The notes under the pieces: generated by a model
The model's database searches: none
The model's input: the letters and a program-made list of their open reading frames with translations, nothing else
Told to the model about the DNA's origin: nothing
Made by a program: the position numbers and the translations under genes
Part shown: one piece after another, positions 1 through 64,000 of the stretch
Layout of the letters: every line of letters starts with the position of its first letter
Position numbering within the stretch: position 1 is the first letter of the stretch
NCBI GenBank assembly: GCA_902797165.1
Contig: CADBRU010000009.1
Span: 62,001-126,000, forward strand
Source: an uncultured Elusimicrobium sp.
Lineage (GTDB): Bacteria; Elusimicrobiota; Elusimicrobia; Elusimicrobiales; Elusimicrobiaceae
DNA: 64,000 nucleotides
Direction of reading: 5' to 3'

Positions 1-2
1 TT

Positions 3-56
3 GTACCGCCCGAATTTCCGATTGATGAAGATACTTTGATTCCCTCAGTTTTGTAA
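3..56 (+). CDS. C-terminal end of an upstream gene (partial)
   Basis: Only one frame stays open from the window edge, giving 17 codons that end VLIPS-type (…TLIPSVL) and a TAA eleven bases before the ATG of the next gene. The tail is acidic and proline-containing and is too short to assign a family. The short gap to a good ribosome site (AAGGAG) suggests it is co-transcribed with the GH3-like gene. It could also be chance, since an open stretch of 17 codons is weak evidence. Confidence 0.45.
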   Translation, partial: VPPEFPIDEDTLIPSVL

Positions 57-67
57 AAGGAGTAAAT

Positions 68-1009
68 ATGAATCCTGCGCGTATTGTTTTTCCCGGTTTT
101 TGGTTTGGTAAAAGTGATTTTGCTCAAGCGGAAGAGTTGGCCAAAAGAGGGGTGGGCGGTTTTTGTGTGTATGGCGGAAGCGCAAAAGAGACCAAACGTT
201 TTATCGAACGAGTGCGGGAAGCCTCTATATATGACCATTTATTAATTTGTGCCGATATTGAAGAAGATTTATCGGAAATTATCAAAGACGCTCCTGCTTT
301 GCCTTCCAATGCTCAACTGGGAGCGCAAAATACATCGGATAATGTGTACCGCAAAGGACTTGTCAGCGCGCGTTTGGCACGAAGCATCGGAATAGATTGG
401 CTGCTTGCGCCGGTGGTGGATATCGGCTATCAAAGCCCGACTTTTGGGGAAAATCCAATTGCGGTAGCGCGCTTATCAGGTGATTATGCGGCGGGAGTAG
501 CCAACGGAGGAGCACTTAACTGCATTAAATATTTTCCGGGCATTAACGGCATTTTGAAAACATTAACGCAAATGGAAGATGCCGAATTTGTGCCTTATAA
601 ACATATGTTCCGCCGAGCAGATGCGATTATGCCGTCTGATATGGTGTTTAGCAATATTGATGCTTCTAACCGGGCTATGATGTCTGAAAAAATCGTGCGC
701 GAACTGTTAAAAAAGAGACTTAATTATAAAGGTTGCGTAATTAGCGCACCGCTTTTTAAGAGCCAAATTAAACACGAGGCTGTTGCGGCACTTAAAATGA
801 TTCAATGCGGCGTAGAAATGATTATGGCACCTAAAGACCCGCTCCCCATTATTGAGACTATCGAAAAAGAATACCACAAGGGGCACATTGTAGATGAGGT
901 CATACATGCAATTTCCAATTTGGAATTGTTTACCAGTAAAGTAGTCAGTAGTACCGCTCCGATTTTTCCTATCAAAGAGGCGTTGGCACAAATTAAAGAT
1001 TTTGAGTAA
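68..1009 (+). CDS. Glycoside hydrolase family 3 N-terminal-like protein, probably inactive
   Basis: This 313-residue protein follows the GH3 (NagZ-like) TIM-barrel layout. LAPVVDI at 113-119 matches the family's 'NFAPVLDI' strand, KYFPG at 154-158 matches KHFPGHG, and VISAPLF at 224-230 sits where active enzymes carry the SDD nucleophile. NagZ normally cleaves N-acetylglucosamine from cell-wall muropeptides. Here the nucleophile Asp is replaced by Ala-Pro, the His of KHFPGHG is Tyr, and the Asp-His acid/base loop is not recognisable. There is no signal peptide, as for cytoplasmic NagZ. The start has AAGGAG seven bases upstream and a terminator follows. I infer a non-catalytic sugar-binding or scaffold role, or a divergent enzyme; family assignment is more secure than function. 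Confidence 0.7.
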   Translation: MNPARIVFPGFWFGKSDFAQAEELAKRGVGGFCVYGGSAKETKRFIERVREASIYDHLLICADIEEDLSEIIKDAPALPSNAQLGAQNTSDNVYRKGLVSARLARSIGIDWLLAPVVDIGYQSPTFGENPIAVARLSGDYAAGVANGGALNCIKYFPGINGILKTLTQMEDAEFVPYKHMFRRADAIMPSDMVFSNIDASNRAMMSEKIVRELLKKRLNYKGCVISAPLFKSQIKHEAVAALKMIQCGVEMIMAPKDPLPIIETIEKEYHKGHIVDEVIHAISNLELFTSKVVSSTAPIFPIKEALAQIKDFE

Positions 1010-1020
1010 TGATTTTTTCT

Positions 1021-1051
1021 AAAAAACACGGGGTTGAGCCCCGTGTTTTTC
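1021..1051 (+). terminator. Rho-independent terminator after the GH3-like gene
   Basis: The stem ACACGGGG/CCCCGTGT with a short TTGAG loop is followed by a T run. It separates the GH3-like gene from the zinc transporter operon. Confidence 0.85.
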
Positions 1052-1098
1052 TATATTGCTTTCGAGGTTTCTGCGTAAAATGTTAAAATAAAATAGTT

Positions 1099-1998
1099 AT
1101 GAAGAAATTAGGGACTGTTTTAATTATTTTGCTGCTTTTATTGGGGACGGTGTGGTATTTTAAGGGAAATTCTTTTTTCTCCGCTGCGTCTTCCAAGGCT
1201 CCACACGAAAAACTGCATGTGATTGCTTCGAGTTATGTGGTATATGCTTTAGCGCGAGAAATAGGTGCAGACGCCATAGAACTCTCCATGCTGGTGCCGC
1301 CGGGCACAGAGCCGCATCATTTTGAGCCTACTCCGGGAACCATTATTGCAATTAGTGAAGCGGATTTGTTTTTCTATGTATCTGGTCAGGCCGAGCCGTG
1401 GGTAAAAGATATTCTTGGCGGGCTTTCCGATGTGACCGCTGTGGAAACGGCTGCTATTGAACCGGACGAAGATCCGCATGTGTGGATGACTCCTTACGGG
1501 GCTTTAAGTATGGCTAAGCAGATAGCCGCGGCGCTAAGCACGGCTGATCCTTCTCAAAAGTCGGTCTATCAGCAAAATCTGAAACAATTTGAAAAACAAA
1601 TCGACCGTTTGCACATGGAATTTGAAAAAGGATTGTCCGCTTGCAAGTATAGAGACGTGGTGCATGTGGGGCATTTGGCTTTTAAGCCGCTGACAGATAC
1701 TTACGGACTTTCTTTACAGGCGTTGACCGGTACTTCTGAGCAAGGGGAACATTCCGTGTATAAAATAACGGGTTTGGTGCGTTTTATTCGTCAGAAAAAA
1801 TTAGCGGCGGTATTTACCGAAGAATTAGTCCCGCCGGAACTGGCCAACACTATCGCACAGGAAACCGGCGTGCGCATTTTGCCTTTATATACGATAGAAG
1901 AAGTCGGCAAAGCGGATTTTGACAGTGCTGTTACCTATACCGAATATATGCGTCGCAATTTGCATAACCTGCAAGAGGGGTTACAATGCCAAGCATAA
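1099..1998 (+). CDS. znuA: Zinc/manganese ABC transporter, substrate-binding protein (ZnuA-like)
   Basis: Periplasmic or membrane-tethered metal-binding protein (cluster A-I family) that delivers Zn2+ or Mn2+ to the membrane permease. Residues 5-20 are a hydrophobic signal or anchor segment. Likely metal ligands are in PHHFEP (His73/74), EDPHVWM (His127) and HVGHLAF (His189/192), with an acidic residue in FTEE. The long His-rich loop of proteobacterial ZnuA is absent, so Mn2+ cannot be excluded. The gene overlaps the ATPase gene by 13 bases and opens a five-gene overlapping chain. No clear Shine-Dalgarno precedes the ATG (upstream is A/T-rich). I saw no convincing Zur-type palindrome upstream. 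Confidence 0.88.
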   Translation: MKKLGTVLIILLLLLGTVWYFKGNSFFSAASSKAPHEKLHVIASSYVVYALAREIGADAIELSMLVPPGTEPHHFEPTPGTIIAISEADLFFYVSGQAEPWVKDILGGLSDVTAVETAAIEPDEDPHVWMTPYGALSMAKQIAAALSTADPSQKSVYQQNLKQFEKQIDRLHMEFEKGLSACKYRDVVHVGHLAFKPLTDTYGLSLQALTGTSEQGEHSVYKITGLVRFIRQKKLAAVFTEELVPPELANTIAQETGVRILPLYTIEEVGKADFDSAVTYTEYMRRNLHNLQEGLQCQA

Positions 1999-2792
1999 TA
2001 CAGGCCCGCGGGGTGCGCTTTAAGTACACACAAACTTGGGTGCTGCAAGGCATTACCTTCCGCGTGCGTCCCGGTGATTACGTGGGAGTCATCGGTCCTA
2101 ACGGCGGCGGCAAAACTACTCTGCTTAAATTGATTTTAGGCCTAGAGCAAGGGGAAGGCGTTATTAAATTATTCGGGCAGTCTCTTTCAACGTTTAAAGA
2201 TTGGCACAAAATCGGTTATTTGGCGCAAAAGAGCCCGGTAGCGCAAACGCGTTTTCCGATTTCGGTAGAAGAAGTCGTTTTAATGGGTTTGTGTTATGAC
2301 GGGAAACATAAAGAGGCCACTGCTGAAAATTTACGGGCCGTTCATCAGGCACTTGCGCAAACTCGTACGGAACATTTGGCCAAGCAGATTTTTTCTAATT
2401 TATCTATCGGGCAACAACAACGGGTCCTACTGGCGCGGGCTTTGGTGAGTAAACCGCAGTTGCTTATTTTAGATGAACCTTCTACGGCGTTGGATGCAGA
2501 CAGCCGGGAAATGTTTTTTACGCTGCTTGGAGAACTGAATACCAAACACGGGGTTACCATTTTGCTCATTACGCACGATACCGGGGAAGTAGGAAAATAT
2601 ATTTCCAAATTTATGTATGTGGATAGGGAACTTGTATTTTTCGGGGATAAAGAAGAATTTTGTCATTCTCAAAAAGTAGCCGAAAAATTAGGAACCTTTG
2701 CGCAACATACCATTGATCATCTGCACAATCACGGGCATTGCCCGTTAGGGTGTACTTGCCATCATACGCACGCGGAGGAACAACATGATTAG
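1986..2792 (+). CDS. znuC: Zinc/manganese ABC transporter ATPase with a His/Cys-rich tail (ZnuC-like)
   Basis: ATPase that powers the metal importer. It has Walker A GPNGGGKTT (37-45), the ABC signature LSIGQQQR (about 139-146) and Walker B LLILDEPSTALD (159-170). The last 30 or so residues are unusual: they hold nine His and three Cys, including HLHNHGHC and CTCHHTH, and look like a cytoplasmic metal-binding tail not needed for ATPase function. The gene overlaps znuA by 13 bases and znuB by 8, so translation is probably coupled. Confidence 0.93.
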   Translation: MPSIIQARGVRFKYTQTWVLQGITFRVRPGDYVGVIGPNGGGKTTLLKLILGLEQGEGVIKLFGQSLSTFKDWHKIGYLAQKSPVAQTRFPISVEEVVLMGLCYDGKHKEATAENLRAVHQALAQTRTEHLAKQIFSNLSIGQQQRVLLARALVSKPQLLILDEPSTALDADSREMFFTLLGELNTKHGVTILLITHDTGEVGKYISKFMYVDRELVFFGDKEEFCHSQKVAEKLGTFAQHTIDHLHNHGHCPLGCTCHHTHAEEQHD

Positions 2793-3603
2793 TGAATTTT
2801 TATCTTACGGATTTGTGCAACGCGGGCTTGCGGCGGGATCTTTGGTGGCGGTTATTTGTGCGTTGTTAGGTGTGTTTTTGGTATTAAAACGGCTCTCTTT
2901 AATCGGTGATGGGCTCAGCCACGTATGTCTAACCGGAGTGGCGTTGGGGCTTCTTACGCAAACCAACCCTTTATATATGTCGGTTCCGGTGGTGTTATTA
3001 TCTTCCTTTGGCATTTTGCAATTGATGGAAAAAATCAAAGTGTACGGGGATGCCGCTATCGGTATTGTCAGCGCGGCGGGACTGGCAATCGGTATTTTGC
3101 TTACGGCCTTAGCGGGGGGATTTAACGCAGATTTATTCGGATTTTTATTTGGCAGTATTCTAACGGTCGGACGAACCGAAGTATTTGCCTGTGTGATTTT
3201 GCTGGGAGCATTGTTACTGTTCTTTTTATACTTTTACCGTGATTTATTGGCCGCCAGTTTTGATGAATCTTTTGCGCGTACCCGCGGGGTGGCGGTAAAA
3301 AGATTAAATACGGTGTTGATTTTGTTTACTTCACTGGCCATTGTGCTGGCGCTAAAAGTAGTAGGTATTTTTTTGGTATCGGCACTTATTATTTTGCCGC
3401 CGGTTACTTCTCTATTGCTGGCCAAAACTTTTAAACAGGTTCTAATTATATCTTGCATACTGGCTTTGGTGAGTGTGTGGAGCGGAGTATATTTATCTTT
3501 TCTATTTAATATCCCGTCGGGCGCTACCATTATTTTGATTAATATTTTACTGCTGGTGCTAGCCTACGGATACAATAAAATCAGGAGCGCGCATGCCCGC
3601 TGA
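2785..3603 (+). CDS. znuB: Zinc/manganese ABC transporter permease (ZnuB-like)
   Basis: Polytopic inner-membrane permease of 272 residues with about eight hydrophobic helices, matching the ABC-3 family length. The sequence GDGLSHVCLTGVALG near residues 41-55 matches the conserved 'GDALSHAVLPGVALG' loop of the family. It forms the channel of the importer with the flanking znuA and znuC products. It overlaps znuC by 8 bases and nth by 11 bases. Confidence 0.92.
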   Translation: MISEFLSYGFVQRGLAAGSLVAVICALLGVFLVLKRLSLIGDGLSHVCLTGVALGLLTQTNPLYMSVPVVLLSSFGILQLMEKIKVYGDAAIGIVSAAGLAIGILLTALAGGFNADLFGFLFGSILTVGRTEVFACVILLGALLLFFLYFYRDLLAASFDESFARTRGVAVKRLNTVLILFTSLAIVLALKVVGIFLVSALIILPPVTSLLLAKTFKQVLIISCILALVSVWSGVYLSFLFNIPSGATIILINILLLVLAYGYNKIRSAHAR

Positions 3604-4240
3604 GAAAGAGGTACTTGCACTGATTAAGCAGTTGCAAAAATTATATCCCAAACATATTATCCCTTTGCATCATAAAAGCGCATGGGAATTATTATGCGCG
3701 GTTATTTTATCTGCACAATGTACCGATGCGCGCGTAAACACCATTACGCCGCATTTATTCCAAAAATATCCGACGGTGCAAAAATTAGCCAAGGCCAAAC
3801 TTTCTGATGTGGAAAAAATCATTCATTCGGCGGGGTTTTATCACAGTAAAGCCATTTCTTTAATTGAAATGTCCAAACGTATTTGCGAAGTGTACGACGG
3901 AGAAGTCCCACAAAATATGGACGATTTACTTACCTTGCGTGGGGTAGCGCGCAAAACGGCCAATGTCATGCTGGGCGATTATTTCAAAAAACCGGCGGGC
4001 ATAGTGGTGGATACTCATGTTAAACGTTTGGCTTTTCGGTTAGGGCTTACCAAACAAACCGATCCGGTTAAAATAGAGCAAGATTTAACAAAAATTATTC
4101 CGTATAAGTATTGGGGTTGGATTGCCATTGCGCTTATTTTGCACGGCAGAAGTGTGTGCCCGGCGCGCAAACCGAGTTGCGACAAATGCACACTTGCCAA
4201 ACTTTGCCCGAAATGCGGTGTTAAGGAGAAAGCAAAATGA
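3593..4240 (+). CDS. nth: Endonuclease III, base-excision DNA glycosylase/AP lyase
   Basis: Removes oxidised pyrimidines and cuts the abasic strand. The helix-hairpin-helix LRGVARKTANVM contains catalytic Lys121, VVDTHVKRL contains catalytic Asp140, and the [4Fe-4S] ligands are Cys189, Cys196, Cys199 and Cys205 with the standard C-X6-C-X2-C-X5-C spacing. Length (215) is normal. It starts inside znuB and ends with an ATGA overlap to the HAD gene. Sitting behind a zinc importer is probably operon convenience rather than function. Confidence 0.96.
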   Translation: MPAEKEVLALIKQLQKLYPKHIIPLHHKSAWELLCAVILSAQCTDARVNTITPHLFQKYPTVQKLAKAKLSDVEKIIHSAGFYHSKAISLIEMSKRICEVYDGEVPQNMDDLLTLRGVARKTANVMLGDYFKKPAGIVVDTHVKRLAFRLGLTKQTDPVKIEQDLTKIIPYKYWGWIAIALILHGRSVCPARKPSCDKCTLAKLCPKCGVKEKAK

Positions 4241-4830
4241 AAACCGTTATTTTCGATTTTGGCGGCGTGCTGATAGATTGGAATCCGCGCTATTTTTACC
4301 GAACCGTATTTTCCGACGAGAAAGAGATGGAATGGTTTTTGGCAAATGTATGCACCGGTGAGTGGAATGCCCGCCACGATGAAGGTATTACGTTTGAAGA
4401 AAATGCCAAGCCGCTCATTGCCAAATTTTCGCAATATGCTACTCAAATTAAACAGTTTTATACGGGATGGCCTCAGATGCTCAACGGAGAAATACCCGGC
4501 ACGCATCAAATTGTGGATGAATTAAAAAAAGCCGGTGTGACATTATACGGACTTACCAATTGGTCGGCGGAAACTTTTCCGTATGCGTATGAGCATTTTG
4601 AGGTACTGCGCAAAATGGACGGTATCGTGGTTTCCGGACAGGAAAAATGTATTAAACCGGGAGAAGAAATTTTTAAACGGCTTATTTCCCGGTTTAATTT
4701 GCAAACGGATCAATGCGTTTTTATTGACGATAGTGCAGCCAATATTGCTACCGCGCGCGCACTGGGTTTTGATACGATACACTTTCAAAATGCCGAGCAA
4801 CTGCGCAAGGAACTTGCCAAACGTTTCTAG
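4237..4830 (+). CDS. HAD-superfamily phosphatase (YihX-like)
   Basis: A 197-residue HAD subfamily IA hydrolase. The nucleophile motif DFGGVLIDW begins at Asp7, TNWS is motif II, a Lys in IKPGEEIF is motif III, and FIDDSAAN is motif IV. The 'WNPRYFYR' stretch after motif I is typical of the YihX-like group, whose E. coli member dephosphorylates alpha-D-glucose-1-phosphate; substrate here is unproven. It is the last gene of the znu-nth chain (ATGA overlap) and is followed by a bidirectional terminator. Confidence 0.88.
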   Translation: MKTVIFDFGGVLIDWNPRYFYRTVFSDEKEMEWFLANVCTGEWNARHDEGITFEENAKPLIAKFSQYATQIKQFYTGWPQMLNGEIPGTHQIVDELKKAGVTLYGLTNWSAETFPYAYEHFEVLRKMDGIVVSGQEKCIKPGEEIFKRLISRFNLQTDQCVFIDDSAANIATARALGFDTIHFQNAEQLRKELAKRF

Positions 4831-4843
4831 TATAAAAACGATT

Positions 4844-4875
4844 AAAAAACCCCGCTCAAAAGAGCGGGGTTTTTA
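4844..4875. terminator. Bidirectional terminator between HAD and oadB
   Basis: CCCCGCTC/GAGCGGGG hairpin flanked by an A run on one side and a T run on the other, between two converging genes. Confidence 0.9.
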
Positions 4876-4886
4876 GTACAAACAAT

Positions 4887-6053
4887 TTATTTTCCAAGCA
4901 AAGCAAGCAGTACACCGGCCGCTACCGCACTGCCGATAACGCCCGCCACATTAGGCCCCATGGCGTGCATGAGCAGGTAGTTATTTTTGTCATACTCTAG
5001 CCCTATTTTATTAGACACACGCGCGGCCATCGGCACGGCAGATACGCCGGCAGAGCCGATAAGAGGATTAATTTTGGTCTTGCTAAATACGTTCATCAGT
5101 TTAGCAAGTAAAACACCGGATGCGGTGGCTACGGAGAAAGCAATAATGCCGAGCACCAAAATACCCAATGTTTCGGTCACCAAGAAATGGTCATATTGGA
5201 GTTTTGAACCCACCGATAAACCGAGCAGAATCGTTACAATATTGCAAAATTCGTTTTGCAAGGTTTTAGATAAACGCTCCGCTACGCCGGATTCTTTGAC
5301 TAAATTGCCGAAAGTTAAACAGCCGATCAAAGGCGCGGCTGACGGCAAGAGGAAAACGCAAAGCAGTAAGATAGCTAGCGGAAACAAAATCTTTTCGCGT
5401 TTGGAAACGGGACGTAATTGCTCCATGCGGATTTTGCGCTCTTCCGGGGTGGTGAGCAGTTTCATAATAGGCGGTTGAATCACAGGCACAAGTGCCATGT
5501 AGGAATAAGCCGCCACGGCAATAGAGCCCAGCAGTTGCGGTGCAAGGCGCGAGGTTAAATAAATGGAAGTCGGACCGTCCGCGCCGCCGATAATACCAAT
5601 AGAGGCTGCCTCTTTAAGACCAAAGGCAAAGAGTTGTTTATCCCCTAAATAGATGTAAGATAAACCAATCGCACCAATGAGCGTAGCAAAAATACCAAAT
5701 TGTGCGGCACCGCCCAAGAGCGCCGTTTTGGGATTGGCAATAAGAGGCCCGAAATCGGTCATGGCCCCTACCGCCATAAAGATAAACAGCGGAAATAAAC
5801 CGGAGTTAATACCGAAATTAAAAATAATTCCCAAAAAACCGTTCGGCCCGGCAATGGCTTCCCCGGGGGGCATAGGAATATTGGCCAAGAGCCCGCCAAA
5901 GGCAATCGGAATAAGCAGTAGCGGCTCAAATTGCTTTTTAATACCTAGCCACAACAGGAAACAACAAACCACAATCATCACCAACTGTTGCCAGCAAATG
6001 GTATATAAACCGGTAGTTTGCCAAATTTGGTTTAGTGCTTGCGTGATATCCAT
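4887..6053 (-). CDS. oadB: Na+-translocating decarboxylase beta subunit
   Basis: Integral membrane subunit (388 residues, about ten helices) that decarboxylates carboxybiotin and pumps Na+ outward. It carries the family-defining stretch [17 protein letters not shown] with the conserved Asp, and the C-terminal [15 protein letters not shown] region. The N-terminus has a short predicted helix before [10 protein letters not shown]. It is the last gene of birA-oadG-oadA-oadB, 11 bases after oadA. The same subunit type serves oxaloacetate, methylmalonyl-CoA and glutaconyl-CoA decarboxylases; the alpha subunit next door points to a keto-acid substrate. Confidence 0.93.
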
Positions 6054-6064
6054 AGGGTTACCTC

Positions 6065-7888
6065 TTATTTAATCTCCGCAAGCGGGTGTCCGGTTTGCAC
6101 TTGGTCGCCTTGTTTGACGAGGAAGTGCACCGTTCCGGCAGCGGTTGCACTGACGACAGTTTCCATTTTCATGGCTTCGAGTACCAGGACTTCTTGCCCT
6201 TCGGCTACCGTATCACCGTCTTTAACAGATAAGCGCAACACCGCACCCGGCAACGGGGAATTTAAGGTTGTGCCTGTACTGTTTATGGTACCAGATCCAT
6301 TGGCTTTTACTGCTTCCATAAAAGAATGTGCGCTTTTAGTAGCCGCTTTGGCATCTGCCGCACCGACACCGATATTGTAGCGTTTGCCATTTACAACTGC
6401 CACGCTATCACTTTCAAAAGATACATTGTAAGCCGCGCCGTCAATGGTTACTTTGCATGCATCGCCCGCTACTTTGGGAGTGACTTTACGTACACCATTT
6501 ACTTTGGCTTCCCCTTTGAGATATAAGATACCTTTATCGGCACAAGTGGCCACAATAAACGCGTTTTCTTCGTTGACAGGCAGGCCGGCTTCTTTGAGTT
6601 TGGCCTCGGCCACTTTCAAGCCTTTCTTGGGGTTGGCGTCATTGATTTCAAGCGGGGTCTTTTTGGTCGGTTCCATTTTTAGTTGTTCGGCGGCAATTTT
6701 GACCACTTCCGGATCCGGCTCCACCGGGGTTTTTCCGAAATAGCCGAGTACCATTTTACCGTATCCTTCGGTAATCTTTTTCCACGGGCCGAACATAACG
6801 TTTGCATAGGCTTGTTGGAAATAAAATTGGGAAACGGGCGTTACGGAAGTGCCGAAACCGCCGCGTTTAACACATTCACCCATGGCTTTTACCACTTCGG
6901 GGAATTTGCCAAAAGTACCGTTGTCGCGCATCATTTGCGTATTGGCAGTGAGCGCGCCGCCCGGTAAAGGGGAGAACGGAATAATCGGATTGACCTTGGT
7001 GGCTTCGGGCGGTAAGAAATAATCTTTCATGCAGTCTTGGAAGACATTTTCCGCTTCTTGTATTTTCTTGGGGTCAATGTCTAAAGTATATTCACTGCCG
7101 CGCAAGGCATGCCACATGGTCAAAATATCGGGCTGACAAGTGCCGCCGGATACCGGTTGCATAGAAAGGTCTAGTGAATCAGCACCGTTTTCGATAGCGG
7201 CTAAGCAGCAAGCAATAGAATTGCCGGCCGTTTCGTGCGTGTGGAAAACAATTTTAATATCCTTGCCCAAAAGTTTGCGCGCCATGGCCATGGTGCGACC
7301 CACGGTGGTCGGCGTAGAAGTGCCGGAGGCATCTTTGAAACATACGGAATCAAACGGCACACCGGAATCTAAAATGGAGCGCAAGATTTTTTCATAGAAA
7401 ATCTCATTGTGAATTTTGCCGGTAGTATCCCACCCGGGGGCGAGTGACATCATGGTCACGCAGACTTCGTGTTTAAGTCCCGCCTCTGCAATACATTTAC
7501 CGGAATAGATTAAATTGTTGACATCATTTAGCGCATCAAAGTTGCGAATGGTGGTAGTACCGTGTTTGGCAAAAAGTTGCGCGTGCGCTTTGATAACATC
7601 GGAAGATTGGCTGTCTAGTCCGACTACGTTTACACCGCGGGCAAGCGTTTGCAAATTGGCATCGGGCCCGGCGGTTTTGCGGAAAGTGTCCATCATATCA
7701 AAGGCATTTTCATTGCAATAGAAAAACAGTGCTTGGAAACGAGCGCCACCGCCAAATTCCATGTGACTAATGCCGGCATGGCGGGCCGCTTCTACGGCAG
7801 GCATAAAATCTTTGGTTAGTACGCGCGCTCCGTAAACGGATTGAAATCCGTCACGAAACGCAGTTAGCATAAAATTAATTTTCTTCAT
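6065..7888 (-). CDS. oadA: Oxaloacetate decarboxylase-type alpha subunit with biotin carrier domain
   Basis: Transfers CO2 from a keto acid, normally oxaloacetate, to biotin. The N-terminal carboxyltransferase TIM barrel has likely metal ligands Asp13, Lys185 (FKDASG) and His216/His218 (HTHETAG). A PYC-type linker domain follows, then a biotinyl domain with EAMKMET, biotin on Lys574, 33 residues from the C-terminus as usual. The opening TAFRDGFQS departs from the common DTTLRDAHQS, and ARFQALFF departs from 'ATFD', so this is a divergent subgroup and the exact substrate is open. The biotin ligase gene lies two genes upstream. Confidence 0.9.
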
Positions 7889-7899
7889 AATTTCCTCTT

Positions 7900-8130
7900 T
7901 TATTTAGTTTGAAATCTTTTAGCCGCGGCTATGGCAATAGCCACTAAAGTATTATCGTTACTTGCCGTTGCAATGGCTTTGGGCGTTGCTTGCGGGAAGT
8001 ATTTTTCAATGGCTTGTATAAATAAACTCATACCGTTCATCAAAGCCACCAAAATCAGTAAAAAGACAAATACCACAGACATACCGATAACGGTAATACT
8101 GAAACTTTGTCCGAGTAAACTTTCACTCAT
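7900..8130 (-). CDS. oadG: Na+-translocating decarboxylase gamma subunit
   Basis: Small subunit with one N-terminal membrane helix (about residues 10-33) and a short soluble tail ending with TLVAIAIAAAKRF, a typical OadG ending. It tethers the alpha subunit to the beta subunit. I place the start at the ATG whose ATGA overlaps the birA stop, giving 76 residues; a GTG two codons earlier is also possible. AGGAG lies upstream. Confidence 0.85.
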   Translation of the reverse strand: MSESLLGQSFSITVIGMSVVFVFLLILVALMNGMSLFIQAIEKYFPQATPKAIATASNDNTLVAIAIAAAKRFQTK

Positions 8131-8831
8131 ATACACATATCTCCTATCGAAATAATCGTTTGTCCTGCGGGGGTATTTAATACCAGTTTCCCTTCGGGCG
8201 AAATTGTTTCAACCGTGCCGCAAACAGGGGCGGCCCCGTGTTGTATGGTTACTTCTTTTCCGATATACGAAAAATAGTTTAAATATTCGGTGCGAATTGC
8301 GGAAAAACCTTGTTTTAATAGGCTTTCATATCGTGCAAAAAAACGGTCCACAATAAGATCAAGTAGTTTGTCAGTATCAACGGGCACGCCCAGTTGAGTT
8401 AGTGAAACAGCGGGCTGCCCGGCGCGGCTTAAATCTTTTTGTGCCACATTCACACCTACTCCCACTATTAGCGCTTCAAAACCATTTTTCGACGTAACTG
8501 CTTCACTTAAAATGCCGCAAATTTTTTTGTTATTTACCAAAACATCATTGGGCCATTTTAGTTGCGGTTGTGCTTTTAACGTGCGTAAAGTCTGACAAAC
8601 TGCCAGTGCCATCCCTTGCGTTAGGTTGGGCAGAAAATCAATTTGTTTGGGTTTTAGTACGATAGAAAAATAAAGTCCGCCCGGCTCAGACAACCACGTG
8701 CGTCTCATGCGTCCCCGTCCGGCACTTTGTGTTTTGGCGACAATAATGGTTTGGTCTAAAATCAAAGAACAATTCCGTTTTGCGTAGGCATTAGTAGAGT
8801 CTAACTCATCAAAACGAAGTATTTTCCGCAT
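8127..8831 (-). CDS. birA: Biotin-[acetyl-CoA-carboxylase] ligase, catalytic form without HTH
   Basis: Attaches biotin to carrier lysines. It shows the adenylate loop SAGRGRMRR (36-44) and KWPNDV (92-97). The protein begins directly with the catalytic domain (RFDELDSTNAYAK), so it lacks the DNA-binding repressor domain of E. coli BirA. Its stop overlaps the oadG start, so the ligase is made with its probable main target, OadA. At 234 residues it is a normal class I ligase. Confidence 0.92.
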   Translation of the reverse strand: MRKILRFDELDSTNAYAKRNCSLILDQTIIVAKTQSAGRGRMRRTWLSEPGGLYFSIVLKPKQIDFLPNLTQGMALAVCQTLRTLKAQPQLKWPNDVLVNNKKICGILSEAVTSKNGFEALIVGVGVNVAQKDLSRAGQPAVSLTQLGVPVDTDKLLDLIVDRFFARYESLLKQGFSAIRTEYLNYFSYIGKEVTIQHGAAPVCGTVETISPEGKLVLNTPAGQTIISIGDMCI

Positions 8832-8880
8832 ATATACTATTTTATCAAATATGCCACTTCCCGCGCGTATGAAAAATTAA

Positions 8881-8965
8881 GTAATAATTTTCGTTACTTT
8901 TTGTCTTGCCAAAAAGTAACCAAAAAGTCCTAGCGGACGGCGACTTATTTTAACAACGGTCTACA
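8881..8965. repeat. Stem-loop cluster upstream of a pilin gene
   Basis: A perfect 11-bp inverted repeat, GTTACTTTTTG/CAAAAAGTAAC with a TCTTGC loop (8893-8920), is followed directly by a second small stem (GTCC/GGAC, enclosed by AAGTC/GACTT). Nothing in the flanking genes requires it. It may be a dispersed intergenic repeat or an RNA hairpin in the leader or trailer of neighbouring transcripts. It lacks a T run, so it is not a standard terminator. Confidence 0.6.
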
Positions 8966-9007
8966 AGTTGCCAAAACGACTCACAACAAAAATTGTCCAA
9001 AAAAGAC

Positions 9008-9038
9008 TTGACAAGGCAAACAAAAAAAAAGTTAGAAT
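9008..9038 (+). promoter_or_regulatory. Probable sigma-70-type promoter of the 9.1 kb pilin
   Basis: Perfect -35 TTGACA at 9008 in the context GACTTGACA, with a weak -10 (TTAGAA or TAGAAT) 18-19 bases on. The same GACTTGAYA core precedes the 46.6 kb pilin. The gene itself has AGGAGG before its ATG. Confidence 0.6.
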
Positions 9039-9086
9039 TTACTTAACCCTTTGTTTTGGGTAAAATGAATTAGGAGGTAGTAATAT

Positions 9087-9557
9087 ATGAAAAAAGGTTT
9101 TACACTTATTGAACTACTCGTTGTAGTTTTGATTATTGGCATTTTATCTGCCATTGCACTGCCGCAATATACCGCGGCCGTGGAAAAAAGCCGTGCTACA
9201 GAGGCTTTACTTAATTTGAAACACAGTCAGCAAGCCTTTATTTTAAGAGACTTGGAACAATCCTATAACACCGCTCCTAAAGATGTTGTAGAACTTTCCG
9301 GTGGAAAATGGTATCAACAATTATATTGCACAAAATATTTTACCTATGAATTTGCCATGCCGGAGATATATGCGATGCGGTCAAACAATATTGATACAAA
9401 TTGTGGGGTACACAATCTATTATATCAGATCATTATAGATACTCCTCCTGATACAGATTGGGAAACTTGGAGAGAGTGTGATGCCTACACAGACATCGGT
9501 TACAAAGTTTGTAAAAGTTTGGAAAGTCAAGGTTTTGAAACAGACGACAGAAGATAA
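9087..9557 (+). CDS. Type IV pilin-like protein (canonical paralog 1)
   Basis: Secreted pilin of 156 residues. MKKG|FTLIELLVVV is a class III signal, cut after Gly4 and leaving Phe1 and Glu5. The first 35 or so residues are almost identical to four other pilins in this window. The body carries ELSGGKW, YCTKYF and a C-terminal C-X6-D-I-G-Y-K-V-C pair that probably forms the D-loop disulfide. The gene stands alone with its own promoter, AGGAGG ribosome site and terminator. Whether it builds a pilus or a type II secretion pseudopilus cannot be told from sequence. Confidence 0.9.
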   Translation: MKKGFTLIELLVVVLIIGILSAIALPQYTAAVEKSRATEALLNLKHSQQAFILRDLEQSYNTAPKDVVELSGGKWYQQLYCTKYFTYEFAMPEIYAMRSNNIDTNCGVHNLLYQIIIDTPPDTDWETWRECDAYTDIGYKVCKSLESQGFETDDRR

Positions 9558-9561
9558 TAAC

Positions 9562-9591
9562 AAAAAGCGTGGTCTAAAATCCGCGCTTTTT
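9562..9591. terminator. Bidirectional terminator between pilin and lpxI
   Basis: AAAAAGCG…CGCTTTTT stem extended by a few inner pairs, placed between the converging pilin and lpxI genes and reaching into the lpxI stop codon. Confidence 0.75.
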
Positions 9592-10423
9592 AAATCGCGG
9601 TAAGACAAATGCCGTTATCGTCGGCCAGTTTAATTACTTCTTCCAAATCAAGCACCAGTGTCTTTTCCGCTTCAAAGGCAAGCAGTTTAATACCGCTGTC
9701 TTTAAGCGCGTGCACAGTGCCTTTGCCTATAACCGGTAAATCAAAGCGGTCATCCTGATCGGGACGTGCTACCTTAACCACCACCACCGCACTCTTTTTT
9801 TCGGCTGATTTTTGATATAGTTCCCCGGCGCGGCGGATACAAGCATCAGTGCCTTCCATGCCCTCTACCGCAATGACGGCATCTTGGCTGACTACACAGG
9901 TCAGTCCAATATCCAGCCCGGCAACGGCTTTGGCGGTTTTGTAGCCAAAGGCAATGCTTTGTTCTTCTTCTTTGGTGGGAGTGCGTTTGGTTAGCGTGCC
10001 TTTAGGCGGCATAAAGCGTTCCAAAAATAAAGCGGAACTGACAAATTCCATGCCTTCTTTTTGAAATTCTTCTACCACGCGTGCCAGTAAGTAATTAGGT
10101 TTGAATGATTTAAGCGAGGCTAAAAATTTGGCTCCGCGCAAATCCGGCATTAGATTTTTGAAAATAGAAGTATGTTGTACACGCCCGGCCATTAAAATGC
10201 GGTGCACATTGTTTGCTTTGAAAAATTTAAATCCGGCATTGACCTTGCCCATTTGAAGGGTACAAGTCACATCGGCAATGCCCCGGAAATCTTCTTCCCG
10301 GGCATTGCCTTTCAAAGCGGCCACAACGACCTTAAGGCCTTTCTTGGAGGCCTCTTGGGCTATGTAGATGGGCATTTTGCCTTCGCCGGCAATAATGCCT
10401 AATACTTCTTCATTCTGCTGCAT
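9590..10423 (-). CDS. lpxI: UDP-2,3-diacylglucosamine pyrophosphatase, LpxI type
   Basis: Makes lipid X from UDP-2,3-diacylglucosamine in lipid A synthesis. The 277-residue protein has the LpxI (DUF1009) pattern: IIAGEGKMPIYIAQEA at the N-terminus, a central MAGRV segment and a C-terminal domain with CIRRAGEL and ARPDQDDRFDLPVIG. This is the alternative to LpxH, known in Caulobacter. It overlaps lpxA by 14 bases and ends the bamA-lpx operon. Confidence 0.92.
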   Translation of the reverse strand: MQQNEEVLGIIAGEGKMPIYIAQEASKKGLKVVVAALKGNAREEDFRGIADVTCTLQMGKVNAGFKFFKANNVHRILMAGRVQHTSIFKNLMPDLRGAKFLASLKSFKPNYLLARVVEEFQKEGMEFVSSALFLERFMPPKGTLTKRTPTKEEEQSIAFGYKTAKAVAGLDIGLTCVVSQDAVIAVEGMEGTDACIRRAGELYQKSAEKKSAVVVVKVARPDQDDRFDLPVIGKGTVHALKDSGIKLLAFEAEKTLVLDLEEVIKLADDNGICLTAI

Positions 10424-11216
10424 GATGTTTGGCTTGAGCCGCGGCAGTAATACCGCGTTTGCTCTCCTTACAAAAATCTAACATTTCTTGCACCAGCGGA
10501 ATCGGATGTTCGGCTTCCACTTTGGCAATGGCTTCTTTTAACAGCATTTTAGAGCGGAACAAGGTTTTAAACGCGCGGCTGATTTGGGTAATTTCATCGT
10601 GGCTTAATCCGTTGCGACGAAGTCCGATTACATTAAGTCCAATCAGTTGGGCGCGGTTTCCGTCCACAATGCAGAAAGGGGGCACATCTTGGCGAATCAT
10701 CGTTCCGCCGGAAAGCATAGCCATGCGGCCAATGCGCACAAACTGATGCATAGCCACCAAGCCCGAACAAACTACGCGGTCTGCAATATGTACGTGTCCG
10801 GCAATACCGGTGCAGTTAGCCACAATGATGTTGCTGCCGAGTTGGCAGTCGTGTGCTACGTGTGAATTGGCCATCAGTAAGCAGTTATTGCCGACTGTGG
10901 TAGGAACATCTTCTTTGGTAGAGCGGTGAATGGTTACACATTCGCGGATTTTGTTTCCGTTGCCCAGATGTACCATACTTTGCATAGAATCATCGTACGA
11001 TAAATCTTGCGGTTTAACACCGATGGTAGCGTGACCGATCAGTTCATTACCGCCACCCATAACGGTATTTTCAATAATACAAAACGGACCGATATGGTTG
11101 TTTTTGCCGATCGTTACATGCGGACCAATGACGGTGTAAGGGCCGATAACCGTAGACGGATCAATTTTAGCATCCGGTGCGATAATGGCTGTAGGATGAA
11201 TATTCATTTCAGACAT
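10410..11216 (-). CDS. lpxA: UDP-N-acetylglucosamine O-acyltransferase
   Basis: First step of lipid A synthesis: acyl transfer from ACP to the 3-OH of UDP-GlcNAc. The N-terminal half is a left-handed beta-helix of hexapeptide repeats (IHPTAIIAP, VIGPYTVIGP), with the catalytic His in VAHDCQLG (about His122). The C-terminal helical part contains GLNVIGLRRNGLS. Length 268 is normal. It overlaps fabZ by 8 bases and lpxI by 14. Confidence 0.96.
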   Translation of the reverse strand: MSEMNIHPTAIIAPDAKIDPSTVIGPYTVIGPHVTIGKNNHIGPFCIIENTVMGGGNELIGHATIGVKPQDLSYDDSMQSMVHLGNGNKIRECVTIHRSTKEDVPTTVGNNCLLMANSHVAHDCQLGSNIIVANCTGIAGHVHIADRVVCSGLVAMHQFVRIGRMAMLSGGTMIRQDVPPFCIVDGNRAQLIGLNVIGLRRNGLSHDEITQISRAFKTLFRSKMLLKEAIAKVEAEHPIPLVQEMLDFCKESKRGITAAAQAKHHAAE

Positions 11217-11694
11217 TTGGTTTTTCTCCTAAGATAAACGTCAGGTATGCCTGTGTGCAGAGTTTGCCATTGACATACGCTTCCGCGTAAACACGCGATA
11301 ACTTGCCAAGGCGTAAAATTTGCACAGGCATATACAAAGTGTCCCCCGGTACTACCATCCCTCTGAATTTTGCTTCTTCTATCCCCAAGAAAAGCGGTAT
11401 TTCTTTGTTATTGGAAACAAACGGCATGGCTGAGGCCCCAAAGGCTTGCGAAATGCTTTCCAGTACAAGCACACCGGGCATAATCGGTGTTTTGGGAAAA
11501 TGTCCTTTAAAGAAATATTCTTTGCCGGTAACGTGCTTTACCCCAATGCACATTTTCCGCTCTTCTAAAATACGCACTTCATCCACCAGTAAAAAGGGAT
11601 CGCGGTGCGGAATATTTTGCTCAATAGCTGCTTTGTCCATTACCTTAACAACCGGCATGGAAAGCAGTGGTTTTAAAGATGCATGCTTTGCCAT
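11209..11694 (-). CDS. fabZ: (3R)-hydroxyacyl-ACP dehydratase
   Basis: Hot-dog fold dehydratase of fatty acid elongation that competes with LpxA for hydroxyacyl-ACP. IPHRDPFLLVDEV and the catalytic GHFPKTPIMPG (His65) with ESISQAFG (Glu79) are clear. The lpxC stop and this start share a TAATG, so translation is coupled; in some phyla the two are fused, here they are separate. The N-terminus is about ten residues longer than E. coli FabZ; an internal Met (residue 13) is an alternative start. Confidence 0.95.
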   Translation of the reverse strand: MAKHASLKPLLSMPVVKVMDKAAIEQNIPHRDPFLLVDEVRILEERKMCIGVKHVTGKEYFFKGHFPKTPIMPGVLVLESISQAFGASAMPFVSNNKEIPLFLGIEEAKFRGMVVPGDTLYMPVQILRLGKLSRVYAEAYVNGKLCTQAYLTFILGEKPNV

Positions 11695-12518
11695 TATTTA
11701 TCCCCCGAATTGGCCAGTAATAAGCGGCCAAATAAAACATTGTGCTTGTGTCCGCCCATGCGGCATACAATTTTCAGCGGCGGCAAGCGCTTACCGATTA
11801 AGGAAAAATCTCCCACCAAATCTAAAATTTTATGACGAACGAGTTCTCTTTCAAAACGCAGTTCATTTAAGAATTTATCTTTTCCGACAACGACCGCATT
11901 TTCCAAATTACCGCCTTTGGCCAGTCCGTGCGCTTTTAGAAAAGCCAGTTCTTCTTCAAAGCCGAAAGTGCGGGCGGCTGCAATTTCTTTCAAATAATTT
12001 TCGGTTGTAAATTCTAATGTATATTCTTGACGGCCCACCAGCGGATGTTTGTGTTCATAAACAAAAGTAATGGTGAGTTTGTCGGCCGGTTCTGCGGAGT
12101 AAGAAATCAGTCCGCAAGAATAAGTAATCGGATATTTAACCGTTAAGACGGGTTGTTCACTGCCCAATTCTTTTAGTCCGGCCTCTTGTAAATGTTGGGC
12201 ATATACATTGGCAGAGCCGTCGGTAACCGGCGGTTCGGGGCCGTCCATTTCCACGCAAACATCTGTAATACCTAATGCATGCAAAGCAGACAAAACGTGT
12301 TCTACCGTCCATACTTCGGCTTTGCCTTGTACCAAATTGGTACCCCGTAACGTAGATCCCACATGGGCTAAATCGGCCGGGATCGGCTCGGTGCCGGGTA
12401 AATCGACCCGTACAAAATGAATACCGTCCTCAGCCGGTTTGAAAGTAAGCGTAGAAGGGGCTCCGGTATGAAGTCCGATCCCGGGAATACTAATAGGTTT
12501 ACAAATAGTTTTTCTCAT
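11694..12518 (-). CDS. lpxC: UDP-3-O-acyl-N-acetylglucosamine deacetylase
   Basis: Committed, zinc-dependent step of lipid A synthesis. Likely zinc ligands are His74 (TVEHVLSAL), His229 and Asp233 (HKILDLVGD). Glu73 and His257 (GGHKHN) are the likely general base and acid. The 274 residues cover both half-domains without an FabZ fusion. It sits between lpxD and fabZ in the outer-membrane operon. Confidence 0.96.
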   Translation of the reverse strand: MRKTICKPISIPGIGLHTGAPSTLTFKPAEDGIHFVRVDLPGTEPIPADLAHVGSTLRGTNLVQGKAEVWTVEHVLSALHALGITDVCVEMDGPEPPVTDGSANVYAQHLQEAGLKELGSEQPVLTVKYPITYSCGLISYSAEPADKLTITFVYEHKHPLVGRQEYTLEFTTENYLKEIAAARTFGFEEELAFLKAHGLAKGGNLENAVVVGKDKFLNELRFERELVRHKILDLVGDFSLIGKRLPPLKIVCRMGGHKHNVLFGRLLLANSGDK

Positions 12519-12519
12519 A

Positions 12520-13545
12520 TTACTTTTCTACCGCTTTTTTAATAACTCTTAATTCTTTATAAAGTTCCGGCAATTTGCTTTCTACGGCCATAATGCGCAT
12601 GGTTTCTTTCATGGGACGAGCCGGAGAGCCAAAGAAAGATTCTCCCGCCGGGATATCGTTCATAACGCCGGACTGCGCTCCGATAATCACTTTGTCCCCG
12701 ATATGCAAGTGCCCCACAATGCCCACTTGACCCGCGGCAATCACGCCGTTACCGATAGTAGTTGTTCCGGCTACGCCTACCTGTGAGCACATAATACAAC
12801 TTTGCCCTACTTTTACATTATGCGCAATTTGGACGAGGTTGTCTACCTTTGTGTTGGCTCCGATTACGGTATGAGATAGTTTGGCGCGGTCCACACAACT
12901 GTTGGCTTGAATTTCCACATCATCTTCAATGATAACATTGCCAATTTGCGGAATTTTTTGGTGGCGGCCTTCGTGGAAAATAAATCCAAATCCGTCATTG
13001 CCGATCTTGGCACCGGGTTGTAAAATGACGCGGTTTTTAAGTACACAATCTTCGCGCACCACTACTTGCGGGTAGAGGATACAATCTGCACCGATTTGCG
13101 TGCGTTTGCCGATATATACTTGCGGGAAAATAACGGTATTGTCCCCAATGATTACATCATCTTCAATCACGCTGTAAGCCCCTACGGATACGTTGGCTCC
13201 CAGTTTGGCAGACGGGCTGATAACGGCGGTAGGATGAATACCCGGGGTATGTTTGGGCGTTTGTTTATCCCAATATTGTACCAGCAAAGTATAGGCCCAT
13301 TCGGGGTTTTGGGCAAATAAGAAATTGGTTTTAAGCGGAATTTGTTTGCCCTTGGCCTCTAACGGTAAAATAATGGCTCCCGTAACAAAACCCGGCGGTA
13401 CCGCTACTTTTTCCAAACTGACCAAATAGCAAATGCCGTTAGGTTTGGGGTCTGCCAAATCGCAAATGTGTTCAATCGTAAAATTTTCATCTCCGACTAA
13501 TTCGGCGCCGGTAATGGCGGCTACTTCTTTGAGTGTTAATTTCAT
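12520..13545 (-). CDS. lpxD: UDP-3-O-acylglucosamine N-acyltransferase
   Basis: Adds the N-linked hydroxyacyl chain in lipid A synthesis. An N-terminal uridine-binding domain (about 1-100) precedes a hexapeptide beta-helix (GIHPTAVISPSAKLG onwards) with catalytic His242 in IAHNVKVG and a C-terminal helix. Length 341 is normal. It lies directly between the skp-like gene and lpxC. Confidence 0.96.
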   Translation of the reverse strand: MKLTLKEVAAITGAELVGDENFTIEHICDLADPKPNGICYLVSLEKVAVPPGFVTGAIILPLEAKGKQIPLKTNFLFAQNPEWAYTLLVQYWDKQTPKHTPGIHPTAVISPSAKLGANVSVGAYSVIEDDVIIGDNTVIFPQVYIGKRTQIGADCILYPQVVVREDCVLKNRVILQPGAKIGNDGFGFIFHEGRHQKIPQIGNVIIEDDVEIQANSCVDRAKLSHTVIGANTKVDNLVQIAHNVKVGQSCIMCSQVGVAGTTTIGNGVIAAGQVGIVGHLHIGDKVIIGAQSGVMNDIPAGESFFGSPARPMKETMRIMAVESKLPELYKELRVIKKAVEK

Positions 13546-13559
13546 CGTATCCTCCGGGG

Positions 13560-14528
13560 TTATTTCTTACGGTATTTTTTTGACTTCTTTAACCGGTTCA
13601 CAAAGTCATTAGTGATATTAACCGGTTTTTGTCCGTATAAAATCTCATCTTTGCGTACCACCGCGCCGATATTGCGCTTTTGCGCAAAAGATTTGATTTC
13701 TGTGTAAATATCTTGCAAAATTGCTTTTACTTCTTCCTGCTCTAATTTTAAAATTTCTTCACGGGTTTGGTATTTGTAATTATCAATAAAAAAACTGCGC
13801 TCCGCAATGATTTTCTTGTTTTGCGCAATGCGTTCCGTAATGTCTTCTAATTTTCCGGGTGTATCAAGCGGGGAGGCAGAAAGGGTTTCACTGCCGGAAA
13901 AAAGTAAGCGGTTTAAGGTGTTGTACAACGCAAGTGTATCGGCACTTTCGGGCACTTTGGGTTCTAAAGGCTGGTCAATAACGATACGTTCAAAGAACGG
14001 TTTAATTTGAGCCAGTTGCCCGGCGAGTAATTGGTTTTCGGCTTCCAACGCGGCAATAATATCTTTGGCATTTTGTACTTCGCGCTGTTTGGATTTGATT
14101 TTGGTATCGATTTGTTTTTTAACGGCTTGAGTGCGGGGGTGTTCGTTAAAGGCCACATCAATATCAATAAATGCTACCGTTAAACATTTCTTATCGGCAC
14201 TGCCTATAACGGGTTCTTCTGCCGGTTCGGCTGCCGCTTCTTCGGACACAGGGTGCTCGGGTTGGGCTTGTTTATGTTCGTCCCATGCTTGTTGTTTGGC
14301 ATAATCGGATAATTGTATGTTATTATCTTTTGCATTGACATCTACGGCTTGCGGAGGAACTTGCATGGGGTCTTGTATAGCAGGGGGGACAACTTTTTCT
14401 TCCGCATCGCGTGTTTTGGCTTTAATGGCTTCAATGACGGCCAATTCTTGCTCCGTTAATTTTTCTTCCTGTGCAGCAACGGGCAATATACAAAAACTTA
14501 TTAAGCCTATCCAATACCACTTACGCAT
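13560..14528 (-). CDS. skp: Skp/OmpH-like periplasmic chaperone with extended N-terminus
   Basis: Holds unfolded outer-membrane proteins on the way to BamA. A signal peptide (about 1-19, ending PVAA|Q) is followed by roughly 90 residues of acidic, Ala/Pro/Glu-rich sequence not found in E. coli Skp. The Skp core begins at TVAFIDIDVAFNEHPRTQAVKK, passes through a long coiled coil and ends with ILYGQKPVNITNDFVNRL, the family's usual C-terminal signature. At 322 residues it is twice the length of E. coli Skp; the coiled arms are also interrupted by an inserted segment (about 170-235). The bamA-skp-lpxD order supports the assignment. Confidence 0.85.
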   Translation of the reverse strand: MRKWYWIGLISFCILPVAAQEEKLTEQELAVIEAIKAKTRDAEEKVVPPAIQDPMQVPPQAVDVNAKDNNIQLSDYAKQQAWDEHKQAQPEHPVSEEAAAEPAEEPVIGSADKKCLTVAFIDIDVAFNEHPRTQAVKKQIDTKIKSKQREVQNAKDIIAALEAENQLLAGQLAQIKPFFERIVIDQPLEPKVPESADTLALYNTLNRLLFSGSETLSASPLDTPGKLEDITERIAQNKKIIAERSFFIDNYKYQTREEILKLEQEEVKAILQDIYTEIKSFAQKRNIGAVVRKDEILYGQKPVNITNDFVNRLKKSKKYRKK

Positions 14529-14540
14529 GTATGAATCCTC

Positions 14541-16907
14541 TTACAACATATTTGAAATATTGAAGTAAAAGTGCGAACGATCCTCGTTGTCTTTATGATT
14601 CAAACCATAACCCCAATCGATACGTATGGGCAATGACGGGGTTGTAAAGCGAAGGCCTGCCCCGACGCCCGCCTTGAATTGGTTTTCGTTGGGCCCCAAG
14701 GAAAAATCTAAATCATGGGCACTGTTCCAAGAGTTTCCTAAATCAAAGAAAAAGGCAAATTGTGCCATATTGCGCCGTCCTTCGCGCGCCAGCGGGAAGC
14801 GCAGTTCGGCGTTCATCACGTAGTAGGTAGTACCACCGTACAAGGGTCCTACTTCTCCGGCACGTTCGTATCCGCGGATGGTATCGGCACCCCCTAAGAA
14901 GAATTTTTCATAAGGCGGTACTTCTCCGGTACGGCCGTAGGAACGGACGGAACCGATTTTGTTAGACAAGACAAATACAATGGGGTAATTGCCGCCTACG
15001 TTGAGTACGGTATAGTTGAAAATAGAGCGCGCATTTAAGTACCACAAATCTAAATCACCGCCTACCGGTCCACCGGCTAAGGCTACGCCTAGCGAATTGC
15101 GCCAACCGGTGGTAGGGTCCCACATGTTGTCGCGGGTATCGATGGCAAAATCGGTGCTGATAGTGGACATGTTTGTTTTGCCTTTGGCAATATAATTGGG
15201 ATCTCCCGGATTGGCATTGGGTTCGGTATAGGCCGCATCAATATCGTAAATATCAATGTTTTCAAACGCATAACCGAAGGTTAACTGATAAATGTCATCA
15301 TTAAAACGCGGCCCGATGCGCAGCCGTCCACCGATGCGTTTTTCGGTGTAGGCCTGATTGTCGGTGGCAAAGGAGCGGTAACGGCGGGTATTAAAGGCAT
15401 CTATACCCAAAGAGGTAGGCTTATCGTAAATCCACGGAGTATACCAAGAAACGGTATAATCTAAAATTTCTTTACCGAACAAAGTACGCAGTGATAAGCG
15501 TTGCGCGCGGTGTAAGAAATTAAGATGGTTGATGGATACTTCTCCGTACAAACCATCCATAGAACTCATGGCCACGCCGGCAGTGAACATACCGGGGCGC
15601 CCTTCCACCACGTTAAAATCTAAATCTACTTTTTGCGGATCGGGAGTAGGTTGAATATCAATTTGCACGTCGTTAATGAAACCCAAATTCAAAATACGGG
15701 TTTGACTGCGTTGTATTTTTTGGGAATCGTACAAATCACCGGGTTTAATGGAAATTTCACGCGTGAAAACAAACTTTTTGGTTTTTTCATATCCGGTTAC
15801 GTCCACGTGGTCAATGTAAAAAATATGGCCTTCGGTAATATCGTAATTGATATTTAATTTTCCGTCTTCAATAGTTTTTTGCGGGTCAATGCGCACTTGC
15901 AAATAACCGCGGTTAGCGTATTGTTGTTGAATGGCGGCAATGGTGTCGTCAAAATCTTTTTGATTATATAAATGCCCGCTGCGAATATACGTATGTTCTT
16001 TTAATTCGTCGGGAGTAAAGACATTGTTGCCTTCAAAGGTAACCGTACCGAAATCTACCTTTTCGCCTTCGGTGATATTATACGAAAGGGTTACTTCTGT
16101 TTTTTCTTCATTAACGTCTACTTTGGGTTCGGTTAAGTTAAATTCAGAATACCCTTTGTTGCGCCCGTACAACATCATTTTGACCCAGTCTTTTTGTAAG
16201 TTTTGGGGCTTAAAAACTTTGCCGGGGCGGTTGGATGCTTTCTTGATGATTTTTTGGGCGGGCAGCGGGCTTTCGTCGGTGGCGCCGTTAAGGTTTAGGG
16301 CAGATACACGCACGCGCGCCCCTTCGTCAATAATAAGTTTTACGGTAATAGTTTTTAATTTTTCGTCGGGGATAATTTCGTACGTAATTTGTGTATTGAT
16401 GTAGCCTTTTTCGGCATATTTGGCTTTGATGCGGTCTAAATCGCTGACTAGTTTGGCTTCATTAAAAGGGTCTTTGATTTTTAAGGTCATGGCCGTAGTA
16501 ATGGCATTTTTTCCTAACTTTTTGCGGCCTTCGTAAATAATGCGGTCAAAAATCGGTTTTTCTTCCACAATGTAAGTAATGCGATGGCACGGGTAGGCTT
16601 CCCCGTTTTCATCTTTACGGGTGCCTTTCATACGGGAAATGTCTACTTGCACACTGTCAAAGTTGCCCAAAGCGGAAATATCGCGAATATCATCGTTGAC
16701 ACTGTAGCGATCGTAGAGTTCCCCTTTTTTGGAATGAGCGGCTTTGGTAATGGTGCGTTTGCGGATATTTTTTTGGCCTTGGGTGGTAACGTCGCAAACC
16801 ATCCATGGCCCGTTGGGGTCAATATCCTCTGCATCCTCCTGTGCTTGCAGTGTAACAGGTAATAAACATAAGACAGTACAGAAGGGTAAAAGCCATTTTT
16901 TAGACAT
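14541..16907 (-). CDS. bamA: Outer-membrane protein assembly factor BamA
   Basis: Omp85-family insertase for beta-barrel proteins. I start it at MSKKWLLPF, 24 codons inside the longest frame, because this gives a proper signal peptide (cut near LQAQ) and a purine-rich AAGGGA upstream. Five POTRA domains span about residues 30-410, followed by a 16-strand barrel with the conserved VRGY-type motif seen as TIRGYERAG and ending in YFNISNML rather than the usual terminal Phe. Total is 788 residues. It is the first gene of the outer-membrane operon. Confidence 0.95.
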   Translation of the reverse strand: MSKKWLLPFCTVLCLLPVTLQAQEDAEDIDPNGPWMVCDVTTQGQKNIRKRTITKAAHSKKGELYDRYSVNDDIRDISALGNFDSVQVDISRMKGTRKDENGEAYPCHRITYIVEEKPIFDRIIYEGRKKLGKNAITTAMTLKIKDPFNEAKLVSDLDRIKAKYAEKGYINTQITYEIIPDEKLKTITVKLIIDEGARVRVSALNLNGATDESPLPAQKIIKKASNRPGKVFKPQNLQKDWVKMMLYGRNKGYSEFNLTEPKVDVNEEKTEVTLSYNITEGEKVDFGTVTFEGNNVFTPDELKEHTYIRSGHLYNQKDFDDTIAAIQQQYANRGYLQVRIDPQKTIEDGKLNINYDITEGHIFYIDHVDVTGYEKTKKFVFTREISIKPGDLYDSQKIQRSQTRILNLGFINDVQIDIQPTPDPQKVDLDFNVVEGRPGMFTAGVAMSSMDGLYGEVSINHLNFLHRAQRLSLRTLFGKEILDYTVSWYTPWIYDKPTSLGIDAFNTRRYRSFATDNQAYTEKRIGGRLRIGPRFNDDIYQLTFGYAFENIDIYDIDAAYTEPNANPGDPNYIAKGKTNMSTISTDFAIDTRDNMWDPTTGWRNSLGVALAGGPVGGDLDLWYLNARSIFNYTVLNVGGNYPIVFVLSNKIGSVRSYGRTGEVPPYEKFFLGGADTIRGYERAGEVGPLYGGTTYYVMNAELRFPLAREGRRNMAQFAFFFDLGNSWNSAHDLDFSLGPNENQFKAGVGAGLRFTTPSLPIRIDWGYGLNHKDNEDRSHFYFNISNML

Positions 16908-16935
16908 TATTTTTGTCCCTTTTTTCGATATTAAA

Positions 16936-16969
16936 CAAAAGCCCGCGCAAGACATGCTCACGCGGGCTG
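16936..16969 (-). terminator. Terminator after rpmB
   Basis: AGCCCGCG/CGCGGGCT stem around an unpaired decamer, with a T-rich tail on the - strand. It lies between rpmB and bamA and shows bamA has a separate promoter in the short gap or depends on read-through. Confidence 0.85.
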
Positions 16970-17003
16970 ACGGTTTCAAAACAAAAACTGTTCCGTAACC
17001 GGA

Positions 17004-17198
17004 TTATTTAGCCGGTCTTTTGGCCAGACCGCTCTTAATGCAGTTCGTGCATACATAGGCAGTCTGTGTTTTGCCTTTCAATACCACTTTTTGCTTTTGC
17101 AAATTGGGGCTGAAGGTGCGTTTTGTTCTTAAGTTAGAGTGGCTGTAAGATCCGCCGGAGACGGGGCCTTTGCCACAAATAGCACATTTATACGCCAT
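17004..17198 (-). CDS. rpmB: Ribosomal protein L28
   Basis: Large-subunit ribosomal protein of 64 residues. It has the expected YKCAICGKGP start, the SHSNLRTKRTF segment, and a second Cys pair (VCTNCIKSG), making it the zinc-ribbon (C+) variant. A good promoter lies immediately upstream and a terminator downstream, so it is a single-gene unit. Confidence 0.97.
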   Translation of the reverse strand: MAYKCAICGKGPVSGGSYSHSNLRTKRTFSPNLQKQKVVLKGKTQTAYVCTNCIKSGLAKRPAK

Positions 17199-17225
17199 AA
17201 ATTCCTTCCTTAATGTAAGATAAAT

Positions 17226-17254
17226 TTTATATGTATATTGTAATAAATTATCAA
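17226..17254 (-). promoter_or_regulatory. rpmB promoter
   Basis: On the - strand TTGATA (-35) and TATAAA (-10) are separated by exactly 17 bases, about 28 bases before the rpmB ATG, with AAGGAAGGA as ribosome site. Confidence 0.8.
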
Positions 17255-17263
17255 GGGGTTTGT

Positions 17264-18208
17264 CTATTGGGCTTTTGTAGGTTGCGGGGGAAAGACCCGG
17301 CTGGCCGCAATAGACAGGGCCAAAATGCCGATAATAACGGCCAAAGATAATAAGACGGGAATATGTACATAGGCCGAGGCTAACATTTTAACACCCACAA
17401 AGAGCAAAATTACGGAAATGCCGTATTTAAGATACGGAAAGCGCCCGGCCATGCCGGCCAGCAAAAAGTATAAAGAGCGTAGCCCGATAATGGCAAAGAT
17501 GTTGGAAGAGTACACTAAAAATGTATCTTGCGTAATGCCTAGTACCGCCGGAATAGAATCTGCCGCAAACACCACATCAGACATTTCGATTACCAGTAAA
17601 GCCGCAAATAGGGGGGTGGCAAACCATTTGCCAGCATCTTTTATGAAAAAATTTTCTCCGTGATAATCGGTTTTAATCGGCATAATTTTTTTGAAAATGC
17701 GCAGCACCCACGATTTGCCGGGGTCGGCTTTTTCGTCTTCTTTTTGCAGTAACATTTTCAGTGCCGTAAAAATCAGTAGCGCCCCGAATACATAAATCAT
17801 CCAAGAGAAAGCAGACAGTAGTTGCACTCCGACCAAAATGAAAATAAAACGCAGTGCTACTGCTCCTAAAATACCCCACAAAAGCACCTTAGGTTGCAAC
17901 TCTTGCGGTACGGCAAAATAGGTAAAAATCATAATAAAGACAAACATGTTGTCCACGGAGAGGGAATACTCCAGCACATAGCCGGTGTAAAATTCAAGTG
18001 CATGCCGCGGACCTTCAAAGAGCCAAATGGCCCCGCCGAACAAAACCGCCAAACTGACCCACACGCATACCATGAGTGCGGCCTCTTTAATAGACACATG
18101 TCCGTGATGTTTGTTTAGAATAGCCAAATCAATAAACAAGGCCGTAATGACAATTACCCAAAAGGCCACCCACATTCCGATAGACACACCGGTAGATACA
18201 ATTTCCAT
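17264..18208 (-). CDS. TerC/Alx-family membrane protein
   Basis: Polytopic membrane protein of 314 residues with eight or nine helices. LEYSLSVDNMFVFIMIF and VVIEMSDVVFAADSIPAVL contain the paired acidic residues that define TerC. Family members are linked to tellurite resistance and to Mn2+ export coupled to metalation of exported proteins. No yybP-ykoY riboswitch fits in the short leader. A -10 TATAAT lies at 18236-18241 (- strand). Confidence 0.9.
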   Translation of the reverse strand: MEIVSTGVSIGMWVAFWVIVITALFIDLAILNKHHGHVSIKEAALMVCVWVSLAVLFGGAIWLFEGPRHALEFYTGYVLEYSLSVDNMFVFIMIFTYFAVPQELQPKVLLWGILGAVALRFIFILVGVQLLSAFSWMIYVFGALLIFTALKMLLQKEDEKADPGKSWVLRIFKKIMPIKTDYHGENFFIKDAGKWFATPLFAALLVIEMSDVVFAADSIPAVLGITQDTFLVYSSNIFAIIGLRSLYFLLAGMAGRFPYLKYGISVILLFVGVKMLASAYVHIPVLLSLAVIIGILALSIAASRVFPPQPTKAQ

Positions 18209-18255
18209 ATTTATTCCTTAAACTAAAGATACTTTATTATAGCAGTTTTGAAAAC

Positions 18256-18284
18256 TTGCAAAACTCAGTTAAGTAGTATATACT
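18256..18284 (+). promoter_or_regulatory. Promoter of the large pilin gene
   Basis: TTGCAA at 18256 and TATACT at 18279 with a 17-base spacer, 30 bases before the ATG. The -10 of the divergent terC gene lies just upstream on the other strand, so the two promoters share about 50 bases. Confidence 0.75.
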
Positions 18285-18314
18285 TTAATATATATTTAGA
18301 GTTTAGGAGAAACT

Positions 18315-19502
18315 ATGAAACGAAAAATAGGATTTACTTTAGCGGAACTGCTGGTTGTCGTGGTGGTTCTGGCGGTGTTGGCCGGTGTGGCCATACCGAA
18401 GTTTACCCGCGTATTGGAAACGCGAAAAACCACCGAAGCGGAACAAATGCTTGCCGCGGTGCGTATGGAGCAAGAGAAACGCTGTACCATGGGTAAGCAA
18501 TACACCATGGAAGATGGCGATATTTCTACCATGGCGGGCGCCAAGAGGAGTCCTAATTATGATTATGATTTAAACGAAACGGGCGCGATAGCAACCAGTA
18601 AAGATGAAGATAATAAATATACTTTGAAGATGCTTTCGTATCAAGACGGACGTATTTGCTGTGACGGACCGTATTGTGAGAGTTTAAATAAAAACTATGT
18701 TTCTTGTACCTCTTTAAAAAATGAATTGATAGCGGCTGCACGTACCGATGAATGTGCTATACCGGTTGTAGTTTCCTGTTCCGATGAAGAAAAACCGGAA
18801 ATTTTCAAATTCGAAGATGACTGCAACTACTCGCGACCGGTTACTTGTGTGGACGGAGTGTGGCAAACGGGAGATTGGGTAAAAGGAAAATGTTTTACCT
18901 CTCATTCCTGTCCGGAACATGCCACTTATAATCTCCTTCAGAAAAAATGTATTTGTGATGACGGATACTTAGCACTAAGAAATTTGGAAGGTGATGTGCT
19001 GTCTTGTGACACGAAAATTCCGGGGGACCCAGACCCAGACCCGGACCCGGACACTCCAAAATATACCTGTATCACTTCGGCCAGTTGGAGAACTCGCTCT
19101 TATTCACCTGAAGTTTATGACAATCAACATGGGGGTTGTATGGGGAATAGTTCCTATACATTCTCGATGCCTACCGATGAGTGGATATCGGCAAACTGTA
19201 GCGGTGCTTATGGATCAATTTATATGTCGGGGGGATGTTCCTCTGGGCAAACGTGTGATTGTGTGCCGGGAAGAAAATATTATATGGTAGGTAGTTGCAA
19301 AGTGCAAGACGATTTAAATATGAATAGATGTAAGTATTATGAAGGCGGATACTGTTTCACTTGCGGAGAAGTAAGCAATACAAACCGCTGTGCCACGTGG
19401 GATGATTTTAACAGTGTTCGCTGCGGTAATTCGGGTAGTGGTACATTAGGTCCTACTACACCGGGAGATCACGGTTTGTTACCTGCTAATCCGTTGCCTT
19501 AA
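18315..19502 (+). CDS. Large Cys-rich type IV pilin-like protein
   Basis: A 395-residue protein with a class III signal (MKRKIG|FTLAELLVVVVV, Glu5 present), more than twice pilin length. After the pilin helix come about 190 residues with scattered Cys, an EGF-like Cys cluster near 200-235 (KKCICDDGY), a PDPDPDPD-type linker at about 240-250, and a second Cys-rich domain to about 378. I count 26 Cys in total. The tail is Gly/Pro-rich. The layout suggests a pilus-borne or minor-pilin adhesin stabilised by disulfides; this is inference. It has a strong promoter, AGGAG ribosome site and its own terminator. Confidence 0.85.
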   Translation: MKRKIGFTLAELLVVVVVLAVLAGVAIPKFTRVLETRKTTEAEQMLAAVRMEQEKRCTMGKQYTMEDGDISTMAGAKRSPNYDYDLNETGAIATSKDEDNKYTLKMLSYQDGRICCDGPYCESLNKNYVSCTSLKNELIAAARTDECAIPVVVSCSDEEKPEIFKFEDDCNYSRPVTCVDGVWQTGDWVKGKCFTSHSCPEHATYNLLQKKCICDDGYLALRNLEGDVLSCDTKIPGDPDPDPDPDTPKYTCITSASWRTRSYSPEVYDNQHGGCMGNSSYTFSMPTDEWISANCSGAYGSIYMSGGCSSGQTCDCVPGRKYYMVGSCKVQDDLNMNRCKYYEGGYCFTCGEVSNTNRCATWDDFNSVRCGNSGSGTLGPTTPGDHGLLPANPLP

Positions 19503-19526
19503 TGGGACATAGTATAAAATAATTTC

Positions 19527-19564
19527 AATATACCCTGAGAGCAAAATTTCAGGGTATATTTTTG
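19527..19564 (+). terminator. Terminator after the large pilin
   Basis: ATACCCTGA/TCAGGGTAT stem followed by a run of T. Confidence 0.88.
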
Positions 19565-19633
19565 TCGGCATTTTAGGGGGAATGCTTGTCGGGCGGAATG
19601 CAAATTTAATATAATAATTTATATCGTTTTAAT

Positions 19634-19706
19634 GCTGAGGTAGCTCAACTGGCAGAGCAACGGTTTTGTAAACCGTAGGTTGTGGGTTCGATTCCCATCC
19701 TCAGCT
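19634..19706 (+). tRNA. tRNA-Thr (UGU)
   Basis: Seven-base acceptor stem GCTGAGG/CCTCAGC, D-arm with AGCTCAACTGGCAGAGC, anticodon stem-loop ACGGT-TTTGTAA-ACCGT with anticodon TGT, and T-loop TTCGATT. CCA is not encoded. An eleven-T run follows the gene, which likely ends transcription. Confidence 0.97.
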
Positions 19707-19718
19707 TTTTTTTTTTTG

Positions 19719-19750
19719 TTGTCAAATTTCATTATTTTTTATGCTAAAAT
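19719..19750 (+). promoter_or_regulatory. Candidate promoter of the TldD-like pair
   Basis: TTGTCA near 19719 and an extended -10 (TGCTAAAAT, 19742-19750). The spacing of 20 bases is long, so the extended -10 may dominate. TAAGGAGG precedes the ATG. Confidence 0.5.
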
Positions 19751-19775
19751 AAAGGAAATTTAAGGAGGAAATGGC

Positions 19776-21476
19776 ATGCAGAAACGTTGGATATTGGTTT
19801 TTATTTGTATTTCTTCTTGTTTGTGGGCACAGGCACAAATGTGCGAAGTAAAAAACAACGAACCTTTGAAACTACTGCACAGTGAACTGATGCGCAATTT
19901 TAAGGTGCTTAAAACCCAAAAACCGCCGGTATATTATTTATCCTACCGGTATAATGAGGTCAGTCAAACTTTTATTGAGGCTTCTTATAACGGAGTGAGC
20001 ACACAGCAAGATCAAGATAGCAATGTGACCGTTATGGTGCGCGTCGGAAGTACAAAACTGGACAATACCCGCGCTCTAAAAGGGGAAATGGCAGATTATG
20101 ATTTAGTATCTGACGGCTATTTGCCTTTTGCGCAACTGCAAGACCCCAAAGCCTTTCAACTGGACTTATGGAGCGCTACCCAAAAGGCAGTGGAAAAAGC
20201 CCAACAACAATACAGCCAAGTGCTTGCTCACAGCCGTACCAGAAGCCAAGCGGCCGACCAATCTGATGATTTTGTTTTCCCGCCGAAAGAAACCTATTGC
20301 GAAGTTTCCAAACCGCAAACCATAGACATAGAAAAGGTAAAAGCATTGCTGGCGGCCGGAGCAAAATTACCGCTGGGGAAACCCTACGTATTAAATTACA
20401 ATGTTTCCTTTTCTTATACGCATAAGCAGAATTATTTTGTGGATAGCCGCGGCACGCAACTTACTTTTCCGTCCGAACATATGCGTTTATTGTACACATT
20501 ATCCAACCGTACCGAAGACGGTATGGATTTGCAGCAAATGAAAACTTATGATATTGCTTCTTTAGATGAATTGCCCAGTCAAGAGCAATTTTTGGCCGAT
20601 ATCACGCAATCTTTGCAAAAGTTGGAGCAATTAACCAAAGCCCAACCGGGCGCGCCTTTTACTGCGCCTACTTTACTTAAAGGCCGCGCCGCAGCGGTAT
20701 TTGTGCACGAAGTATTGGGCCACCGCTTGGAAGGCCACCGACAAAAAGATGAGGCTTACAGTCAGACTTTCACCGGGAAAGTAGGTCAACCGGTTATTTC
20801 CCCGCTTTTAACGATTATTGATGATCCTACACAAATATATTTTAACGGGGCCAAACTGCGCGGACATTATGTATATGATGATGAGGGGGTCAAATCTCGT
20901 CCCGTTACCTTGGTGGAAAACGGTGTGCTTAAAAATTTCTTAATGTCCAGTAACCCCATTAAAGGTTTTCCGACATCTAACGGGCATGGCCGCTTAGGCG
21001 GTGCGCACCGTGCGGTGGCGCGTATGGGTGTTATGCGGGCTACTTCTTCCCAAACGGTTTCGTATGAGGAATTAGAGCAAAAATTAATTGAAGAAATCAA
21101 ACGCCAAGGCAAACCGTACGGGTTTATTATAGAAGATTTGGGCGGAGGATATACCTTTACGAGTAAATCTATGCCTCAAAGTTTCAAATTGGAAACAAAA
21201 CTTGTTTGGCGCGTTTACCCGGACGGACGTAAAGAAATGGTGCGCGGACTGGACGTAGTGGGTACGCCGCTGGTAAGTTTTAACAAAGTGTTAGCGGTGG
21301 GAAATGATGATACTGTCTTTGACGGAAGTTGCGGTGCAGAATCGGGCTGGGTAACGCAAACCAACATTGCGCCGAGCATTTTATTTTCTGATTTAGAAAT
21401 GCAGAAGACGGAAACAAGTTCGTGGAAACCGCCTTTATTACCTTCTCCGCTGCTGGAGAAAGGAGGTAAAAAATGA
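19776..21476 (+). CDS. Exported TldD-like metalloprotease
   Basis: TldD/PmbA family protein of 566 residues. The zinc site HEVLGHRLEGH at 311-321 matches TldD's HExxxH motif, and the DDEGV…GHGR and GSCGAESGW segments match the later family blocks. TldD normally works in the cytoplasm with TldE on peptides such as microcin precursors. Here a signal peptide (residues 1-19, CLWAQA|Q) points to the periplasm or cell surface, and there are about 170 residues before the conserved part. It overlaps the next paralog by an ATGA. Confidence 0.88.
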   Translation: MQKRWILVFICISSCLWAQAQMCEVKNNEPLKLLHSELMRNFKVLKTQKPPVYYLSYRYNEVSQTFIEASYNGVSTQQDQDSNVTVMVRVGSTKLDNTRALKGEMADYDLVSDGYLPFAQLQDPKAFQLDLWSATQKAVEKAQQQYSQVLAHSRTRSQAADQSDDFVFPPKETYCEVSKPQTIDIEKVKALLAAGAKLPLGKPYVLNYNVSFSYTHKQNYFVDSRGTQLTFPSEHMRLLYTLSNRTEDGMDLQQMKTYDIASLDELPSQEQFLADITQSLQKLEQLTKAQPGAPFTAPTLLKGRAAAVFVHEVLGHRLEGHRQKDEAYSQTFTGKVGQPVISPLLTIIDDPTQIYFNGAKLRGHYVYDDEGVKSRPVTLVENGVLKNFLMSSNPIKGFPTSNGHGRLGGAHRAVARMGVMRATSSQTVSYEELEQKLIEEIKRQGKPYGFIIEDLGGGYTFTSKSMPQSFKLETKLVWRVYPDGRKEMVRGLDVVGTPLVSFNKVLAVGNDDTVFDGSCGAESGWVTQTNIAPSILFSDLEMQKTETSSWKPPLLPSPLLEKGGKK

Positions 21477-23080
21477 AACGATTTTTAGGACTTATTTTAG
21501 TTGTAGCGGCTTGTAATCTTTGGGCGGCACAATTGCCGGACAATATTTATTTCCGCGCGATGAATGACGAAATGCAACGCAGTAAAAAGCAGTTGCATAT
21601 TGAGAACAATGCCAAACCTTTGTATATTGCTTATCGTGTCAGAAAACCGCATAATCAGACTTTTTCTGCCTCTATGGGCGTCTTGCGGCCTTATACGGAT
21701 CCGTCTTTATTTACCACAGATCCTAAAGTTTCCGTATATATGTACAGCGGAGATTTCAAAAACAACAGTTCCTTCTTTAGAGAAGATTTTTCAAACGATT
21801 ATGTGGAAGAAGAAGCGGTTAATGACAGTTATGAAGCACTGCGTAATCACTTGTGGCATTTAAGTGATGCTGAGTATGTTTCTACTTCCAAACTGGCCGA
21901 AGAAAAGGCCGCCGTCAAACGCAATATGCAAGCGGCTGATTTGGAAGCGGAATTTTCCAAGGCCCCGCAAGCGCATTTTGTGCAAGATATTCCGGCTTTT
22001 ACACTACGGGACCGAGCGTTTTATGAAGATTTGGTAAAACAAATATCTGCACAAGGGAAAAAATACGATTATTTAGAAGGTTTTGCGGCAGAATTTAAAT
22101 TTTCACAAACGGATCGGTACTTTTTGGACAGTGAAGGGAACTTTTCACAAGATTATAGAGTATATAATCGATTATCTTTGTGGGCAAAATTTCGCAATAA
22201 AGACGGATATGTTATCGAACTTAAACGCAGTATGGAATTGCCGATAGATGAGAGCAAAATAGCGGCTTTTGCGTGGGAAAAATCGGCTGCTTTTTTGGCA
22301 GATACGGCAAAACAACAGAAAGCGCAAAAGGCGGAATTTTATGCCGGGCCGGTTTTGCTAAAGCCTGATGCGGCGGAAGACTTTTTTATGACTCTATTAA
22401 TCAGTAATATTGTGGAGACAAAAAACGTTTTGTCAGTGCGCGGTTACAGGAGTACAAACAAATTGGTACATAAAATAAACCACCGTATTATGACTCCGGT
22501 GCTGGATGTGTTCGACCGGCCGCTGGAGCGCGAGTTTAACGGATTTTTACTGCGTGGTTTTATGCCGGTAGATGCCGAAGGGGTAGCGGCGCAACCGTTG
22601 CATATTGTAGAAGGTGGAAAACTGAAAGAGTTGCCCACGGTACGCAGTTTGATTAAAGGGCAAAAACAAAGTAACGGCCATGCGGTGCGGTTTGCTAGCA
22701 GATATCCGGTAGCATGGTATACTAATTTATTTTTTGAACCTAAAAATCCGCTTCCGGTGCAAGAATTGGAACAAAAATTAATGCAATTATGCCGCGAACA
22801 GGAACTGGAATATTGCTATATTATTCACGGCGGTGAAGGGGTAAAAGGACTGGCAGAGCGTGTATATGTGTCTGACGGACATAGAGAGCCGGTGTATGGC
22901 TTTACCCCGCAACTTTCACCCAGTCAGATGCGGCCGCTGCGCGATATTGTGGCGGCAGGGGATGATATGACATTAGGTTCAAGTGAGGATACGGTAATGC
23001 CTTCTATACTAGTCAGTGATATGGAACTTTTACCGATTGAGAAAAAACCGGACCGCAAACCGTTTGTCAAAAAACCGTAA
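21473..23080 (+). CDS. Exported TldD/PmbA-like protein lacking the metal site
   Basis: A 535-residue paralog of the preceding gene, with its own signal peptide (cut near LWAA|Q). It lines up over VDAEGVAAQPLHIVEGGKL and SNGHAVR, which match DDEGVKSRPVTLVENGVL and SNGHGR of the partner, but the HExxxH block is replaced by FFMTLLISNIVETKN. This mirrors the TldD-TldE arrangement, where only one partner keeps the zinc site. I infer an extracytoplasmic heterodimer. ATGA overlap with the upstream gene indicates coupled translation. Confidence 0.82.
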   Translation: MKRFLGLILVVAACNLWAAQLPDNIYFRAMNDEMQRSKKQLHIENNAKPLYIAYRVRKPHNQTFSASMGVLRPYTDPSLFTTDPKVSVYMYSGDFKNNSSFFREDFSNDYVEEEAVNDSYEALRNHLWHLSDAEYVSTSKLAEEKAAVKRNMQAADLEAEFSKAPQAHFVQDIPAFTLRDRAFYEDLVKQISAQGKKYDYLEGFAAEFKFSQTDRYFLDSEGNFSQDYRVYNRLSLWAKFRNKDGYVIELKRSMELPIDESKIAAFAWEKSAAFLADTAKQQKAQKAEFYAGPVLLKPDAAEDFFMTLLISNIVETKNVLSVRGYRSTNKLVHKINHRIMTPVLDVFDRPLEREFNGFLLRGFMPVDAEGVAAQPLHIVEGGKLKELPTVRSLIKGQKQSNGHAVRFASRYPVAWYTNLFFEPKNPLPVQELEQKLMQLCREQELEYCYIIHGGEGVKGLAERVYVSDGHREPVYGFTPQLSPSQMRPLRDIVAAGDDMTLGSSEDTVMPSILVSDMELLPIEKKPDRKPFVKKP

Positions 23081-23137
23081 AATAATTCTGTTAGAATAAT
23101 ACTTGTTAGGGTGATTTGACTTTGAAAGGAGAAAACT

Positions 23138-23626
23138 ATGAAAAAAGCATTTACGCTTATTGAACTATTGGTAGTGGTACTGATTATCGGTATTTTGTCT
23201 GCTATTGCGCTACCGCAATATACCGCCGCGGTGGAAAAATCCCGCGCCGCCGAGGCCTTGATGAATCTAAAGTACATTCAAAATATGTATATTGTGAAAT
23301 CCTTGGAAACTGATATAGCAACTTACGGAGCCTACGCTCCGGATTTCATTGAATTATCAGGTGGCATATGGAATGCTGCTGGAAATGCGTATTGCACAAA
23401 ATATTTTTATTATGAATTTGCTCATCCCGATATTTATGCACATCGATCCAAAAATATTGCGGCAGATTGCAGTACTTCTTCGGATGATATATATAGTATT
23501 GACATACAAGTTCCTCCGGAATCGGGTTGGGAAAATTTTAAATTGTGCGAATATTATAATGATGTGGGCAATAAAGTCTGTCAGGGACTTAAAGGGCAAG
23601 GTTTTACTCCGGAAGATAATTCTTGA
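23138..23626 (+). CDS. Type IV pilin-like protein (canonical paralog 2)
   Basis: A 162-residue pilin with MKKA|FTLIELLVVVLIIG (Ala instead of Gly at -1), Glu5, then IELSGGIW, YCTKYFYYEF and a C-terminal Cys pair (KLCEYYNDVGNKVC). It is closest to the 9.1 kb pilin in the body. GAAAGGAG precedes the ATG. It lies 57 bases after the TldD-like pair and may be partly co-transcribed with it; no strong separate promoter was seen. Confidence 0.9.
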   Translation: MKKAFTLIELLVVVLIIGILSAIALPQYTAAVEKSRAAEALMNLKYIQNMYIVKSLETDIATYGAYAPDFIELSGGIWNAAGNAYCTKYFYYEFAHPDIYAHRSKNIAADCSTSSDDIYSIDIQVPPESGWENFKLCEYYNDVGNKVCQGLKGQGFTPEDNS

Positions 23627-23651
23627 TAAATTATTATTGCAATAATTTATC
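23625..23651. terminator. A/T-only hairpin spanning both stop codons
   Basis: A perfect 11-bp inverted repeat GATAAATTATT/AATAATTTATC with a 5-base loop overlaps the stop codons of the converging pilin and TPR genes. It is a weak bidirectional terminator or mRNA 3' end structure. Confidence 0.6.
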
Positions 23652-24590
23652 TGCTACACGGTAGGCAAAAGAGTCATTGCCGATATCTTTAATTTTCTGA
23701 AGGGCTTGGCGGGCTTGTTTGGGCTTACTGTCTTTCAAATTAATATAAACCATAAACAAGGCCAATTCATTATTGGGTTGGTCTTTTAAAACGTCTCGTG
23801 CCTCTTGCAGAGAATCTTTTTGCCTACCCAACTGATATAACCACATTGATTTAATGATACGCAATTCGGTTTGAGCGGGGTTTAACCAAATGGCTATCTC
23901 CAAATCAGCCAAGGCTTCTTTCGTCATGCGTAACCCTTTGTAAGCGCGCGCGCTGAGTAGCCAATACTCGGCTATGTGCGGGTCTTGTTCTTTGGCCAGT
24001 GTAATTTGAATAAATGCATTTTGAAAATCGCGTTGTCTGAAAAACGCATACGCCAGCCGCGCACGATGTATGGCATCGGCTTGCGGATTTTGTTGTAAAT
24101 ATTGTTCGTAATAAGAAACTGCTTGAGAGTAAAAACCCATTTGCAAGTAATCATTAGCCAGCCCGGCCAAGGCTTCTGCATTATCGGGCTCTAACTCAAT
24201 TACGCGGTTATATAGTTCAATAGATTGGTCAATCAGTCCGGTACGTTCATATAAACTGCCTGCCGCCAAGAGCAAAGGAATATCTTTTTGGTGAAATTCC
24301 AAGGCTTCCAAATAAATTTCCAATGCTTTTTCCGGATGGTTTAACTGCTCATAACTTAGCCCCAGCAAGCGGTAGGCGCGTGCTTCGCGCCGTTTGATAT
24401 TTTTGGTTTTATAAATGTAAGCGGATAATTCTTGGATGGCTTGCTCATATTGACCGTTACTATACATTTGGCGGGCATGGACAAATTCTTCGCGGTCATG
24501 CGTTAAAAAGCCAAACCATTTTGCGTGCAGAGGCATTACGCAAAACAGTAACACAAGCGTCCAGCAGAATTTATTTTTTAACAATGTCAT
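23634..24590 (-). CDS. Exported TPR-repeat protein
   Basis: A 318-residue protein with a signal peptide (about 1-23, PLHA|K) and six to eight tetratricopeptide repeats from about residue 35 to 290, for example ALAGLANDYLQMGFYSQAVS. TPR domains bind partner proteins; the partner is not known. It is the last gene of the six-gene envelope operon and starts 20 bases inside the patatin gene. It may be the lipid- or wall-facing assembly factor of that set; this is inference. Confidence 0.85.
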   Translation of the reverse strand: MTLLKNKFCWTLVLLFCVMPLHAKWFGFLTHDREEFVHARQMYSNGQYEQAIQELSAYIYKTKNIKRREARAYRLLGLSYEQLNHPEKALEIYLEALEFHQKDIPLLLAAGSLYERTGLIDQSIELYNRVIELEPDNAEALAGLANDYLQMGFYSQAVSYYEQYLQQNPQADAIHRARLAYAFFRQRDFQNAFIQITLAKEQDPHIAEYWLLSARAYKGLRMTKEALADLEIAIWLNPAQTELRIIKSMWLYQLGRQKDSLQEARDVLKDQPNNELALFMVYINLKDSKPKQARQALQKIKDIGNDSFAYRVADKLLQ

Positions 24591-25524
24591 CTAATGCAAA
24601 CAACAGCAGGTCTTCCTGCAGTGCCTCCAGTTGATTATTGGCCGAACGGATCCCCACTTCTCCGGCGTGATGCAATTTATTAAGTTCCAATGTCTTTACA
24701 TTAACCACGCGGCTTTCTATTACAAAATTGGCTTTGTCGGAAGATTCTTGTATCATGGCCGCTCCGCGCACATCTCCCACGCGCAGCAAATAAGCCGCCA
24801 CCGTTTGCGGAGTTTGAGAATAAAAATCGGGGGGAGTGACTGAGGCAATAATATAATCTGCCCCTTTGGCTTGAACCAAATTAACAGGTAAATAATTTAC
24901 CACAGCCCCGTCTACCAAATGGCGGTGGCGATATTCCACCGGATCAAAAATACCGGGCAAATTCATGCTGGCGCGTACCGCAATATCTACCGGCCCCGAA
25001 TCAAAAACAACTTGTTCCCCGGTTTTTACATCCATGGCCGCGGTGGCAAAGGGAATAGGCATATCTTCAAAACGCATATCCCCGATTTCCTGTTGGAAAA
25101 ATTTTTGTAAATTTTTGGAAGAGGGGAGTTTCTTTAAGAATAGAAAACGCAACAGACCCATTACGTTATAATCGGGGGTAATGGTATCCATGGAGATATG
25201 AGAGCCGATTTCCCATAATTTGGGTACGGACTGTCCGGCAGCGTACATAGAGCCCACTACGGCCCCCATAGAAGTGCCCGACATGACATCAATCGGTACG
25301 CCCGCATTGTGTAATACTTCCAGTACACCCACATGGGCAAAGCCGCGCACGCCGCCAGCCGATAAAGCAAGCCCTACTTTCGGGCGGTCTTGCGGACTAA
25401 GTTGGGTAAATTCATCCCACAAAAAAGCGCGTAAAACATTGTCTGAATTAACAGGGGGAACTGCCCAAGCGGTAGCGGAGGACAAAGTGAATAAACCGAT
25501 AAATAGCAGACAAATTTTTCTCAC
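24571..25524 (-). CDS. Exported patatin-like phospholipase (RssA/NTE type)
   Basis: Serine lipase of the patatin family. The oxyanion hole is SAGGVRGFAHVG, the nucleophile elbow is GTSMG (Ser85 from my start), and the catalytic Asp is in HLVDGAVVNYLPV (about residue 203). I prefer the GTG start at VRKICLLF because it gives a clean signal peptide (cut near AWA|V) and avoids overlapping tolC; the ATG 15 codons earlier would overlap it. Bacterial exported patatins act on membrane phospholipids or lyso-lipids. It belongs to the six-gene envelope operon. Confidence 0.88.
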   Translation of the reverse strand: MRKICLLFIGLFTLSSATAWAVPPVNSDNVLRAFLWDEFTQLSPQDRPKVGLALSAGGVRGFAHVGVLEVLHNAGVPIDVMSGTSMGAVVGSMYAAGQSVPKLWEIGSHISMDTITPDYNVMGLLRFLFLKKLPSSKNLQKFFQQEIGDMRFEDMPIPFATAAMDVKTGEQVVFDSGPVDIAVRASMNLPGIFDPVEYRHRHLVDGAVVNYLPVNLVQAKGADYIIASVTPPDFYSQTPQTVAAYLLRVGDVRGAAMIQESSDKANFVIESRVVNVKTLELNKLHHAGEVGIRSANNQLEALQEDLLLFALDDIVKK

Positions 25525-25544
25525 AAAACCCCCGTTTGGCAGCC

Positions 25545-26870
25545 TTATAAATCTTGCCCGATGGCCCATTCAAGTCCGGCTTTGGCCGATAAATTTTCGC
25601 GCACGGCTATGTAATAATCTTTTCCGGTCCGGTAATAGGTTTGTAAGGCTTCCAGTGCGTATAAGTTTATCGCAGTTGTTTTTTCGGCATGGGCAAAAGA
25701 TTTTTGCACTTGATCCCACGTTTCTTGGCGGTTAAGTACTTCGCTTTGCCAAAACATCATATTGGTATAGTGTTGGGCCACTTCCACGCGGATGCTATCT
25801 TCAATTTGTGCCCGGCGCAAAGTGCTTTGTTTTTGTTCCGCCTTACGTTGAGTACCTTGGGTAAACAAGTTGTAGGCCAGCGGCAAACGCACGGCCAAAG
25901 AAATTTGTTTATTTTCATCGTCTAATTCTTTGAAACCCAAGCGTTCGTAACTGCCCATTAAAATAATATCGGGATATTTGCGCGATAAGGCTAAATCAAT
26001 GGCCAAATTGTCCAGTTCCAACGCATAAATAGCGGTTTTTAATTCCGGTCTAAATTCCATGGACCATAAATTCAAATGATTTAAATCTTGTTTGATAGCC
26101 ACCGGTTTGAAATCACCTTTTACGGTAATGCGGGAATTTAATTCTTTATTGAGAATTACCAGCATATCCAGTTGCGCTTGGCGCAATTCGTTATCGGCGG
26201 TATTTTTTTGAGACGTCAACCGAGAGGATAAATATTGCACTTGTATTTTTTGCCAAGCCGACGGATTAATGGCGCGTACGTAACGCGCCGATTTGGCTTG
26301 TACTTCATCGGCCAGTTCGGCATTATATTGGGCATAGAGCAGTGCAAAAAAGGTTTGTTTGATATCGCGCACCAATGCATTTTTTACCGTTTCGTATTTA
26401 CTTTGGGCTTGTTTTAAATTGGCTTGCGCGATTTTAAGGGTATTACGTAGCCGCCCGCCGCTATAGAGATATTGGGTAGCCGTAACGCCGGCTCCGTAAA
26501 ATTGGTGTTCTTCGTTCGGTGTTAGATTGTTGCCGGTATTGTTAAATTTTAAGTCGTGGCTTGGGATAATACGATTAGCCACCGATTCGGGTAGTACCAT
26601 CGGGTAGTCTAAATCATACCAAGTAGCGGTACCTTGCACGGCCAACTGCGGCAGAAATAAGAATTTGGCTTCTTTTACTTTTTGTTCGGCAATGATGATC
26701 TCTTGTTGGGCAGCCAAAAAGCGGTTATTGTTTTCCAGTCCCAAGCGAATCGCGCTTTCCAATGTTAAATCTTCATTGAGTAAACTGGAAAAATGCAAAC
26801 CATATTCTTGTTGAGCCATGCCCGGCAAGGCCAAAAAAAGTAGCAGAGAGCCAAGGATTAATTTTTTCAT
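25545..26870 (-). CDS. TolC-family outer-membrane efflux protein
   Basis: Outer-membrane channel protein of 441 residues with signal peptide (GMAQ|Q) and the two long helical hairpins of the OEP family, e.g. EDLTLESAIRLGLENNNRFLAAQQEI and LKIAQANLKQAQSKYE. TolC proteins form trimeric tunnels for type I secretion or efflux. No adaptor, ABC or RND partner lies next to it; instead it is between a HAMP membrane protein and a patatin. Confidence 0.88.
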   Translation of the reverse strand: MKKLILGSLLLFLALPGMAQQEYGLHFSSLLNEDLTLESAIRLGLENNNRFLAAQQEIIIAEQKVKEAKFLFLPQLAVQGTATWYDLDYPMVLPESVANRIIPSHDLKFNNTGNNLTPNEEHQFYGAGVTATQYLYSGGRLRNTLKIAQANLKQAQSKYETVKNALVRDIKQTFFALLYAQYNAELADEVQAKSARYVRAINPSAWQKIQVQYLSSRLTSQKNTADNELRQAQLDMLVILNKELNSRITVKGDFKPVAIKQDLNHLNLWSMEFRPELKTAIYALELDNLAIDLALSRKYPDIILMGSYERLGFKELDDENKQISLAVRLPLAYNLFTQGTQRKAEQKQSTLRRAQIEDSIRVEVAQHYTNMMFWQSEVLNRQETWDQVQKSFAHAEKTTAINLYALEALQTYYRTGKDYYIAVRENLSAKAGLEWAIGQDL

Positions 26871-26876
26871 AATACC

Positions 26877-27326
26877 CTATTTTTTGTTGTTTATTTCTGC
26901 TTCCACGCGGTCCATCATTTTATTAAATTCATCTTGCAGTTCGGTGAGTTGATCCCCTTGGCGCAAGTGAACCCGTTGCGAAAAATCCCCTTTGGCTACA
27001 GCCTTGCAAGTCTGCTCAAACCGATAAACCGGCCCGGCCATTCTGTGCGATAAGATAGCGGAAATCAACACCACAAAAATTACATAAATGAGCAGTTTGT
27101 AAATAAAACTATAGGCTAACGCAGGGAAATGATCGTATACCGGCTGTAATAAGACGGGGTATTTGTCAAATAGTTCATTTAATGTAAAAGTCAGTTCATA
27201 GGCTATGATCAGCAGTCCCGACAGTACGCTCAAAATGATCAGGGCCATGTAGCGCAGTTGCAATTTCTTTTTAATAAAAATAGTTCGTCTTTTAAATTTG
27301 ACGGCAGGTTTTTTGGTTTCTTCCAT
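26877..27326 (-). CDS. Two-helix membrane protein with HAMP domain
   Basis: A 149-residue protein with a basic cytoplasmic start (KFKRRTIFIKKKLQLRY), two membrane helices (about 26-48 and 75-92) enclosing a small periplasmic loop, and a HAMP domain (SHRMAGPVYRFEQTCKAVAKGDFSQRV…) that ends the protein. No kinase, cyclase or chemotaxis output domain follows, so it may pass a signal to or steady another protein. It is tightly packed within the envelope operon (6-7 base gaps). Confidence 0.85.
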   Translation of the reverse strand: MEETKKPAVKFKRRTIFIKKKLQLRYMALIILSVLSGLLIIAYELTFTLNELFDKYPVLLQPVYDHFPALAYSFIYKLLIYVIFVVLISAILSHRMAGPVYRFEQTCKAVAKGDFSQRVHLRQGDQLTELQDEFNKMMDRVEAEINNKK

Positions 27327-27333
27327 AATTCCT

Positions 27334-28029
27334 CTAGAAATTGGTTACGTAACGCAATTGCAAAATACGTTCATTCTCGTTTCCGCGTCCGATACGGCGT
27401 ACCGCAGCGGAAAGTGCCAAGGCGGGGGCAATGTAAATACGAGCACCTATGTTTAAGCGGGAATCGCGCATGTTATTGATATTATCCCATTCCGCCAGCA
27501 CAGCCCCCCATTCTTTGAAAGCCCACGAGGTGCCTAAAAAGAAGTACACTTCCCGAATATCAAAATCGGACAGGTTTACACCGGCGGTTGTTTCAAGTCC
27601 GGGAACAAAAATTTCACGCGACATGGTCAAATAGCCGCCCTTGCGATCGTCCGCATATTTTTTGATAGGTTGCATATAGCCGTAGCGGCGACCGTCATAT
27701 CCGATGGCAATGGCCGGCAAATATAAATTGCCGTCAAATAATTTCCATTTGGCTTGAAAATCGGGTGTTAAAATTTTAATATCTTCGGAATTGCCTACCA
27801 GTTCATACACCGCCAAAGAAAGTCCGATATTGAGTTGTTGCCATACACCGAAATCTAAACTTTCCATAACAGAACCGTTGGCATAGGCGCGCGTCATTAA
27901 AGAGGCTTGATATTTGTCCAGCACAGAAGCAGTGGGTACATCAATAATCAGTGTTTCCGGTATTTCCGATTGTGCCGCAGCGGCTACGGGTATAAGTAAG
28001 GCCAGTAAAATAAATAATTTTTTCAACAT
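27334..28029 (-). CDS. Predicted outer-membrane beta-barrel protein
   Basis: A 231-residue protein with a signal peptide (VAAAAQ|S) and alternating hydrophobic strands, ending in Tyr-Val-Thr-Asn-Phe; a terminal Phe is typical of BamA substrates. The middle resembles YjbH-type lipid/polysaccharide export barrels only loosely (GYDGRRYGY), so I leave the family open. The barrel size would allow 8-12 strands. It follows the lipoprotein gene by 9 bases. Confidence 0.75.
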   Translation of the reverse strand: MLKKLFILLALLIPVAAAAQSEIPETLIIDVPTASVLDKYQASLMTRAYANGSVMESLDFGVWQQLNIGLSLAVYELVGNSEDIKILTPDFQAKWKLFDGNLYLPAIAIGYDGRRYGYMQPIKKYADDRKGGYLTMSREIFVPGLETTAGVNLSDFDIREVYFFLGTSWAFKEWGAVLAEWDNINNMRDSRLNIGARIYIAPALALSAAVRRIGRGNENERILQLRYVTNF

Positions 28030-28038
28030 GTTTTCTCC

Positions 28039-28599
28039 CTATAACCAAATGCGCGGGTCTTTGGCTTGAGGTTTTTGGATATAGCGGATATTTTGTACAA
28101 AGATAAATTCGCGGGTAGCCATAAAATCATTTTTATCTACCGGAAATTCCAATTCGACTACGCCTTTATCCAAGCGCGAGGTATCATAGACAATGCCTTT
28201 GTTCCAGTGGTCTAATTTTTCGGTATCTTTATCTAATTTGCGCGGGTTGTAATAATTGCGCAGCACCACTTCCCCTTTTTGTAATATTCCGCCGTCTATG
28301 GGAGAAGTCTTTTCAATAATATCATTGGTGTAAATGGTTTTTCCTTTGCACGGACCGTTGACAAACGTTACCTTATAGCAGGGGTGTTTCTCGGTAGGTT
28401 TAGAGACTAAACGAGCCAGTGAATACGTGGCATAAAAACTGCCCTCTTGTTGGCACGCGGCAAAAATATTGCTGGTAAAGTTGCGCTCGTAAGTGTCCAC
28501 AGTTGCGCGTTCATAAGGGGCATCTTCTTTGGCGGAATGACAACCGGCTACACAGGTTATCACGAGTAAAACCAAACAGGGAAATATCCATTTTTTCAT
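28039..28599 (-). CDS. Lipoprotein of unknown function
   Basis: I start at MKKWIFPCLVLL, 13 codons inside the longest frame, where AAGGAGAACAACA gives a ribosome site and a lipobox CVAG|C is formed at about residue 20. The remaining ~165 residues contain paired Cys (AACQQ, HPCYK, GPCKGK) and beta-rich sequence with no family I recognise. It is the first gene of the six-gene envelope operon and has its own promoter. Confidence 0.8.
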   Translation of the reverse strand: MKKWIFPCLVLLVITCVAGCHSAKEDAPYERATVDTYERNFTSNIFAACQQEGSFYATYSLARLVSKPTEKHPCYKVTFVNGPCKGKTIYTNDIIEKTSPIDGGILQKGEVVLRNYYNPRKLDKDTEKLDHWNKGIVYDTSRLDKGVVELEFPVDKNDFMATREFIFVQNIRYIQKPQAKDPRIWL

Positions 28600-28654
28600 T
28601 GTTGTTCTCCTTGAAATTATGTAAATCTGCCGGGACATAAAAGCCCTACTAGGT

Positions 28655-28684
28655 AGTATAACTGTTTTCGAAGGGATATAGCAA
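28655..28684 (-). promoter_or_regulatory. Promoter of the six-gene envelope operon
   Basis: TTGCTA and TATACT on the - strand, 18 bases apart. A short palindrome CTACTAGGTAG overlaps the -10 and the start region and could be an operator. Confidence 0.6.
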
Positions 28685-28695
28685 GTACTTTGCGA

Positions 28696-28725
28696 ACGCG
28701 CGAGCGCGGGTGCTCGTGAGCGCGT
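28696..28725. repeat. GC-rich inverted repeat between operons
   Basis: ACGCGC-GAGC … GCTC-(GTGA)-GCGCGT makes a stem of ten pairs with a 4-base bulge, in otherwise A/T-rich spacer. No gene explains it. Confidence 0.6.
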
Positions 28726-28738
28726 AGAAGAGAAAATT

Positions 28739-28766
28739 AAAAAGCCCGCCGATTGGCGGGCTTTTT
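28739..28766. terminator. Terminator after the 691-residue gene
   Basis: Perfect AAAAAGCCCGCC/GGCGGGCTTTTT with a GATT loop; on the - strand it ends in a T run and lies 28 bases past the stop. Confidence 0.92.
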
Positions 28767-28793
28767 ATCTATTTTGAATTACTATGATTTTTA

Positions 28794-30869
28794 TTATCTT
28801 CCTTGGCTTTCATTTTTTCCCCTGGTATCGTTCGAAGCAGCGGAATTATTGGAATTTGATTGAGGTTGAAGGCCCATTTGCTGGTCCAGATCTTTAGAGG
28901 CGTTTTCTTTCAAATTCTTTAAAGCCCGTTTTGCCGATGATTTGGTAATCTCTACTCCGGTCTCCTTTTCGTATTTGGCGGCAATATTGTCAAGGACTTC
29001 ATGTCTTTGGTTTAAGGCATTGATTAATTGATCAGACATCATATTCCCTTGCTCTTGGGCGTTAATCTCAAATCCGTTTACGGAAAAACTCGATTCGTTT
29101 GTGTCCCCGTAAAATACTTGGAAAGGGGATAAGATATTTTGATCGGCTAATTGTTTAGCGGTAGCAGCCGTCAAAGTATATGCTTGCGTAAAATTAGGTT
29201 CCCCGGGTTTGTGAGCAAACTGTTCTTGCACAGTCTTCACCGGCGTAACATTGAAAGCAGGCAAATAGGGATCCAATGAAAAATTATCGGCTGCAACCGC
29301 CTCTTTAAGTCTGCTAGGCGCCGGCATGCCTTGGAAATCATTTTTAAACGCTTCGGTCAGTTCTTGCGCAGTCGGGCCCAAGGTAACCGGTTGCATGGCG
29401 CCGCTTGTTAAAGAATCTTTCAGATCCTTTCCGGGATATGAAGTGGCGGCCGTAATAACACACGGATTATCTTTGCACCCCTGTTTTTCAAGCATCCAAT
29501 CAATGAATTTATCATAAATGATTTTATCATCGGGCTGCGTCTGGCCGATATCATTTTGTCCCAACTGTGGTTGATCGGGATTAAAAGGATTCTCTCCCGG
29601 TTGTATCATTCCGACGACCACTAATACAGGAATATCCCGCCAAGGGACATTAGGCGGTATGTCAAATTTCTGGGACATATTTTGAATAAATTTTTGTTGA
29701 TTTTCCATGTGAGATCTATTCACTTCTTCCGAATTTGATTCATAGGGATCTACAGGCATACAACTATCGGAGGATTGTTTGGCATGGAATGCGGTTTGGG
29801 CTTGCCGACCCGATCCGCAACCTGCGCCGGTTAAAATAGAATCTTGTTCATTGCCTTCTAAGGAAGTAAGTAAAAATTCACCGGCAACTTCGGGGCGTGG
29901 AAGCGTATTTCCTGCCGCTTGACTTAGTTGCTGATTGATAATTTCGCGGGCTTCTTTAAGGGCGCGCATGCGTATATCACGCTCATTTTGCTCGAATTTT
30001 TGTCTGTCTTCACTATTTAAGAGTCTTCCGGCCAAGTCTTTCATTTGTTTAGACATATTTTGCAATGCTTGGTCGGGATTAATCAATAGGGTAGCCAAAA
30101 GACCGTTTGGGTCTGCCGCTGAGCCGGTGTATCCTGCACCGGGCATATTCCAGTTTGCTCCGGCTGCACCGTACCAGCCCGGGGTACGTGCCGCACCATC
30201 ACCAAATTCAGAGGATCCCTTGCTGCCGAAACCGCCCACTTTTACGCCGTTAGGACCGTCAGCGGCCGCAAGCATTTCGGTGTCGTCCTCACCGGTAAAG
30301 AATTTCTTAATCGGTTTCCAAAAACGAGCCCACTTAGATTGCGGAATTTCTTGTTTGTTTGCCACACCGGCATATTTGGCTTGCCGCTCGGAACGAATTA
30401 AGCGGTCGTAGGCAGAATCGGAGGCATTGACTTCATGCAAACCCCGCTGGCTGCTTTCCGGTGCAATTTGTTGGGTTAAGGCCCAATCTTCATCTAATAA
30501 GATATAGTCGGGATGTCCGTAAGTGCCGTCGGAAACGCTGTCTCTTTGTTCGGCGTTTAATTGCTGGGATGCGGCGCGCGTAACATCCATCTCAACTTGT
30601 CCCGCGTCAGCACGCGCAACAACTACGGCACGTCCGTTCGCGCGCTTTTTACCTGCCAACATATTATATACTTGCCGAACAAGTTTTGAAAGCGGGTTGG
30701 AAGTAAAAATCTGCGGAATGGCTTTTTGTTTGTCGGGCGTAGTGCCGTCGGTCGTTGTGGAATCATCCAAAAGCGGTAACAACAAAAAGAATAAAATTGC
30801 AACGGTTAAAACAATCACCACATATTTCTTGGCTGTTTTCTTTTTCTGAGTCGGTTGATTTTCTGACAT
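28794..30869 (-). CDS. Unrecognised 691-residue membrane-anchored protein
   Basis: Starts with a lysine-rich stretch (KKKTAKK), then one membrane helix at about 16-34 (VVIVLTVAILFFLLLPLL), so nearly all of it faces the periplasm or outside. A Gly/Ala-rich stretch lies at about 205-255, a charged helical segment at about 270-325, an isolated Cys pair (QGCKDNPC) near 455-465, and a Gln/Asn/Ser-rich tail. No enzyme motif was found. It is a single-gene unit with an inverted repeat before its ribosome site and a strong terminator. I cannot name a family. Confidence 0.75.
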   Translation of the reverse strand: MSENQPTQKKKTAKKYVVIVLTVAILFFLLLPLLDDSTTTDGTTPDKQKAIPQIFTSNPLSKLVRQVYNMLAGKKRANGRAVVVARADAGQVEMDVTRAASQQLNAEQRDSVSDGTYGHPDYILLDEDWALTQQIAPESSQRGLHEVNASDSAYDRLIRSERQAKYAGVANKQEIPQSKWARFWKPIKKFFTGEDDTEMLAAADGPNGVKVGGFGSKGSSEFGDGAARTPGWYGAAGANWNMPGAGYTGSAADPNGLLATLLINPDQALQNMSKQMKDLAGRLLNSEDRQKFEQNERDIRMRALKEAREIINQQLSQAAGNTLPRPEVAGEFLLTSLEGNEQDSILTGAGCGSGRQAQTAFHAKQSSDSCMPVDPYESNSEEVNRSHMENQQKFIQNMSQKFDIPPNVPWRDIPVLVVVGMIQPGENPFNPDQPQLGQNDIGQTQPDDKIIYDKFIDWMLEKQGCKDNPCVITAATSYPGKDLKDSLTSGAMQPVTLGPTAQELTEAFKNDFQGMPAPSRLKEAVAADNFSLDPYLPAFNVTPVKTVQEQFAHKPGEPNFTQAYTLTAATAKQLADQNILSPFQVFYGDTNESSFSVNGFEINAQEQGNMMSDQLINALNQRHEVLDNIAAKYEKETGVEITKSSAKRALKNLKENASKDLDQQMGLQPQSNSNNSAASNDTRGKNESQGR

Positions 30870-30879
30870 AATACACTCC

Positions 30880-30903
30880 CTACACTAATATATTCTAGTG
30901 TAG
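30880..30903 (-). promoter_or_regulatory. Inverted repeat before the ribosome site of the 691-residue gene
   Basis: CTACACTA/TAGTGTAG with an 8-base A/T loop lies 11 bases before the ATG; its last bases run into the Shine-Dalgarno (GGGAG). It could be an operator for a dimeric repressor or an RNA hairpin that limits translation. Confidence 0.55.
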
Positions 30904-30942
30904 CCCTTTTTGGGGAAATATGCAAGTGTTTTTTTAAGGCAG

Positions 30943-31683
30943 TTAATGTTCGGAGAAAAGGCGGTTGAATACCTTGGACCAATACTTTTTCAATTTTTCC
31001 CCATAGGAAAGCGGTCTTTGCGGCGGTGCGGGGGAAAGAGGGGTATAGCCGTGATTTTTCATCAACTCAATTAAATAGTTAGAGGGTACGGAGAAATTTA
31101 AATTTTGGTTACCGTCACCCTGATAGGTGGAAAAAACGACCGATATTACATCACCGTCCGTGTTAAAAACCGGACTGCCGCTGGAACTGGGGGAAATGGG
31201 CGCACTGATTTGGTGTAGCAAAGTGCCCGACGGCGTTTTGCGCACCTGACTGATAATGCCGGTTGAAACCGTGTTTTGCAAGCGGCGCGGGTTGCCGATG
31301 ACGGTAATTTCATGGCCGGGGAGGGCAAAATCGGAATCGGCAATGGTTAATGCGGGTAAATTTTGGGCCGGGATTTTAAGCAGGGCCAAATCTACGTCTT
31401 TGGAAATAGCAATGGGTTGTGCTTGGTCCGATACGGTACCTTTCTGAAAGGTGACATTGATGTAAAGAGATTGGTCCAGTACGTGCCGCGCGGTGGCAAT
31501 CACGCCGTCTTCGGTTACGATAAAACCCGTAGCATTAAACGTGGCTCCGTCTTGGCGCAAGACATTAATAGTTACTACGGAACGGGTATTTTGAGCGGCA
31601 ATTTCCGTATAGGTTTTAGCCTGTAGTAACACGGCGGTTGTAGCAAGTAGTAAAAGACAAATTGTCTTGCGCAGATAGTTCAT
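30943..31683 (-). CDS. Exported trypsin-like serine protease without PDZ domain
   Basis: S1C (HtrA-like) protease fold of 246 residues. I start at MNYLRKTICLL for a clean signal peptide (LQA|K). The triad is His67 (TARHVLD), Asp98 (DVDLALL) and Ser168 (SSSGSP, replacing the common NSGGP). No PDZ domain follows; instead there is a Pro-rich and basic 40-residue tail. It lies in the periplasm or at the surface and diverges from greA, with only 79 bases between their start codons. Confidence 0.85.
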   Translation of the reverse strand: MNYLRKTICLLLLATTAVLLQAKTYTEIAAQNTRSVVTINVLRQDGATFNATGFIVTEDGVIATARHVLDQSLYINVTFQKGTVSDQAQPIAISKDVDLALLKIPAQNLPALTIADSDFALPGHEITVIGNPRRLQNTVSTGIISQVRKTPSGTLLHQISAPISPSSSGSPVFNTDGDVISVVFSTYQGDGNQNLNFSVPSNYLIELMKNHGYTPLSPAPPQRPLSYGEKLKKYWSKVFNRLFSEH

Positions 31684-31712
31684 ATTTACTTTATACCTTT
31701 TTTGAGGCAAAT

Positions 31713-31741
31713 TTGCCAAGCAGGTGCAGAAATAGTAAACT
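31713..31741 (+). promoter_or_regulatory. greA promoter
   Basis: TTGCCA and TAAACT separated by 17 bases, about 20 bases before the greA ATG (AGGAG ribosome site). Confidence 0.75.
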
Positions 31742-31762
31742 TGTATTTAATAGGAGTAAAGT

Positions 31763-32233
31763 ATGGAAAAAGTATATATCAGTCGTAAAAAATATGAATC
31801 TCTCGTCGGAGAGTTAAAAAATTTGAAAGAGGTTAAAGCACAACTTTCCCAAGAAATCGGGGAAGCGGCCGCCCAAGGTGATTTGAAGGAAAATGCCGAA
31901 TATCACGCCGCGAAAGAAAAACAAGCCGAAACGCTCATTCGTATTCAAGAATTGGAAATGACGTTGCGCAATGCGGAAATTACGGACAATTTGGCAGTAG
32001 ACCACACCGAAGCACGCATTGGGGCCACGGTGACCATGAAAGATGTGGATGCCGATTTGGAATTTACATACACGCTAGTCGGACCGATGGAATCTAACCC
32101 GGATAAAGGGCTTTTATCGGTTAAAAGTCCGCTTGCTTCCGGTGTGCTAGGTCACAAGGAAGGTGATGAGTTTGTGGCACAGTTGCCGCGCGGTCCGCGT
32201 AAATATAAACTTATCAAATTGGAATATAAATAA
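31763..32233 (+). CDS. greA: Transcription elongation factor GreA
   Basis: Rescues backtracked RNA polymerase by stimulating transcript cleavage. The N-terminal coiled coil (about 1-75) includes the acidic tip GDLKENAEYHAAKEKQ, which carries the catalytic Asp/Glu pair. The C-terminal FKBP-like domain ends ALPRGPRKYKLIKLEYK-like (here QLPRGPRKY…). Length 156 is standard. It has its own promoter and a bidirectional terminator. Confidence 0.97.
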   Translation: MEKVYISRKKYESLVGELKNLKEVKAQLSQEIGEAAAQGDLKENAEYHAAKEKQAETLIRIQELEMTLRNAEITDNLAVDHTEARIGATVTMKDVDADLEFTYTLVGPMESNPDKGLLSVKSPLASGVLGHKEGDEFVAQLPRGPRKYKLIKLEYK

Positions 32234-32248
32234 GTAATTTGGTGATAA

Positions 32249-32279
32249 TAAAACCCCCGCTTGTTAGCGGGGGTTTTTA
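32249..32279. terminator. Bidirectional terminator between greA and GH57
   Basis: AAAACCCCCGC/GCGGGGGTTTT with a 6-base loop between the converging genes. Confidence 0.92.
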
Positions 32280-32291
32280 TTGATATACTTC

Positions 32292-33917
32292 TTATTTATA
32301 TTGGTTTAGTACTTTATCTTTGGCTGCGGAAGAATAGACATTGTAGTCTATTTCTTGGAAGATAGAGTCTCGGCACTCTAGGTCATACACATACGCTTCA
32401 TTAATGCGGTTGTGTTTGATTTGTTCGTAGAGTTCGTTAAAGCGTTGCACATGATCTTTGGTGCGTTTGGTGGAGTACTCTTTAGCCGTTCCGGTGGTCA
32501 TCAAAAAGGCCCAATCGGACGATTGCATCAGTACCAGTTCGCGCGCCATTTGGTTTAACGTGCGGCCCAAAAGCCCGCCCGCGTGCGGGTGAGCATTGGC
32601 TAAATCGCGCATGCGCTCGGCTGATTTAATGAGGTGGCGGTAAATCCAGTCATTGCCGGAGTTAAGCCACACATCATGATACCCTTTATCACCCCAAGAG
32701 GACATAGACGGTTGCACGGTTTGATTGACCGGGTACATTTCCAAATATTCCATCGGAGTAATAAGTTTAATATCTTTTTGATCGTAATAGATTTTCTTGA
32801 ATAAAAACTCTAAGAAATCAATACCTTCATACCACCAGTGACCGTAAAGTTCCGCGTCATACATGGACACCACCAGCGGCTTGCGGTCCATTAAAGTGGC
32901 CAAATATTCGATTTGTTTTTGGCGGTTGAACATAAAGTTGCCCGCGTGTTCGGCCGCTACGCTGCGTGCTTCATCAGGGTAGTACGGGGCTTTTTGATTG
33001 AGGGGCACTTTGCCGGTAATTTTGCAGTATTTCATGCCGATATTGCGGCGTACACCGTCAGAATGCAAATACGGTTTAATATAATCGTAGTCTAAATCGT
33101 ATCCTAAATCGCGGTAAAATTCGCGGTAGCGTGCGTCACCGGGATAACCCGATTCGGCACTCCATACCTGTTGGGCAGATTCCATATCGCGCGCAAAAGC
33201 GGCCACGCCTGTTTTGGGGCAATACACCGGAGCATAAATGCCGTATTTCGGGCGGGGGGTACCGTGTAAGATACCATGCGATTCCATGAAGAAGAAACGA
33301 ATGCCTTCGTCGCGTAAAAATTTATCATCACCCGGGTTATAGGCGCATTCACCCAGCCAAATGCCGCGCGGGCTGCGTCCGAAACGGATGCGGTAGTCAT
33401 TGGCGGCAATTTTTACTTGGGCGTTGACGCTTTCTTTATGCACCATTAGCGGCAAATAACCGTGTGTGGCACCGCAAGTGATAATTTCCAGTTTGCCCAT
33501 GTCTTGGAATTTTTTAAAACCTTCCAACACGTGGCTGTGGTATTTATTTTCAAATAAATCTTTCAATCGGCGGAACTTGTCATAATACATCTTTGCCACG
33601 GGTGCAAAATCAGTGCCGTGGGTGCGTTGTAATTCTTTTTCGGACAGTTCCACACGTTGATTTAGATAATGGCGGAAACGCTCAATTAAAAGCGGATCGC
33701 TCATCATATTGCAAAGCGGCGGCGTGACAGACATGGTCAAGCGGAAATCTACGCCTTCATCGGTCAAATTTTCAAATACATTGAGTAGCGGTAAATAGGT
33801 TTCCACCATGGCTTCATAAAACCAATCTTCTTCCAAAAAGTCCGGATATTCCGGATGTTTGATGAACGGAAGGTGGGCGTGTAAAACAAGTGCTAAATAT
33901 CCTTTTTCTTGTCCCAT
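32292..33917 (-). CDS. GH57 alpha-glucan branching enzyme-like protein (DUF1957 type)
   Basis: A 541-residue GH57 protein acting on glycogen or another alpha-glucan. VLHAHLPFIKHPE at 11-23 is conserved region 1, WLGECAYNPG holds the nucleophile Glu190, and SMYDAELYGHWW holds Asp354, the acid/base. The C-terminal helical domain follows (about 400-541). Similar proteins from Thermotoga and Thermococcus are 1,4-alpha-glucan branching enzymes. It follows a DUF4912 gene by two bases, a common pairing for this family. Confidence 0.9.
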   Translation of the reverse strand: MGQEKGYLALVLHAHLPFIKHPEYPDFLEEDWFYEAMVETYLPLLNVFENLTDEGVDFRLTMSVTPPLCNMMSDPLLIERFRHYLNQRVELSEKELQRTHGTDFAPVAKMYYDKFRRLKDLFENKYHSHVLEGFKKFQDMGKLEIITCGATHGYLPLMVHKESVNAQVKIAANDYRIRFGRSPRGIWLGECAYNPGDDKFLRDEGIRFFFMESHGILHGTPRPKYGIYAPVYCPKTGVAAFARDMESAQQVWSAESGYPGDARYREFYRDLGYDLDYDYIKPYLHSDGVRRNIGMKYCKITGKVPLNQKAPYYPDEARSVAAEHAGNFMFNRQKQIEYLATLMDRKPLVVSMYDAELYGHWWYEGIDFLEFLFKKIYYDQKDIKLITPMEYLEMYPVNQTVQPSMSSWGDKGYHDVWLNSGNDWIYRHLIKSAERMRDLANAHPHAGGLLGRTLNQMARELVLMQSSDWAFLMTTGTAKEYSTKRTKDHVQRFNELYEQIKHNRINEAYVYDLECRDSIFQEIDYNVYSSAAKDKVLNQYK

Positions 33918-33919
33918 AA

Positions 33920-34807
33920 TTATTTCCCCTGTTCGCGCAAGGCCTTGATATGCACTTGGCGTTGTTTGTCACCTTTTTTATTGGTGGCTTTGATAGGCAA
34001 ATCCAACACCGCGCCGGACGGTAAGGCTTGACGGAAGGAAAATCTGCCGTCTTGCAGTTGTATTTCTTTGCCGTTAATGCTTACAATGGCGTTGCGGGAA
34101 GCAGAGCCGTAGACGATAATTTCACAATCGGCCTTAAGCCAAATGTCTTCGTCTTCTTGCGGTGCGGGAGCAGTATGCAGCGCAAAAGAAGACCACGAAC
34201 TCATGGCGGAACTGGGTGCGCGTAAGGCTCCGGCCAGTTCGGTTAAACGCCAGCGTTGATCGATTACGTGCATACGTTCGCTGGCTCCCAAACCGATATG
34301 AGCCGCACCCGAAAGTTCCAACAGTTTAATAAAGTCTCCCTCTACGCACATCCATTGATCATCAATAATGTCAGACACTTTGCCCGGAGGTAATGAGGTG
34401 ACATTGGTGCGGGTTAAGAGGATAAATTGGCCTTCGGGAGTCAAAAAGCCCAAATCGGCAATATAACTGCGTCCGGATTGCGGTGCGTGCACATACCAAC
34501 TTTTGGCATCAAGCATTACCGGCATATCGTAAAAGATATGGGCATTGTTCCCGTCGAAATAGTCCACTCCGGTAATATCGTATAAGCGGATAATGGTGCG
34601 GGAGCGGTTGAGCGTTTCTTGACCGTATTGGGCGCGAACATAATCAAAGGTGGCAGGTATAATTTCCCAAAATAAAAACATCCAAGCCGGGTCTTTCGGC
34701 AGTAAATAACTTTCCGTAGTGCCGTATCCGGTAGGCAAATCAGCCGAATCTTGCGGTGCGGCGGGGCGCACAGGCTGAAAAGCAGTTGAAGATAAGTGTT
34801 TTTCCAT
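33920..34807 (-). CDS. DUF4912 domain protein, GH57 partner
   Basis: A 295-residue cytoplasmic protein. The DUF4912 signature LPKDPAWMFLFWEI at about 37-50 is followed by RLYDITG and SWYVHAPQSGRSYIADLG. The C-terminal third (about 220-290) resembles a small beta-sandwich with 'SINGKEIQLQDGRFSFRQ', a possible carbohydrate-binding module. Function is unproven; the tight pairing with GH57 suggests a role in glycogen or surface glucan handling. Confidence 0.85.
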   Translation of the reverse strand: MEKHLSSTAFQPVRPAAPQDSADLPTGYGTTESYLLPKDPAWMFLFWEIIPATFDYVRAQYGQETLNRSRTIIRLYDITGVDYFDGNNAHIFYDMPVMLDAKSWYVHAPQSGRSYIADLGFLTPEGQFILLTRTNVTSLPPGKVSDIIDDQWMCVEGDFIKLLELSGAAHIGLGASERMHVIDQRWRLTELAGALRAPSSAMSSWSSFALHTAPAPQEDEDIWLKADCEIIVYGSASRNAIVSINGKEIQLQDGRFSFRQALPSGAVLDLPIKATNKKGDKQRQVHIKALREQGK

Positions 34808-34897
34808 AATATAAACCCCTATTTATCAGTTCAATTTTGTTCTTATATATTTTACCATTTTCGTATTTATAAAAGATAGCCGATTTTACAGTAGAAC

Positions 34898-34926
34898 AAA
34901 AAACGGCCCCTAATTATGGGGGCCGT
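34898..34926 (-). terminator. Terminator after the EamA transporter
   Basis: AACGGCCCC/GGGGCCGTT stem with a T-rich tail on the - strand. Confidence 0.88.
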
Positions 34927-34943
34927 TGTATAGGAAAAACAAT

Positions 34944-35831
34944 TTATTTTGCGGATACCGGTTTTTGAATTAAATACAAACTGGCAAAAATAATTAGTAA
35001 GCCTATAATTTCATGCGTCCCCGGCATGCGGTGTAAAAAGATAAAATCGGCTATCATAGCCACCACCGGTGTAAAATAAGTGACCGAAGACATACGGGTT
35101 GCACCCCACCGCTTGATAAGTTCCACCATAATCAAGAAGGCAATGGCGGAAGAAAAGACCCCCGCGCAGATAATAGAAATAATCACTTTGCCGGAGAAAG
35201 AACTTACAGTAGGTGCGGGTTCAAATACAAATGACACGATGAGTAGCACAATAGCGGAAAATAAATATTGATGAAAAGTATTGGCCTCTAAAGTGGTGCT
35301 TGTGTTATCTACCATAATTTTTTTGGTCAGTACATTTCCTAAAGCATAAGACCAAGCCATAAACAGCAAAGCCAAACATCCGTACAAGGCGTGGGGATCA
35401 TTTCCTAAAGTAAGAGACGGCCACATGATGACTAGTAGACCAATTAAACCGATTACCACTCCGGCTGCCCGCCGCCAAGTAAAACGGTCTACTCCTTTTA
35501 GCACAATAGCCCCGATAATAAAGGCCCAGAGCGGAACGGTGCCGTTAAAAATGGCGCCAATAGTAGGGGCTACAAAGCGTTGTCCCCATGAAATAGCGGC
35601 AAAAGGAAATAAAATCAGCAGTAAGCCGATAGTCCACGGCCGCCATAATTGTTTGGGGGAAATGCGCAAATTTTTGCGTTGTACTCCGTATAAAATAATA
35701 AAGAATAATAAACCGGCCAGGACCCGATAAAAGGTTCCCCAATAGGGAGGCAAAACATCCACAATGTTTTTAGTGGCTAAAAATGCAGTTCCCCAGCAAA
35801 TTGCCAAACATAATGCAAGTAAGTAAGCCAT
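34944..35831 (-). CDS. DMT-superfamily (EamA) transporter
   Basis: Ten-helix inner-membrane carrier of 295 residues with two EamA repeats (about 5-135 and 145-285), e.g. CWGTAFLATKNIVD at the N-terminus. Substrates in this family are metabolites or drugs and cannot be predicted here. It lies nine bases after uppP and is followed by a terminator, suggesting sixA-uppP-eamA are co-transcribed. Confidence 0.88.
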   Translation of the reverse strand: MAYLLALCLAICWGTAFLATKNIVDVLPPYWGTFYRVLAGLLFFIILYGVQRKNLRISPKQLWRPWTIGLLLILFPFAAISWGQRFVAPTIGAIFNGTVPLWAFIIGAIVLKGVDRFTWRRAAGVVIGLIGLLVIMWPSLTLGNDPHALYGCLALLFMAWSYALGNVLTKKIMVDNTSTTLEANTFHQYLFSAIVLLIVSFVFEPAPTVSSFSGKVIISIICAGVFSSAIAFLIMVELIKRWGATRMSSVTYFTPVVAMIADFIFLHRMPGTHEIIGLLIIFASLYLIQKPVSAK

Positions 35832-35839
35832 ATTTCTCC

Positions 35840-36616
35840 TTATTTAAAATACCAAACAATAATAAAGATACCTAATAAAATTCGGTACCACACAAATACG
35901 GCAAAACTATGTGATTTGATATATTTCATCAGCCCGCCGATTACGACTAATGCCCCCAAAAACGCACTGATAAATCCGCAAATAAGCGGCATATTTATAT
36001 CGGCCAAAGATAATTTGGTAATTTCCAGTAAAGCCGCCCCGGCAATAATAGGGGTAGATAATAAAAAGGAAATACGCGCGCTTTGCGGGCGGGAAAAACC
36101 TAAAAATAAAGCGGCGGTAATGGTAATGCCGCTACGGGATACGCCGGGCATTAAAGCCAGCGCTTGGGCGCAGCCGATGATGAGTAAATTTTTTAAGTTA
36201 ATAAGGCCGGTATCCGTTTGTTTGGCTTGTTTGTCCGCCCATGCGAGCAGAAGGGCAAATACAATTAAACAAAAGGCAATTGATAATGGGTTGCGAAATG
36301 CCGTTTCCACTTGGTGATGAAATAACACGCCCGCAAGGCCGGCCGGAATGGTTGCTACTACCAAATACCAAAAAGTTTTACCTTCCTGAGTTTGCGGGCG
36401 GCTAAGGCCGTTTTTAATAAGAATCATCCAATCTTTGGCAAAGTACAAAAGTACCGCCAGCAAAGTGGCTAAATGCAAAATTACATCAAAGGCAATGCCT
36501 TGGTAAACTTGTCCGCGAAAGAAAGGCAACAATACCAAATGAGCCGAACTTGAAATCGGTAAAAATTCGCCCAAAGCCTGTAATAAGCCTAATAGAACAG
36601 CATCTGTAATAGTCAT
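35840..36616 (-). CDS. uppP: Undecaprenyl-diphosphatase
   Basis: Recycles the C55 lipid carrier for peptidoglycan and surface glycans. LLQALGEFLPISSSAHLVL near 10-28 and PGVSRSGITI near 155-164 are the two catalytic motifs of the BacA/UppP family. Seven or eight membrane helices and length 258 are normal. Its ATG overlaps the sixA stop by four bases. Confidence 0.94.
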   Translation of the reverse strand: MTITDAVLLGLLQALGEFLPISSSAHLVLLPFFRGQVYQGIAFDVILHLATLLAVLLYFAKDWMILIKNGLSRPQTQEGKTFWYLVVATIPAGLAGVLFHHQVETAFRNPLSIAFCLIVFALLLAWADKQAKQTDTGLINLKNLLIIGCAQALALMPGVSRSGITITAALFLGFSRPQSARISFLLSTPIIAGAALLEITKLSLADINMPLICGFISAFLGALVVIGGLMKYIKSHSFAVFVWYRILLGIFIIVWYFK

Positions 36617-37059
36617 GATACTTCCTTAAACAGTAATATAGGTTTTTGCCAATCGGACACATCAAATACCGCACAGTTTGCCGGGCGAAAGGAAATAAAA
36701 GTGCCGCTCAGCACCGTAGCCGCCAAACTGATAGTGGGATTGTGCCCTACCAGCATAATACTATCATATTTTGTAAATTGCTCTTGTGAAAATCGAATCA
36801 GTCCGTCTGCACTCAAGCGGCCATCCAGTTCCGATGCATCTTGTGTTTTTAAGCCCCATGCCGCCGCGGCTTGCTGTGCACTTTGCCGGGCACGCAGCAG
36901 CGGACTGCATAAGATAATTTGCGGGGTGAATTGGTTTTGTTTTAATAAGAGTCCGGTTTGTGCAGTTTGCTCTTTGCCGATAGGAGTTAGCGCTCGTTCT
37001 TTGTCTGTCCACGTGGCAAAATCTGCCTGTCCGTGCCGCATTAAAATCAGTGTTTTCAT
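36613..37059 (-). CDS. sixA: SixA-type histidine phosphatase
   Basis: Short phosphoglycerate-mutase-fold phosphatase of 148 residues. LILMRHGQADF carries the catalytic RHG and LVGHNPTIS the second His. SixA in E. coli dephosphorylates a phosphohistidine carrier in the PTS-Ntr system; the target here is unknown. It overlaps uppP and diverges from addB across 77 bases. Confidence 0.87.
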   Translation of the reverse strand: MKTLILMRHGQADFATWTDKERALTPIGKEQTAQTGLLLKQNQFTPQIILCSPLLRARQSAQQAAAAWGLKTQDASELDGRLSADGLIRFSQEQFTKYDSIMLVGHNPTISLAATVLSGTFISFRPANCAVFDVSDWQKPILLFKEVS

Positions 37060-37136
37060 GGGAAATAACTTTTTTACACAAATAAAATGAAAAATGCAAT
37101 AATGTATAGAAATACTTTTTACTACTATAGCATTTT

Positions 37137-40100
37137 ATGAAGACATTTTACGGTTCTTTACGTGTTTTAGAACAAAAATTTATCTCCCATATAACCGATA
37201 TCCAACCCGGACCGGGCCGATCGGTGCTTGTGCTATGTCCGTCGGGCCGTGTAGCCGCGCAATTACGTAAACAATTGGTTTTAACCCGGGGAATTATCAG
37301 TAATATTCATTTAATGACTTTATCGGATTTATTAGCCAATTTGGATCGTGAGGCGGCCGGGCCGCGTTTGCCGCTTTTGCCGGGAGATAATTTGCATGAT
37401 TATATTTTGAAAAAAGTAGTGTCTCAACCGGGCTTGAATCTTTATCCGATTCATCGCGGGTTTTTAAGTGCTTTAAAAAGTTCGTTGCGTGATTTGGCAG
37501 ACGGGTTGGCTACGGCCGACACATTAGAAGAATACATACAAACAACTGACCGAAAAGGTATAGCGGATGCCAAAGAACATCTATTGTGGTTGACTCGTGT
37601 TTTCAAAGCCTATGGGCAACAAATGGAACAAGTCCCGGGCTACCGCTCTTACCAAACTTATTTTACACAAGCCTTAGCGCAAGCCGAAGATTCGGCTTGG
37701 CTGCGTAGTTTTGCGGAAATTATTCTCTACGGTTTTTATGATTTGACCGGTCGACAATTAGAACTCTTACAGGTTTTGCGTGCCAATTATGCATTGACGG
37801 TTTTTTGGTTGTATTGCAATTTGCCGGCTTTTCAATTCGGACATAAGTTTTTTGATACACACATTAGAGGCCTTTCCTCTGAAATAGAGGAATTACCTCT
37901 TTCGGCATCCGGTAGCGTGGCCGGAGAGGGACTGCCTTGTTTGTTTAGTACGCAAACGGCCGAGCAAACCCCCGCGGGAATACGTTTTATATCTGCCCCG
38001 AACGCTCAGCGCGAAGTCTCTTTTGTGGCCAAAGAAATCGTGCGTTTGCATGAAGAAGAAAATATTGCCTATGTGGATATGGCTGTAGTGGCTCACTCTT
38101 TGCAACCCTATCAGACCCTACTACCCGATACTTTCAGACAGCACGCCATTGCCTTGCAGGCTGATTTTTCATTTAGTTGGCAAACGCGGCCGCTAGGTGT
38201 ATTTGTGATGAATTTATTATCTTTGGCGCGCAATGGTTTTGATAGAGAAGATTTGCTGGCAATAGTGAACTCACCTTACTTTAAACATAAAAATGAGTGG
38301 CGCTATTTGATACAAGCCAGTTTGGCCAAGCGTGATTATGCCCAATGGACGGATCTAGTGCGTAAAGAGTTGCCTCATTATGATGAGGACTTTTTATCTT
38401 GGCTTAAACAAACTAAGAAGCAGTTGGAACAATTGGAGCAAAGCAATTCTTGGGAAGCGTTGCGCCAAATTACGCTAGATTTATTGCAGAGTAATACGCA
38501 AGTGGATAATTTCTCATCGGAAGAGCAACGCATTTGGCAATCTATGCTGGAAGTGTTGGAAGGATTTAAGCGCTACAATGTAGTATCAAAACAGGCCAAA
38601 GAACGGGAATTTTTAGATGAACTGTTGGCCATTTTGCAAACCTTACAAGTACATCAAGTACAGTCTATTTCTTCGGGCGTAACGGTGGCAGAGGTGTCTG
38701 CCATGCGCGGACTGCATTTCAAAGTTATATTTTTGCTTTCAATGAACGAAAAATCTTTTCCGCAACTCGTGCGCGAAGACCCGATTTTAAAAGATGCTTG
38801 CCGTATCGGTTTAAGGGATGATTTGGGCTTTTGGCTGAGCCAGAAATTAGAACGCATAGATGAAGAGCGTTTGTTATTTTTCAATATGGTGGAAGCGGCC
38901 GAAAACAAACTTTATCTATCTTTCTTGCGCGCAGATGAAGAAGGAAAACCTATTCCGCTTTCAAGTTACATAGTGGAACTGGCACGTGCCACTCAAGCAG
39001 ATTTGAAAACGCAGATGGAATATGTGCCGTTTCATTGGGAGCGGAATTTGGCCGATGATTTCACACGTTTAACCAAAAAGGAAATGTCTTGGTCACTGGC
39101 GGTTTTGAAAACTCCCTTGGAAAATTATCAAATAGCCGGTATATCCGATGATATGCTAGAGCCAAGATGGCAGGCGGCCAAACAAATTTCTTCCGTGGGA
39201 GCCTTAACCGAACGGGACGGCATGATCGGCAGCGGAAAAGAGATTTGGCAAGCGCAAAACAAACAGGGCTTTTCTCCTTCGGCCTTGCAAGAGTTGGCCC
39301 ATTGCCCTTTTAAATATTTCTTATCTAAAGCCGTAGGTTTGAAAGAAGCGGATGATGTATTAAGCCGCAGCGAACTGGCCCCTAATTTGCGCGGGGATAT
39401 GTATCATGCCATACTAAAAGATTATTATGAGCATCTCTATCAGGAAGGACTGGCCGGGCAACTGTTTAACTCGGCATTGCAAGAAAGATTAGACCGCAGT
39501 TTAGCATCGCATTATCAACCGGGTGCTTATAAAGCGTTCGGAATTTATCCGGTCATTTGGGATTTAATTTTAACGGACATTCATCAAAAACTGTCTGCCT
39601 TTATACAAAAAGATGCGGAGAAGTTGGAAACCTATGTGCCAAGCATTTTTGAAACCTATTTTGAAAAGATATACGCTCCTACCAAGGAAATGAAACTTAA
39701 ACTGAAAGGCATTATTGACCGTATTGATATAGACAGCGTACATAAAACTTTCCGCATTATTGATTATAAATCAAGTAAACACGGCGGGCAAGATTTAGCA
39801 GAAGATATGTTTAAATGTGTTATTTTGCAACCTTTTATTTATCTGATTTTGGCACAAGGTGCCGCGCAGACAAAAGATTTACAGCCGGACGGCGCGTATT
39901 TACTAAACATAAGTCCCGCTTATTCCAAGCAAGAATTAACACAGGCGGGTTTTGAATCAATTCAAAAACGGGCTGCTGAATTTTTTGATTTTTTGATGAA
40001 TTTGATTTGCGATGGAAAATTTTTTATTCAACCTGGAGATAGTTGCCAATATTGCTCATATGCTGCCATCTGCCGCAAAGATTCTTTTTATACGCGGCTG

Positions 40101-40151
40101 CGGGTGCAGCATGCCAACATAGCCCAACGATTAGAGGAGATGAAAAAATGA
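37137..40151 (+). CDS. addB: AddB-like nuclease subunit of a double-strand-break helicase-nuclease
   Basis: A 1004-residue protein with an inactivated helicase-like body and a C-terminal RecB-type nuclease: IIDYKSSKHG near 875-884. The iron-sulfur ligands are a Cys in LAHCPFKYFL (about residue 722) and CQYCSYAAIC near 968-977. The N-terminus has PSGRVAAQL where AddB of Firmicutes has a Walker A, so ATP binding at this site is unlikely. It works with AddA to resect DNA ends for recombination. No Shine-Dalgarno is evident at the ATG. ATGA overlap with addA. Confidence 0.88.
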   Translation: MKTFYGSLRVLEQKFISHITDIQPGPGRSVLVLCPSGRVAAQLRKQLVLTRGIISNIHLMTLSDLLANLDREAAGPRLPLLPGDNLHDYILKKVVSQPGLNLYPIHRGFLSALKSSLRDLADGLATADTLEEYIQTTDRKGIADAKEHLLWLTRVFKAYGQQMEQVPGYRSYQTYFTQALAQAEDSAWLRSFAEIILYGFYDLTGRQLELLQVLRANYALTVFWLYCNLPAFQFGHKFFDTHIRGLSSEIEELPLSASGSVAGEGLPCLFSTQTAEQTPAGIRFISAPNAQREVSFVAKEIVRLHEEENIAYVDMAVVAHSLQPYQTLLPDTFRQHAIALQADFSFSWQTRPLGVFVMNLLSLARNGFDREDLLAIVNSPYFKHKNEWRYLIQASLAKRDYAQWTDLVRKELPHYDEDFLSWLKQTKKQLEQLEQSNSWEALRQITLDLLQSNTQVDNFSSEEQRIWQSMLEVLEGFKRYNVVSKQAKEREFLDELLAILQTLQVHQVQSISSGVTVAEVSAMRGLHFKVIFLLSMNEKSFPQLVREDPILKDACRIGLRDDLGFWLSQKLERIDEERLLFFNMVEAAENKLYLSFLRADEEGKPIPLSSYIVELARATQADLKTQMEYVPFHWERNLADDFTRLTKKEMSWSLAVLKTPLENYQIAGISDDMLEPRWQAAKQISSVGALTERDGMIGSGKEIWQAQNKQGFSPSALQELAHCPFKYFLSKAVGLKEADDVLSRSELAPNLRGDMYHAILKDYYEHLYQEGLAGQLFNSALQERLDRSLASHYQPGAYKAFGIYPVIWDLILTDIHQKLSAFIQKDAEKLETYVPSIFETYFEKIYAPTKEMKLKLKGIIDRIDIDSVHKTFRIIDYKSSKHGGQDLAEDMFKCVILQPFIYLILAQGAAQTKDLQPDGAYLLNISPAYSKQELTQAGFESIQKRAAEFFDFLMNLICDGKFFIQPGDSCQYCSYAAICRKDSFYTRLRVQHANIAQRLEEMKK

Positions 40152-43100
40152 GTTTAACCGAAGATCGCGAATGGGTGCGTACTCAATTGGGAGTAAATAT
40201 TGTGGTAGAAGCCGGCGCGGGAACCGGTAAAACTTTTTTGCTCATTGAGCGGCTTTGCTTTGTGCTGCTGGCGCAAGATATCGCGCCGCAGCGGCTGGTT
40301 GCTTTGACATTTACGGAAAAGGCGGCTGCGGAAATTAAGACCCGGTTGTTGTCTCAATTGCAAGCGGTTATTCGAGATATAAAAGAGGACAAATTAGAGG
40401 GTCCGATTTTAAAAACTTTGATCGAAAAATTCGGCATTAACACCAAGGATATTGCGGAGCGTGCCGAAATAGCATTGGCACAATTGGACCGCAGCCAAAT
40501 CGGTACCTTGCATAGTTTTTGTGCGGATATTTTGCGTTTGTATCCGTTAGAAGCCGGACTCACTCCGAACGCGGAAGTGGATAAAGGTCCCCGTGCCCAG
40601 CGTATTTTGGAGGGGTTATGGAACCGCTTTTTGGATGTGGAACTGGGAGAAAATGCCCCGCGCGCAGAGCAATGGAAGGAAGTATTGTCGCATGTTTCTT
40701 TAACGGATATATACAAATGTGTGCGCGAAATGTGTAGCGGCAAAGTGGGGCATTATAATTATTTTGCGCATAAAGATTTACTAGCACCTATTTACGCACA
40801 GTATGCTCAAAGAGCCGCATATTTATCCGGTGCTTTTATGGAAGGAGTCAAAAAACCGCGTGCGATTGAAAAAGCCCTCGATCAAGCCGCCCGCCGTTTG
40901 ACTAATACGCAAATTTGGTTGCAAAGCGGACATCTACCGCAAGAAACGGAAGAGACCATTTCAATAGGCAGTAAACCGCCCGTCAATTGGGACAGCCAAA
41001 GTATGGAGGAAGCCAAAGAATTATGCAGACTGGCCGAGCAGGTAGATCCATGCGTGCAGCAATGGATTGTTCTTGCTTATGAACTAGTGGAAAATTTGGT
41101 AGCAGAGATTCGTGCCACGTATGAAAAAGAAGGTATTTTAAGTTTTGATGATTTGCTGATTCGCACGCGTGATTTACTGCAACATAATTTACAAGTCCGC
41201 CATGCATTGCAAGAGAAATATGATGTTTTATACATTGATGAATTTCAGGATACTGACCCGGCACAAGGGGAAATGCTGCTCTATTTAGCCGAACAAAAAG
41301 ATAATGATGCTCCGAGTTGGGATAAAGTGAAATTAGAGCCGGGCAAATTATTTGTGGTGGGGGACCCGAAACAATCTATTTATCGTTTCCGCGGAGCGGA
41401 TATTACGGCGTATCAATTATTTACCGATCTGATTTTAAAGCAAGGGGGAAAGAAGGCTTACTTGCGGCGCAACTTCCGCAATTTGCCCGATATTTTGCAC
41501 GTAACAAATGATGTGTGCGAAGTAGTTATGACGGAAAAACCCACCTTTCAACCGCCCTATGAGCCTATTTTTACGCAAAAAACGGAGAAAGGAAATAAAG
41601 CCGCCGAAATGGTACTCATTCGCCCCTGTGAGGTAAAAGACGCGGACGGATACCGGCATAATCAAGCGGAATTTGTGGCAAGTTGGATTGAAGAAAATGT
41701 GGGCAAAATGACCTTGCAAAACGGGCAAAAATTACAATATCAGGACATTGCCATTTTGTCGCGTGCGGGCACTACTTTATGGCCTTATACCGATGCACTG
41801 CGCCGGTGGGGGATTCCTTTTTCGGTGGAAGAAGATAAAGATTTTTATACGCGTCAGGAAGTAGCCGATTTCTTAAACATTTTACGCGTGCTGGAAGACC
41901 CGCAAGACCGCATTTCTTTAGTAGGAGTAATGCGCAGTCCGCTGGGTACGCTTACGGAAGAGGAAATTTATCAGGCATCTTGCCGCGAAGAATTAGATTA
42001 CCGCTATCCGTCAAGTAATCCTAAATTGGAGAAATTATTTGTTTGGTTGCGCTCTTTGGCTGCGCAAGTAAACCGGCAGCCGTTGCATGCTTTACTGTTG
42101 CATATTTTAGAGGATAGTTTTTTGGCCGAAGTTTGCGCGTGGGCCTATGACGGAGAGCGCAGTATTGATAATTTGCAGCGGTTGGTTTCGTTGTCTGTCA
42201 GCTATGCCTTACAAACCCCAAGCACTTTAGGCCAATTTTTGGCACGGGTAGAGGAACTGATGCAGCAAGAACTGGGCAAATTAACTGCTTTGCCGGAAGG
42301 GGAATCTGCCATGGCAGTCAATGTAATGACCGTACATAAATCGAAAGGCCTCGAATTTCCGGTTGTTATTTTGGTAGATATTTCTAAAAAAGAGGTCAAT
42401 AATGCCGCCAAAAGACAATCTCATTTGTACATATGGAAACATGATATGCATGGCTTTTTGATTGGCCCTTATGCCGATATTAATTTAGCGTGGCTGGAAG
42501 AAGAACAACGTCAGCATGCCCGGTGCGAAGATGTGCGCATTTTATATGTGGCCTTAACTCGTGCGCGGGAAAAATTATTAATTGTAGGCAATCAGCAAAC
42601 CGATAAAACCTGTACCGCGCAATTTTTTATACGGGCCAATATGTTTCCCTCTTTGGATGAACAACCGCAAAAACTCGGCCCGCATCAATCTTTATCTATG
42701 CAATATATTTCGTATGTAGCCCCTGAGAAATTTATTTATACCTTACATGAAAATAAAAGAGAGCAAATTTCATTGGGCAATCTATTTGCTTGGAAGCAAG
42801 CCTATGACAAACGTCAGGCGGAATATCAACAGTTAATGCAAGAGGAGCCTCTCTTGTCTCCGTCTGCCTTAACGGAAAAAGAGTTTCAAAACGAAGAGGC
42901 TCTGCAACTGGGCAGTTGGGTGCATGCGGCATTGGCCAGGCGGCAGTTGTATCCGCGTGAAACGCTGAGTACAACCGTGCAAACGGTGGTCCCTTACGCC
43001 GATAAACAAGCGCAAGATACGCTACTACAAATTTTAGAGAATTTTTATAAGTCAGGTGCTTATCAAACGATCGCGACCATGAAAGTATTGGGCGCGGAAA

Positions 43101-43360
43101 TGCCCTTTGCTTTGTCTTACGAAAAGGGCATTGTAAACGGGGTAATTGATTTACTTGCGCAAGATAAAGACGGTACAATTTGGGTCCTTGATTATAAAAC
43201 CGACCAAGTCAAAGCGGGGGAGGAGGAAGAATCTGCCCAAAAATATGCTGCGCAACTAAGGGTTTATACCCAAGCCGCGCAGCAAATCTATCCGTCCGGT
43301 AAGGTGAAAAGTGCAGTAGTGTTTGTTAGAAACGGGATACTGATTGAGTTGAGATATTAG
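40148..43360 (+). CDS. addA: AddA-like helicase-nuclease (UvrD/RecB family)
   Basis: A 1070-residue superfamily 1A helicase with C-terminal nuclease. I start at MSLTEDREWV, where ATGA overlaps the addB stop, not at the earlier in-frame ATG. Motifs seen: Walker A EAGAGTGKTF (21-30), IDEFQDTDPAQ, VVGDPKQSIYRFRGADI, TVHKSKGLEFPVVIL, LYVALTRAREKLL, and nuclease VLDYKTDQVK near the end. With AddB it processes double-strand breaks and usually recognises a Chi-like site; the site in this organism is unknown. Confidence 0.95.
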   Translation: MSLTEDREWVRTQLGVNIVVEAGAGTGKTFLLIERLCFVLLAQDIAPQRLVALTFTEKAAAEIKTRLLSQLQAVIRDIKEDKLEGPILKTLIEKFGINTKDIAERAEIALAQLDRSQIGTLHSFCADILRLYPLEAGLTPNAEVDKGPRAQRILEGLWNRFLDVELGENAPRAEQWKEVLSHVSLTDIYKCVREMCSGKVGHYNYFAHKDLLAPIYAQYAQRAAYLSGAFMEGVKKPRAIEKALDQAARRLTNTQIWLQSGHLPQETEETISIGSKPPVNWDSQSMEEAKELCRLAEQVDPCVQQWIVLAYELVENLVAEIRATYEKEGILSFDDLLIRTRDLLQHNLQVRHALQEKYDVLYIDEFQDTDPAQGEMLLYLAEQKDNDAPSWDKVKLEPGKLFVVGDPKQSIYRFRGADITAYQLFTDLILKQGGKKAYLRRNFRNLPDILHVTNDVCEVVMTEKPTFQPPYEPIFTQKTEKGNKAAEMVLIRPCEVKDADGYRHNQAEFVASWIEENVGKMTLQNGQKLQYQDIAILSRAGTTLWPYTDALRRWGIPFSVEEDKDFYTRQEVADFLNILRVLEDPQDRISLVGVMRSPLGTLTEEEIYQASCREELDYRYPSSNPKLEKLFVWLRSLAAQVNRQPLHALLLHILEDSFLAEVCAWAYDGERSIDNLQRLVSLSVSYALQTPSTLGQFLARVEELMQQELGKLTALPEGESAMAVNVMTVHKSKGLEFPVVILVDISKKEVNNAAKRQSHLYIWKHDMHGFLIGPYADINLAWLEEEQRQHARCEDVRILYVALTRAREKLLIVGNQQTDKTCTAQFFIRANMFPSLDEQPQKLGPHQSLSMQYISYVAPEKFIYTLHENKREQISLGNLFAWKQAYDKRQAEYQQLMQEEPLLSPSALTEKEFQNEEALQLGSWVHAALARRQLYPRETLSTTVQTVVPYADKQAQDTLLQILENFYKSGAYQTIATMKVLGAEMPFALSYEKGIVNGVIDLLAQDKDGTIWVLDYKTDQVKAGEEEESAQKYAAQLRVYTQAAQQIYPSGKVKSAVVFVRNGILIELRY

Positions 43361-43361
43361 G

Positions 43362-43829
43362 TCAAAATTCTTGATCGTTATATTCCCAACCCTGATTTTC
43401 CAGAGATTTGCAAATGTATCTTCCTAAATCGGTATTTTCCGTATAACAATTTTTCTCATCATTATCAATCACAAGACCGTACTCATAGGGGAGACGATAT
43501 ATCTCTAAATAACATCCTGTGGACAAACATTGTGGCTGATAATATTCAAAATATTTCGTATCATAATTTTTAAGATCCGCAGACCATTCTCCGCCCGAAA
43601 GTTCTGTCGCGGTTCCCATATCGTTTAAGTATACACGAGAACTAGGATAACCGCCATTTTCTAATAGATACATCTGAAAGGCATCTTGTATAGCTTTAGC
43701 GTTAATTAGTGCTTCACTCAAGCGTGCTTTTTCTACCGCTTTGGTATATTGCGGCAGAGCCACTGCAGACAAAATGCCGATGATTAACACTACTACCAGT
43801 AGTTCAATTAAAGTAAAACCTTTTTTCAT
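43362..43829 (-). CDS. Type IV pilin-like protein (canonical paralog 3)
   Basis: A 155-residue pilin on the strand opposite its neighbours. MKKG|FTLIELLVVVLIIG, Glu5, ALPQYTKAVEKARL, then TELSGGEW, YDTKYFEYYQ and a C-terminal Cys pair (NCYTENTDLGRYIC). It ends one base from the addA stop, with no terminator visible between them. The promoter at 43865-43893 serves it. Its body differs most from the 9.1 and 23.1 kb copies in the middle (Cys in QPQCLSTGC). Confidence 0.9.
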   Translation of the reverse strand: MKKGFTLIELLVVVLIIGILSAVALPQYTKAVEKARLSEALINAKAIQDAFQMYLLENGGYPSSRVYLNDMGTATELSGGEWSADLKNYDTKYFEYYQPQCLSTGCYLEIYRLPYEYGLVIDNDEKNCYTENTDLGRYICKSLENQGWEYNDQEF

Positions 43830-43864
43830 AAATTTATCTCCGTAATAAATTGTACTTCTATATA

Positions 43865-43893
43865 AGTGTAGTTTTTATTTGCTGATTTGCCAA
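43865..43893 (-). promoter_or_regulatory. Promoter of the inverted pilin gene
   Basis: On the - strand TTGGCA and TACACT are 17 bases apart, 35 bases before the ATG. Confidence 0.65.
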
Positions 43894-43989
43894 GTGCTTT
43901 TCGGACTTGTTTTCAGCCAGCTTTATTAAATATTTACTGCGAAAAGGGGTGACTAAATTGGTAAAATTTAAGAAACCGAAGGAGGAAAT

Positions 43990-44292
43990 ATGTTTGATAA
44001 ACTCGGACAATTAAAAGATTTGTGGCAACTTAAAAACCAAATGGCAGAAATCAAAAAACGCATGGACAATATGGTCATTAAGGCCAGCAGTCCCAGCCAT
44101 GTATTTGAAATCACCATTACCGGTTCACAAGAAATTAAAGAAGTCACCGTTGCGGAAAATTTCAAAGATTTTCCCCGTGAAAAATTAGGGGAAGAATTAA
44201 CCGCTGTGATGAACAAAGCCATTAAAGATTCTCAAGCCATGGCGGCCCAAGCTATGGGCGGCGCAATGGGTATGGAATTGCCCAAAGCCTAA
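43990..44292 (+). CDS. YbaB/EbfC nucleoid-associated protein
   Basis: A 100-residue dimeric DNA-binding protein: N-terminal helix MFDKLGQLKDLWQLKNQMAEIKKRM, central sheet FEITITGSQEIKEVTV, and a Met/Ala/Gly-rich C-terminal helix. Homologs are usually next to recR or dnaX, but here it precedes an aldo/keto reductase by one base. AAGGAGG precedes the ATG. Confidence 0.9.
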   Translation: MFDKLGQLKDLWQLKNQMAEIKKRMDNMVIKASSPSHVFEITITGSQEIKEVTVAENFKDFPREKLGEELTAVMNKAIKDSQAMAAQAMGGAMGMELPKA

Positions 44293-44293
44293 T

Positions 44294-45220
44294 ATGGCGG
44301 GTTCCCTTTCTTTGCTCAATACTTCCGTCAGCCGCGTGGCATTAGGCACGTGGGCGCTGGGCGGCGGTACTGATTGGGGGGAAACGTCCGAACAGGCGGC
44401 GCAGCAAACTCTTTTAGCCGCGTTAGACCGGGGTATTAATTTAATAGATACCGCGCCGATTTACGGAAACGGACTGGCCGAAGAAAGAATCGGCCGCGCC
44501 TTAAAAGGCAGACGCTCGGATGTGCTACTAGCCACCAAGTGCGGCATTTCTGTAGCGAGTGGACGACCGGATCATGATTTGTGCCCGCAAAGCATTATCC
44601 AAGAATGCGAAGCTTCTTTACGTCGTTTGCAGACCGATTATATTGACTTGTATCAAATTCATTGGCCGGACCCCAAAGTGCCGCTGGCAGATTCGGTGGG
44701 TGCTTTGTTGCGTTTACAAGAACAAGGCAAAATTCGGGCCATCGGCGTTTGCAACTTTTCGCAAGAGCAAATTAAACAGGCCGCCGCTATAGCACCTATT
44801 GTATCGGTGCAAGGGCCGTTGTCTTTGCTTTGTGATAATAAGAAATTAGCGGAGTTTTGTGCCGCGCGCGGCATTGCTTTTTGGGCATACGGGGCGCTTG
44901 GCGGGGGAATTTTAAGCGGTAAATATACCCAAATGCCCAATTTGCGGCGTTGTGATGCGCGGCGTTATTTTTATAAATATTATTTCGGACAAGATTTTGT
45001 AAAAGCAACCCAAGTAGTAGCGCGCGTGCAGGAAATAGCGCAAAAATATCAAATTGCACCCGCCGCTGTTGCACTGGCAAGTGTACTGCATTTACCCGGT
45101 GTAAGCGGCGTACTTGCCGGGGCGCGCAGTGCAGCGCAAGTGAAAGCAAATTTAGGGGCTTTGCAAATTAAATTAACACCGCAAGAACAGGAATTTTTAT
45201 GGTCGGCATCCGCGAAATAG
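44294..45220 (+). CDS. Aldo/keto reductase
   Basis: NADPH-dependent oxidoreductase, 308 residues, TIM barrel. The catalytic tetrad is Asp52 (LIDTAPIYG), Tyr57, Lys82 (LLATKCG) and His123 (YQIHWPDP). The C-terminal nucleotide-binding motif is seen as SGVLAGARSAAQVKANLGAL. Substrate unknown. It overlaps the radical SAM gene by 22 bases. Confidence 0.93.
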   Translation: MAGSLSLLNTSVSRVALGTWALGGGTDWGETSEQAAQQTLLAALDRGINLIDTAPIYGNGLAEERIGRALKGRRSDVLLATKCGISVASGRPDHDLCPQSIIQECEASLRRLQTDYIDLYQIHWPDPKVPLADSVGALLRLQEQGKIRAIGVCNFSQEQIKQAAAIAPIVSVQGPLSLLCDNKKLAEFCAARGIAFWAYGALGGGILSGKYTQMPNLRRCDARRYFYKYYFGQDFVKATQVVARVQEIAQKYQIAPAAVALASVLHLPGVSGVLAGARSAAQVKANLGALQIKLTPQEQEFLWSASAK

Positions 45221-46500
45221 AAACACATATACAAACGTTATTACCCATACTTGGGGTAAATAAACAGCGCGAACTGGTGCGGCTGATGTATGAAATTGCC
45301 AAGCGGGACGGGGCGGCGTTAGAGGATATTTTGCCGGCTGAAAAGAATTTGAATTTTGAACGTGCCAAAAAAATTTTACTGCAAAAACGCTATCCGCGCT
45401 CTTTTGCCGCCGCACCCAAAAATGCTTTTTATTTACCGAAGTTGGAGTTTGATCCGGCAGAGCGGGCCGATTTAACCGAACGCCCCTTTTCCCCAAAGAA
45501 AATTTATATTGAAAAAGCGGTGCAAGATACGCCGCTTGCGGACCGCGCGCGGCAAATGTTTCCGTCGGCACAAATTGAAATTATTGAGAAAAAGCAAATG
45601 GTGGGCAGTGCCAATTTTTCCCGCCGCACGGAAACATTGTTGATTCATAAAGAGCAATATGATTTTGTAAAACCCTGCCCGTGTTCGCAAGGCAATGCCG
45701 GGTGCGGATATAATTTGATTAATTTGGGGTTTGGTTGCCGCTTTGAGTGTGAATATTGTTTCTTGCAGCAATATCAAAATTTACATGCTGTTTTACTGCC
45801 CGCCAATGTGCAAGACTTTTTGGCTAAAATAGACCAAACAAATTGGCGCAAAGGACTTTTTGCCCGCCCGCGTATCGGCAGCGGGGAATTTACAGATTCA
45901 CTGGTGTTTGATGAACTGACGCAATATACACAAGATATTGTACCGTTCTTTCGTGCGCGGCCGCAGTTGCAATTTGAATTTAAGACAAAAAGCGTTTGTA
46001 TTGACGGCCTTTTGCGGCAAGGCGGTGCGGAAAATGTGGTGGTGGGTTGGTCGGTCAATGCTCCGCAGTTTATTAAGCGCGTAGAACATTTTACGCCCGA
46101 TTTAACGACCCGTTTAGAGGCAGCGGCCGAAGTAGCGCGTGCGGGATATCGGCTCGGTTTTCATTTTGACCCGGTTGTTCCGTTTGACGGGTGGAAAGAG
46201 GGCTACACCCAAGCAGCCGAGCAAATTGCCCAAAGCGTGCCTTTGGATAAAGTGGCTTGGATCAGCGTGGGAATTTTGCGCTTTTCGCGCGAACTTAAAA
46301 AGGCGGTGGAAAACCGTTTCCCAGAAAACAATATTTTAGACGGTGAATTTTTGTTGGAGTTTGACGGCAAGATGCGCTACCCCAAAGATTTGCGCCAAGA
46401 GGTATATGCCTATTTTGTGCCGCTACTGCGCAAACTCTTTGCGCATACGCAAGTCTATATTTGCATGGAAGACCCCGATATAGTAATGCCTTATTTATAA
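45199..46500 (+). CDS. Spore photoproduct lyase-like radical SAM enzyme
   Basis: A 433-residue radical SAM protein of the SplB family, which repairs thymine-thymine spore photoproduct. The cluster motif is GFGCRFECEYCFLQQYQN (Cys180, 184, 187, C-X3-C-X2-C), preceded by an unusual Cys-rich stretch PCPCSQGNAGCG. HFDPVVPFDGW and WISVGILRF match later SplB blocks. No sporulation genes are in view, so a DNA repair role without spores, or a different substrate, is inferred. Its start overlaps the aldo/keto reductase. Confidence 0.88.
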   Translation: MVGIREIETHIQTLLPILGVNKQRELVRLMYEIAKRDGAALEDILPAEKNLNFERAKKILLQKRYPRSFAAAPKNAFYLPKLEFDPAERADLTERPFSPKKIYIEKAVQDTPLADRARQMFPSAQIEIIEKKQMVGSANFSRRTETLLIHKEQYDFVKPCPCSQGNAGCGYNLINLGFGCRFECEYCFLQQYQNLHAVLLPANVQDFLAKIDQTNWRKGLFARPRIGSGEFTDSLVFDELTQYTQDIVPFFRARPQLQFEFKTKSVCIDGLLRQGGAENVVVGWSVNAPQFIKRVEHFTPDLTTRLEAAAEVARAGYRLGFHFDPVVPFDGWKEGYTQAAEQIAQSVPLDKVAWISVGILRFSRELKKAVENRFPENNILDGEFLLEFDGKMRYPKDLRQEVYAYFVPLLRKLFAHTQVYICMEDPDIVMPYL

Positions 46501-46542
46501 CTACTTTCTCAAGCGATAGGATTTTAAAATCTCAAAAAGGAC

Positions 46543-46571
46543 TTGATAAACATAGTTTTTCTTTTTATAAT
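46543..46571 (+). promoter_or_regulatory. Strong promoter of the 46.6 kb pilin
   Basis: TTGATA and a perfect TATAAT with a 17-base spacer, 44 bases before the ATG. The -35 lies inside the 27-base sequence that recurs at 56793. Confidence 0.85.
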
Positions 46572-46615
46572 AATGATAATTGTGTAAGTTGCACAAAAAT
46601 TAAAGGGAGAATATT

Positions 46616-47119
46616 ATGAATAAAGCCTTCACACTTATTGAACTGTTAGTAGTAGTGCTCATTATCGGTATTTTATCTGCCATTGCCTTGCCGCAGTATA
46701 CCACAGCGGTAGAGAAAAGTCGCGCATCTGAAGCTTTAGTTACTCTTAAATCGGCAAAAGATGCTTATCACTTATTCCGTTTAAATCACGGCTCTTTCCA
46801 AGATGCTAGAACTGTAATAGATGAAAGTGGTATTGATCTGAGTGGTGGTACTTGGAGTACTGATAAAGAACATTATTGTACTAGAAAATTTGTTTATCAA
46901 TTTGATATGGGCGAATTATATGCTAGACGTTGTTCCACTGTTCCGTCTCCATGTGCAGAATGTCCGGATGCGAATGAAGAATATATGATTGGCTTTTTAC
47001 CGAACTATTATGGTAATGGATCTGACTCTTGGGAGTGTAGTGGTTTTACTGATTTCGGTTACAAAATTTGTAAAAGTTTTGGTAACTATTTTTCCAGTAT
47101 ATATGATAATAGAAATTAA
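46616..47119 (+). CDS. Type IV pilin-like protein (canonical paralog 4)
   Basis: A 167-residue pilin. MNKA|FTLIELLVVVLIIG with Glu5, ALPQYTTAVEKSRA, then IDLSGGTW, YCTRKFVYQF, a Cys cluster (RRCSTVPSPCAEC) in the middle, and a C-terminal pair (ECSGFTDFGYKIC). A single-gene unit with a strong promoter, GGGAG ribosome site and bidirectional terminator. Confidence 0.9.
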   Translation: MNKAFTLIELLVVVLIIGILSAIALPQYTTAVEKSRASEALVTLKSAKDAYHLFRLNHGSFQDARTVIDESGIDLSGGTWSTDKEHYCTRKFVYQFDMGELYARRCSTVPSPCAECPDANEEYMIGFLPNYYGNGSDSWECSGFTDFGYKICKSFGNYFSSIYDNRN

Positions 47120-47130
47120 TAAATAACTAT

Positions 47131-47159
47131 AAAAACCCCCGCAAAAGCGGGGGTTTTTT
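47131..47159. terminator. Bidirectional terminator between pilin and thioredoxin genes
   Basis: AAAAACCCCCGC/GCGGGGGTTTTT with an AAAA loop. Confidence 0.93.
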
Positions 47160-47171
47160 ATGCTGTCAAAA

Positions 47172-47663
47172 TTATTTTAACAGTTTGTCGATTTCGGCGG
47201 CATATTGTTCGGCTAAATTATCCGCATAGCCGCTCCACACTTTTACTACATGATGTTTTTTATCAAACAGTATAATATGAGGAAAACCTTGTACGCCTAA
47301 TTGCTCGGCGGCTTCATTTCCGTCATATAACACTTTAGATTGGATGTTATAATCTTTTCTCACTTGTTCCACAAGTGCCGGATCGTTATCAATAAAAACG
47401 CCCACTACTTCTACTTTTCCGTCATAGGCTTTGCTGGTTTCATCCAGCGCACCCAAAGAGCGTTTGCACCACGGACACCAAGTAGCCATCACCGCAATTA
47501 ACACGGGTTTGCCCTGATGATCGGCTGCTTGCCATATTTCTTCCGTTCCGGCTATCGGCAGCATAAGGTCCAATTTTGGCTCTTGCGGAATATCCACCGG
47601 CGGTTCACAAGCCGCCAGTAAAACAAGACCGCATACTGCAAATACTAAATTTTTTAGTTTCAT
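47172..47663 (-). CDS. TlpA-like thioredoxin lipoprotein
   Basis: A 163-residue exported thioredoxin-fold protein with a lipobox (LLAA|C at about 19) and active site WCPWCKR. TlpA/ResA proteins keep exported Cys pairs reduced or serve cytochrome c maturation. In this window a partner role with Cys-rich pilins is possible but unproven. Confidence 0.88.
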   Translation of the reverse strand: MKLKNLVFAVCGLVLLAACEPPVDIPQEPKLDLMLPIAGTEEIWQAADHQGKPVLIAVMATWCPWCKRSLGALDETSKAYDGKVEVVGVFIDNDPALVEQVRKDYNIQSKVLYDGNEAAEQLGVQGFPHIILFDKKHHVVKVWSGYADNLAEQYAAEIDKLLK

Positions 47664-47770
47664 ATCTACCTCTCTTGTTTAAGATATTCATATTTTAGCA
47701 AAAAGAATAGTCCATTTTCGGTAAAAATCTCAGTTTGCAGAAAAAGTATAATATAAGACGGAGTGAAAAT

Positions 47771-48994
47771 ATGAAAAATACAAAAAATAATTCTTGGAAA
47801 TACACATTGGGTTTTGCGTTGGCTATCGGGCTGGGCATTGTAAACGGCCTACTGCCCACGCAAGCGGGGATGACGATAGCCCAGTTCTTATCCGACGTGT
47901 TTGTGCGTTTGTTTAAATTTATCAGCGTGCCGATTATCGGCGTGACGATTTGTTTAACCATTGCGCGCTTAGGCAGCGGATCGGCAGAAAAATCTTTGTG
48001 GAAGCGGACCTTGGGCTATACGCTAGGTACCACGATTGTTGCGGCCGGAGTGGGGGCGGCACTGTATTATTTCTTTCCGCCGGAAAATGTAACGGCGGCG
48101 GCCTCTTTGCCCACCGGAATAGAGGCTCAAAAAGGTTATTTTGATTATTTCCTTTCGGTTGTGCCGGATAATCCGCTGGCGCCCTTTGTGCACGGCCATG
48201 TAATGAGCGTACTGCTGATTGCCATTGTGGTGGGAATTGCGATTCGCTATATCAAGGAAAAAGCCGCACAGGAAACTATTTTAAATCTATTAACCGCGGT
48301 ACAATCGGTACTTTTCTTTATTGTACGGCTGATTATTTGGCTGCTACCTTTGGGTATTTTCGGCTTTACCTCTATTTGCGTGCGTGATTTTCAGCACGGG
48401 GTAGCCTTAAACGGACTGGGAAAATATTTTATTTTAGTTGTTTCGTCCAATTTAATTCAGGGGCTGATTGTATTGCCGCTATTGCTTGCATTTCGGCGTA
48501 TTAATCCGTTTCAAACCATGCGCAATATGTATCAGGCATTGCTAGTGGCGTTCTTTTCCAAATCGTCGGCAGGTACGCTGCCGGTTACCATGGCGTGCGC
48601 CGAAGAAAAGAATCACATACACCCCACCGTATCGCGCTTTGTTTTGCCCATTTGCACGACTGTTAATATGAACGGGTGTGCTTCGTTTATTTTGATAACG
48701 GTTATTTATTTGATGCAAAATAACGGGGCCGTTATTACCGTGCCTACACTACTGGTGTGGGTGTTTATTGCCACGGTGGCCGCTATCGGCAATGCGGGCG
48801 TGCCGATGGGTTGCTATTTTTTGGCGGCCAGTTTGCTCTCTTCTCTTAATGTACCGATTGCTTTAATGGGTATTATCTTGCCCTTTTATACGGTACTGGA
48901 TATGGTAGAGACGTCTTTAAATGTGTGGTCTGATTCTTGTGTGGCTACATTAGTCAATAAAGACGTTGGCAAAGAATTACAAAAGGAAAAATAA
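47771..48994 (+). CDS. Dicarboxylate/amino acid:cation symporter (DAACS)
   Basis: Eight-helix, two-hairpin transporter of 407 residues. I start at MKNTKNNSW, with GGAG upstream, 12 codons after the longest frame begins. Hairpin 1 is FSKSSAGTLPVTM, helix 7 NMNGCASFI replaces the usual NMDGTA, and helix 8 carries ETSLNVWSDSC. It imports glutamate, aspartate, serine/threonine or C4-dicarboxylates with Na+ or H+; the NMNGC change leaves the substrate uncertain. Confidence 0.9.
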   Translation: MKNTKNNSWKYTLGFALAIGLGIVNGLLPTQAGMTIAQFLSDVFVRLFKFISVPIIGVTICLTIARLGSGSAEKSLWKRTLGYTLGTTIVAAGVGAALYYFFPPENVTAAASLPTGIEAQKGYFDYFLSVVPDNPLAPFVHGHVMSVLLIAIVVGIAIRYIKEKAAQETILNLLTAVQSVLFFIVRLIIWLLPLGIFGFTSICVRDFQHGVALNGLGKYFILVVSSNLIQGLIVLPLLLAFRRINPFQTMRNMYQALLVAFFSKSSAGTLPVTMACAEEKNHIHPTVSRFVLPICTTVNMNGCASFILITVIYLMQNNGAVITVPTLLVWVFIATVAAIGNAGVPMGCYFLAASLLSSLNVPIALMGIILPFYTVLDMVETSLNVWSDSCVATLVNKDVGKELQKEK

Positions 48995-49006
48995 TTTTAC
49001 TGATAA

Positions 49007-49033
49007 AAACCCCCGGAGTTACCGGGGGTTTTA
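49007..49033. terminator. Bidirectional terminator between symporter and phosphatase genes
   Basis: AAAACCCCCGG/CCGGGGGTTTT stem between converging genes. Confidence 0.9.
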
Positions 49034-50323
49034 TTATTTGAGTTTTTTAAGTATTTTATATTGATCTATGGCATCTTGGAAACGTTGTTGCACATCTGCA
49101 AGTTTATAGAGACCGTCTCCGTTTTTAGCCATGCCTTTAAGCGTAATCGGGAATACGGCCGGCGGAGTATCCAACGATAACATGGTGCGGTTTCTGATTT
49201 GATCCGCTGTTTGGTATACTAAATCAGCAGAAACATATTCATTACCGTTTATATCTACCCATTTACTTAAAACCAGTTTAGAGCCGATAGGCGTTTTCTT
49301 TTCAATGCTATTCGGTAAATCATAAGGCTCGGCCTGTAACATGGCCAGTACGCTGGCTAAGTTGGAATCATGTCCGCATAAGAACGTAAATTTGCGATTC
49401 TTTTTGGACAATTCTTTCTTCATTTCGCGCAGCAGCGGATTAGCCACTTGAGCCGCTACTGCCGGAGCGGTGAATAAAACGTCTCCGTACACATCTTTTA
49501 CGTGGGCAATTTTTTCCCAGTCTTCTTGCGTTATTTCATGTCCGAAAGAGGCTTTGAGTAAATCCGGTTCTTCGTAGTATTGCAAAATAAAAGCATCACT
49601 GGCTTGGTTGGCTAATTTCAAAGATCCTTTCATATTGGGCTCTTTGAATACTTCCGTAACGATATACAAATCATCTAAGCGGAAATTGGTAAAACCTTCT
49701 TCTTTAGCCATTTTGGAATCTTTCAAATCTAATACTTTTTCCAGGAGTACATATTCATCTTTTAAGGTTTCATTGATGCCTTGCAAACCTTTTGCACCAC
49801 CCATTTCACTGATTTGGCTTAATGCCAGTAAGCGGTAAGGCTCCGTCATAAACGTAAAGCGCGGCTCAAACACAGGGTCCATTTTGCTGGGAGCATATTT
49901 GTGTTCGATACGCACATTGGCCACCGGGAGCATACCGCTGGAAAAATATTGCGCCGTGGCAATGGTGCGTTGCATGGAGTTTGCATAGAAACGCATTTCA
50001 CCGCTTTTGGGAATATAATTTTCCGTCATTAATCCTTCCGACACAAGCCATTTGCGGAAATATTGGCCCATTAAAGTTTCCAGTTCACCGCCCATCAGTG
50101 AAAGTTCACTGGGGCCGGAAGTCCATTTGAACCAAGAATGCGGAGTTAATTTGGCCAGTGCAGAGCCGTCGGTTGAAAGGGCAGAGCGGATATTATGACG
50201 ACTCAGAATTACCACTTGTTTTAATTTATATTTTTGATGGAAATCAGCCGGGCGGGCAGCATAGATACTGCCGGTTAAAACAAAAAATGCAAGCAGACAG
50301 GCAATCAGTTTCTTTCGAATCAT
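49034..50323 (-). CDS. Exported histidine acid phosphatase
   Basis: Periplasmic phosphatase of 429 residues related to AppA/Agp. I start at MIRKKLIACLLAFFV, with AAGGAG upstream, for a clean signal peptide (IYA|A). The N-terminal catalytic motif is VVILSRHNIRSAL (RHGxRxP variant, Asn and Ile replacing Gly and Xaa), and the C-terminal proton donor is CGHDSNL. It may release phosphate from phytate or glucose-1-phosphate. It diverges from the ROK kinase gene. Confidence 0.88.
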   Translation of the reverse strand: MIRKKLIACLLAFFVLTGSIYAARPADFHQKYKLKQVVILSRHNIRSALSTDGSALAKLTPHSWFKWTSGPSELSLMGGELETLMGQYFRKWLVSEGLMTENYIPKSGEMRFYANSMQRTIATAQYFSSGMLPVANVRIEHKYAPSKMDPVFEPRFTFMTEPYRLLALSQISEMGGAKGLQGINETLKDEYVLLEKVLDLKDSKMAKEEGFTNFRLDDLYIVTEVFKEPNMKGSLKLANQASDAFILQYYEEPDLLKASFGHEITQEDWEKIAHVKDVYGDVLFTAPAVAAQVANPLLREMKKELSKKNRKFTFLCGHDSNLASVLAMLQAEPYDLPNSIEKKTPIGSKLVLSKWVDINGNEYVSADLVYQTADQIRNRTMLSLDTPPAVFPITLKGMAKNGDGLYKLADVQQRFQDAIDQYKILKKLK

Positions 50324-50405
50324 ACAAACTCCTTGGGTAAGATGAACGTCTATTTTCATTGTACTATGTCTTTGGTAAAAAAGCAAAAATTTGAAAATTG
50401 CTCAG

Positions 50406-50434
50406 TTGACACCCACAGTGCAAATTGTTACCAT
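50406..50434 (+). promoter_or_regulatory. Promoter of the ROK kinase operon
   Basis: Perfect TTGACA and TACCAT (-10) with a 17-base spacer, 30 bases before the chosen ATG. Confidence 0.65.
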
Positions 50435-50464
50435 AAAGGCAACGCTAACCGTAGAGGAAAAATT

Positions 50465-51583
50465 ATGACTCAAAACAATACCTATCAACACGACAATCGC
50501 AGTGTACTTACCTTGGATGCCGGCGGTACTAATTTAGTATTTAATGCAGTCCAAGCCAATAAAGAAATTGTAACCCCCGTTACACTTCCTACGCATGCCG
50601 AAGATTTAGATAAATGTTTGGGGCAAATCGTTAAAGGTTTTGAAGAAGTAATTAAACAACTGCCTGAGGCCCCGGTGGCCATTAGTTTTGCCTTTCCCGG
50701 TCCGGCCGATTATGCCAACGGGATTATAGGTGACTTACCCAATTTGCCTTCCTTCCGCGGCGGTATTGCCTTGGGACCCTATTTGCAAGAGAAATTCAAA
50801 TTGCCCGTATTTATCAATAATGACGGAGATTTGTTTGCCTATGGAGAAGCCTGTGCGGGTGCTTTGCCGGATGTAAATGCACGGTTTGAAAAAATGGGTA
50901 GCCCGCGGCGGTATCATAATTTAATAGGTATTACACTGGGGACCGGTACCGGTTGCGGTGTGGTGTATAAAGGGGAATTGTTTTTAGGAGATAACGGAGC
51001 CTCGGCGGAAATTTGGACCGTGCGTAATAAACGGTATCCGACTTGTTTCTCCGAAGAAGGCGCGGCCATTCGCGGCGTACAACATGCCTACCGCGTATTG
51101 TCGGGCGACCATACGGTTTTAACCCCCAAAGATATTTGCGAGATTGCAGAGGGTACGCGCGCAGGCAATCAGCAAGCGGCGCAAGCGGCTTTTGCCGAAA
51201 TGGGAGATATTTTGGGCAATCAGATCGCGGAAGTGAATTTAGTCGTGGACGGATTGGTTGTTATCGGCGGCGGTGTTTCCAATGCGCATAAATGGTTTAT
51301 GCCGTCTTTGATGAAAGAATTAAACGGTACGATTAAATGCTATGACAACCGCGGTGAATTTCCGCGTATGGAGTCTAAAGCATATAACTTAATGGACCCC
51401 GCACAAGCCGAGCAATTTTTTGCCGGCGGCAGCACTATGGTCAAGATTCCCTATAGTGATAAACAAGTGGTTTATAATAAGGATAAAAAGATCGGCATTA
51501 TGCTCTCTAAATTAGGTACCAGCACGGCGGTATCCGTGGGGGCTTATTCTTTTGCGCTCAATGCCATTGATAAAGAGAAATAA
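50465..51583 (+). CDS. ROK-like sugar kinase
   Basis: Hexokinase-fold kinase of 372 residues. I start at MTQNNTYQHD (GAGG upstream), not at an ATG 44 codons earlier that overlaps the divergent gene. LTLDAGGTNLVF is phosphate-1, INNDGDLFAYGEA holds the catalytic Asp, GITLGTGTGCGVVYKG is phosphate-2, and VVIGGGVS is the adenosine motif. The ROK zinc motif (CxCGxxGC) is absent. The next gene is mannose-6-phosphate isomerase, so fructose, glucose or mannose is the likely substrate. Confidence 0.88.
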   Translation: MTQNNTYQHDNRSVLTLDAGGTNLVFNAVQANKEIVTPVTLPTHAEDLDKCLGQIVKGFEEVIKQLPEAPVAISFAFPGPADYANGIIGDLPNLPSFRGGIALGPYLQEKFKLPVFINNDGDLFAYGEACAGALPDVNARFEKMGSPRRYHNLIGITLGTGTGCGVVYKGELFLGDNGASAEIWTVRNKRYPTCFSEEGAAIRGVQHAYRVLSGDHTVLTPKDICEIAEGTRAGNQQAAQAAFAEMGDILGNQIAEVNLVVDGLVVIGGGVSNAHKWFMPSLMKELNGTIKCYDNRGEFPRMESKAYNLMDPAQAEQFFAGGSTMVKIPYSDKQVVYNKDKKIGIMLSKLGTSTAVSVGAYSFALNAIDKEK

Positions 51584-51584
51584 C

Positions 51585-52550
51585 ATGGCTCTATATCCGT
51601 TGCAATTTAAGCCTATTTTTAAGCAGACACTCTGGGGCGGGGATAAATTAAATAAACTGTTTCACAAGTCCGCCCCGAAACAAACGGGAGAGAGTTGGGA
51701 AATTTCCGGTCTTGCACAGAATGATAGTGTGGTGTCTGCGGGGGCTTTGGCCGAAAAAACATTGCGCCAGTTATGCCAAACGTATGGAGCGGAACTACTG
51801 GGCAAAAAAGTAGTGGCGCAAACAGGTGCGGAGTTTCCGCTTTTATTTAAATTAATTGATGCCAAACAAGATCTATCCCTGCAAGTTCATCCCGATAATA
51901 AGTTAGCCCAAAAACGTCACCAATGCTTTGGTAAAACCGAAATGTGGCATGTTGTACAGGCCGACGAAGGAGCACAGTTGATTAACGGTTTTACAAAACC
52001 TTTACCCAAAGAGCAATACGCGCAAGCGGTTAGTGATGGCAGTATTTTAAATTATGTAGGTAAATATCAGGTGCACGCCGGGGATAGTTTCTTTATTCCG
52101 GCCGGGCGTATTCATGGTATCGGGGCGGGTATTGTGATAGCGGAAATTCAGCAAACCTCCGACATTACTTACCGCTTGTATGATTATCACCGCAAGGATA
52201 AAGAGGGCAAAGAGCGCGCCTTGCATACGCAAGAAGGTTTGGATGCTTTAGATTTTTCCGTGCTACCAAATGTGGTGATTCGTACTACCGAGGTGCCCAA
52301 TGCTCCGCAAGAAATAGTATCCTGTCCGTTTTTTACGGTAAATTTACTCTCTTTGCATAGTCAACTGGAACGTGATTTGCTTACGCAAGATTGTTTTGTG
52401 GCTTATATGGTGTTGGAGGGGGCGGCGGAACTGGAGTGCGAAGGGGAAAGTTATGTATTGTCTGCCGGACAAAGTATTTTAATTCCTGCCGCTTTGACCA
52501 AATACACCTTGTCTAGCCCGGCCGCTAAATTACTGGAAGTATACATTTAA
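51585..52550 (+). CDS. manA: Mannose-6-phosphate isomerase, class I
   Basis: Interconverts mannose-6-P and fructose-6-P. I start at MALYPLQFKP, one base after the kinase stop, giving 321 residues. Metal-site motifs are SLQVHPDNKLAQ (about 103-114) and KTEMWHV (about 123-129); a cupin-type AGRIHGIGAG and a small C-terminal cupin domain follow. It feeds mannose into glycolysis or provides mannose-6-P for GDP-mannose and surface glycans. Confidence 0.93.
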   Translation: MALYPLQFKPIFKQTLWGGDKLNKLFHKSAPKQTGESWEISGLAQNDSVVSAGALAEKTLRQLCQTYGAELLGKKVVAQTGAEFPLLFKLIDAKQDLSLQVHPDNKLAQKRHQCFGKTEMWHVVQADEGAQLINGFTKPLPKEQYAQAVSDGSILNYVGKYQVHAGDSFFIPAGRIHGIGAGIVIAEIQQTSDITYRLYDYHRKDKEGKERALHTQEGLDALDFSVLPNVVIRTTEVPNAPQEIVSCPFFTVNLLSLHSQLERDLLTQDCFVAYMVLEGAAELECEGESYVLSAGQSILIPAALTKYTLSSPAAKLLEVYI

Positions 52551-52565
52551 TTTGAATACAAACTT

Positions 52566-53315
52566 ATGATACCTAAAATTATTCATTACTGTTGGTTCGG
52601 CGGGAAACCGCTTCCTAAATTGGCTGAGAAATGTATAGCCAGTTGGAAGCGTTTTTGCCCGGGTTATGAAATCAAGCAGTGGAACGAAACAAATTTTGAT
52701 GTACAAAAATACGCCTATTCGCGTGAAGCGTATGCCGCTAAAAAATGGGCTTTTGTAAGTGATTGCGCGCGTTTTGAAATTTTGTATAAAGAGGGTGGCA
52801 TTTATTTTGATACCGACGTGGAATTAATTAAACCGCTGCAAGATATAATAGAGCGCGGTCCTTTTATGGGGGCGGAAAGCGACGGCGCAAGCAATTTGGG
52901 CATTGCGGTGGCGCCCGGCTTAGGGATGGGAGTGCCTACCGGCCTGCCTTTGTGCCGGGAACTGACGGAAGTGTATGAGCACATTCATTTTCTACACGCG
53001 GATGGAAAAACGGATGTGGAAAATGTGAAAACGGTGGTTGCGTATGTAACGGAACTGCTCTATAAAAAGGGTTTGCAAAATAAACCCGGTCTGCAACAAG
53101 TGGATGGTATTTATATCTATCCCAAAGAATATTTCAATCCAAAAGATCTTGCAACACATCAACTTTTTATTACTCCAAACACGCACGCTATTCATCATTA
53201 TGACGGTTCATGGGTATCCGGTAAAAATAAAATCAAAAAGTGGTTTAATAAACAATTCGGCCGCTATACTTTTTATGCCAATCTAAAGGCGTGGTGGAAG
53301 CGGAAAACCAAATAG
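52566..53315 (+). CDS. Glycosyltransferase family 32-like (OCH1/capsule type)
   Basis: A 249-residue transferase beginning IPKIIHYCWFGG, with the sugar-donor DXD as YFDTDVE (Asp82, Asp84) and the earlier SDCARFEILYKEGG helix typical of GT32/TcdA-TcdB-like proteins. Members add hexoses in capsule or LPS synthesis. It follows manA by 15 bases, which suggests use of a mannose- or glucose-derived donor. The C-terminus is basic (FNKQFGRYTF…). Confidence 0.88.
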   Translation: MIPKIIHYCWFGGKPLPKLAEKCIASWKRFCPGYEIKQWNETNFDVQKYAYSREAYAAKKWAFVSDCARFEILYKEGGIYFDTDVELIKPLQDIIERGPFMGAESDGASNLGIAVAPGLGMGVPTGLPLCRELTEVYEHIHFLHADGKTDVENVKTVVAYVTELLYKKGLQNKPGLQQVDGIYIYPKEYFNPKDLATHQLFITPNTHAIHHYDGSWVSGKNKIKKWFNKQFGRYTFYANLKAWWKRKTK

Positions 53316-53618
53316 TGCTATTACAAACAAAAAACCTGCTTTTCAGCAGGTTTATATTTTTACCGGGGAAAGATATTTATTCCAGCAAGTATTTTTCAAA
53401 GGATTTTAAGAAGAAAAATTTACCGGGGAAGGGGGACTTCCCTGCGGTCAATTTCTTGACAGAAATTGCCTCCGGGCCGGCCCTCGCGGTTTTTGCCTTT
53501 CGCCATTACCGTGGCTCAAACAAAAACATTGCTCCGGGCTTCAAGTCCCTACGCACATAAAGCAGTTTATGTGCTTCCTGTAAAAACAAAAACCTGCTTT
53601 TTAGCAGGTTTATATTTT
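53316..53618. repeat. Structured, gene-free segment with duplicated tRNA-Leu 3' ends
   Basis: About 300 bases without a gene. A 42-base block (hairpin AACCTGCTTTT-AGCAGGTTT plus TATATTTTTACCGGGGAA) at 53329-53370 recurs at 53588-53628, where it forms the tRNA-Leu 3' end and terminator; a third 15-base piece (TTTACCGGGGAAGGG) is at about 53419. Between them are stem-loops GGGAAG/CTTCCC (53426-53442), CAATTTCT/AGAAATTG (53449-53468), GCACATAAA/TTTATGTGC (53553-53574), and a GGGCCGGCCC palindrome (53474-53483). The interior is GC-richer than its surroundings. It may be an integration scar or a small mobile or structured-RNA element. Confidence 0.65.
53585..53613 (-). terminator. Terminator after tRNA-Leu
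   Basis: AAACCTGCT/AGCAGGTTT stem with T run on the - strand, directly after the tRNA; a second copy of this hairpin is at 53329-53354 and probably ends the GT32 transcript. Confidence 0.8.
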
Positions 53619-53702
53619 TACCGGGGAAGGGACTTGAACCCTTAAGCCCGAATGGGCAATAGTTTTTGAGACTATCCTGTATACCAATTCCAGCACCCCG
53701 GC
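53619..53702 (-). tRNA. tRNA-Leu (CAA)
   Basis: 84 bases on the - strand: acceptor GCCGGGG/CCCCGGT (one G-T pair), long variable arm (TGCCCATTCGGGCTTA), anticodon loop CTCAAAA with anticodon CAA, T-loop TTCAAGT, discriminator A. CCA is not encoded. Its 3' end is partly duplicated upstream of it in the window. Confidence 0.95.
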
Positions 53703-53770
53703 ATGAAATCGTATATCTTATTATAGCATATTTCGTTTTTTCGTAACAATGTCGCGATAGGTAGATTATT

Positions 53771-53801
53771 AAAAAACCCCCGAAAGTTTTCGGGGGTTTT
53801 T
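53771..53801. terminator. Terminator after the PfkB kinase
   Basis: AAAAAACCCCCGAAA/TTTTCGGGGGTTTTT stem with flanking A and T tracts, 13 bases past the kinase stop. Confidence 0.93.
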
Positions 53802-53814
53802 GTGAAAAGACTGA

Positions 53815-54723
53815 TTAGAACCGTAGCATAGAGGTATAATTTTTTAGGCGCTTTTCCAGTTCACCTTTTTTAATACCCGCTAAGCGTTTGACGCTAAACG
53901 ATTCAATGGTAAAAGACGCCATTACATTACCAATCATCATGGCGCGTTTAATGGCAAGTAAGGTATCCCATTTGCTTAAACTGGCTAGATATCCCGTGGC
54001 GCTGCCGCCGAAGGTATCTCCGGCACCGGTGGTATCATGCACTCCTTCCAGCACATACGGGGGGAATTGCACAATGCCCAGTTTGCTTACCAGCATAGAG
54101 CCATTGGGCCCCAGTTTGATAATGACGTGTTTAGCGCCGAGTTTCAAAATCTTTTTTCCGGCTCGGATCAGATTATATTCTCCGGTCAGTTGGCGGGCTT
54201 CTCCTTCATTTAAGAAGAATAAATCTGTTTTCTTAAGTACTTTGAGCAGCGCGGCTTTTTTGGAACTGATCCAATAGTTCATGGTGTCGCAAGCCACAAG
54301 GGTCGGTTTTTTGATTTGTTTTAGGACGGATAATTGTAACTCCGGGTCAATGTTGGCCAAGAAAACCGCTTTGGCTTCTTTTTGTTTGGCACTTAAAACC
54401 GGGTTAAAATCTTGGAACACATTTAAGTCGGTAAATTTGGTGATGGCATTTTTTAAATCTTTGTCATAACTGCCGCCCCAATGAAAGGTTTTGCCTTCCT
54501 TTACCTCAAGTCCGGCGGTGTCTATTTTGCATTTCTTAAACGGAGCGCGGTCTTTTGCGGTAAAGTCCGTTCCCACTACGGCCACAATGGCGGGTTTGGC
54601 AAAATAACTGGCTGCTATGGAAGAATAACTGGCCGCCCCGCCTAACACGCGGTCTGCATGGCCGTATTCGTTTTCTATGGTGTCAAAAGCAACCGAACCG
54701 ACGACAAGTAGATTTTTTTTCAT
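53815..54723 (-). CDS. PfkB-family carbohydrate or nucleoside kinase
   Basis: A 302-residue ribokinase-fold kinase. The N-terminal VLGGAASYSSIAASYF matches the GG substrate motif, and DTTGAGDTFGGSATGYL holds the catalytic Asp and anion hole. It lacks features that would single out fructokinase, adenosine kinase or ribokinase. It lies three bases after the PpiD-like gene; the two plus bactofilin, M23 and amidase form a - strand series. Confidence 0.88.
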   Translation of the reverse strand: MKKNLLVVGSVAFDTIENEYGHADRVLGGAASYSSIAASYFAKPAIVAVVGTDFTAKDRAPFKKCKIDTAGLEVKEGKTFHWGGSYDKDLKNAITKFTDLNVFQDFNPVLSAKQKEAKAVFLANIDPELQLSVLKQIKKPTLVACDTMNYWISSKKAALLKVLKKTDLFFLNEGEARQLTGEYNLIRAGKKILKLGAKHVIIKLGPNGSMLVSKLGIVQFPPYVLEGVHDTTGAGDTFGGSATGYLASLSKWDTLLAIKRAMMIGNVMASFTIESFSVKRLAGIKKGELEKRLKNYTSMLRF

Positions 54724-54726
54724 GAA

Positions 54727-55416
54727 TTAAGCCTGATCTTTTAAGAAAGTTCTAATCTCAATGCGATTATTGAAATCATCCAAGAAAGCGCGTTGAGCGG
54801 TTTCCATTTTGGTTTCGAATAATTGTTTTTCAAAATCGTTTTTATTCTTTTCAAAATCTTTCATATTTCCGTTTTGCGTTTGATAGGCTACGCGCACTTC
54901 TTCCGGAGTTAATTTGTAGATAGAATAAAGGGCCAAACGGAAACGATCCGCCATTTTGGTTTTGCGCAGTTGCTCTTCAAATTGATACGGAGAAACTCCC
55001 AGTTGATGGCGGACAACTTGTTCATAGACTGTTTTGTTAAATTGTCCGTTTTGGTTAAAAGCGGGAGCGCTTTGTATTTCGGAGGCAATTTCATAATCGG
55101 CCACGGCCATGCCCATTTCTTGGGCGGCTTGATTTAATACTTCTTCGCTGATTAATGCATTTAAGGCCTGTTGTTTTAAATATTGGGTCATTTGTTCATC
55201 AACGTCAATGCCGTTATTACGCAGCATGCGGGCTTGCGCTTCGGTGGCGCGGTTTAATTCGTGATAGGTAATTACGGTAGAACCTACGGAGGCCGCTTGG
55301 TCGGTTGCGGTGGTAATGTTAAACGAGTTTAACCCCAAATAACCGATACTGGCAATGAAAAAAGCCAATGTAATAATCAGAATAGATTTTTTGTGTTTGA
55401 TTAAAAACGAAATCAT
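54727..55416 (-). CDS. PpiD/SurA-N-like membrane-anchored chaperone without PPIase domain
   Basis: A 229-residue protein with a basic start and one membrane helix (about 12-31), then a SurA/PpiD N-terminal chaperone-like helical region (GSTVITYHELNRATEAQARML…LKQQALNALISEEVLNQAAQEMG). It ends before any parvulin domain would begin. The periplasmic part may hold envelope proteins. It lies three bases after bactofilin. Confidence 0.82.
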   Translation of the reverse strand: MISFLIKHKKSILIITLAFFIASIGYLGLNSFNITTATDQAASVGSTVITYHELNRATEAQARMLRNNGIDVDEQMTQYLKQQALNALISEEVLNQAAQEMGMAVADYEIASEIQSAPAFNQNGQFNKTVYEQVVRHQLGVSPYQFEEQLRKTKMADRFRLALYSIYKLTPEEVRVAYQTQNGNMKDFEKNKNDFEKQLFETKMETAQRAFLDDFNNRIEIRTFLKDQA

Positions 55417-55419
55417 TTT

Positions 55420-55803
55420 TTACTCCTTATCTTCGGTGTTATCTACGGCTTGTATAGAGCCGATTTTGCATAAACCTTCAATGCGGCCGCCTTCTTCCAC
55501 AATCATTTTTTGGGCGCGAATGTCACCCTTTATGGAGGCCTTGGCTAATACTTCCAGCATATCGGCGCATACATTGCCCACGATATCTCCGCCGCAAACA
55601 ACGGTGCTGCCGGTTACGTCTCCGGTAATTTTGCCGCCTTCTCCTACGATAATTTGGCGGGCATTATCTACCGACCCTTCCAAGTGTCCGTCCACGCGCA
55701 AAGAACCTTGTACGCTCAGCGTCCCTTGGAAATAACATTCTGCACTGACGATAGAAAAATGTTCGCCGGATGCAAAATCAGAATCTTTTTTTAAGAAACC
55801 CAT
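55420..55803 (-). CDS. Bactofilin
   Basis: Cytoskeletal beta-helix protein that places cell-wall enzymes. I start at MGFLKKDSDF, with AAGGAG upstream, giving 127 residues. The body is a run of short repeats rich in Gly-Val (e.g. GSLRVDGHLEGSVD, GGKITGDVTGSTVVCGGDIVGNV). It follows the M23 peptidase gene by 17 bases; this bactofilin plus M23 pairing is known to shape cells, for example CcmA with Csd1 in Helicobacter. Confidence 0.92.
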   Translation of the reverse strand: MGFLKKDSDFASGEHFSIVSAECYFQGTLSVQGSLRVDGHLEGSVDNARQIIVGEGGKITGDVTGSTVVCGGDIVGNVCADMLEVLAKASIKGDIRAQKMIVEEGGRIEGLCKIGSIQAVDNTEDKE

Positions 55804-55820
55804 GTTTTGACTCCTTGTAT

Positions 55821-56735
55821 TTATTTGAAATAATGCCTCGGATTGACGGGTTGGCCGTCTTTCCATACTTCATAATGTAAATGGGTACCGGTGCTGCGTC
55901 CGGTCGTTCCCATAAAAGCAATTTGTTGACCGCGCTTGACAGCGTCTCCGGCTTTTACTTTAATGCCGGTAGTATGCGCATACAGCGTGGAATAACCAAG
56001 CCCATGATCAATGAGCACCGCCTGTCCGTATCCGTTTACCCAACCTGTATGTCGTACTACACCGTCGGCAGTGGCCACAATCGGACTGTCGGGATCACTG
56101 ACAAAATCTAACCCTTTGTGCATGCGTCCGGTCGGTCTGCCGAACGGATCATGCCGGTAACCAAACCCCGAACTGATGCGTCCTGCGGAAGGGCGGATGG
56201 AGGGCGTTGAATGACTGTCTTCCACGCGGTTAGCATAATACCAAGCCACCTCTTGGAAAGAAGCCAAACGCTCTTGTGCCATCTCCTGCATATTGTCAAT
56301 GTACTGCTCAAATTCTTCTGTGTCCAATTCGGTCAAATCGGTATTAAACAATGCTTTGGCGCGTTCGTCTGCGCGGCGGTTTTTCTCTTGCAATTCTTCG
56401 GGCAAATTAATAAATTTGCCGCCGGGCATGCCTAACATTTGCCGCATTTGTTCATCGGTATTTTGGGTTAGTTTGAGATAATTGCGTCCGCGTTCCAGTT
56501 CGTCGGCAATCAGTTGCATTTTCATGCGCATTAGGCTATTGTCTGCCTTGATGACCTGATAATCGTACATGCGGCTCCATATCAGCAAAGCCCCTAACGT
56601 AAGTACCAACCATAAACCGATAATTACCACCAACGTCAGCCCCGTGAATTTAAACTTGCGCGAAGCGCCCGCGCGCGGCATTAAAATAATGTCCACCCGG
56701 TCACTTAAAAAACGGGACAAAGCATTTTTGGCCAT
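55821..56735 (-). CDS. M23 (LytM-type) peptidoglycan endopeptidase, membrane anchored
   Basis: A 304-residue protein with a membrane helix (about 30-52), a coiled-coil region and a C-terminal M23 domain. The zinc site is formed by HKGLDFVSD (His, Asp) and THLHYEVW (HxH), with conserved HTGWVNGYGQAVLIDHG. All metal ligands are present, so it is probably active. It cuts peptide cross-bridges and sits next to bactofilin. Confidence 0.93.
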   Translation of the reverse strand: MAKNALSRFLSDRVDIILMPRAGASRKFKFTGLTLVVIIGLWLVLTLGALLIWSRMYDYQVIKADNSLMRMKMQLIADELERGRNYLKLTQNTDEQMRQMLGMPGGKFINLPEELQEKNRRADERAKALFNTDLTELDTEEFEQYIDNMQEMAQERLASFQEVAWYYANRVEDSHSTPSIRPSAGRISSGFGYRHDPFGRPTGRMHKGLDFVSDPDSPIVATADGVVRHTGWVNGYGQAVLIDHGLGYSTLYAHTTGIKVKAGDAVKRGQQIAFMGTTGRSTGTHLHYEVWKDGQPVNPRHYFK

Positions 56736-56826
56736 ATACTGTTATTTTACCATATAAATACGTATTGTTTGGAAGTGGCACGGAAAAAACTTAAAAAGAC
56801 TTGATAAACGTAGTTTTTTACCCAAT
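56736..56826. other. Spacer holding an orphan copy of a pilin promoter sequence
   Basis: Positions 56793-56818 match the 46534-46560 pilin promoter segment at 25 of 27 columns (one substitution, one gap). TTGATA is present, but the expected -10 is poor (AATCTA) and no gene follows on the + strand. It reads into the amidase gene in antisense. Confidence 0.6.
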
Positions 56827-58674
56827 CTATTTCTTCGTTTGTTCTTCGGTGGGATACATTTGTTGGTAAAAATCTAAAATGCCTTCGTAAACAGTCTGCG
56901 CGAAGAGTTCCCGCCCTTTGGGACTCATGACCATTTCTTCCTGCTCGGGCAAAATCATATATGCATTTTCAATTAAAATACTGGGCATATCGGGAATGCG
57001 CGGGATAAATAAAATATCATTGGCGACTAGTCCGCTATCGGGCAGTTGTATATTTTTGTTAAACGCGCGGTGCACCGCTTCACCTAACTTAAAACTGTGC
57101 GGATACATATAATACACCGAATACCCAAGTGGTTTAGCAAACGGGTCGGCTGTATCGGGCAGTGCATTATGATGCAAACTGATAAATACATGCGCTTGCT
57201 CCTTCAAGGCTTTTTCGTACCTATCCGGCAAAGACATGTGGTTATCCCCTTCGCGGGTCATAATAACCGTAGCACCGGCGGCTTCTAATTTGGGTTTAAT
57301 TACTTCGGCCAAAGCCAAATTGGCTTCATATTCCAAAAATCCCGACGGACTTACCAATCCGTCATAAGGCGGTTTGCGTTTGGGGCTATGTCCGGCATCA
57401 AGTAAAATGCGCGCGCCCAAAAGCGGTTTTTTGGCGGTGGGGGACAAAGCCGGTTTGTGATTTAAAGAAAGTACAAACGTATTTTCTTCGTATCGGTACG
57501 AATGTCCCCAAAGCATTTGTTCGGGTTTGAAAAGGATGGTAAATTTAATCACACCGTCTTTAGGATCTTCCCATTGGATGTGGTCTAAAAGCGGGCTCGT
57601 GGCATCAAAATCAAAATTTTCCTCAAAGTTTTCCGTGTAGTAAAAAACAACTTCAATGCGGTCCGAAAATTCGTGAATCAAAACCGGTACTTGTTTGCTT
57701 GCATTCCATTGAATAAGGGTTTTATCCGATTCGGACACGGTACGCAGATCTTCTATGTGATTAGGTTTATAAGAAGATTCCGAAATAAAATCTATTTTAT
57801 TTGCTTCCAGCCATGCGTTCTGCCCATTGCCTAAATTCAAACGGTATAAACCGTTATCCCGCCCGTCAATCAGAGCCTCTCCGTAGGCACGGTAATACGG
57901 ATACAAACTACCTTGGTGTACAGGTTGCGAGCGTAATTTCACACCGGGGTCGTTAATGCGAATAGGTTGCAACGGTTTTTTAGGGTCTAAAATTTTGATG
58001 CGCTGTTTCGCGGTGGCTTTTGTTTTACTATGCGTTTTGGGATCGTTTAACTGATAAGTTACTTTTACGGAACGCGGCTCTGCATTAGTAGGTATCTGAT
58101 AAAAGGCTTGGTAAAACCCGGGAGTAGAGGCACTTTCTTTTAACGCAATTTGCTTGGCAAGTCCGTTCAAAGAAGCGGTCACTTTTGCCTCGGGGGTTCC
58201 GCTAGCGGAAAGGGTAATGGTTTCTCCGGGCAGCACCCAAAGCGGTTTTCTGGGGTAAAGGCGCGGCTCGTCCAAACGGGCTTTTTTGGTAAAGTTTTTT
58301 AACGCAATACCGGGCACCGTTACATGGCGTACGGCTTGATAAGTTTGGTCTTGGCTGGTGGCGGTTAATATAATGTCAAAGGTCCCCTGCTCCACAGGTA
58401 TGGTGGCTATAAAACCGCCGTTTGTATGCACGGGGACTTCTTGACCGTTGATTTCTAACTTGGGTTCAGGCAAGTGAATATTTCCGAATAAATAAATTTT
58501 TTGCGCACCGTAAGGCAGCGTCATTTTTTCTGTGGGATATTGTACGGTAATAGGTGCAGACCAGTCTTTCTCCGACGAAGTAGCCGGCAAAAACGGCGCC
58601 ACCGGCAAAGCCTGTTCAGCCCAAACGGAGCATCCTATTAAAAGAAAAAATATCGAGAAAAGTATTTTTTTCAT
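56827..58674 (-). CDS. N-acetylmuramoyl-L-alanine amidase (Ami_3) with large N-terminal region
   Basis: A 615-residue exported enzyme that splits septal or lateral peptidoglycan. The signal peptide ends near VWA|E. About 380 residues of beta-rich sequence come first, including an SH3-like stretch near 250-300. The amidase domain starts at LLGARILLDAGHSPKRK and has EYEANLAL, SLHHNA and ILIENAYM, giving the zinc His-Glu-His set and catalytic Glu. Its start codon is only 25 bases from that of nif3 on the other strand, so their promoters must lie inside each other's coding sequence. Confidence 0.92.
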   Translation of the reverse strand: MKKILFSIFFLLIGCSVWAEQALPVAPFLPATSSEKDWSAPITVQYPTEKMTLPYGAQKIYLFGNIHLPEPKLEINGQEVPVHTNGGFIATIPVEQGTFDIILTATSQDQTYQAVRHVTVPGIALKNFTKKARLDEPRLYPRKPLWVLPGETITLSASGTPEAKVTASLNGLAKQIALKESASTPGFYQAFYQIPTNAEPRSVKVTYQLNDPKTHSKTKATAKQRIKILDPKKPLQPIRINDPGVKLRSQPVHQGSLYPYYRAYGEALIDGRDNGLYRLNLGNGQNAWLEANKIDFISESSYKPNHIEDLRTVSESDKTLIQWNASKQVPVLIHEFSDRIEVVFYYTENFEENFDFDATSPLLDHIQWEDPKDGVIKFTILFKPEQMLWGHSYRYEENTFVLSLNHKPALSPTAKKPLLGARILLDAGHSPKRKPPYDGLVSPSGFLEYEANLALAEVIKPKLEAAGATVIMTREGDNHMSLPDRYEKALKEQAHVFISLHHNALPDTADPFAKPLGYSVYYMYPHSFKLGEAVHRAFNKNIQLPDSGLVANDILFIPRIPDMPSILIENAYMILPEQEEMVMSPKGRELFAQTVYEGILDFYQQMYPTEEQTKK

Positions 58675-58699
58675 ACTCTAAAAATGATAACATAATTTT

Positions 58700-59401
58700 A
58701 TGGTAGTACGCGAGGATGTCGTTAAATTTTTAAATGAATATCTGTTAATAAACAGTATAGAAGACAGTAGCCTAAACGGTTTGCAAGTGGAAGGCCGCAG
58801 CCGCGTGCGTAAAATTGTATTTGGTGTATCGGCCAGTATGGAACTTTTCAAAAGGGCCAAAGCCGCCGGAGCCGATATGATTGTAGTGCATCACGGACTT
58901 TTGTGGGGCAAGGAGCAAGCCTTGACGGGACTGTTCGGCCGCCGCGTCAAATTTCTGCTGGAAAATGAAATTAGTTTACTGGGTTATCATTTGCCGTTAG
59001 ACAAACACCCGGTTGTAGGTCATAATGCGCTACTGCTCAAAAGCATTTGCGCGCAGAATTTAAAACCGTTTTCTATGTATCACGGGCAACATATCGGCTT
59101 TTGGGGAGAAATTGCCCCAATAGGTCTAAAAGCACTGGCGCAGAAATTAGCCAAAGTGTGCAATACTAAACCCACTATTTTACCGTTTGGTCCGCAAAAA
59201 ATCCGCACTGTCGGGATCGTGAGCGGCGGCGGTTGGAGCATGATTACCGACGGGATCGATTTGGGGCTTGATTTATATGTAACCGGATCTTTAGACGAGC
59301 CGGTACAGGAACTTTGCCGGGAAGGAAAAATAAATTGTATCGCGTTAGGCCATTACAATTCCGAAAAAATCGGCGTGCGCGCTTTGATGAATCTGGTGTA
59401 A
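58700..59401 (+). CDS. Nif3/DUF34 family metal-binding protein
   Basis: A 233-residue protein with the Nif3 metal site: VVHHGLLWG near 58-66, and GHYNSEKIGVRAL near the C-terminus. NGLQVEG near the start is also typical. Family members have been proposed to act as metal chaperones or GTP cyclohydrolase I type 2; function is not settled. No Shine-Dalgarno is evident, and the gene diverges from the amidase with a 25-base gap. Confidence 0.92.
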   Translation: MVVREDVVKFLNEYLLINSIEDSSLNGLQVEGRSRVRKIVFGVSASMELFKRAKAAGADMIVVHHGLLWGKEQALTGLFGRRVKFLLENEISLLGYHLPLDKHPVVGHNALLLKSICAQNLKPFSMYHGQHIGFWGEIAPIGLKALAQKLAKVCNTKPTILPFGPQKIRTVGIVSGGGWSMITDGIDLGLDLYVTGSLDEPVQELCREGKINCIALGHYNSEKIGVRALMNLV

Positions 59402-59461
59402 AAACAATTTGATGTAAAAACCGAATTTATAGAGATTAAAAATAATATTTGAGAGGAAGAA

Positions 59462-60691
59462 ATGACAAAAGAATTATTCAAAAAAATTGACGGATATCGT
59501 GATTTTATTATTGATATTCAAACCAAAATGACGGCTTGTCCGGCAATTTCTCCGCATGAAGGGGGGTTGGGTGAATCTGCCAAAGCGGAAGTGTTGTTAA
59601 AAGTTTTAAAAAGCATGAAATTTGACGAAATTAAAGTTTTAAATGTAAAAGATAAAAAATCTCCGACGGGAGTGCGGCCCAATATCGTAGCCAAATACTA
59701 CGGAAAAAACCGCCAAAAAACATTGTGGGTCATGGCGCATATGGACGTAGTACCGCCGGGTGATTTAAGTTTGTGGAAAACAGATCCCTATAAAGTGGTA
59801 GTAAAAGGGGATAAAATTTACGGACGCGGGGTAGAAGATAATCAACAAGGTTTGGTGTCTGGATTACTGGCCGTAAAAGCCATGATGGAACTGGGCATTC
59901 GTCCGCCTGTTAATTATGCGCTATTGTTAAACGCAGATGAAGAAGTCGGCAGTGATTTTGGTATTATTGCCGTCTTGAAGCAATACGGAAATATCTTTGG
60001 TAAAAACGATAGTTTCTTTGTGCCGGACGGAGGCAATTCAGACGGGACTATGATTGAAATTGCCGAGAAAAATCTTTTGTGGATGAAATTTACGGTAAAA
60101 GGTAAACAAACCCATGCTTCTATGCCCAACACTGGCGTCAATGCTTTTGTGGCGGGAAGCGCTTTGGTAATAGCATTGCGTGATTTATATAAAAAGTTCA
60201 ATAAAAAAGACAAATTATTTGGAGATGTCAGTTATAGCACTTTCGAAGCAACCAAAGCAGAAGCAAATGTGCCGAACGTGAACACTATTCCGGGCCAGCA
60301 CATCTTTTATTTGGATTGCCGCGTTTTGCCTTCTTATGATAATGATAAAGTAATCGCGGAAATTAAACGCATTGCTAAGACGATTGAGAAAAAGTATAAA
60401 GTCACCGTAAAAGCGGAAGCACTTATTTCCGAAAAGTCTCTGCCCACTAATAAAAATGCGGAAATTGTGAAACTGACCGAACAGGCAGTTAAAGCCGTTT
60501 ATCACAATAAACCGGTTGTACAAGGTATCGGCGGCGGTACGGTGTCGGCCTATTTACGTAATGCGGGTTTCCCGGCGGTGGTATTTTCTAAATTGGATGA
60601 TACCATGCACCAACCCAATGAAAATTCCAGTATTAAAAATACCATGGGTGATGCCAAAGTATTTGTGCATGTGGCCATGAATTTTAAATAA
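59462..60691 (+). CDS. M20-family metallopeptidase (ArgE/DapE/dipeptidase type)
   Basis: A 409-residue cytoplasmic aminoacylase/peptidase. The first metal motif is MAHMDVVPPGDLSLW, followed by GRGVEDNQQGLV, the catalytic NADEEVGSDFG and VPDGGNSDG. A lid domain lies at about 195-310. It could be DapE, a dipeptidase or an acyl-amino-acid deacylase; the sequence does not decide. GAGAGGAAG precedes the ATG. Confidence 0.9.
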   Translation: MTKELFKKIDGYRDFIIDIQTKMTACPAISPHEGGLGESAKAEVLLKVLKSMKFDEIKVLNVKDKKSPTGVRPNIVAKYYGKNRQKTLWVMAHMDVVPPGDLSLWKTDPYKVVVKGDKIYGRGVEDNQQGLVSGLLAVKAMMELGIRPPVNYALLLNADEEVGSDFGIIAVLKQYGNIFGKNDSFFVPDGGNSDGTMIEIAEKNLLWMKFTVKGKQTHASMPNTGVNAFVAGSALVIALRDLYKKFNKKDKLFGDVSYSTFEATKAEANVPNVNTIPGQHIFYLDCRVLPSYDNDKVIAEIKRIAKTIEKKYKVTVKAEALISEKSLPTNKNAEIVKLTEQAVKAVYHNKPVVQGIGGGTVSAYLRNAGFPAVVFSKLDDTMHQPNENSSIKNTMGDAKVFVHVAMNFK

Positions 60692-60700
60692 AGGAGTGTT

Positions 60701-61117
60701 ATGAAAAAAACTTTTTCAGCCGTTGAAGTAGTCGTTGCCAGTTTAGTATTTATTGTGCTTTTGGGGCTTACCATACCCAAATTTACGGCGCTTATTCACA
60801 AAGCGCACGAAGGCAGTACTAAACATAATTTGGTGCGTTTGCGCACCGCCATTGCCGCTTATTACGGAGAGCATCAAGGCGTATATCCGACGGATGATTT
60901 ATCCAGTTTGATGCCTGCCTATATTGAAGCGATTCCGCAAGCGCAAGTGCCGGGGTTTGCCCCGTCTTCACATGTCTCGGCGGGTAATTACGAACAGGCT
61001 ATGACCGGAGAAGGTGGTTGGGCATATATAAATGATCCGGAAGATCCGCGTTTTGGAGACGTGTTTGTCAATACGCAAAAAGAAGACAGTTACGGCAAAG
61101 CGTGGAACACACATTAA
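60701..61117 (+). CDS. Divergent pseudopilin-like protein
   Basis: A 138-residue protein with a pilin-like helix, but the processing site is K-T|FSAVEVVV: Phe1 and Glu5 are present, and Thr replaces the Gly or Ala at -1. The body resembles GspG/PulG-type pseudopilins (LVRLRTAIAAYYGEHQGVYPTD; GGWAYIND). It lies nine bases after the M20 gene and 52 bases before the prepilin peptidase. Either this peptidase tolerates Thr at -1 or the protein stays anchored. Confidence 0.8.
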   Translation: MKKTFSAVEVVVASLVFIVLLGLTIPKFTALIHKAHEGSTKHNLVRLRTAIAAYYGEHQGVYPTDDLSSLMPAYIEAIPQAQVPGFAPSSHVSAGNYEQAMTGEGGWAYINDPEDPRFGDVFVNTQKEDSYGKAWNTH

Positions 61118-61121
61118 TTTT

Positions 61122-61150
61122 ATTTTCCCGCCTGTTTAACGGCGGGAAAT
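61122..61150 (+). terminator. Stem-loop between pseudopilin and prepilin peptidase
   Basis: TTTTCCCGCC/GGCGGGAAAT stem without a long T run; probably partial termination or an RNA-processing hairpin. Confidence 0.55.
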
Positions 61151-61169
61151 TTATGTACGAGGAGTAAAA

Positions 61170-61952
61170 ATGAATACATTGATTTTAATTTTTGCAGGTT
61201 TGTTCGGACTCATTTTTGGTAGTTTTTTAAATGTATGTATTTATCGCATTCCGCAAAACAAATCGATTATTTGGCCGCGTTCTTTCTGCCCTAAATGCGG
61301 CAAAACCATTGCTTGGTACGATAATATCCCGGTGCTTAGTTATATTATCTTATGGGGTAAGGGCCGCTGCTGCAAAGAGCCGATTTCCTGTCAATATCCG
61401 CTGGTGGAATTATTGACGGCGGCGCTCACGGTTTTATTTGTATGGCGCTATGGCATAACGGCGTGGACTTTTGTGGTTTTAGCGGCAGTATACAGTTTAA
61501 TTATTTCTTCCGTGATTGATTTGCAACTGATGATTATTCCAGACCGTTTTTCTATAGGACTGATTGTTTTTGGACTGGCGGTTTCTTTTCTAAATCCGAA
61601 TTTTGACGGAACGGCTTGGCATCGTTTCTTGCAAAGTTTACTCGGCGCCGGAGTAGGATTTTTCGGTACGTTAGCGGTGGCTGTTTTGGGTTGGTTTATG
61701 TTTAAGAAAGAAGCCATGGGCGGCGGTGATGTGAAATTGATGGGCGGCATCGGGGCCCTAGTAGGTTGGGAAGGTGTAATTACGACCACCATTTTTGCCT
61801 CCGTGGCCGGACTAATTTATTCTGTTTTCCTGATGATTTTTAAGGGCAAAAAAGGCGGGGATGCTATTCCGTTTGGCCCTTTTTTAAGTATCGGCGCGAT
61901 CATTAATTTGTTCTATTTGGTTAGTCCGTATATGCTGACCATTGAATTTTAA
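61170..61952 (+). CDS. pilD: Prepilin peptidase/N-methylase (PilD-like, A24)
   Basis: Cuts and methylates class III signal peptides. The 260-residue protein has FGSFLNVCIYRIP, the cytoplasmic Cys motif CPKC (Cys40, 43), IAWYDNIPVLSYI, and catalytic Asp motifs DLQLMIIPD (117-125) and GGGDVKLMG (Asp187). The second zinc pair is altered: GRCCKEPISC (Cys67, 68, 74) replaces the usual GxCRxC spacing. It is flanked by a pseudopilin and a canonical pilin and would serve all pilins in this window. Confidence 0.93.
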   Translation: MNTLILIFAGLFGLIFGSFLNVCIYRIPQNKSIIWPRSFCPKCGKTIAWYDNIPVLSYIILWGKGRCCKEPISCQYPLVELLTAALTVLFVWRYGITAWTFVVLAAVYSLIISSVIDLQLMIIPDRFSIGLIVFGLAVSFLNPNFDGTAWHRFLQSLLGAGVGFFGTLAVAVLGWFMFKKEAMGGGDVKLMGGIGALVGWEGVITTTIFASVAGLIYSVFLMIFKGKKGGDAIPFGPFLSIGAIINLFYLVSPYMLTIEF

Positions 61953-61972
61953 AAACAGGAGAAAGTAAATTT

Positions 61973-62413
61973 ATGAACAGGGCATTTACTTTAATTGAAC
62001 TACTCGTTGTAGTGCTGATTATCGGCATATTATCCGCTATTGCTTTGCCGCAATATAGTAAAGCAGTGGAAAAAGCACGCATGACGGAAGCGGTCATGGC
62101 AGTAGAAAAAGTTGCCCAAGCACAACAAATTTACAAAATGGCCAACGGTACTTTTACGCGAGACATTAATGATTTAGACATTGATTATGCAGTGGAAGAT
62201 GCCGATTACTGCGGTATTCATGCTAAAAAAACAAAACATTTTTTAATTACTGCTAGCAATTGTGTGGGAGACCAAGTGGATATTGCATTGGTTACCAAAT
62301 CAAACCATTACACATTGACAAAAACACTTGCCAATGCCAGAGATTGTATTTTATATGACGATGTAACCGACTACGAAGAAAAACTTTGTTTGGAATGGGA
62401 AGCGGGACACTAA
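61973..62413 (+). CDS. Type IV pilin-like protein (canonical paralog 5)
   Basis: A 146-residue pilin with MNRA|FTLIELLVVVLIIG, Glu5 and ALPQYSKAVEKARM. The body differs from the others: it lacks the ELSGG and YCTKYF blocks, has DYCGIHAKK, SNCVGDQ and a C-terminal pair (DCILYDDVTDYEEKLC). It sits 20 bases after pilD and is probably co-transcribed with it. A GGAG ribosome site precedes the ATG. Confidence 0.9.
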   Translation: MNRAFTLIELLVVVLIIGILSAIALPQYSKAVEKARMTEAVMAVEKVAQAQQIYKMANGTFTRDINDLDIDYAVEDADYCGIHAKKTKHFLITASNCVGDQVDIALVTKSNHYTLTKTLANARDCILYDDVTDYEEKLCLEWEAGH

Positions 62414-62416
62414 TTT

Positions 62417-62449
62417 AAAAACCCCGGGTAAGTACCCGGGGTATTTTTT
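62417..62449. terminator. Bidirectional terminator after the pilD-pilin unit
   Basis: ACCCCGGGTA/TACCCGGGGT stem with a 2-base loop, A run before and T run after. Confidence 0.9.
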
Positions 62450-62465
62450 CGGTAAATCTTTGGAT

Positions 62466-62816
62466 TTACATAGCGCTTAAAAATGCTGTGATGCCGGCCA
62501 AGATGGCTCCCCCAAAGAAAATAATCAGCAGTATGGGTACCAGTGCTATCAGCACTGTTATCCAGCCAAATAGTCCGGCCCAATAAGCAAAACGGGCTGC
62601 CTCATCTATACGCTCTTGTGAGAGTAAATCTTGCACACGCAGTGATAAAATCAGCGCCGCCAGCGCCAGAGGAATCGTAAAAAATCCGGAAAAACAAGAT
62701 AAACAAACCGCCACTACCGCCAACACAAAATGTGTATTTATAGTGCGGGGTTTGTCTCCGCCTGTGTTTGTGCCGGTGATTTGCAATGATTGTTTGTTCT
62801 GTGTTTCTTCTGTCAT
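62466..62816 (-). CDS. CD225/dispanin-like small membrane protein
   Basis: A 116-residue protein with a polar N-terminal tail (about 1-28), a first helix (HFVLAVVAVCLSCFSGFF) and a second (WITVLIALVPILLIIFF) joined by SLRVQDLLSQERIDEAARFAYWA. This matches the layout of CD225/DUF4190 proteins, in which the middle amphipathic loop follows a Cys-containing first helix. Function in bacteria is unknown. AAGGAG precedes the ATG; a Cys/Gly microprotein gene lies just upstream. Confidence 0.78.
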   Translation of the reverse strand: MTEETQNKQSLQITGTNTGGDKPRTINTHFVLAVVAVCLSCFSGFFTIPLALAALILSLRVQDLLSQERIDEAARFAYWAGLFGWITVLIALVPILLIIFFGGAILAGITAFLSAM

Positions 62817-62848
62817 TTGTACGCTCCTTGTGTCATAAACTTATCGGC

Positions 62849-62890
62849 TTATTTCTTTTTGCCGCCGCCGCATCCACATCCACAACCCAT
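62849..62890 (-). CDS. 13-residue Cys/Gly-rich microprotein
   Basis: A 14-codon frame encodes MGCGCGCGGGKKK, with a full AAGGAGG exactly six bases before its ATG, as good a ribosome site as any in the window. It is too short for gene finders. The three Cys alternate with Gly and are followed by a lysine tail; a metal- or redox-binding role is possible. It lies 32 bases upstream of the CD225-like gene on the same strand, so the two are probably co-transcribed. Confidence 0.6.
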   Translation of the reverse strand: MGCGCGCGGGKKK

Positions 62891-62964
62891 AGGTGGCCTC
62901 CTTATTAATATAGTCATCCTGCCCCATTATTATATAAAATATAGGAAACTGGGAGACCTTTAAA

Positions 62965-63246
62965 ATGTTATTAGAAAAAGACAATATAGCACGTTGTACC
63001 CGCTCGACTAAAATACGCTTACGGGCAGACGAACAACAAAAATACGATAAAGAATTACAAGAATTATTCCATTGGGTGGACGAATTATCCAAGGTGGATA
63101 CTTCCGCTGTGCCGGAAAGTTCTCTTGCATACGCGGCTTATCTGCGTCCGGATGAACCGATTATGAACGAGGCTTTGGCAGACACATTGGTCGGAGCATT
63201 TAACGAACAAGAAGGCCATTGTGCCAAGGTAAAAAAGGTGTTGTAA
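62965..63246 (+). CDS. gatC: Asp-tRNA(Asn)/Glu-tRNA(Gln) amidotransferase subunit C
   Basis: A 93-residue stabilising subunit of the GatCAB amidotransferase, which corrects mischarged Glu-tRNA(Gln) and Asp-tRNA(Asn). The helical first half and the RPDEP…ADTLVGAFNEQEGHCAKVKKVL tail (family: 'ddvP…alanAPe…gfFkVPkVl') fit GatC. Only one base separates it from gatA. Cys11 near the start is unusual. Confidence 0.9.
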   Translation: MLLEKDNIARCTRSTKIRLRADEQQKYDKELQELFHWVDELSKVDTSAVPESSLAYAAYLRPDEPIMNEALADTLVGAFNEQEGHCAKVKKVL

Positions 63247-63247
63247 T

Positions 63248-64000
63248 ATGAAAACCGTTTTAGAAATTGCGCAAGCAGTACAAACTGGAACGCTGACGGC
63301 ACGCCAAGCGGTGGAAGAAAGTTTGAAAGTGATTGCCGAAAAAAACCCGCAAATCAATGCTTTTGTGGAAGTGTGGGACAAAGAGGCTTTGGCGCGGGCC
63401 GATGAATTGGACGCACGCCGCAGCCGCGGGGAAAAATTAGGGCCTTTGGCCGGGGTACCCGTCGGCATTAAAGATAATATTTTATACAAAGGGCACAAGG
63501 CTACTTGCTGCTCTAAGATGCTGGAAAATTATGTGGCGCCGTACAATTCTACTGTAGTAGAAAAATTGTTGGCGGCCGATGCGGTTATTATCGGTCGGAC
63601 CAATATGGATGAATTTGCCATGGGCAGCAGTAACCAAACTTCTGTATACGGCCCGGTGCACAATCCGGTAGATGTTACCCGCGTGCCGGGGGGAAGTTCG
63701 GGCGGTAGTGCGGCTGCTGTGGCGGCAGGCATGGTGCCGGCTGCTTTGGGTACGGATACGGGAGGCTCGGTACGTCAACCGGCGTCCTTTTGCGGAATCG
63801 TAGGTATTAAGCCGGGTTACGGACGTATTTCACGCTACGGTATTGTGGCGTTTTCTTCCGGAGCGGACCAAGTGGGCGTGCTTACTTCCGATGTAAGCGG
63901 TGCGGCAAAGATGTTGGAAGTGTTGTGCGGCCGCGACAATAATGATTCCACCTCTTTAGAAGACAAAGTGCCGGCTTTTAGTAAAGAGTTTACCGCCGAT
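63248..64000 (+). CDS. gatA: GatCAB amidotransferase subunit A (partial, cut by the window end)
   Basis: Amidase-signature enzyme that releases ammonia from glutamine for tRNA amidation. The visible 251 codons hold the complete triad: Lys75 (GVPVGIKDNI), cis-Ser150 (PGGSSGGS) and Ser174 (GTDTGGSVRQPA). The frame is open to the last base of the window, so about half the protein is missing. It follows gatC by one base. Confidence 0.97.
   Translation, partial: MKTVLEIAQAVQTGTLTARQAVEESLKVIAEKNPQINAFVEVWDKEALARADELDARRSRGEKLGPLAGVPVGIKDNILYKGHKATCCSKMLENYVAPYNSTVVEKLLAADAVIIGRTNMDEFAMGSSNQTSVYGPVHNPVDVTRVPGGSSGGSAAAVAAGMVPAALGTDTGGSVRQPASFCGIVGIKPGYGRISRYGIVAFSSGADQVGVLTSDVSGAAKMLEVLCGRDNNDSTSLEDKVPAFSKEFTAD

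What the first reader, a model, noticed from the sequence alone, without database searches (positions are those of the whole stretch)
53316..53702. Stem-loop-rich segment between duplicated tRNA-Leu 3' ends
A 42-base direct repeat made of the tRNA-Leu 3' end and its terminator flanks a 217-base GC-richer stretch with three perfect hairpins and a GGGCCGGCCC palindrome; a third tRNA 3' fragment lies inside. Duplicated tRNA ends are a mark of site-specific integration, but no integrase remains. The interior may be a non-autonomous element or structured RNA.
Basis: partly seen in the sequence, partly recalled or inferred. Interest (0 to 1): 0.7.

Follow-up and report, generated by a model that had tools for sequence, protein, structure and literature searches.

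The report
Guide-bearing mobile element at tRNA ends
Gut bacteria of the Elusimicrobiota, and some Patescibacteria, carry hundreds of tiny gene-less mobile elements that slip in behind tRNA genes, each holding a short antisense copy of the very tRNA it sits in, which looks like a built-in, re-programmable address label for choosing its insertion site.

Summary
On the minus strand, 53440-53635 is a ~196-bp unit: a replacement 3' end for tRNA-Leu(CAA) from T-loop position 57, a terminator, a 7-nt anti-acceptor segment, a hairpin, a 10-nt guide (exact reverse complement of this tRNA's T-arm), and a conserved structured core. The displaced native tRNA 3' end follows at 53420-53439. The core recurs at six tRNAs of this genome, in 58 of 66 species of the genus, in 20 of 90 sampled genera of the phylum, and in Patescibacteria. 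In 107 elements the guide and the anti-acceptor match the neighbouring tRNA far better than other tRNAs (z 21 and 14.6), across 29 anticodons. Orthologous tRNAs without the element exist, and the sequence behind the displaced copy is the native one. Near-identical cores (98%) sit at different tRNAs with switched guides. There is no gene inside, no Rfam match, and no reverse transcriptase, IS110 or Y1 transposase in this genome. I read it as a non-autonomous integrative element that finds its tRNA by base-pairing and borrows an unidentified recombinase. Mobility and guide matching are well supported; the enzyme, and whether RNA or folded ssDNA acts, are unknown.

The parts
53618..53703 (-). tRNA-Leu(CAA), the host gene; its 3' end from position 57 (53635) on is supplied by the element
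   Evidence: ARAGORN, Rfam RF00005; element-borne 3' end shown at other tRNA loci of the family
53440..53635 (-). mobile unit (57 to 57), about 196 bp; family median 200 bp, range 162-235
   Evidence: sharp right junction at tRNA position 57 in 100 elements
53580..53617 (-). trailer with intrinsic terminator (stem 53590-53611, T tail)
53574..53580 (-). anti-acceptor segment CAGGAAG, antisense to the acceptor 3' strand of the same tRNA (weak here, z 14.6 in the family)
53553..53574 (-). hairpin 1, GCACATAAA-CTGC-TTTATGTGC; loop CTGC conserved, stem varies but stays paired
   Evidence: 64 distinct arm pairs, 97% paired, permuted 64%
53540..53549 (-). guide GGGACTTGAA, exact reverse complement of T-arm TTCAAGTCCC of this tRNA
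53440..53539 (-). conserved core (GGAGCAATGTTTTTGTTTGAG...CGAAAGGCAAAAACCGCGAG...), with long helix 53518-53527/53489-53498
53449..53468 (-). hairpin 2, CAATTTCT-GTCA-AGAAATTG; loop GTCA conserved, stem covaries
   Evidence: 49 distinct arm pairs, 97% paired, permuted 68%
53420..53439 (-). displaced native tRNA-Leu 3' end (AAGTCCCCCTTCCCCGGTAA)
   Evidence: the following sequence resembles the empty site of relative G006
53372..53419 (-). native-type downstream sequence (aaatttttcttcttaaaat...), as behind the empty tRNA-Leu of G006
53325..53370 (-). older third copy of tRNA 3' end plus terminator, relic of an earlier event

Best explanation
It is a non-autonomous integrative element of about 200 bp that lives at tRNA 3' ends. 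Integration exchanges sequence at the T-loop. The element brings a new tRNA 3' end (position 57 on) and a terminator, so the tRNA stays functional, and the native 3' end is pushed downstream. Each copy carries two short antisense segments (anti-acceptor and guide, either side of hairpin 1) that match its own tRNA, and its right end carries the sense copy. The guide can therefore pair both with the target T-arm and with the element's own end. I infer that this pairing, in an RNA transcript or in folded single-stranded DNA, chooses the tRNA and aligns the two sites, and that a recombinase supplied in trans cuts and joins. Shown: mobility, borders, empty sites, guide-tRNA matching, guide switching on a constant core, conserved structure. 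Inferred: that the pairing acts in target choice, a circular or folded intermediate, and the trans-acting enzyme.
For: Dispersed copies, each just behind a different tRNA in the same orientation. Guide versus own tRNA z 21.2 and anti-acceptor z 14.6 in 107 elements, including odd T-loops such as TTTGACTCCC in L066 and TGCAAGTCCTG in L109. 29 anticodons. Cores 98% identical at tRNA-Met and tRNA-Val with different guides, each matching its own tRNA (L286/L139). Right junction sharp at position 57 (identity 2-3% at 54-55, 70% or more from 57). Occupied/empty pairs: in L117 versus L022/L078/L084 the displaced copy keeps CCA, native terminator and the next gene, while the element-borne tRNA end lacks CCA; L286 versus L133 likewise keeps the native trailer behind the displaced copy. 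Sporadic occupation of orthologous tRNA-Leu and tRNA-Gln, the latter by different subtypes. Tandem units. Compensatory changes in 21 of 35 pairs.
Against: No enzyme was found: no gene lies inside, and the own genome has only two tyrosine recombinases, which look Xer-like from their high scores. The antisense segments could serve a cis fold rather than target choice. At tRNAs with G57 the guide is exact in only 33 of 67 cases, mostly through G opposite A58. No excised form has been seen, and the data are draft, mostly metagenomic assemblies without reads.
Confidence: 0.55

Rival explanations
1. A protein-guided satellite: a phage-type tyrosine integrase acting in trans recombines the T-loop site, and the antisense segments only let the single-stranded element fold into a double-stranded attachment site, as in integron cassettes or single-stranded phage DNA. 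Pairing is needed for shape, not for choosing the target.
For: The T-loop crossover with displaced native end is the classic outcome of tRNA-targeting integrases. G-U pairs are rare in the hairpins (8 of 576 positions in hairpin 1, 12 of 392 in hairpin 2), which fits DNA better than RNA. Mismatches sit at positions 57-58, next to the junction. The unit folds better than all shuffles as DNA.
Against: One integrase family would have to serve 29 anticodons. A conserved tandem U-G pair in the core helix (27 of 27) looks RNA-like. Only two Xer-like tyrosine recombinases, no phage-type one, were found in the own genome.
Confidence: 0.25
2. An RNA-mediated retroelement: a tRNA read-through transcript is reverse transcribed at a nick in the T-loop, primed by pairing of its 3' end.
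For: The element lies in the tRNA transcription unit; about 18 direct repeats end at the end of the terminator; conserved RNA-like fold.
Against: Reverse transcriptase (PF00078) is absent from the own genome and found in only 2 of 25 genomes of the genus. Left trailers often differ from right ones, which a simple target duplication does not give.
Confidence: 0.08
3. A host regulatory RNA in the tRNA trailer that controls tRNA maturation by pairing with its 3' half.
For: Nearly always co-oriented with a tRNA, and the guide could sequester the T-arm and acceptor.
Against: Sporadic presence at orthologous tRNAs, different subtypes at the same tRNA, duplicated tRNA ends, tandem arrays and patchy spread across two phyla.
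Confidence: 0.08
4. A degenerate attachment-site remnant or duplicated terminators of no further meaning.
For: The window locus also holds an older relic copy.
Against: Hundreds of conserved copies with compensatory structure and matched guides.
Confidence: 0.02

Closest known systems
tRNA-targeting genomic islands and prophages (tyrosine integrase, T-loop sublocation)
   Same: Exchange inside the tRNA, element-borne 3' end, displaced native 3' end as direct repeat
   Different: 200 bp, no integrase, 29 anticodons for one family, an inverted copy of the target inside the element
IS110/IS1111 with bridge RNA (seekRNA)
   Same: Idea of a structured RNA from the element's non-coding end with re-programmable guides
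   Different: No IS110 gene in the own genome or any of 25 genus genomes; here the target's whole 3' end is replaced and displaced
Integron attC cassettes and single-stranded phage attP (CTXphi-like)
   Same: Folded single strand would form the recombination site; mismatches near the exchange point
   Different: Target is the T-arm of many tRNAs; the fold includes a complete conserved core; no dedicated integrase found
Group I and group II introns
   Same: Internal guide pairing with the flank; compact structured RNA
   Different: No Rfam match (a true group I intron was detected beside one element in L109), no reverse transcriptase in the own genome, nothing to splice because the tRNA is intact
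MITE/REP-type palindromic repeats with Y1 transposase
   Same: Short, gene-less, hairpin-rich, dispersed
   Different: Strict tRNA targeting with matched antisense; Y1 gene absent from the own genome

Membership tests
tRNA-targeting integrative element | Direct repeat of the tRNA 3' end, element-borne copy upstream, native copy displaced | tested here: met
tRNA-targeting integrative element | Own integrase gene | tested here: not met
   no gene inside about 200 bp; own genome has two tyrosine recombinases, Xer-like by score
tRNA-targeting integrative element | One or few tRNA targets per family | tested here: not met
   29 anticodons
IS110 bridge-RNA element | DEDD IS110 transposase | tested here: not met
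   0 of 25 genus genomes, controls positive
IS110 bridge-RNA element | Guides for target and donor in separate loops | tested here: inconclusive
   one guide can pair with both the tRNA and the element's own end; no second loop recognised
Group II intron / retroelement | Reverse transcriptase | tested here: not met
   absent in own genome, present in only 2 of 25 genus genomes
Group I intron | Conserved catalytic core | tested here: not met
   no RF00028 match to the element, while a neighbouring true intron scored 71 bits
IS200/IS605-derived (Y1) element | Y1 transposase available | tested here: not met
   absent in own genome, 3 of 25 in genus
Integron cassette attC | Integron integrase and R/L boxes | not tested
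   no integron-specific model was run; only the general integrase family was searched
Known Rfam RNA family | Match above gathering score | tested here: not met

The most novel reading that the evidence does not exclude
A new class of gene-less mobile element whose insertion site is set by a short antisense guide carried in the element, re-programmed from tRNA to tRNA on a constant core, working through an unknown recombinase.
Probability: 0.5. Interest if true: 0.95.

Novelty: categorically new. Interest (0 to 1): 0.85.

Why it matters
If the guide chooses the target, nature has another base-pairing-guided DNA integration system beside CRISPR-associated transposons and bridge RNAs, in an extremely small package with hundreds of natural guide-target pairs to learn the rules from. 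Even if it does not, the family shows a new way for a tiny selfish element to live harmlessly in tRNA genes, and it explains repeats that break genome assemblies in this phylum. It makes a sharp test possible: change ten guide bases and see whether the target changes.

Tried and rejected
Phage, plasmid and viral collections: no match in annotated phages or plasmids; the strict pattern found nothing in IMG/VR; two loose hits (L331, L332) are chance matches inside coding sequence, and a third (L333) is a real array but sits beside ordinary host genes. Search for an autonomous copy with a gene inside: unpaired left or right halves were fetched and none showed a gene inside the unit. Integrases near elements: the G011 island (L254) enters tRNA-Val near the anticodon, not the T-loop, so its integrase is not an obvious helper. 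Reverse transcriptase, IS110 and Y1 families tested and set aside. A pure target-site-duplication model was considered (about 18 repeats end at the terminator end) but set aside because left trailers are often unrelated to right ones and the element-borne tRNA end in L117 lacks the CCA that the displaced copy keeps. RNA versus DNA could not be settled: rare G-U pairs speak for DNA, an invariant tandem U-G for RNA. Literature: four searches found no description; the library lacks most subscription journals and preprints.

Full report
WHAT IS THERE. tRNA-Leu(CAA) lies at 53618-53703 on the minus strand. The reported direct repeat is real: 46 nt, 93% identical, 53325-53370 and 53583-53628, with a third tRNA 3' fragment at 53419-53433. 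Read on the tRNA strand, the order is: tRNA; terminator (53580-53617); a short segment CAGGAAG; hairpin 1 with loop CTGC (53553-53574); GGGACTTGAA (53540-53549); a conserved core ending in hairpin 2 with loop GTCA (53449-53468) and CAGGG; then AAGTCCCCCTTCCCCGGTAA, a second tRNA 3' end (53420-53439); then sequence like that behind the empty tRNA-Leu of a close relative; then the older outer repeat. GGGACTTGAA is the exact reverse complement of TTCAAGTCCC, the T-arm of this tRNA. The stretch 53440-53638 folds with z -7.8 as RNA and -8.5 as DNA.

IT IS A FAMILY. The interior matches five other places in the same 1.31-Mb assembly, and all six copies lie directly behind different tRNA genes in the same orientation: Leu-CAA, Arg-CCG, Thr-CGT, Leu-GAG, Cys-GCA, Gln-TTG. 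Core patterns occur in 53 and 58 of 66 species of the genus, with no control match. A covariance model built from 27 copies finds it in 110 of 295 genomes and 20 of 90 genera sampled across the phylum, patchily. A pattern scan of named genomes hits Elusimicrobiaceae and Elusimicrobiales, many from guts and rumens, and also Patescibacteria such as Kaiserbacteria and Paceibacterota. Of 83 copies examined from that scan, 72 had a detected tRNA upstream on the same strand; several of the rest begin at contig ends.

THE GUIDE. In 104 elements the stretch before the core was complementary to the own tRNA at 9.30 of 10 positions on average, against 7.76 (sd 0.08) when tRNAs were permuted. With a second set of 107 elements, the guide gave z 21.2, and the segment before hairpin 1 (against the acceptor strand) gave z 14.6. 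Unusual T-loops are followed faithfully: TTTGACTCCC of a tRNA-Ala has GGGAGTCAAA (L066), and TGCAAGTCCTG in a Kaiserbacteria has CAGGACTTGCA (L109). The elements counted serve 29 anticodons. Patescibacteria variants without hairpin 1 carry instead a guide against the acceptor end, for example GGACACGAA/TTCGTGTCC in L122. The guide is exact in 39 of 40 cases when position 57 is A, but in only 33 of 67 when it is G, mostly because G replaces T opposite A58; I cannot explain this.

GUIDE SWITCHING ON A CONSTANT CORE. Pairs of elements at different tRNAs share nearly identical cores but have different guides, each matching its own tRNA: L286 (tRNA-Met) and L139 (tRNA-Val) are 98% identical in the core; L149 (Val) and L126 (Leu) 97%.

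BORDERS AND EMPTY SITES. Aligning the right-hand copy with tRNA numbering in 100 elements gives identity of 2-3% at positions 54-55 and at least 70% from position 57 on, most often with GGC, GGG or GGA before it; the unit (57 to 57) has a median of 200 bp, range 162-235. Which copy is native? In L117 (tRNA-Gln) the right copy keeps GGAACCA, the gattta terminator and the next gene as in the empty orthologues L022, L078 and L084, while the left copy attached to the tRNA lacks CCA and has a different trailer. L286 versus the empty L133 shows the native trailer behind the displaced copy too. So the element supplies the tRNA 3' end and terminator, and displaces the native ones. At the tRNA-Leu(CAA) of the window, most orthologues recovered are empty. 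At tRNA-Gln behind ispE-spoVG most are empty, and the occupied ones carry different subtypes. Tandem units are common: 31 of 113 direct repeats run on into a second element, and L044, L084 and L090 hold two copies at regular spacing.

STRUCTURE. In 64 distinct hairpin-1 arm pairs 97% of positions pair (permuted 64%), and in 49 distinct hairpin-2 arm pairs 97% (permuted 68%), with constant loops. RNAalifold on 27 copies gives 35 pairs, 21 with two-sided compensatory change. G-U pairs are rare (8 of 576 positions in hairpin 1), which hints at selection on folded DNA; two adjacent U-G pairs in the core helix are invariant in 27 of 27, which hints at RNA. This stays open.

NO ENZYME YET. No gene lies inside. 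Reverse transcriptase is absent from this genome and found in only 2 of 25 genus genomes; IS110 is absent from all 25; Y1 transposase is absent from this genome and 22 of 25. The own genome has two tyrosine recombinases, Xer-like by their high scores. A 13.5-kb island with a tyrosine integrase in G011 enters tRNA-Val near the anticodon and is flanked by elements of this family, so it shares the neighbourhood but not the exchange point. Rfam has no match, phage and plasmid collections none.

READING. The facts shown (dispersal, empty sites, element-borne and displaced tRNA ends, tandem units, patchy spread) make it a mobile element. The inverted copy of each target, switched on a constant core, is best explained if pairing between guide and tRNA aligns or selects the target. 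Because the element's right end bears the same bases as the target (57 to about 63), one guide can pair with both, which would bring donor and target together. That last step, the physical form of the guide, and the enzyme are inference. A pure folding role of the antisense segments with a protein integrase is the main rival.

LIMITS. All genomes are draft assemblies, mostly metagenomic; repeats of this kind sit at contig ends (for example G067:C3). Serine recombinases and DDE transposases were not searched. Literature was searched in an open-access library only. The statements about IS110 bridge RNAs, integron attC, CTXphi and integrase sublocations rest on general knowledge, not on papers read here.

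Noticed in passing
L014, L054, L062, L068, L095, L110: A second kind of element carries an extra highly structured domain of about 260 nt between guide and core (TGGGTTGGCAAGG...CCTTGCCAACCC), with large compensatory changes in L110.
   Followed up: partly
L122, L083, L115: Patescibacteria variants lack hairpin 1 and carry a guide against the tRNA acceptor end instead of the T-arm.
   Followed up: partly
L109 4426-4660: A Kaiserbacteria tRNA has both a group I intron (RF00028) and an element at its 3' end whose guide matches its odd T-loop.
   Followed up: partly
L254 5754-20000: A 13.5-kb island with a tyrosine integrase and a Fic protein sits in tRNA-Val of G011, entering near the anticodon, with an element at each end.
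   Followed up: partly
L041, L079, L110, L186: Some elements lack the tRNA and are preceded instead by a shared motif CAAACTACAC with a small hairpin before it.
   Followed up: no
L157 and L253 (G006): tRNA trailers of the form TTCTTCTTAAAA...TTTTTCTTTGAAAA recur behind different tRNAs in G006 and may be another dispersed element.
   Followed up: no
L012, L013, L022, L026, L323: Displaced copies often run on into a truncated second element; in several cases (L013, L323) it breaks off at the loop of hairpin 1, as if that loop were a break point.
   Followed up: partly

Follow-up and report, generated by a model that had tools for sequence, protein, structure and literature searches.

The DNA analysed here, a stretch of 64,000 nucleotides referred to as the window, holds on its minus strand a frame of 13 codons preceded by an ideal ribosome site. 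The locus raises the question of whether so short a frame is a gene and, if it is, whether its product acts alone or together with the CD225-like membrane protein encoded downstream.

The frame and its surroundings

The features of the locus are the following.

62849..62890, minus strand: microprotein ORF of 13 amino acids, MGCGCGCGGGKKK, stop codon TAA, with homologues in 12 of 66 same-genus genomes
62897..62903, minus strand: Shine-Dalgarno sequence AAGGAGG, 6 bases before the ATG; an AGGAGG/GGGGG-type site stands at the same place in all 12 peptide loci
62466..62816, minus strand: gene of a CD225-like membrane protein of 116 amino acids, downstream and in the same direction (Pfam PF04505, E 2e-6)
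62824..62829, minus strand: ribosome site AAGGAG of the CD225-like gene, read from the sequence
62929..62934, minus strand: TATAAT-like -10 box in the peptide/CD225 direction, overlapping a -10-like box for gatC on the other strand
62421..62442, minus strand: terminator-like hairpin after the CD225-like gene, usable both ways
62965..63246, plus strand: gatC, transcribed divergently and serving as the anchor of the locus in relatives (Pfam PF02686, E 1.1e-8)

The minus strand reads AAGGAGG-CCACCT-ATG GGT TGT GGA TGT GGA TGC GGC GGC GGC AAA AAG AAA TAA, and the ribosome site reported in the initial annotation, six bases before the ATG of a 13-residue frame, was thus confirmed at 62890-62849. Cysteine accounts for three of the 13 residues (positions 3, 5 and 7, as C-x-C-x-C). 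The whole window contains 707 ATG frames of 8-30 amino acids (361 + 346). A strong ribosome site, defined as AAGGAGG or a six-base part of it located 3-10 bases before the start, was present in three of them, and the full AAGGAGG in the MGCGCGCGGGKKK frame only. The arrangement C.C.C was found solely in this frame and in its own in-frame upstream extension. The extension, ATG-started from 62917, is open in just two of the 12 homologous loci (L001 and L004), and MGC is therefore considered the true start. The statement that gene callers miss frames this short holds only in part: one global catalogue predicted ORFs from 30 nucleotides upward (PMC11364881).

The CD225-like gene lies 32 bases beyond the peptide stop, and its product scored 28.3 bits against PF04505, narrowly above the curated cut-off of 27.1. 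The TATAAT-like -10 box was present in nearly all gatC-CD225 intergenic regions. The box at 62929..62934 was not among the results of a sigma-70 site search of the window, a -35 match being missing, and a promoter for the peptide and the CD225-like gene is thus presumed. The gatC-CD225 intergenic regions, in relatives as in the window (62926-62940), keep a TTTTATATAATAAT core, which gives a -10 box on both strands and is a possible symmetric divergent promoter.

Conservation within the genus

A CD225-like protein was detected in 50 of the 101 genomes searched, all belonging to the genus of the window (50 of its 61 members in that set), a genus of the Elusimicrobiaceae found mostly in animal guts. 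All CD225 upstream regions, comprising 50 loci and the G006 locus, were read with no residue filter and with a loose ribosome site as the only demand. Of the 50 loci with CD225, 48 had gatC in divergent orientation, at a distance of 1,139 bases in one of the 48, and in the remaining two the scan missed gatC. Between divergent gatC and the CD225-like gene, a peptide of 11-19 residues with the form MGCGCG...KKK was present in 12 of 66 same-genus genomes. The initial annotation had suggested a search of relatives for MGCGCG followed by lysines upstream of CD225-like genes, and such frames were indeed found at these 12 loci, 11 of them with CD225. The variants are as follows.

MGCGCGCGGGKKK: L001 (window), L006
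MGCGCGCGDGGKKK: L004
MGCGCGCGGDGKKK: L037
MGCGCGGGKKK: L003
MGCGCGCGKDKDIGKKK: L002, L005
MGCGCGKDKDIGKKK: L007, L008
MGCGCGQNKDDKDINKKK: L018, L021
MGCGCGNNNKDDKDIGKKK: L022

The number of cysteines is only two in six of the 12 carrier species (e.g. MGCGCGGGKKK). A pattern scan of the 66 genus genomes gave 13 with a match, namely the 12 locus carriers and G054; the match in the latter is located in a different place and has no ribosome site. A bare head pattern in L031 was dropped for the absence of a ribosome site. Over the phylum, the strict pattern was found in 12 of 340 genomes, all of the window's genus.

The head MGCGCG and the tail KKK-stop are invariant in the carriers, while the middle varies by whole codons. 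Seven ORF lengths (36-60 nt) occur over the 12 loci, each a multiple of three. Parsimony changes at codon positions 1, 2 and 3 of the ten shared codons numbered 0, 0 and 19 over the 12 loci, all synonymous; the figure of 19 is approximate, because the tree has one unresolved six-way node. The pattern scan itself demands the head and tail residues, whereas the unfiltered upstream reading did not. Both hallmarks of protein-coding sequence, an excess of synonymous change and whole-codon insertions or deletions, were thus present. The retention of the MGCGCGCGGGKKK frame in 12 species is beyond chance, and the frame is very probably a real, conserved microprotein gene of gut bacteria, which we infer to be translated. 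The proposal that a genuine microprotein is encoded ahead of a CD225-like gene is in this way supported by the 12 conserved loci.

In a gatC-gatA tree of 48 loci, carriers made up 12 of the 20 rows of one clade (100/100 support) and none of the 28 others. The presence of the peptide on this tree requires at least three gains or losses, and one gain with repeated loss therefore fits. Locus L020, which is sister to L018 and L021, shows by eye joint damage to its ribosome site, to one Cys-Gly stretch and to the tail frame, which is decay after selection ceased. A frame broken in close relatives while the ribosome site was kept had been named as evidence that would speak against the gene; no such case was found, and L020 lost both together.

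Proposed thiol chemistry and look-alikes in other lineages

Read from its residues, the product of this presumably translated and selected gene would be a minimal metal-thiolate or redox peptide with its lysine tail keeping it near polyanions, a proposal to which we give an even prospect of being correct. The microprotein gene would stand first in a transcription unit with the CD225-like gene, yet its product would act alone. The head, with cysteine at every second residue and glycine between, would offer flexible thiolate ligation to a soft metal ion (Zn, Fe or Cu) and might also, or alternatively, serve as a sacrificial or buffering thiol. The C-terminal lysines would tether the peptide to nucleic acid, the ribosome or the inner membrane surface. 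Its role might be local metal buffering or the blunting of oxidants in anaerobes, in the manner of a minimal metallothionein. The sequence-based support for this proposal is the conserved frame, head, tail and ribosome site, the independence from CD225 and the absence of leader structure; further support comes from look-alikes beside oxidant-defence genes and from the extended Cys-rich protein of a sister genus.

Lipidation, the other role proposed for the Cys-Gly alternation, is not supported by the peptide itself, in which, by eye, signal peptide and lipobox are absent and the cysteines at 3, 5 and 7 follow no hydrophobic segment. Metal binding, proposed alongside it, stays plausible as a prediction from the residues and is helped by the longer Cys-rich relatives and by the gene context in Omnitrophota.

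The longer relatives were found in a sister genus of the Elusimicrobiaceae. Genome G117 encodes MGCGCGCGGGKKEIKHSPNCKCTPQHHCGCFDGKPCKCN, of 39 amino acids, with a ribosome site and with its first 12 residues identical to those of the window peptide, and G118 encodes MGCGCNKKEIKHSPNCKCTPQNHCGCFDGKPCKCG, also with a ribosome site, at a locus different from that of G117. These 35- and 39-residue Cys-rich proteins begin with MGCGC (L092:1048-1847; L094:1495-1614), and the Cys-rich remainder looks metallothionein-like by eye. Neither matched Pfam or NCBIfam, and the 39-residue protein gave no match in PDB sequences or plasmids. As a query against 149 genomes of the order, it produced strong matches only in two sister-genus genomes, and weak ones in five others (E 0.04-0.1), of which one lies at a microprotein locus. 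The G118 gene is flanked on one side by a Zn_ribbon_2 gene (PF12674) and on the other by a DUF805-like gene, whose match is below cut-off.

Homology searches hardly detect this class, since peptides of such small size do not score. When 84,980 species genomes were scanned for MGCGCG..KKK-stop, 11 stretches matched: eight from this genus, two from Omnitrophota and one from Woesearchaeota. The last, MGCGCGGKKK (L077:6835-6867), has a ribosome site; among 60 related genomes searched, the frame was found in its own genome only, and it was not accepted as a family member, since with relatives absent from the other 59 it may be a chance match. The gene directly before it is presumably triosephosphate-isomerase-like. 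Viral contigs gave no matches.

The Omnitrophota family has the build M[GS]CG..C..K5-6AKKK, with 17-20 amino acids and a strong ribosome site. The combination of ribosome site, head and KKKAKKK tail was present in eight of 384 Omnitrophota genomes and in none with the reversed-pattern control. The bare head pattern, taken without tail or ribosome site, stood at chance level (5 of 384 genomes versus six reversed-pattern matches), and only the full architecture is informative in this phylum. Two bare-head matches, L089 and L091, were dropped as they have no ribosome site. One member, MGCGCGCGTKKKKKKAKKK, has AGGAGG before its start. Downstream of it lie genes for a rubredoxin (the model was applied to the homologue in L124), a fusion of redoxin and pterin dehydratase, a flavin reductase-like protein and, finally, a protein of the flavodiiron type. 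When the DNA preceding the flavodiiron gene was retrieved from eight more close relatives, five had a version of the peptide (MSCGCGCGTKKKKKKAKKK, MSCGRCGSMAKKKKKKAKKK, MGCGRCGPGAKKKKKKAKKK, MGCGRCGSGSKKKKKKAKKK and MSCGRCGSGAKRKKKKAKKK), two lacked it and in one the contig ended; the peptide was thus absent from G484 and G584, two of the nine testable close relatives. The eighth match, MGCGKCGAKKKKKAKKK in G525, has a prismane-family gene on one side and genes for superoxide reductase and a ferritin-like protein on the other. In G652, a superoxide reductase of the desulfoferrodoxin family directly follows the peptide, and in G514 and G634 a small membrane-like protein sits between the peptide and rubredoxin. 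Across the family, the neighbours are superoxide reductase, rubredoxin, redoxin/thiol peroxidase, flavodiiron, prismane and ferritin genes, a position beside oxygen-defence genes which indicates metal or redox chemistry and gives a functional lead, oxidant defence, for the class. The tail codons differ synonymously, save for one K-to-R change and the shorter tail of G525.

Some minor features of the Omnitrophota loci were also recorded. Past the stop, most of them (L121-L125, L080, L083 and L129, by eye) have a GC-rich hairpin, with a stem sequence that varies by species and a fold that recurs. In G525 (L129, minus strand, upstream of 1327), an in-frame TGA comes shortly after the expected ATG of the superoxide reductase gene, whose listed frame begins later at GTG; this is an error of assembly, gene decay or a genuinely late start. 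An Omnitrophota 40-mer, MGCGCGSKKDDKNKD-YECASCGKMSDTSKTCCGKPM-KKKK (L090:1495-1623), has the MGCGCG head and a lysine end; its linker KKDDKNKD resembles that of the Elusimicrobiaceae peptides.

Shared ancestry of the Elusimicrobiaceae and Omnitrophota peptides cannot be told from chains so short and of such low complexity, and the two may be convergent. Similar working and origin from one family are separate questions, and only similar working has support. We propose, somewhat more tentatively than the thiol chemistry itself, an unnamed bacterial class of 11-20 residues with a Cys-Gly head and a poly-lysine anchor, which would serve anaerobes as an iron-thiolate buffer or a minimal metallothionein, standing in the superoxide, peroxide and oxygen defence set in Omnitrophota and paired with CD225 in gut Elusimicrobiaceae. 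If so, a 13-residue chain would be a conserved gene product whose chemistry is legible in its residues and whose length is close to the minimum for gene-encoded proteins, and its thiol head and lysine tail are accessible to peptide synthesis and direct testing. A literature search, with subscription journals mostly outside its scope, found neither a description of the peptide nor the letters MGCGCG.

Bacterial metallothioneins have much longer chains, with about nine or more cysteines. Those of the SmtA/BmtA/PmtA type resemble the window peptide in being short, Cys-dense and of C-x-C spacing; the peptide differs in having 13 amino acids, three cysteines, no histidine and a lysine tail, and even the 35- and 39-residue relatives, in which model matches were sought, have no recognisable family match. 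Bacterial metallothioneins are tied to metal and oxidative stress (PMC11237414). Small Fe(Cys)4 proteins of the rubredoxin and desulfoferrodoxin type are approached by the Omnitrophota 40-mer, which shares the head and tail and has a core with a weak rubrerythrin/desulfoferrodoxin-like match below cut-offs; the window peptide has no such core.

Several points weigh against a metal-thiolate peptide. A 13-mer with three thiols, or two in half of the species, is expected to hold metal less tightly than a true metallothionein does, and it might have to dimerise. In the Elusimicrobiaceae the neighbour is a CD225 gene rather than a stress gene, the longer relatives lack database matches, and the look-alikes across phyla may be convergent. 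The peptide is also missing from two of the nine close Omnitrophota relatives and from eight of the 20 clade members.

A redox peptide working without metal, in which the C-x-C(-x-C) head forms a small dithiol/disulfide (scavenger or isomerase-like) and lysine lowers the thiol pKa, would suit the C-x-C spacing and the oxidant-defence neighbours in Omnitrophota. It is considered unlikely, as the Elusimicrobiaceae neighbour is not an oxidant-defence gene and a free scavenging thiol needs no conserved order of residues. A C-x-x-C motif was present in the first membrane helix of 18 of the 19 CD225-like proteins from the carrier clade and absent from that of all 31 others, which would also favour such a peptide, but this motif tracks the clade and not the peptide, being kept in seven of the eight peptide-less loci.

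Relation to the CD225-like gene

The same apparent operon was seen in 11 of the 12 loci, as the initial annotation had it for the window, but the link is not obligate and each gene occurs alone. In G006, the order is gatC, the microprotein with its ribosome site, a GC-rich hairpin with a T run and a convergent pilin-like gene; no CD225 was found at this locus or elsewhere in the genome, which is 78% complete. Conversely, the microprotein is absent from 39 of the 50 CD225 loci, and eight of these 39 belong to the carrier clade. Loci with both genes appear to transcribe them as one unit, neither gene needing the other.

This separation bears on a regulatory role, in which ribosomes on the Cys and Lys codons of an upstream ORF would tune the CD225-like gene and the peptide itself would be inert. 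The ORF does lie 31-85 bases upstream of CD225 in 11 loci, and Cys-rich regulatory uORFs are known in mycobacteria; the microprotein resembles these and attenuation leaders in being a very short ORF that contains several Cys codons and precedes another gene, and differs in having no attenuator structure, no amino-acid-related target and retention without the downstream gene. When the 12 leaders were folded and compared with shuffles, 11 stood at shuffle level (z-scores from -0.87 to 1.03), and the exception, L037 (z = -2.20), contains its own downstream terminator. No terminator was found between the ORF and the CD225 gene in the window spacer. Thus neither an alternative RNA fold nor an ORF occurring only with its target gene, both expected of attenuation leaders, was observed. 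The separation in both directions and the lack of leader structure argue against a leader peptide for CD225, which is quite improbable; moreover, the CD225-like gene is unconnected to Cys or Lys supply, and the head and tail residues are retained though the middle varies in length.

A partner subunit of the CD225-like protein, with lysines on lipid head groups and cysteines on membrane-face thiols, is very improbable: the shared operon and the extra membrane-helix cysteine of the carrier-clade CD225 proteins are what such a partnership predicts, as is the tail C-x-x-C of CD225 in all three loci of one peptide-less clade (L025, L045 and L047), but G006 carries the peptide without CD225, most CD225 loci have no peptide, and the tail is Cys-free in the other five peptide-less clade members. 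The idea that cysteines in the CD225 tail offset the loss of the peptide was accordingly rejected, being true for the one three-locus clade and false for the other five. The CD225 or dispanin (IFITM-like) family is represented by the neighbour, which passes the PF04505 cut-off; the microprotein is no CD225 protein, and the pairing is confined to one clade of one genus. The initial observation is right and its interpretation partly right: the frame has more to offer as a gene than was first proposed, and less as a partner of CD225.

An RNA or DNA element, such as a two-tier G-quadruplex from the GGN TGY repeats that make the head codons G-rich, or a chance frame, deserves almost no credence, as it leaves unexplained the retention of KKK-stop, the whole-codon length changes, the 0/0/19 pattern and the use of different codons for the same residues in Omnitrophota.

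Some CD225 proteins of other clades have a Cys-rich N-terminal tail instead of the helix motif, with up to five cysteines. Next to the locus, positions 60701-62413 of the window hold genes for type IV pilin-like proteins and for a prepilin peptidase (PF06750, PF01478), which converge on the CD225 gene.
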